From Clostridia bacterium (GTDB lineage Bacteria; Aerophobota; Aerophobia; Aerophobales; AE-B3A), in NCBI GenBank assembly GCA_009618505.1, contig WJOQ01000247.1, positions 1-13,129 on the forward strand: a DNA stretch of 13,129 nucleotides. The letters are read 5' to 3'. Each line of letters starts with the position of its first letter. Positions within the stretch are counted from its first letter, which is position 1. The position numbers and the translations under genes are program-made. This document shows positions 1-13,129 of this stretch, piece after piece. A model generated the notes under the pieces. The model did no database searches. It had not been told where the DNA came from and saw only the letters and a program-made list of their open reading frames with translations.

Positions 1-194
1 TTGTAAAAACCAATCTTACTCATAAGCGTCTGGAGAATCGGGAGTTCTTAAATTTCGTATTAGGTAAAATCCCAATCGGGAAACTGGCTACACCTGAAGA
101 TGTTGCAGCAGCCGTGGTTTACTTAGCAAGCGATGAGGCAAAAATGGTTAACTGTGCTGTCCTCTCTGTCGATGGAGGCTGGACTGCCTGGTAG
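1..194 (+). CDS. SDR-family oxidoreductase, C-terminal part (5' end outside window)
   Basis: The frame starting at base 3 is open to the TAG at 192-194 and gives about 63 residues. They include the typical end of a classical short-chain dehydrogenase/reductase: an IP-x-G-K-L-A-T-P-E-D-V segment, then AAAVVYLASDEA, and a final VDGGWTAW. This part of the fold forms the last helix and strand of the Rossmann domain and the subunit interface. The catalytic Tyr-x-x-x-Lys and the NAD(P)-binding Gly motif lie upstream of the window, so substrate and cofactor cannot be read. The usual VNG before the last strand is VNC here. It lies 104 bp ahead of the ThuA gene on the same strand, so it probably belongs to the same sugar- or polyol-oxidation operon. 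The family call is firm; the substrate is unknown. Confidence 0.9.
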   Translation, partial: VKTNLTHKRLENREFLNFVLGKIPIGKLATPEDVAAAVVYLASDEAKMVNCAVLSVDGGWTAW

Positions 195-298
195 AGGAGA
201 ATTAGATAAAACGTGTTGTTACAAGGTTTTTTGACAGAGAAGAGTAAATAAGGTAGCCTTTGCTATCTCAACAAAAAGGAGAATAAAAAGGAGATAAA

Positions 299-1036
299 AT
301 GTCAGTAGATTCAATTAAGGTTACAGTATGGAATGAGTATCGGCATGAGAGAAAAGATCCCAATGTGGCCAGGGTTTATCCTGAAGGCATACATGAGGCT
401 ATTGCCAACCACCTGAAAAAAGAGTCAGATTTAGATATCCGCACTGCCACACTGGATCAACCAGAACATGGCTTAACTGATGAGGTATTAACTTCTACTG
501 ATGTGCTCATCTGGTGGGGACATATGGCTCATAAAGAGGTAAGTGATGTGGTGGTGGAAAGAGTATATCAGCGTATATTAGGTGGTATGGGTCTAATTGT
601 TCTACATTCGGCTCACTTCTCTAAAATTTTCAAAAAGTTGATGGGAAGCACCTGTAACTTGAAGTGGCGTGAAGTGGGGGAAAAAGAAAGACTTTGGGTG
701 GTTGAGCCTGCTCATCCAATAGCCAGAGGTATTGGTCCATATATTGAAATCAAGTCAACAGAGATGTATGGAGAACGCTTTGATATTCCTGAGCCTGACA
801 CCTTGGTCTTCATCAGTTGGTTTGAAGGGGGTGAGGTCTTCCGTAGTGGCCTTTGCTATTATCGTGGCAAGGGAAAGATTTTTTACTTTCGGCCAGGGCA
901 TGAAAGTTATCCTATTTTCTATCAGGGCGAAGTACTCAAAGTAATTAGCAATGCTGTCCGCTGGGCTGCCCCCATAGATGGACCCAAAGTGACCTTCGGC
1001 AATGTCAAGCCTCTGGAAAAAATGATCAAACGGTGA
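299..1036 (+). CDS. ThuA-like domain protein
   Basis: This 245-residue protein matches the ThuA family (trehalose-utilisation type, class I glutamine-amidotransferase-like fold). The N-terminus has [10 protein letters not shown] followed by [10 protein letters not shown]. The middle has L-I-W-W-G-H-M-A-H and V-L-H-S-A-H, and the end has G-H-E-S-Y-P-I-F-Y and V-I-S-N-A-V-R-W. Length is normal for single-domain members. There is no signal peptide, so it is probably cytoplasmic. The start is supported by AAGGAG at 289-294, five bases before the ATG; the downstream oxidoreductase has the same AAGGAGATAAAATG leader. In Sinorhizobium, ThuA works with the dehydrogenase ThuB in oxidising disaccharides to 3-keto forms. 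The neighbouring SDR and Gfo/Idh genes fit such a pathway, but the actual sugar is not shown by the sequence. Confidence 0.88.
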
Positions 1037-1059
1037 GAATGAACAAATAAGGAGATAAA

Positions 1060-2055
1060 ATGAGCGTTACCACAGTAGTGATGATAGGATGCGGCGGATT
1101 CGGACGGTATCACTTGGGAAATATCTTGAAGATGAGAGATTCAACAAAGGTAGTAGCTATTGTGGAGCCGTCCAAAGAAATGATAGAGCGCACCTCGGAG
1201 GTGTTTAAGAAATTTGATATTCCTCTACCTCCCGTTTATGCCCGCCTTGATGAATTTCTCAAATCTGGGCCAAAGACAGAGACAGCATTCATCATAACTC
1301 CCCATAATATGCATTTTCCACAAACAAAAGCTTGTCTGGAGGCAGGAATAGATGTTCTTTTAGAGAAACCAATGGTGATGAATGAAAAAGAGGCGCTTGA
1401 TTTGATTGACGCTCGTAATAAAACAGACCGACTTTTGGTAGTGGCATTCCCGGGAAGTCTTTCTTCTGCTATTCATAAGGCAAAAGAGCTTATAGCTGAA
1501 AATGCTATTGGCCAGGTAGTGCAAGTAGCAGCACTTATTTATCAGGACTGGAAGGAATCACAAAAAGGAAAGTGGCGTCAAGTTCCTCAAATTTCCGGCG
1601 GGGGCTTTCTCTTTGATAGCGGCAGTCACATGATAAATACAGTAGTTGATATTCTCAATGATGATATAGATATAGTATTCGCCATCCAGGACAAAAAGGA
1701 TACTCCCGTTGATATCTGCTCTATTATTACTGCCAAAACAACAAGGGGAATCCTGATTAACCTAACAGGGGCAGGATTTTCTATCGGATGTGATTCAGAA
1801 ATATTCATCGTTGGGACAAAAGGAATTATTCGCACAGGTGCCTGGGGAGAAAGACTTGAAATGAGAAGAGAGGGAGAAAAGAACCTGTCACCTGTAAAAT
1901 TTGGTAAATCAAAAGGGGTGTGGGAGCAATTTCTCAAAGTCCGTTCTGGAGAACTAGAGAATCCCTGTCCGCCTGAAGTTGGCTTGCGATTTGCCAGACT
2001 TATGGATATGATAAATGCTTCTGCTGACAACGAAAAGGTAGTGATAAAGAAGTAG
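1060..2055 (+). CDS. Gfo/Idh/MocA family NAD(P)-dependent oxidoreductase
   Basis: A complete 331-residue dehydrogenase of the glucose-fructose oxidoreductase / inositol dehydrogenase / MocA family. The N-terminal Rossmann domain carries the dinucleotide loop GCGGFG at residues 10-15, after a hydrophobic first strand. The family Glu-Lys-Pro motif is at residues 102-104 (LLEKP), where the Lys is normally catalytic. The C-terminal domain has GGGFLFDSGSHMIN at about 181-194; its Asp187 and His191 match the usual active-site Asp and His. It probably oxidises a sugar or inositol hydroxyl with NAD(P)+ in the cytoplasm. The gene starts 23 bp after the ThuA stop with ribosome site AAGGAG, so the two are almost certainly co-transcribed. 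Together with ThuA and the SDR it suggests keto-sugar metabolism. Substrate cannot be assigned. Confidence 0.92.
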   Translation: MSVTTVVMIGCGGFGRYHLGNILKMRDSTKVVAIVEPSKEMIERTSEVFKKFDIPLPPVYARLDEFLKSGPKTETAFIITPHNMHFPQTKACLEAGIDVLLEKPMVMNEKEALDLIDARNKTDRLLVVAFPGSLSSAIHKAKELIAENAIGQVVQVAALIYQDWKESQKGKWRQVPQISGGGFLFDSGSHMINTVVDILNDDIDIVFAIQDKKDTPVDICSIITAKTTRGILINLTGAGFSIGCDSEIFIVGTKGIIRTGAWGERLEMRREGEKNLSPVKFGKSKGVWEQFLKVRSGELENPCPPEVGLRFARLMDMINASADNEKVVIKK

Positions 2056-2130
2056 AATAAGGTATCATTCCTATCACCCAAAATAGAAGAGATATTCGAG
2101 GAGGGAAAAGAGAAGGGTGATTAGATTATC

Positions 2131-2715
2131 TCATAATGCGAAAGCAAAGCCTAGTCCAAAGAAAGAACTAGCATAAAGGTCATCAGGTACTCCTGGCGCC
2201 AGGTAAAGACTGGGCCAGGTTAACCCCAGCAGGATTTCCATAGCCAATCTCTCCTTAAGAAACCAGGTATAGCCTATATTGCCCATAAGAAGCCCTGATA
2301 GTCCGGTGACTGAACCTGGCCAACCAAGCGCCTCAAGATTAAATACATTAACGATGCTTACAGAACCTCCGCACCACAACCCGGCCAGGCTGGACCAGCC
2401 CATGTATCGCCTAAACCCTATTCCCAGACCAATAATAGAATCTTTTGACTTTTCATAAGACTCCCCTCGGCCAAAGATTAACTGCTTGGTGAGGTATAGA
2501 TTTGGACCTAGTAAGCTCTGGTATGCTGTATTAAAGTAACTTACATCACCATTTACCGTATCTATATCGTGATAGGCAAAAGAAACAAATTCGGAAGGAA
2601 GAGAAGATAAAGAAGAGCTTTTTCTGAGAGTGCCAGAAAAAACAGGCTTCTGACTAAAAACCAGCAACAAACAAAAAAATAAAAATACAATCCCTTTTGT
2701 TTTTTTGTGTTTCAT
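2131..2715 (-). CDS. Small exported protein, possible outer-membrane beta-barrel
   Basis: I do not recognise a named family. With the start at 2715 the protein has 194 residues: a basic N-terminus (MKHKKTKG), a hydrophobic core (IVFLFFCLLLVFS) and a likely signal-peptidase site near F-S-G-T. The mature part is rich in Gly, Ser and aromatic residues in short alternating stretches, such as IIGLGIGFRRYMGW and GLSGLLMGNIGYTWFL. It ends in FFGLGFAFAL, which resembles the last strand of small outer-membrane barrels. An ATG at 2739 adds eight residues, but it has no ribosome site, whereas AAGGAAAG lies just upstream of 2715. It has its own promoter at 2795-2823 and converges with the oxidoreductase operon. 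Export is well supported; the barrel reading is inference. Confidence 0.7.
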   Translation of the reverse strand: MKHKKTKGIVFLFFCLLLVFSQKPVFSGTLRKSSSLSSLPSEFVSFAYHDIDTVNGDVSYFNTAYQSLLGPNLYLTKQLIFGRGESYEKSKDSIIGLGIGFRRYMGWSSLAGLWCGGSVSIVNVFNLEALGWPGSVTGLSGLLMGNIGYTWFLKERLAMEILLGLTWPSLYLAPGVPDDLYASSFFGLGFAFAL

Positions 2716-2794
2716 AAATACTTTCCTTTTCTCGAGCATCGTAACTCTAGTATTTGTGAAAAGGTATTACAGGTAAGCCAGCAAACAGTATTTA

Positions 2795-2823
2795 AGTATA
2801 TACTGTCCTACTGAATAAGTCAA
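2795..2823 (-). promoter_or_regulatory. Sigma70-like promoter of the exported-protein gene, with overlapping palindrome
   Basis: Reading the - strand, TTGACT (2823-2818), a 17-base spacer and TATACT (2800-2795) form a near-consensus promoter about 80 bases before the ATG at 2715. An inverted repeat, ACAGTAT with ATACTGT eight bases apart (2785-2806), covers the -10 box and likely start site, where a repressor could bind. No regulator is visible nearby. Confidence 0.65.
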
Positions 2824-2889
2824 ACTTTTCCTAAGGTCCAAAGATTTGGCAACAGTTTTTTTGCATTAGGAATTTATATCAAGCATCTC

Positions 2890-2917
2890 TTGATTTTTGA
2901 AACAAATTTGTTAGAAT
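2890..2917 (+). promoter_or_regulatory. Probable original promoter of tRNA-Ala, now separated by the transposon
   Basis: TTGATT (2890-2895), a 16-base spacer and TAGAAT (2912-2917) lie on the + strand just left of the transposon. If the transposon and one TAAAAAAT copy are removed in thought, the likely start near 2924 is only about 26 bases before the first base of tRNA-Ala. That is a normal tRNA leader. The promoter match is moderate; the link to the tRNA is inference from the rebuilt sequence. Confidence 0.45.
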
Positions 2918-2930
2918 ATAAGGAATGAAA

Positions 2931-2938
2931 TAAAAAAT
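2931..2938. repeat. Target-site duplication, left copy (TAAAAAAT)
   Basis: TAAAAAAT immediately precedes the left terminal repeat and is repeated exactly right after the right terminal repeat at 6274-6281. Eight bases is the duplication length known for IS1595-family elements, so this marks a single insertion event. Confidence 0.9.
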
Positions 2939-2974
2939 CGGAATTATACCCTTGACAAACTTAAATAATGTGCT
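2939..2974 (+). repeat. Left terminal inverted repeat of the transposon (36 bp)
   Basis: It begins CGGAATTATACCC and ends ATAATGTGCT, and is the exact reverse complement of 6238-6273. It contains the -35 box (TTGACA, 2952-2957) of the transposase promoter, and its last base is the first base of the -10 box. Confidence 0.92.
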
Positions 2975-2979
2975 ATAAT
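2952..2979 (+). promoter_or_regulatory. Transposase promoter lying across the terminal repeat
   Basis: TTGACA (2952-2957), 16 bases, TATAAT (2974-2979): both boxes are perfect consensus. The ribosome site AAGGAGG follows at 2996-3002. Since the -35 lies inside the transposase binding end, bound transposase could block its own transcription; that regulatory effect is inference. Confidence 0.8.
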
Positions 2980-3524
2980 ATATATAGACATTATCAAGGA
3001 GGTTGTCAACTGAATTTACTAAAAGCAGGAAAGATGACCGAAAAACAGGCAAGAAGATATCTGGAAAAAGTCCGTTGGCCAAATGGCCCCGTATGTCCTC
3101 ATTGCGGTAACGGGAAGAAGGCTTATTTTCTAAAGGGCAAGTCTACCAGACCGGGTGTATATAACTGTGCTGTATGTAAAAGACAGTTCACCGTCACAAT
3201 CGGAACGGTCATGGAAGATACACATCTACCGTTGCGTACGTGGTTGATGGCTTTTTCCCTGATGCAGTCAGCCAAGAAGGGCATATCAGCCCTACAATTA
3301 CAGAGAGACCTCAATATTGGCTCATACAAAACTGCCTGGAGAATGCTCAGACTCATTCGAGAGACAATGGGAAATGTCAAGCACGGCAAAACCTTTCAGG
3401 CAATAGTGGAGATAGACGAAACTTATATTGGTGGTAAGCCAAGAAAATCTAACAGAAAAGATGACAGGGATAAGCATAATAACAGAGGCCGAGGAACAAA
3501 GAAGAGCCCCATCATAGGAATAGT

Positions 3525-3530
3525 TGACAG
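3525..3530. repeat. 6-bp target duplication of the nested insertion (TGACAG)
   Basis: TGACAG occurs here and again at 3765-3770, on the two sides of the insert that breaks the transposase. Only one copy is needed for an unbroken reading frame, which identifies it as a target-site duplication. Confidence 0.8.
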
Positions 3531-3764
3531 CTAGCTTTTGCAGGAAAACGATGGTATTCGCTGACATCTTTCTCTTAACATTGGATAGAGGCCATTCTTG
3601 AGCTTTCACATAAATGATAAGAAAGTGCCCATAGGTTATCTGAGAAATCTGTGATTTTAGACTGAATCTTTTCTTCATCTCTTGTAAACCGCCAACAATG
3701 AAGCTCTCATAAATTCGAGATTGTCTGATAGGATTTATATAATTAATCTCGTGCAAAATTTGGG
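3531..3764. mobile_element. Nested 234-bp MITE-like insertion in the transposase gene
   Basis: The insert lies between two TGACAG copies. Its ends are imperfectly inverted: CTAGCTTTTGCAGG on the left and, read inward from the right, CCCAAATTTTGCACG, which share TTTTGCA. On the + strand it has an immediate stop. On the - strand it stays open along its whole length in one frame, but I recognise no protein there. Size, weak inverted ends and the duplication fit a miniature element moved by another transposase. Its parent family is not identifiable by eye. Confidence 0.72.
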
Positions 3765-4154
3765 TGACAGAGAAAAGAAAAAAGTTTATGCGAAAGTATC
3801 ACTACCTAATAAAGAAGGGAAGAAACTATCAGGCAACCAGATTCTGGGAATACTTAATCAGGTATGCAAGAGGAAGAGCACCATAATAACTGACGAGTTC
3901 ACTGGATACAATATTCTTCGAAGAACAAAGCATGTTCACCTGGTAATTGACCACACTAAAGGCTTTGTGGATGATTTTGTTCATACTAACAATGTAGAGT
4001 CCTTCTGGGCGATCCTCAAGCGTGGGGTCTATGGAATCTACCACCATGTCTCGGTGAAGTATCTGCAGGCTTACGTGAACGAGTTTTGCTTCAGGTTCAA
4101 CAATAAGGACAACGAAGATATGTTTGACCTGATGCTGAGCCAGGCGGTGATAGC

Positions 4155-4193
4155 ATGAAGAACACACTATATTACGGCGATAACCTAGATATA
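4155..4193 (+). pseudogene. Truncated start of an adenine-type DNA methyltransferase gene
   Basis: From the ATG at 4155 the frame reads MKNTLYYGDNLDI. This is the highly typical beginning of site-specific DNA methyltransferases of the DNA-methylase N4/N6 type, in which the GDNL(D/E) region precedes the catalytic D/N-P-P-F/Y motif. After about 13 codons homology stops and the frame runs into unrelated sequence antisense to the protease fragment, ending at the TAA at 4242-4244. The ATG overlaps the transposase stop as ATGA, so the complete gene was probably translationally coupled to the transposase in the parent element. It cannot be functional here. The family call rests on a short stretch. 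Confidence 0.6.
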
Positions 4194-4196
4194 TTC

Positions 4197-4873
4197 TTAT
4201 TGTGGTTGCCTGGGTGGTTGTTGTGGAGGAAGTTGAGGTATTAACTGGACAACTTTTTGCTCGGCTAATCTTCGAGCCCAACTAACCCCCCTGGAGTTTT
4301 CAAAAAGTTTAACAGCAGCAGTTCCGTCAAAATAAATCTCTATAGAGCAATATAGTTCCCAAAGTTTTTTTCTTAAGTCAGGCAAATTTCTCAAGTCTGT
4401 TATTATTAATCCAAACTTTTTTGCTTTCCGGATTCCTATTGGTCTACCATGGGATAAATTTTCTTTGTGGCTTGAAAGTTTCCCTGCAATTTGTTTTGCC
4501 TTTTTGTCTTTATCTGGCGACCCTTTAAACATGTGTTGTTCAAGCCAGGTTTGAGTCAGAGTTCTAGCTAAGGTTTGGGCATTCCTGCAGGTTTCAAAAG
4601 TATGAAGGTCGTATTTTTGTAGCATTGGAAGATAAGCGGGAAGAGATTCTATCCCCTCTTTTTTGAGCAACTCGCGAAGGCGCTCAAAAGCATCGAGAAT
4701 TTCCTCGACAGGTGCTGAGGTCACTCCTTGTGGGCAGGCATCATTATTTGAGGGTCGATGGGGCCTAGAGTTGAGCGGTCGTCCATCAAGATTTCATCAC
4801 CAGATAAAGCTAACATAGTGGCCGCGTTGTAGGCAGTGTGTGGGATTAAAAAGCGAATGTGGTCAAAGTTCTC
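4197..4873 (-). pseudogene. Fragment of an SDH_sah (ClpP/crotonase-fold) serine protease gene, frameshifted
   Basis: Two adjoining - strand frames together resemble the serine dehydrogenase proteinase family (SDH_sah). Frame one (4873 down to the stop at 4721) reads IRFLIPHTAYNAATMLALSG, then a D-D-R-S-T-L-G-P-I-D-P-Q segment, the family's oligomer/active-site region. Frame two (4724 down to 4197) continues with VTSAPVEEILDAFERL, AYLPMLQKYDLH and W-L-E-Q-H-M-F-K-G, then S-S-H-K-E-N-L-S-H-G, and a Pro/Gln-rich tail. A one-base slip near 4725 splits them. The N-terminal part of the family, including the H-T-P-G-G-like segment, is missing, and an in-frame stop lies at 4874-4876. The motif usually A-x-S-A-x-T has Asn in place of the Ser. 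Such proteins are linked to membrane-proximal proteolysis and turn up as cargo; this copy looks dead. Confidence 0.68.
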
Positions 4874-4974
4874 TCATATTCATCTTGAGAGATATGAAAT
4901 TTTCGCATAATTTCTTCAAACTCTGGAGTTCGGGCCTTATAGTGATTTATGGCCTCTAAAAGATCTTTTTGCAT
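4846..4974 (-). pseudogene. Orphan N-terminus of an unknown small protein (42 aa), probably truncated
   Basis: A 42-codon frame starts at 4974 with an excellent ribosome site (GGAGG seven bases upstream) and reads MQKDLLEAINHYKARTPEFE, continuing with E-I-M-R-K-F-H-I-S-Q-D-E-Y-E-R-T-L and a short T-T-F-A-F tail. The first 37 residues look like a genuine charged helical protein start. The last five lie in the region that encodes the protease fragment in another frame. I therefore read it as a real gene start fused by deletion to the protease remnant near 4874-4880. I do not recognise the family. Confidence 0.45.
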
Positions 4975-5075
4975 TATATCCTCCATTATGTTAGTCAAGT
5001 GCTTCTTGGTAGTAAACATTTCAATGCCTTCTTACGAGGTTTTGGTCCTCTTTTTATTTCTAAAAAGAATTAGTC

Positions 5076-5366
5076 CTAACTATAAACTGCATTAGTAAAA
5101 GCATAGTTTTTCTCATAAACAAGTTCTTTTTCCATATCTCCTCTCGCCGAAGTATAAATCGAGTGCTCCAAGGCCCTTTCAGAAGACAGCCTCTCTCTTC
5201 CCTCAGCTCTCCGAACTTCCAAATGAAGGTCAATCGCAACCCTAAGTTCTCCTAAAGCTTCTTCCTCAGTTTCTCCAAAAGCTGAACAACCTAACAACTC
5301 AGGAGCTACTGCAATAAAACCCTCGTCATCCTCGCTATAAAAAACAACCTTGATATAATTACGCAT
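5076..5366 (-). CDS. hicB: HicB-family antitoxin
   Basis: This 96-residue protein has the HicB fold signature: I-K-V-V-F-Y-S-E-D-D-E-G-F-I-A-V-A-P-E-L-L-G-C-S-A-F-G-E-T-E-E-E-A-L, then a helix A-I-D-L-H-L-E (partial RNase H-like domain). It is expected to bind and neutralise HicA. The C-terminal third (residues about 60-96) is short and shows no obvious ribbon-helix-helix or helix-turn-helix, so it may lack the usual DNA-binding domain and autoregulate weakly. It starts 3 bp after hicA, and its GAGGG-type ribosome site overlaps the hicA end, consistent with coupled translation. The order toxin first, antitoxin second is the usual hicAB order. Confidence 0.85.
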   Translation of the reverse strand: MRNYIKVVFYSEDDEGFIAVAPELLGCSAFGETEEEALGELRVAIDLHLEVRRAEGRERLSSERALEHSIYTSARGDMEKELVYEKNYAFTNAVYS

Positions 5367-5369
5367 CCC

Positions 5370-5618
5370 TCACTCCCTCTCCAATAATTTATACTTATCT
5401 ATCACATCTAAGAATTGGTCAACTTGATAAGGCTTCGCCTTCCCTCGTACTTCCTGAAAATCAAGCAATTCAATTATCCCGGCCCTTCCATACTTCACAT
5501 GACTCCCTGTCCGCCCTTTAGGACTAAACCCAAAAGCTTCAGCCGCCCCAAGAAGCTCCCGAAACCTAAGATTTTTACGCCTAATTGCCAACGAATCATA
5601 AAGCTCCCGCCTATTCAT
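5370..5618 (-). CDS. hicA: HicA-family mRNA interferase toxin
   Basis: An 82-residue protein with the HicA double-stranded-RNA-binding-like fold: L-R-F-R-E-L-L-G-A-A-E-A-F-G-F, then G-R-T-G-S-H-V-K-Y. His40 in the G-S-H motif is the family's catalytic residue, and it is present, so the toxin looks active. HicA cleaves mRNA on translating or free messages and is held in check by the downstream HicB. The C-terminus K-P-Y-Q-V-D-Q-F-L-D-V-I resembles the family's last strand and helix. It lies 20 bp after the DUF3467-like gene on the same strand. Its own ribosome site is weak, which fits low toxin expression. The pair probably stabilises the transposon by addiction; that role is inference. Confidence 0.85.
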   Translation of the reverse strand: MNRRELYDSLAIRRKNLRFRELLGAAEAFGFSPKGRTGSHVKYGRAGIIELLDFQEVRGKAKPYQVDQFLDVIDKYKLLERE

Positions 5619-5638
5619 TTACCAACCATCACTAAAAT

Positions 5639-5872
5639 CTATTTCTTCTCTTCTACTCTCTTTTGGGGCTTAACATATTTCTCTATATATGAACCAACAT
5701 TTTTCTCAATCGCATCTCTAAACCTCATAACCTGTTGAGCAGTCATATAGACTCGCACTAAAGGTTTACCCTTTTCGATAGATACCATATCTTCGCTCAG
5801 TTGATAAAAATCAAAATAAAATTCATTCTCTGTATGCATTATCCTCTGAGCATTTGAATATATCACTTCCAT
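5639..5872 (-). CDS. DUF3467-like small protein
   Basis: Starting at 5872 this is a 77-residue protein: MEVIYSNAQRIMHTENEF, then Y-F-D-F-Y-Q-L-S, a V-R-V-Y-M-T-A-Q-Q-V-M-R-F-R-D-A-I-E-K-N segment and a charged Lys/Glu tail. The pattern of Y-x-N-x-x-x-I-x-H-x-x-x-E-F-x-x-D-F, then R-V-x-M-(S/T), then a long helix, matches the DUF3467 family, whose function is unknown. The start was chosen because AGGAGG lies six bases before this ATG; a longer frame to 5935 adds 21 residues without a ribosome site. It is the first gene of the transcript that continues into hicA and hicB. Its link to the toxin-antitoxin pair is unexplained. Confidence 0.75.
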   Translation of the reverse strand: MEVIYSNAQRIMHTENEFYFDFYQLSEDMVSIEKGKPLVRVYMTAQQVMRFRDAIEKNVGSYIEKYVKPQKRVEEKK

Positions 5873-5959
5873 CTCACGCCTCCTCCTCAAAAAAACTCCA
5901 TTTTCTTCTATTAGCCCTCGCGCTACGATTAACAAAAAAAATCAAGCTAAGTAATTAAC

Positions 5960-5987
5960 TTGACAAATCAAAAAATCCAAGTATGAT
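5960..5987 (+). promoter_or_regulatory. Possible rightward promoter inside the transposon
   Basis: TTGACA (5960-5965), 16 bases, TATGAT (5982-5987) point rightward. Transcription would start near 5994, run through the hairpin at 6037-6079 and oppose the leftward hic-operon promoter. No ORF of note follows, so any product would be an RNA. Confidence 0.4.
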
Positions 5988-6036
5988 GATATAGGTAAGA
6001 AATGGTCTTTTGCACAATCCTCAAATTCAGACCTTG

Positions 6037-6079
6037 GTAGTATTTCCCCATGCCTTCTCCCCCCGGGAAACCGTACTAC
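6037..6079. other. Long hairpin with a three-base bulge in the hic-operon leader
   Basis: GTAGTA-TTTCCC (6037-6048) pairs with GGGAAA (6065-6070) and TACTAC (6074-6079). This makes a 12-bp stem interrupted only by CCG (6071-6073), with a 16-base loop. It lies in the roughly 250-base leader between the hic-operon promoter and the DUF3467-like gene, and also in the path of the possible rightward promoter. It has no U-run typical of a terminator. I do not recognise the RNA family. The rest of 5936-6237 holds no gene I can support. Confidence 0.55.
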
Positions 6080-6129
6080 ACAAAAGGATTAAATGAGAGT
6101 AGGAAAAGAATAAGAGTTCTCCAGCATCT

Positions 6130-6157
6130 AGTATAGAACAAAATGTAGAATTGTCAA
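6130..6157 (-). promoter_or_regulatory. Promoter of the DUF3467-hicA-hicB operon
   Basis: Reading leftward, TTGACA (6157-6152), a 16-base spacer and TATACT (6135-6130) form a strong promoter. Transcription from near 6123 gives a leader of about 250 bases before the ATG at 5872, unusually long for a toxin-antitoxin operon. Confidence 0.7.
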
Positions 6158-6237
6158 GACTTCTTTGTGCATACATATACAGAACTTTACTCTTATGTCA
6201 AGTGAATACCTATGTAAATTTTTTCTATTTTTTGCGG

Positions 6238-6273
6238 AGCACATTATTTAAGTTTGTCAAGGGTATAATTCCG
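6238..6273 (-). repeat. Right terminal inverted repeat of the transposon (36 bp)
   Basis: Exact reverse complement of 2939-2974. It ends with GGGTATAATTCCG, so a perfect -10-like TATAAT (6264-6269) points outward to the tRNA gene, 24 bases before it. I see no good -35 box at the right distance. Confidence 0.92.
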
Positions 6274-6281
6274 TAAAAAAT
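6274..6281. repeat. Target-site duplication, right copy (TAAAAAAT)
   Basis: Exact repeat of 2931-2938, directly next to the right terminal repeat; see the left copy. Confidence 0.9.
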
Positions 6282-6292
6282 TGGCAACGATT

Positions 6293-6368
6293 GGGGATGT
6301 AGCTCAGCGGGTAGAGCGCTTGCTTCGCATGCAAGAGGCCGGGGGTTCGAATCCCCCCATCTCCACCA
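6293..6368 (+). tRNA. tRNA-Ala (anticodon CGC)
   Basis: A complete 76-base cloverleaf. The acceptor stem GGGGATG pairs with CATCTCC and contains the G3:U70 wobble that identifies alanine tRNAs. The D-arm has AGCTCAGCGGGTAGAG. The anticodon stem-loop CTTGC-TTCGCAT-GCAAG gives anticodon CGC, reading GCG. The T-arm is GGGGG-TTCGAAT-CCCCC. Discriminator A and an encoded CCA end the gene. It starts 19 bp outside the transposon end, which probably cut it off from its own promoter at 2890-2917. Whether it is still well expressed depends on readthrough or on the outward TATAAT of the transposon end. It converges with the purF-like gene, whose stop is 33 bp away. Confidence 0.97.
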
Positions 6369-6401
6369 TAACTCGTATCTCGTTGTTCAGATTCATCCTG
6401 T

Positions 6402-7733
6402 CTATTGCATTACTGGCTCACCAAAGCAGGCTAAACACAGGTCTGATCTCGTTAGTTTAGAATTTTTTGTCACTGCATCTACAAAGTCGTCTAAGGTATT
6501 GTATTTTAGAGAATCCGCACCAATGTATTTTCTCAGGCCTTCTCTTGTAAAATTCTTTGTTGCCAGTTCTTCGTACGACCTTGTAGCTCTATCATAGGGA
6601 CATGGCGCTTCTAATGGAGGACAAGAAATTCTCACATGCACTTCCCTTGCTCCAGCCTCTTTTAGCTCTCTGACTTTGTTCCTTATCTGGGTTCCCCTGA
6701 CAATAGAATCATCAACCAAAATTATCCTTTTTCCTTTTATGACTTCATTAATTGTTGAGAGTTTTCTTCTTGCTATTTCATCTCTAGTTTTTTGATCAGG
6801 TGGGGTATAACTTCTTCCCAGGAATCTATCTATAAGGAAAACATATTTATAGATTAAGCCAGATTCCTCCTGATAACCCAGTGCATGACCAATGCCTGAA
6901 AGTGGGACTGCTGCAACTAAATCAGCTCCTACGTTGTCGTTCCTTGCTAAAGCTCTCCCCGCGTTATTTCTTGCTGTAATAATTGGAATTCCCTCCATGA
7001 CAGAATCTATGCTAGCTGTATAACCCCATTCAAATATACAATGGGCCTTTTTTTTGCTTTCTAATCTCTTGACCGTGCTGAAGCCATCCTTGTTTATTAA
7101 AACAATCTCTCCCGCCTCTAGATCCCTTATGTTTGCATTCAATCCGGTATAATCAAGTGCACGCGATTCAGAAGCGACCGCATATTTTCCATCATTTTCA
7201 CCTATGATAAGTGGCTTACGTGCAAAGGGGTCTCTGGCAGCATATACCCCATCTTCAGTTAACACTACTAAAGAAAAAGAACCTTTGACTTTTTCTGCTA
7301 ATCGTGAAATACCTTCCAGGAAATCTTTTCCTTGCGCCACTAATTTTGTCAAAATCTCAACATCGTGGTCTGTAAAAAAGGAATGGCCTTGGCTCCATAA
7401 TTCTTCTCTTAGCTCCTGGGCATTGATTATGTTCCCATTATATGCCAAGGCGAATTTGCCTAATCTACAATCTGCGAAAAAAGGCTGGGGATCTTCTGCA
7501 CTTGCATGACCTATCCCTAGATTCCCCTCAAGTTTTTCTAATAGTTCTTTCGTGAAACTCTGTTCGACATGTTGCGGCTTGGTAATTAGTTGTAAACTGT
7601 TTTTATTTTTATTATATGTAGCTATACCACCATATTGTTCGCCGCGGTGTTGCAAGGCATGGATTCCCATTTTTATGCAATAACTACAACTCATCGGAGA
7701 ATAAACCCCAAAAACACCACAATTTTCACGCAT
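6402..7733 (-). CDS. purF: Divergent PurF-type amidophosphoribosyltransferase
   Basis: A 443-residue protein with the PurF layout: N-terminal Ntn-type glutaminase, C-terminal phosphoribosyltransferase. PurF makes phosphoribosylamine from PRPP and glutamine, the first step of purine synthesis. Cys5 (E-N-C-G-V-F-G) would be the nucleophile after removal of a four-residue leader. A-L-Q-H-R-G follows at 26-31 and A-Y-N-G-N at 97-101. The PRPP loop I-I-L-V-D-D-S-I-V-R-G-T is at 337-348. Cys232, Cys378, Cys433 and Cys436 match the iron-sulfur ligands of the Bacillus-type enzyme. Several normally strict motifs differ: Q-E-S after QHRG is E-Q-Y, the R-Y-S-T segment after G-H is replaced by A-S-A-E-D, N-R-Y-V-G-R-T is D-R-F-L-G-R-S, and the G-I-D-T segment is missing. 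It may be a specialised PurF or a paralogue with another acceptor. It is transcribed from its own promoter, divergent to dnaX. Confidence 0.8.
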   Translation of the reverse strand: MRENCGVFGVYSPMSCSYCIKMGIHALQHRGEQYGGIATYNKNKNSLQLITKPQHVEQSFTKELLEKLEGNLGIGHASAEDPQPFFADCRLGKFALAYNGNIINAQELREELWSQGHSFFTDHDVEILTKLVAQGKDFLEGISRLAEKVKGSFSLVVLTEDGVYAARDPFARKPLIIGENDGKYAVASESRALDYTGLNANIRDLEAGEIVLINKDGFSTVKRLESKKKAHCIFEWGYTASIDSVMEGIPIITARNNAGRALARNDNVGADLVAAVPLSGIGHALGYQEESGLIYKYVFLIDRFLGRSYTPPDQKTRDEIARRKLSTINEVIKGKRIILVDDSIVRGTQIRNKVRELKEAGAREVHVRISCPPLEAPCPYDRATRSYEELATKNFTREGLRKYIGADSLKYNTLDDFVDAVTKNSKLTRSDLCLACFGEPVMQ

Positions 7734-7847
7734 TTCTACCCCCCAATCTTATATTGGCTATCAATTATATTTATCGGACCTACCATAGCAGTGCACAGAC
7801 TCTATGTGTCTTTGGTTGCAGTTCCTATGGGTACGTTTGGTACATTT

Positions 7848-7876
7848 AATCTACTCCAGACCTCAGCATTTGTCAA
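7848..7876 (-). promoter_or_regulatory. Promoter of the purF-like gene
   Basis: Reading leftward, TTGACA (7876-7871), 17 bases, TAGATT (7853-7848). The leader of about 107 bases before the ATG at 7733 shows no purine- or PRPP-riboswitch motif that I can recognise. The -35 box forms one arm of an inverted repeat (TGTCAATT, five bases, AATTGACA; 7871-7891) whose other arm is the dnaX -35 box. Confidence 0.65.
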
Positions 7877-7885
7877 TTTTTCTAA

Positions 7886-7913
7886 TTGACATTCGGCACT
7901 TCTAAGGTAAAAT
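7886..7913 (+). promoter_or_regulatory. Promoter of the dnaX-ybaB-recR operon
   Basis: TTGACA (7886-7891), 16 bases, TAAAAT (7908-7913), with a likely start near 7920 and a short leader. Ribosome site AAGGGAG at 7929-7935 precedes the ATG at 7943 by seven bases. It is back-to-back with the purF-like promoter. Confidence 0.7.
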
Positions 7914-7942
7914 GTAAGAGATACGGAAAAGGGAGCTAAGTT

Positions 7943-9607
7943 ATGGCCTATCAAGTCTTATCCAGAAAGTGGCGACCTCAGCTATTTGAGGAAATTGTAG
8001 GACAAGACCATATAGTACGCACTTTGAAAAATGCCATATCTCTGGAACGTATAGCTCATGCTTATCTATTTGCCGGAATGAGAGGAACAGGAAAAACCTC
8101 CACGGCACGAATTCTTGCCAAAGCCTTAAACTGCAAAAATGGCCCCACAATCTCTCCCTGCAATCAATGTGACAACTGTCAGGAAATAATGAGGAGTGAG
8201 TCATTGGATGTTCTGGAAATAGATGGCGCATCTAACCGAGGAATTGATGAGATAAGGGAGTTGCGGGAAAAAGCAAGATTTTCTCCGGCTAAGGCCAGGT
8301 TCAAAATCTATATTATAGATGAGGTTCATATGCTCACCAATCCTGCTTTTAATGCTCTTCTTAAAATTCTGGAAGAGCCACCTCCTTATATAATTTTTAT
8401 ATTTGCTACCACTGATCCTCACAAGCTTCTTCCTACTATTATTTCTCGCTGCCAGAGATTTGACTTAAGAAAAATACCTACTCCTAAGATACTGACTCGC
8501 TTACAGCAAATAGTAGAAAAAGAGAAAATTTCCACAGACAAAGAAGCTCTTACTCTAATTGCTGAAGAAGCAGAAAACAGTATGCGAGATGGAGAAAAAA
8601 TTCTTGACCAAACTGTTTCTTATGCTGAGGGAAAAATAACGGAAAAAGATGTAGTTGACATTCTGGGAATAGTGGAAAAAAGATATATATTCCAACTTAC
8701 ACAAAATATATTAGAAAAAAATCCTTTGGCCAATATAGAATTAATTAATCAATTACTCGAGGAAGGAAGAGATCCAAACTGGCTTATTAGAGGGTGGCGA
8801 AAGTGGTTCAGGGATTTAGTAATTCTTAAAATGGGAGGAAATAGTTTTCTATTTCTTTCTCCTTCAGAAAAAAAAGAAGCAGAAAAACAATCTTCTCTCT
8901 TTACCCTAGCCCAACTAATTCATTTCATGGATTTACTTTCGCAGACCAGACAGAAACTTGCCTTTTCTTCCCAGCCACAAATTGACCTGGAATTGCTGCT
9001 AGTAGAACTTTCTTCTGATTTTGACATAGACACCTCAAATTCCAGGGAACCGGAATTAATGAAAATTTATCAAAAGATACTAAACCTGGAACAAAGGTTG
9101 AGCTTAAAATCCTCTCTCCCTGAAACAGAAAAAAAAGAAAAACCTAAAGTTAAAACTTATTTGGCAAAAGAAGAGAAGGAGAAAGAGCCCACCCTTAAAG
9201 AGACAAGCGCAGTAAAACAAGAAGTGGAAGAGAAAGAAAGCAATGACAATGAATTTTTTGAAAAGTGGCCTTTAATAGTAAAGGAGATAGGTAAAAAGAA
9301 AAAGACTCTGGGTACCTGGCTACAAAAGGCTACTCTCTTAAAGGTAGAAAAAGACTTAGCTACCCTGAGCTTAAAAAATGGATTTCACCAGGAAACCTTA
9401 ACCAAAAATAGCAATCTATACCTGATAGAGGAGACAATCAAAGAGTTTTTATCTTACCCTTTTCATCTTAAATATATTGTAGAAAAAGGTAAAGAAAAAG
9501 ACAAACCGAAAAAGACATCTTCCTCTAGTTCAGAGTGGAGTGAGCTTATAACTAAAGCTATGGATGTTTTTGAAGGAGAAATAGTAGAGGGAAAAACAAG
9601 GAGGTAA
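7943..9607 (+). CDS. dnaX: DNA polymerase III subunit gamma/tau
   Basis: A 554-residue clamp-loader ATPase that loads the sliding clamp at replication forks. The Walker A loop GMRGTGKT is at residues 45-52, the zinc-binding cysteines are 64, 73, 76 and 79, the Walker B D-E-V-H is at 126-129, and the sensor S-R-C is at 168-170. Domain III runs to about residue 365. A Lys/Glu-rich linker (about 390-440) follows, then a C-terminal tau-specific domain. A run of eight adenines at 9129-9136 (codons 396-398), just after domain III, could allow slippage. A shift of -1 would add about 27 codons before a stop, and +1 about 5, giving a gamma-like short form; this is inference. It is the first gene of the operon and ends 5 bp before ybaB. 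Confidence 0.97.
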   Translation: MAYQVLSRKWRPQLFEEIVGQDHIVRTLKNAISLERIAHAYLFAGMRGTGKTSTARILAKALNCKNGPTISPCNQCDNCQEIMRSESLDVLEIDGASNRGIDEIRELREKARFSPAKARFKIYIIDEVHMLTNPAFNALLKILEEPPPYIIFIFATTDPHKLLPTIISRCQRFDLRKIPTPKILTRLQQIVEKEKISTDKEALTLIAEEAENSMRDGEKILDQTVSYAEGKITEKDVVDILGIVEKRYIFQLTQNILEKNPLANIELINQLLEEGRDPNWLIRGWRKWFRDLVILKMGGNSFLFLSPSEKKEAEKQSSLFTLAQLIHFMDLLSQTRQKLAFSSQPQIDLELLLVELSSDFDIDTSNSREPELMKIYQKILNLEQRLSLKSSLPETEKKEKPKVKTYLAKEEKEKEPTLKETSAVKQEVEEKESNDNEFFEKWPLIVKEIGKKKKTLGTWLQKATLLKVEKDLATLSLKNGFHQETLTKNSNLYLIEETIKEFLSYPFHLKYIVEKGKEKDKPKKTSSSSSEWSELITKAMDVFEGEIVEGKTRR

Positions 9608-9612
9608 TCTTA

Positions 9613-9945
9613 ATGATAATGGATATGGCAAAGCTATTGAGACAATTTCAAAAAATGCAGGGAGATATGAAAAAAATACAGAAAGAGATAGCCAAAGAAA
9701 AAGTCACTGGCTCCAGTGGGGGAGGAATGGTCGAGGTAACTATAAACGGAAAGCTGGAAGTCGTTGATATAAAAATAGAGAAAAAGCTAATGGAAGAAAA
9801 AGATAAAGAAATGTTAGAGGACCTTGTTCTAGCAGCAGTAAATAAAGCGCTCCTCAAAGCACAGCAGTTAACCAAGGAAAGAATGGGGCGACTTGCAGGA
9901 GGGCTAAATATTCCTGGAATAGATATTCCTGGGATGCTCGGTTAA
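9613..9945 (+). CDS. ybaB: YbaB/EbfC family nucleoid-associated protein
   Basis: A 110-residue protein with the typical layout: a coiled N-terminal helix (M-A-K-L-L-R-Q-F-Q-K-M-Q-G-D-M-K-K-I-Q-K-E-I), a Gly-rich turn G-S-S-G-G-G-M-V-E-V-T-I-N-G-K, a V-V-D-I-K-I strand, and a second long helix. It ends in G-L-N-I-P-G-I-D-I-P-G-M, the usual family tail. Members form tweezer-like dimers that bind DNA. The ribosome site AAGGAGG overlaps the dnaX stop, so translation is likely coupled. The dnaX-ybaB-recR order is conserved in many bacteria. A second ATG two codons in (M-D-M-A-K) could be the real start. Confidence 0.96.
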   Translation: MIMDMAKLLRQFQKMQGDMKKIQKEIAKEKVTGSSGGGMVEVTINGKLEVVDIKIEKKLMEEKDKEMLEDLVLAAVNKALLKAQQLTKERMGRLAGGLNIPGIDIPGMLG

Positions 9946-9951
9946 ACTTCT

Positions 9952-10554
9952 ATGTATTCAGTAAATTCTGTAAATAGATTAATCGGGGAATTCAATAAAC
10001 TCCCTGGAATAGGTGAGAAGACTGCTCAACGGCTCTCTTTTTTCATACTGAAGCAACCCAAGGAAATAGCTCTTAGGCTGGCCGAATCCATTAAGGAAGT
10101 TAAGGAGAAGGTAAGATACTGTTCTATCTGTGCAAACTTTACCGAGGAAGACCCCTGCCGCATCTGCCAGGATAAAAGAAGAGACAGAGCTATCCTCTGT
10201 GTGGTAGAAGGCCCAGAAGATGTGTCTCTCTTAGAGAGAATGGGCAAATTCAAGGGAGTATACCATGTATTGGGAGGAGCTATTTCTCCCCTTAAGGGGG
10301 TAAGACCTGAAGATATTAATATTAAGAGCCTTTTAAAAAGAATTAAACAAGAGGAGATTAGAGAAGTTATCCTGGCTACCGATCCCAATGTAGAGGGAGA
10401 AACAACGGCTATTTATGTCTCTAAATTACTTTTCCCCTTCAAAATAAAGATTACTCGCCTCGCCTACGGTCTTCCTGCCGGGGGAGATCTGGAATTTGCT
10501 GACGAAGTAACCCTCTGGGAATCTTTAGATGGAAGACGGGAAGTGCATCCTTAA
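9952..10554 (+). CDS. recR: Recombination mediator RecR
   Basis: A 200-residue, full-length RecR, the ring protein that with RecO loads RecA on SSB-coated gaps. The helix-hairpin-helix L-P-G-I-G-E-K-T-A-Q-R-L is at residues 17-28. The zinc finger uses Cys57, Cys60, Cys69 and Cys72. The Toprim domain has E-G-P-E-D (86-90) and A-T-D-P-N-V-E-G-E-T-T-A (142-153). The C-terminal Y-G-L-P-A-G-G-D-L-E-F-A-D-E-V-T-L segment closes the ring. The gene starts 6 bp after ybaB with only a weak ribosome site, so translation probably depends on coupling. It ends the operon; I see no clear hairpin-plus-U terminator in the 39 bp before the convergent methyltransferase gene. Confidence 0.97.
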   Translation: MYSVNSVNRLIGEFNKLPGIGEKTAQRLSFFILKQPKEIALRLAESIKEVKEKVRYCSICANFTEEDPCRICQDKRRDRAILCVVEGPEDVSLLERMGKFKGVYHVLGGAISPLKGVRPEDINIKSLLKRIKQEEIREVILATDPNVEGETTAIYVSKLLFPFKIKITRLAYGLPAGGDLEFADEVTLWESLDGRREVHP

Positions 10555-10593
10555 TAAATGGATGGAAGATTCTACGGGTATAAATTTTTCTCA

Positions 10594-12057
10594 CTAACTT
10601 TTGGTAATCCTTTTTAAAACCCTTCTTTGAGCTTCTCCAGCAAACTTATCTAACTCTTCACACAAATCTGAACAAAGATATTGAGGGTGATATTCTTTTA
10701 GAATGCGCCTTGCTTCTTCATTAGCCTTCTGCCTCATAGATATTTTCCCCTCAGCTTCCCAATTTAACCACTTATTTCTATTTGTTAGTCGTGGAAACCA
10801 TTCCACCTTACGAAAATTTTTGAGAGTGTGTTCATGGGTAAGGAAATTCCCTCCCGGCCCCACCTCTTTTATGACATCCATGGCCAGTGTTTCTGAGTTC
10901 ACTTCCATACCCTGAAGTATGCGAAAAGTAGCTCCCAGAATCTCATTATCAATTACACATTGTTCATAACTGGCAAGAAGCATCTGCTCGATCATACCTA
11001 TAGAAAGATGGATAAAATTAACCCCGGATAAAGCACAGGACAAAACCTGCAAGGCTCTTTCATAGCCTGCTTGGGCATCGGGAATTTTGGCATCAATCCC
11101 TGTCCCACCCTGGAAGGGAAGATTATAGAAATGAGCAACCTGGGCTGTAGCTGCATGTAAAAGACATGTTTCCGGAGCTGCACCTGAGTAATTGCCAGTC
11201 TTCATATCCATAATTCCTGAGGCAATAGCATAAATACAGGGTGTACCTGAATTTACCAGTTGAGCTAAAGTTATACCACAGAGAACATTGGCATTTTGTT
11301 CCACCAAAGTTCCAGCAAGGGTAACCGGGCTGGTTGCGCCCGGTTGAGCATCAACCTCCACATATACAGGTATACCACACTTTGCTGATTCCATTAGCAC
11401 TTCCGCCATTTGCGCTGGATGAGTAAGAGGACTAACCATGCAAACGACCTCTGTAAAAATAGGCATTTCCTTCACCTCTCTCTTGCTTCCTGAAATCAAA
11501 GAAGCCATTTCAACTTGATCTTGCACGTCTCTTGCATCCTCAGCTTGAGAATAATAGTTCCGAGAAGTGTTCTTCATCACCGTGGCGAAAAGTCGCCGGC
11601 AAAAACCCGGCTGAGGTATATCCTGGGGATTGACAATTCCATGCATTATATGAAGATTCTCCAGGGCATCCTGAAGCCTGGTAAGATCAACTAAATCCTG
11701 TAAAGTCGCTGGACGACGTTTCCCATCTAAATCAAGGACGAATAAAGCCGATGAGCCTCCTATGGTATATACATTTTGAGTATTTACCTGAATATTGAAC
11801 TCTGGCTTCCTTCCATAAAGGGTGAACCTGGAAGGAGCACTCTGAAGAGCTTTCCTTAATACATATTCAGGAATTGTAACTATCCTTTTATCAAAATCAA
11901 CATTGCAGCCACAATCAGCCATTAGCTCCAGAGCTGGCCTATACTCAACTCTTACTCCAATATCCCCTAGAACCTCCAAGGTTGCTTCATGAATATGCTT
12001 GATTTGATCATCAGTAAGAACCTTATATTGTCCACCTTTTAGTTCTCGAATGGCCAT
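10594..12057 (-). CDS. MttB-superfamily (non-pyrrolysine) methylamine/betaine:corrinoid methyltransferase
   Basis: A 487-residue protein of the trimethylamine methyltransferase superfamily (COG5598). N-terminus: L-T-D-D-Q-I-K-H-I-H-E-A-T-L-E-V-L-G-D-I-G-V-R-V. Barrel segments include Y-T-I-G-G-S-S-A-L and Y-S-G-A-A-P-E-T. The C-terminal signature is S-Y-E-Q-C-V-I-D-N-E-I-L-G, followed by D-V-I-K-E-V-G-P-G-G-N-F-L-T-H-E-H-T. The frame has no internal TAG, so it lacks the pyrrolysine of true MttB and belongs with the MtgB/MtpB-like enzymes. Those demethylate glycine betaine, proline betaine or other quaternary amines and pass the methyl group to a corrinoid protein. No corrinoid protein gene is visible here. 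Ribosome site GGAG precedes the ATG by five bases. It lies downstream of a sugar isomerase on the same strand. Substrate is unknown. Confidence 0.88.
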   Translation of the reverse strand: MAIRELKGGQYKVLTDDQIKHIHEATLEVLGDIGVRVEYRPALELMADCGCNVDFDKRIVTIPEYVLRKALQSAPSRFTLYGRKPEFNIQVNTQNVYTIGGSSALFVLDLDGKRRPATLQDLVDLTRLQDALENLHIMHGIVNPQDIPQPGFCRRLFATVMKNTSRNYYSQAEDARDVQDQVEMASLISGSKREVKEMPIFTEVVCMVSPLTHPAQMAEVLMESAKCGIPVYVEVDAQPGATSPVTLAGTLVEQNANVLCGITLAQLVNSGTPCIYAIASGIMDMKTGNYSGAAPETCLLHAATAQVAHFYNLPFQGGTGIDAKIPDAQAGYERALQVLSCALSGVNFIHLSIGMIEQMLLASYEQCVIDNEILGATFRILQGMEVNSETLAMDVIKEVGPGGNFLTHEHTLKNFRKVEWFPRLTNRNKWLNWEAEGKISMRQKANEEARRILKEYHPQYLCSDLCEELDKFAGEAQRRVLKRITKS

Positions 12058-12141
12058 TTTTACTCCTTACTATATAACCTTTCTTTTGCAAATGATGCTC
12101 AAAACCTTTGTTTTGGATAGATAATTCCTGAGCCCTCTAAC

Positions 12142-12204
12142 TCAGATAATAAAAGAGTCAATACCAGCTATTTCCCATATAGAGTTGTTAATCCCTAGTT
12201 TCAT
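12142..12204 (-). pseudogene. Remnant start of a second sugar-phosphate isomerase/epimerase gene
   Basis: In the 176-bp gap between the isomerase and methyltransferase genes, a strong ribosome site (AAGGAGG) is followed by the ATG at 12204 and MKLGINNSIWEIAGID, then S-F-I-I and TGA at 12142-12144. The MKLGINNSxWE start is typical of xylose-isomerase-like TIM-barrel proteins, in which a much longer protein should follow. The start lies 29 bp after the stop of the complete isomerase, as expected for the next operon gene. I read it as a gene reduced by deletion to its first 20 codons. A functional 20-residue peptide cannot be excluded. Confidence 0.5.
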
Positions 12205-12233
12205 TCTCTTGTCCTCCTTTTTGCTACTACTAA

Positions 12234-13129
12234 TCAGCTCAAATTTAAGACTTTGTTTTGAAGGTAGGAGAAAATCTTGGGAGTGCTCCTTTCTTTCATT
12301 AATTGAAAAACGTGGGAGGAGTCGATATTTTCCAACAGATGCTCAATGTTTCTCATAAATTCAATACTGGTAGTGAATACCTCTACCGGATTTAGATTTT
12401 TGGGGGAGACATCCATGGCGATCCAGCCCTGGTAGTCATATTCTCTCAAATAGAAGAGTAGTTCCAGGTAATCCCAAAAGTTGACGAACCCGGGAATTAA
12501 ATCCCAGTCCCAATTTCTAAAATTATCGTTGATGTGTAGGTAGAATAGCTTACCTTTGCTAACCAGGAGCGATAGAGATTCAGCCGGATTTTCACCTGCC
12601 TGAAGGGCATGACCTACGTCGAGAGTTATCCCAACATTTTCCCTATCGACCTCATGGCAAAAGTGTAGACTTTTGCCTACTGTCCCTATAATAGTGCGAA
12701 CCACTGGTTCACTCATTTTGTATTCCAGGCTAACTTTAATATCTGACCTATAGTCGGCCACCCTTTTTATTGCCTCAATCAAATTTTTCCAAGTCTCTTG
12801 ATAGTTTACCTGGAAGGGATAATCATGGCCATCATTTAAGAGGCACACGGTAATTAACTTGCAATCCAATTGGTAAGCCCTGTCCATTGCCTGCTCTAGA
12901 ACCTCCTCTGCCTCCCTCCTTGTCTTTTCTGAGTGGGAAGTCAGGGACCCATATGTCCATCGAGGTTCAGCCTTTAAGTTCACGTTAACTGCAGAAACTC
13001 CTAATTTATACTGGCCTATTAAGCTTCTTAACCTCTCAAAGTCACTGAAATCTGATGGGTAAATTACCTCCATCCCTTGGAGTCCCTCTATTTTGGAGGC
13101 TAGCTCGAACTTTTCTTCCAGGGTCCTCT
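12234..13129 (-). CDS. Sugar-phosphate isomerase/epimerase (xylose-isomerase-like TIM barrel), 5' end outside window
   Basis: The frame stays open to the right edge. The first ATG in the window (13073) is preceded in frame by T-L-E-E-K-F-E-L-A-S-K-I-E-G-L-Q-G, typical first-helix sequence of the family, so the true start lies beyond 13129. At least 297 codons are visible. Metal-site candidates of the AP-endonuclease-2/xylose-isomerase-like fold are the Glu in S-L-E-Y-K, Asp and His in T-L-D-V-G-H, and His in Y-L-H-I-N-D-N. The fourth position, often Glu, reads M-D-V-S. It probably isomerises or epimerises a sugar or keto-sugar in the cytoplasm with a divalent metal. Downstream lie a dead isomerase remnant and the methyltransferase gene, all on the same strand. 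Confidence 0.85.
   Translation of the reverse strand, partial: RTLEEKFELASKIEGLQGMEVIYPSDFSDFERLRSLIGQYKLGVSAVNVNLKAEPRWTYGSLTSHSEKTRREAEEVLEQAMDRAYQLDCKLITVCLLNDGHDYPFQVNYQETWKNLIEAIKRVADYRSDIKVSLEYKMSEPVVRTIIGTVGKSLHFCHEVDRENVGITLDVGHALQAGENPAESLSLLVSKGKLFYLHINDNFRNWDWDLIPGFVNFWDYLELLFYLREYDYQGWIAMDVSPKNLNPVEVFTTSIEFMRNIEHLLENIDSSHVFQLMKERSTPKIFSYLQNKVLNLS

Follow-up and report, generated by a model that had tools for sequence, protein, structure and literature searches.

This locus raises the question of whether the genes enclosed by a pair of perfect inverted repeats form a single mobile element that moved together with its load, and how such a load might have been acquired. We regard positions 2939-6273 of the window (the entire 13,129-nucleotide stretch analyzed here) as quite probably a tIS, an insertion sequence laden with passenger genes, which belongs to the IS1595 family, has decayed and is non-autonomous; its ends would be recognized by a transposase of the same clade. 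The assignment as a decayed IS1595 tIS draws on the ends with their target duplication, a split IS1595 transposase, a 94% identical relative of the latter, and the 8/8 duplications of the comparators. For the most part the 3335-bp unit is a common kind of fossil, though its load is unusual.

Termini and target site of the unit

The unit is bounded by inverted repeats of 36 nt at 2939-2974 (plus strand) and 6238-6273 (minus strand), which proved to be 100% complementary when checked letter by letter and constitute the longest inverted pair listed for the window, the next being 27 nt at 74%. The first ~18 nt of the left repeat (CGGAATTATACCCTTGAC) resemble other IS1595 ends, and both ends are of the CGGAATTAT-CCCTTGAC type, as in the comparators discussed below; the right repeat additionally holds an outward-facing TATAAT (6264-6269). 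Target duplications of 8 bp are a trait of the IS1595 family, and here TAAAAAAT (8 bp, 8/8) lies flush outside both tips, at 2931-2938 and 6274-6281. By itself this duplication is weak, because it is made up of A/T only: two 8-mers from the window would agree at random with a chance of 3e-5, and among all-AT 8-mers in 0.5% of cases. What decides the matter is that it sits exactly at the two tips of a 36/36 repeat. The exact ends and the 8/8 duplication of the original prediction are accordingly upheld by the re-checked sequence. A tRNA-Ala(CGC) gene lies 11 bp downstream of the unit, and the neighborhood also encodes a PurF-like protein. Among the 7999 candidates scored for the latter (those with most words in common), six match at 78-99% and the best named match is at 56%, which hints at a lineage that is Omnitrophota-like or deeper. 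Judging from the anatomy, the element would have entered upstream of this tRNA gene via an 8-bp staggered cut that gave rise to the TAAAAAAT duplication, with the whole 3335 bp probably moving in one step.

Searches for kin of the complete unit returned no copy with the same cargo, intact or broken, in the collections covered, and no empty site, sought as the two flanks joined across a single target copy, in the viral contigs (0 matches), so it is the anatomy that speaks for movement as one unit. A 20-nt core of the ends gave 0 matches in the genome contigs, as did an 18-nt core in the viral contigs, and in plasmids the whole unit matched nothing but 125 bases of an IS1595 transposase from Treponema.

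The interrupted transposase and its kin

The left part of the unit encodes an IS1595 transposase in two pieces, both of which exceed the Pfam cut-offs: the open frame at 2968-3534 matches Zn_ribbon_IS1595 (61.2 bits) and the start of DDE_Tnp_IS1595, and that at 3721-4158 matches DDE_Tnp_IS1595 (86.1 bits). The family had been named correctly in the original prediction, given the zinc ribbon and DDE domains. The N-terminal piece (3010-3534, plus strand), comprising the zinc ribbon and the first catalytic Asp, begins with CTG at 3010, where 21 of 24 close relatives start with M or V (the other three are annotated from a later Met), and terminates at a premature stop within a 235-bp insert (3530-3764). 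The insert separates the first from the second catalytic residue and is flanked by 5-bp TGACA repeats at 3525-3529 and 3765-3769 (3525-3769 with the repeats), beyond which the C-terminal piece carries the rest of the DDE domain (3769-4158, plus strand, within the open frame 3721-4158). The split, together with the CTG replacing the start, bears out the claim that the transposase is dead; since its pieces are open apart from the break, the latter looks recent. We propose that arrival of the insert cut the gene in two, leaving the TGACA repeats, and that only the transposase of a relative, acting on its ends, could still move the element. The ends of the insert are poor inverted repeats (about 11/16 by eye), and a 71-aa antisense frame inside it has no match in Pfam; a coding or Rfam element was rejected as its identity, with no Pfam match and no Rfam family at gathering score, at which threshold the whole window yields nothing but a tRNA and PYLIS_3.

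The number of promoter-like sites in 2850-6380 is not above chance (11 vs 7.9, sd 2.8, in shuffles), so only those matching at 11/12 or 12/12 positions carry weight. One of these, TTGACA-16-TATAAT with a TG before the second box (12/12; 2952-2979, plus strand), precedes the transposase and has its -35 box and spacer within the left terminal repeat. The other, TTGACA-16-TATACT (11/12; 6130-6157, minus strand), faces the passenger genes described below.

An uninterrupted 302-aa transposase found elsewhere is 94% identical to that of the unit. In a tree that left out L005, L009 and chosen proteins of 240 aa or less (P0013), the close transposase kin group together, and the N-terminal piece pairs with the cluster P0002 at an unstarred fork (97/56), within a starred three-row set (100/98). 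The transposase profile detects 36 loci in the genome contigs, where long matches attain 53% at best and short fragments reach 70% (27 residues), and 6 in the viral contigs (at most 52%). At E <= 1e-60, P0002 is matched in 2/395, 2/198 and 3/247 genomes of even samples of three phyla, the centre genome being counted each time and none of the matches being close, and by the centre genome alone in a phylum of three genomes. Phage records contain no match to it at E <= 1e-40; in plasmids, two records match at E <= 1e-60, neither of them reaching 50%. The transposase of L038, one of the relatives considered below, is matched in 4/396 genomes of one order including the centre (the three others at 45-47%), and the viral contigs hold nothing like it besides L038 itself.

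Passenger genes and remnants

Genes unrelated to transposition occupy 4197-5935, inside the ends, with which they may have moved. This cargo lies between the transposase and the right end in the orientation opposite to the former, as a series of DUF3467, HicA-like and HicB-like genes, a small frame and the broken gene of an SDH protease; it may be read from its own promoter at 6157-6130. None of five cargo frames was matched by PADLOC. The first gene of the series (5639-5935, minus strand, with an internal Met as the likely start) codes for a DUF3467 protein, at 35.7 bits against a Pfam cut-off of 25. It is followed by a HicA-like toxin (5370-5618, minus strand; 19.4 bits vs 27) and a HicB-like antitoxin (5076-5366, minus strand; 21.4 bits vs 27 for HicB, over residues 10-58 of 96, and 25.6 vs 27.3 for UPF0150). 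The pair resembles HicAB type II toxin-antitoxin systems in the adjacency of a HicA-like and then a HicB-like frame with 3 bp between them, and in a GSH sequence that we take to be the HicA motif, but differs in that its profile scores fall under the curated cut-offs. The HicA-like frame is 40.6% identical to an annotated HicA (E 3e-4) and has no match in PDB, where the HicB-like frame finds weak matches only (2yzt, E 0.14; the HicB 6g1c, E 0.76); neither frame was found by NCBIfam, and their single-sequence models (pLDDT 49.6 and 44.9, respectively) are too poor to use. Going by sequence, the pair at 5076-5618 is likely to be HicAB, and if working it may penalize loss of the element. The cargo originally predicted as HicAB with DUF3467 therefore stands above the Pfam cut-off for its DUF3467 part, and as likely but sub-threshold for HicAB.

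A 57-aa open frame (4846-5019, minus strand) overlaps what remains of a serine protease of the SDH (ClpP-like) type (4197-4873, minus strand), which lacks its N-terminus and lies in different frames at 4724-4873 and 4197-4724. A 50-aa piece of it matches positions 121-164 of the 286 in the PF01972 profile, and the other piece is 80-82% identical to P0242/P0243, with an Asn where P0243 has the Ser of SAATM, presumably the nucleophile of SDH-type proteases. Of the SDH_sah protease that had been predicted, there are thus fragments in a truncated, frame-shifted state, with neither the full domain nor the nucleophile Ser. The predicted methyltransferase fares worse, being reduced to a stub of 14 codons (MKNTLYYGDNLDIF; 4155-4196, plus strand) whose start overlaps the transposase stop (ATGA) and which is too short to retain the catalytic and cofactor motifs of a DNA methyltransferase. 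In the databases it is echoed only by a single phage methylase, present as two records, at E = 10, and plasmids contain no match; on this weak evidence it is probably a methyltransferase N-terminus, and might be the trace of an earlier passenger, since deleted. A structured RNA considered at 5990-6110 was rejected, as the region folds no better than shuffles on both strands (z 0.46 and 0.66); trimmed to 96 nt it reaches z -1.37, with 18/200 shuffles equally good, and an Rfam search of 4190-6292 up to E = 1 gave no match.

Acquisition of the load and comparison with related elements

Both ends could be placed in 16 relatives, which serve as comparators; L004, L005, L006, L067, L068 and L071, without credible ends, were omitted, as was L069 (12/16 end bases, 8/8 duplication), while the L065 element recurs as L064 and L066, and L070 is the L007 element. 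The 8/8 duplication is present in 12/16 (in L037 as a run of A only) and absent in L009, L010, L039 and L040. Passenger genes within the ends are common among the resolved relatives. In one genome with nine equal-score transposase matches, three of these, compared directly, proved to be one bounded unit of ~1.93 kb with like ends. The left and right ends of the 16 comparators match at 24-31/36 positions (ungapped), and none at 36/36.

These data bear on how the load entered the unit. A cargo-free, short IS1595 could have landed here, with the protease-HicAB-DUF3467 block inserted later and never co-moving, which would leave identical ends and duplication. In keeping with this, several relatives are simple elements, 1.54-1.76 kb long and holding one small frame or a few (L002, L007, L015, L039, L040, L069); among the 24 nearest transposase clusters (P0002-P0025), 10 have a longest contig of <2.0 kb (14 being longer), as might be expected of a short repeated IS; and the cargo opposes the transposase and joins the stub directly, with no spacer. 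We nevertheless consider such a later filling rather unlikely, given how frequently resolved relatives hold passengers inside their ends, and since the 36/36 pair, unlike those of the 16 comparators, is more easily explained by a right end that is new to the unit.

Since none of the comparators has perfect ends, the right end could have arisen as a copy of the left one. The unit might have captured its cargo by losing its own right end and employing in its stead the left end of another copy, in inverse orientation beyond adjacent genes, whereupon two left ends mobilized the intervening genes. The right end equals the left over 36/36 positions, as far as the initial T of TATAAT, and being identical it carries a -35 box and spacer that are useless there; furthermore, the element's own 3' part ends abruptly in the 14-codon stub. 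However, the transposases of the comparators reach no more than 56% identity to P0002, which makes these elements distant, and within the close clade (72% or more) perfection of the ends may be the norm or the result of conversion, leaving this route a doubtful one. Improbable, finally, is the originally predicted course, in which cargo and transposase were already broken when the unit was mobilized in trans by an intact relative: uninterrupted same-clade transposases exist and no change separates the two ends, yet unchanged ends and target repeats are equally expected from a jump in cis and a later break, which accounts for everything without a helper.

Different, unrelated type II restriction-modification cassettes, three in all, reside in three relatives whose transposases share 88-93% identity, which suggests that an IS1595 backbone of this kind swaps defense modules, and, if general, would explain part of the spread of such systems. 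We very tentatively envisage IS1595-type elements as swappable vehicles for addiction or defense modules (type II restriction-modification in the relatives, HicAB here), which gain cargo when a copied left end replaces the right one. The unusual perfection of the ends provides a testable path from a simple insertion sequence to a gene-carrying transposon.

Read as a decayed IS1595 tIS, the unit has close analogs in L001, L010 and L038 (IS1595; two from one Bacteroidetes MAG and one IMG/VR contig; transposases 53-54% identical to P0002), which share related ends and cargo between the transposase and the right end, but differ in carrying a type II restriction-modification pair, in ends matching at 26-30/36, and in an unbroken transposase. 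IS1595-family tIS with passenger genes have been described before (PMC11891212; PMC5704250), and the named examples (tISCpe8, MTnSag1/tISSag10, ISNha5) likewise combine an IS1595 transposase with passengers between inverted ends. These examples bear a regulator (ISNha5) or lincomycin resistance (tISCpe8), or are themselves mobilizable elements, whereas the present unit, with its HicAB-like genes, DUF3467, protease remnant and dead transposase, adds a toxin-antitoxin-like load to the known IS1595 passengers.

Boundaries and affiliation of the unit

The putative transposon occupies 3335 bp of the window (2939 to 6273); its termini form inverted repeats that match at 36/36 positions, and the direct repeat TAAAAAAT directly abuts both tips, so that the exact inverted ends and the flush 8/8 target duplication of the original prediction are both confirmed. 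Within the window, a random pair of 8-mers agrees by chance at 3e-5 and two all-A/T 8-mers at 0.5%; hence, the weight of the TAAAAAAT duplication comes from its placement. The right copy of the duplication ends at 6281, leaving a gap of 11 bp to the start of a tRNA-Ala(CGC) gene at 6293. Two further observations concern the flanks: a 202-aa frame at 2131-2739 (minus strand) has no match in Pfam or NCBIfam, and a match to Rfam PYLIS_3, the pyrrolysine insertion sequence of mttB (11001-11100, minus strand; 44.8 bits, cut-off 38), lies inside a 487-aa mttB-like frame, which is read without pyrrolysine because it has no internal stop codon.

As comparators we used 16 related elements with both ends placed, which have in common the outer sequence CGGAATTAT-CCCTTGAC, or one close to it. 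An 8/8 duplication accompanies 12 of these 16 (that of L037 being a run of A), and their lengths range from 1543 to 3510 bp, with passengers in the long ones. Nine equal-score transposase matches come from one genome; direct comparison of three of these showed a common bounded unit of ~1.93 kb. The domain, ends, and duplication therefore place the window unit in IS1595, as predicted, and the passengers make it one of the tIS kind, i.e., an IS with passenger genes. The founding paper on the family is reportedly that of Siguier in 2009.

The interrupted transposase

IS1595 domains scoring above the Pfam cut-offs are found in two plus-strand pieces, an N piece (3010-3534) and a C piece (3769-4158), separated by a 235-bp insert (3530-3764) that lies between TGACA copies and whose ends match one another poorly; this split upholds the prediction of a dead transposase. 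P0002, an uninterrupted relative of 302 aa that shares 94% identity with the N piece, runs on without loss across the position of the insert. In the translations, the first catalytic Asp falls in the N piece and the second Asp and the Glu in the C piece, these being the residues that we take to be the catalytic triad. The N piece starts with CTG, where 21/24 close relatives have M or V and the remaining three are annotated from a later Met, and a perfect promoter consensus with TG (TTGACA-16-TATAAT) lies across the inner boundary of the left end. In a tree of 52 rows, the N piece pairs with P0002 (97/56) inside a starred three-row set (100/98); these two and the other close relatives make up 24 rows (98/75), and 15 rows of DNA-readable elements stand apart (100/100). 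The disrupted N piece belongs to a protein cluster of three member sequences on two contigs, the longest of 41 kb; a single read error is therefore an improbable cause of the disruption, although the members may be assemblies of one sample.

Passenger genes in the unit and its relatives

Read from the right on the minus strand, the cargo comprises a DUF3467 frame, a HicA-like frame, a HicB-like frame, and a 57-aa frame, followed by what is left of an SDH-type protease. The predicted DUF3467 protein stands (35.7 bits, cut-off 25), whereas the predicted HicAB pair can only be called HicAB-like, with scores below the Pfam cut-offs for HicA (19.4 vs 27) and HicB (21.4 and 25.6 vs 27 and 27.3). Among plasmid records, the HicA-like frame matches 12 (E up to 0.01), including annotated HicA proteins of Thiolapillus (40.6%, 3e-4) and of an Acinetobacter (32.9%, 1e-3). 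The predicted SDH_sah protease is present as a remnant in two frames without an N-terminus: one part (4724-4873, minus strand) matches SDH_protease (40.3 bits, cut-off 31.3), and the other, in a different frame (4197-4724, minus strand), is 80% and 82% identical to the database proteins P0242 and P0243. This second part matched 10 proteins among 183 candidates, the window's own included. The remnant has Asn at the place of the Ser in the SAATM motif of P0243. Of the predicted methyltransferase there is a 14-codon stub, whose start overlaps the transposase stop (ATGA) and whose end is at the protease stop codon. Its sequence suggests the beginning of a DNA methyltransferase, but the one database echo comes from a phage methylase (a single phage in two records, E = 10), there is no match in plasmids, and a PDB match to barstar (E 1.4) was taken as due to chance.

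In three comparators with mutually 88-93% identical transposases, the part between the transposase and the right end holds a type II restriction-modification pair, unrelated among the three and above Pfam cut-offs in every case: a C5-methylase with an NgoBV-type nuclease (L001:2508-5550), an N4/N6-methylase with a CfrBI-type nuclease (L010:281-3790, in the same genome as L001 and lacking an 8/8 duplication), and a C5-methylase with an NgoFVII-type nuclease (L038:5938-9015). L037 (2541-5005) is a possible fourth, making three clear and one possible among the 16: one methylase-like frame without a Pfam match gives a weak Alw26-type NCBIfam match (0.0035; 16 bits, cut-off 353.5), and its second frame has no match. 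Among the other 12, one or two frames were scanned in eight (L002, L003, L008, L009, L013, L015, L039, L040; L007, L012, L014, and L065 being left out), and no restriction-modification family was found in these. An HNH nuclease frame occurs in L040, and L009 contains a stretch resembling a nuclease that scores below cut-off. In one frame of the Treponema element L008 (9902-13234), a BrnT-like stretch scores 33.8 bits (cut-off 34.5), and the element also encloses an OrfB_IS605/TnpB-like gene. A trend to restriction-modification passengers is suggestive and no more.

Origin of the ends and insertion before tRNA-Ala

The ungapped end match of 36/36 stands against 24-31/36 in all 16 comparators, and the identical stretch includes the transposase promoter's -35 box and spacer, which are of no use in the right end. 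The right end may be a copy of the left one, with capture of the intervening genes. Alternatively, such alike ends may simply be normal within the close clade; the comparators are distant (transposase identity at most 56%), and the intact elements readable at the DNA level all fall outside that clade.

Most likely, a close-clade transposase inserted the unit immediately ahead of tRNA-Ala. The promoter-like TTGATT-16-TAGAAT at 2890-2917, a chance-level match (9/12 positions, a level often reached by chance; 11 sites observed in the scanned region vs 7.9 expected), is possibly the tRNA's own promoter, now 3.3 kb off the gene. An outward TATAAT in the right end (6264-6269), 23 bp before the tRNA gene, might replace it. 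The cargo decay and the cutting of the transposase by the 235-bp insert may have come later than the jump or before it. The 36 end pairs and the 8 target pairs, 44 in all, show 0 changes, and by our own calculation the pairs have diverged by less than about 7% since the jump (at 95%), a bound that gives no order of breakage and jump; movement in trans, as originally proposed, is therefore possible and not needed. The original observation is confirmed and its interpretation partly supported.

Among the titles and abstract openings listed for IS1595 passengers and for mobile restriction-modification, none mentions an IS1595 element with restriction-modification or HicAB cargo. Two reviews record tIS with passenger genes in the family, one naming ISNha5 with a regulator (PMC11891212) and the other MTnSag1/tISSag10 and tISCpe8 (PMC5704250). 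The window unit is of an ordinary kind, but its load is unusual, and so is the perfection of its ends.
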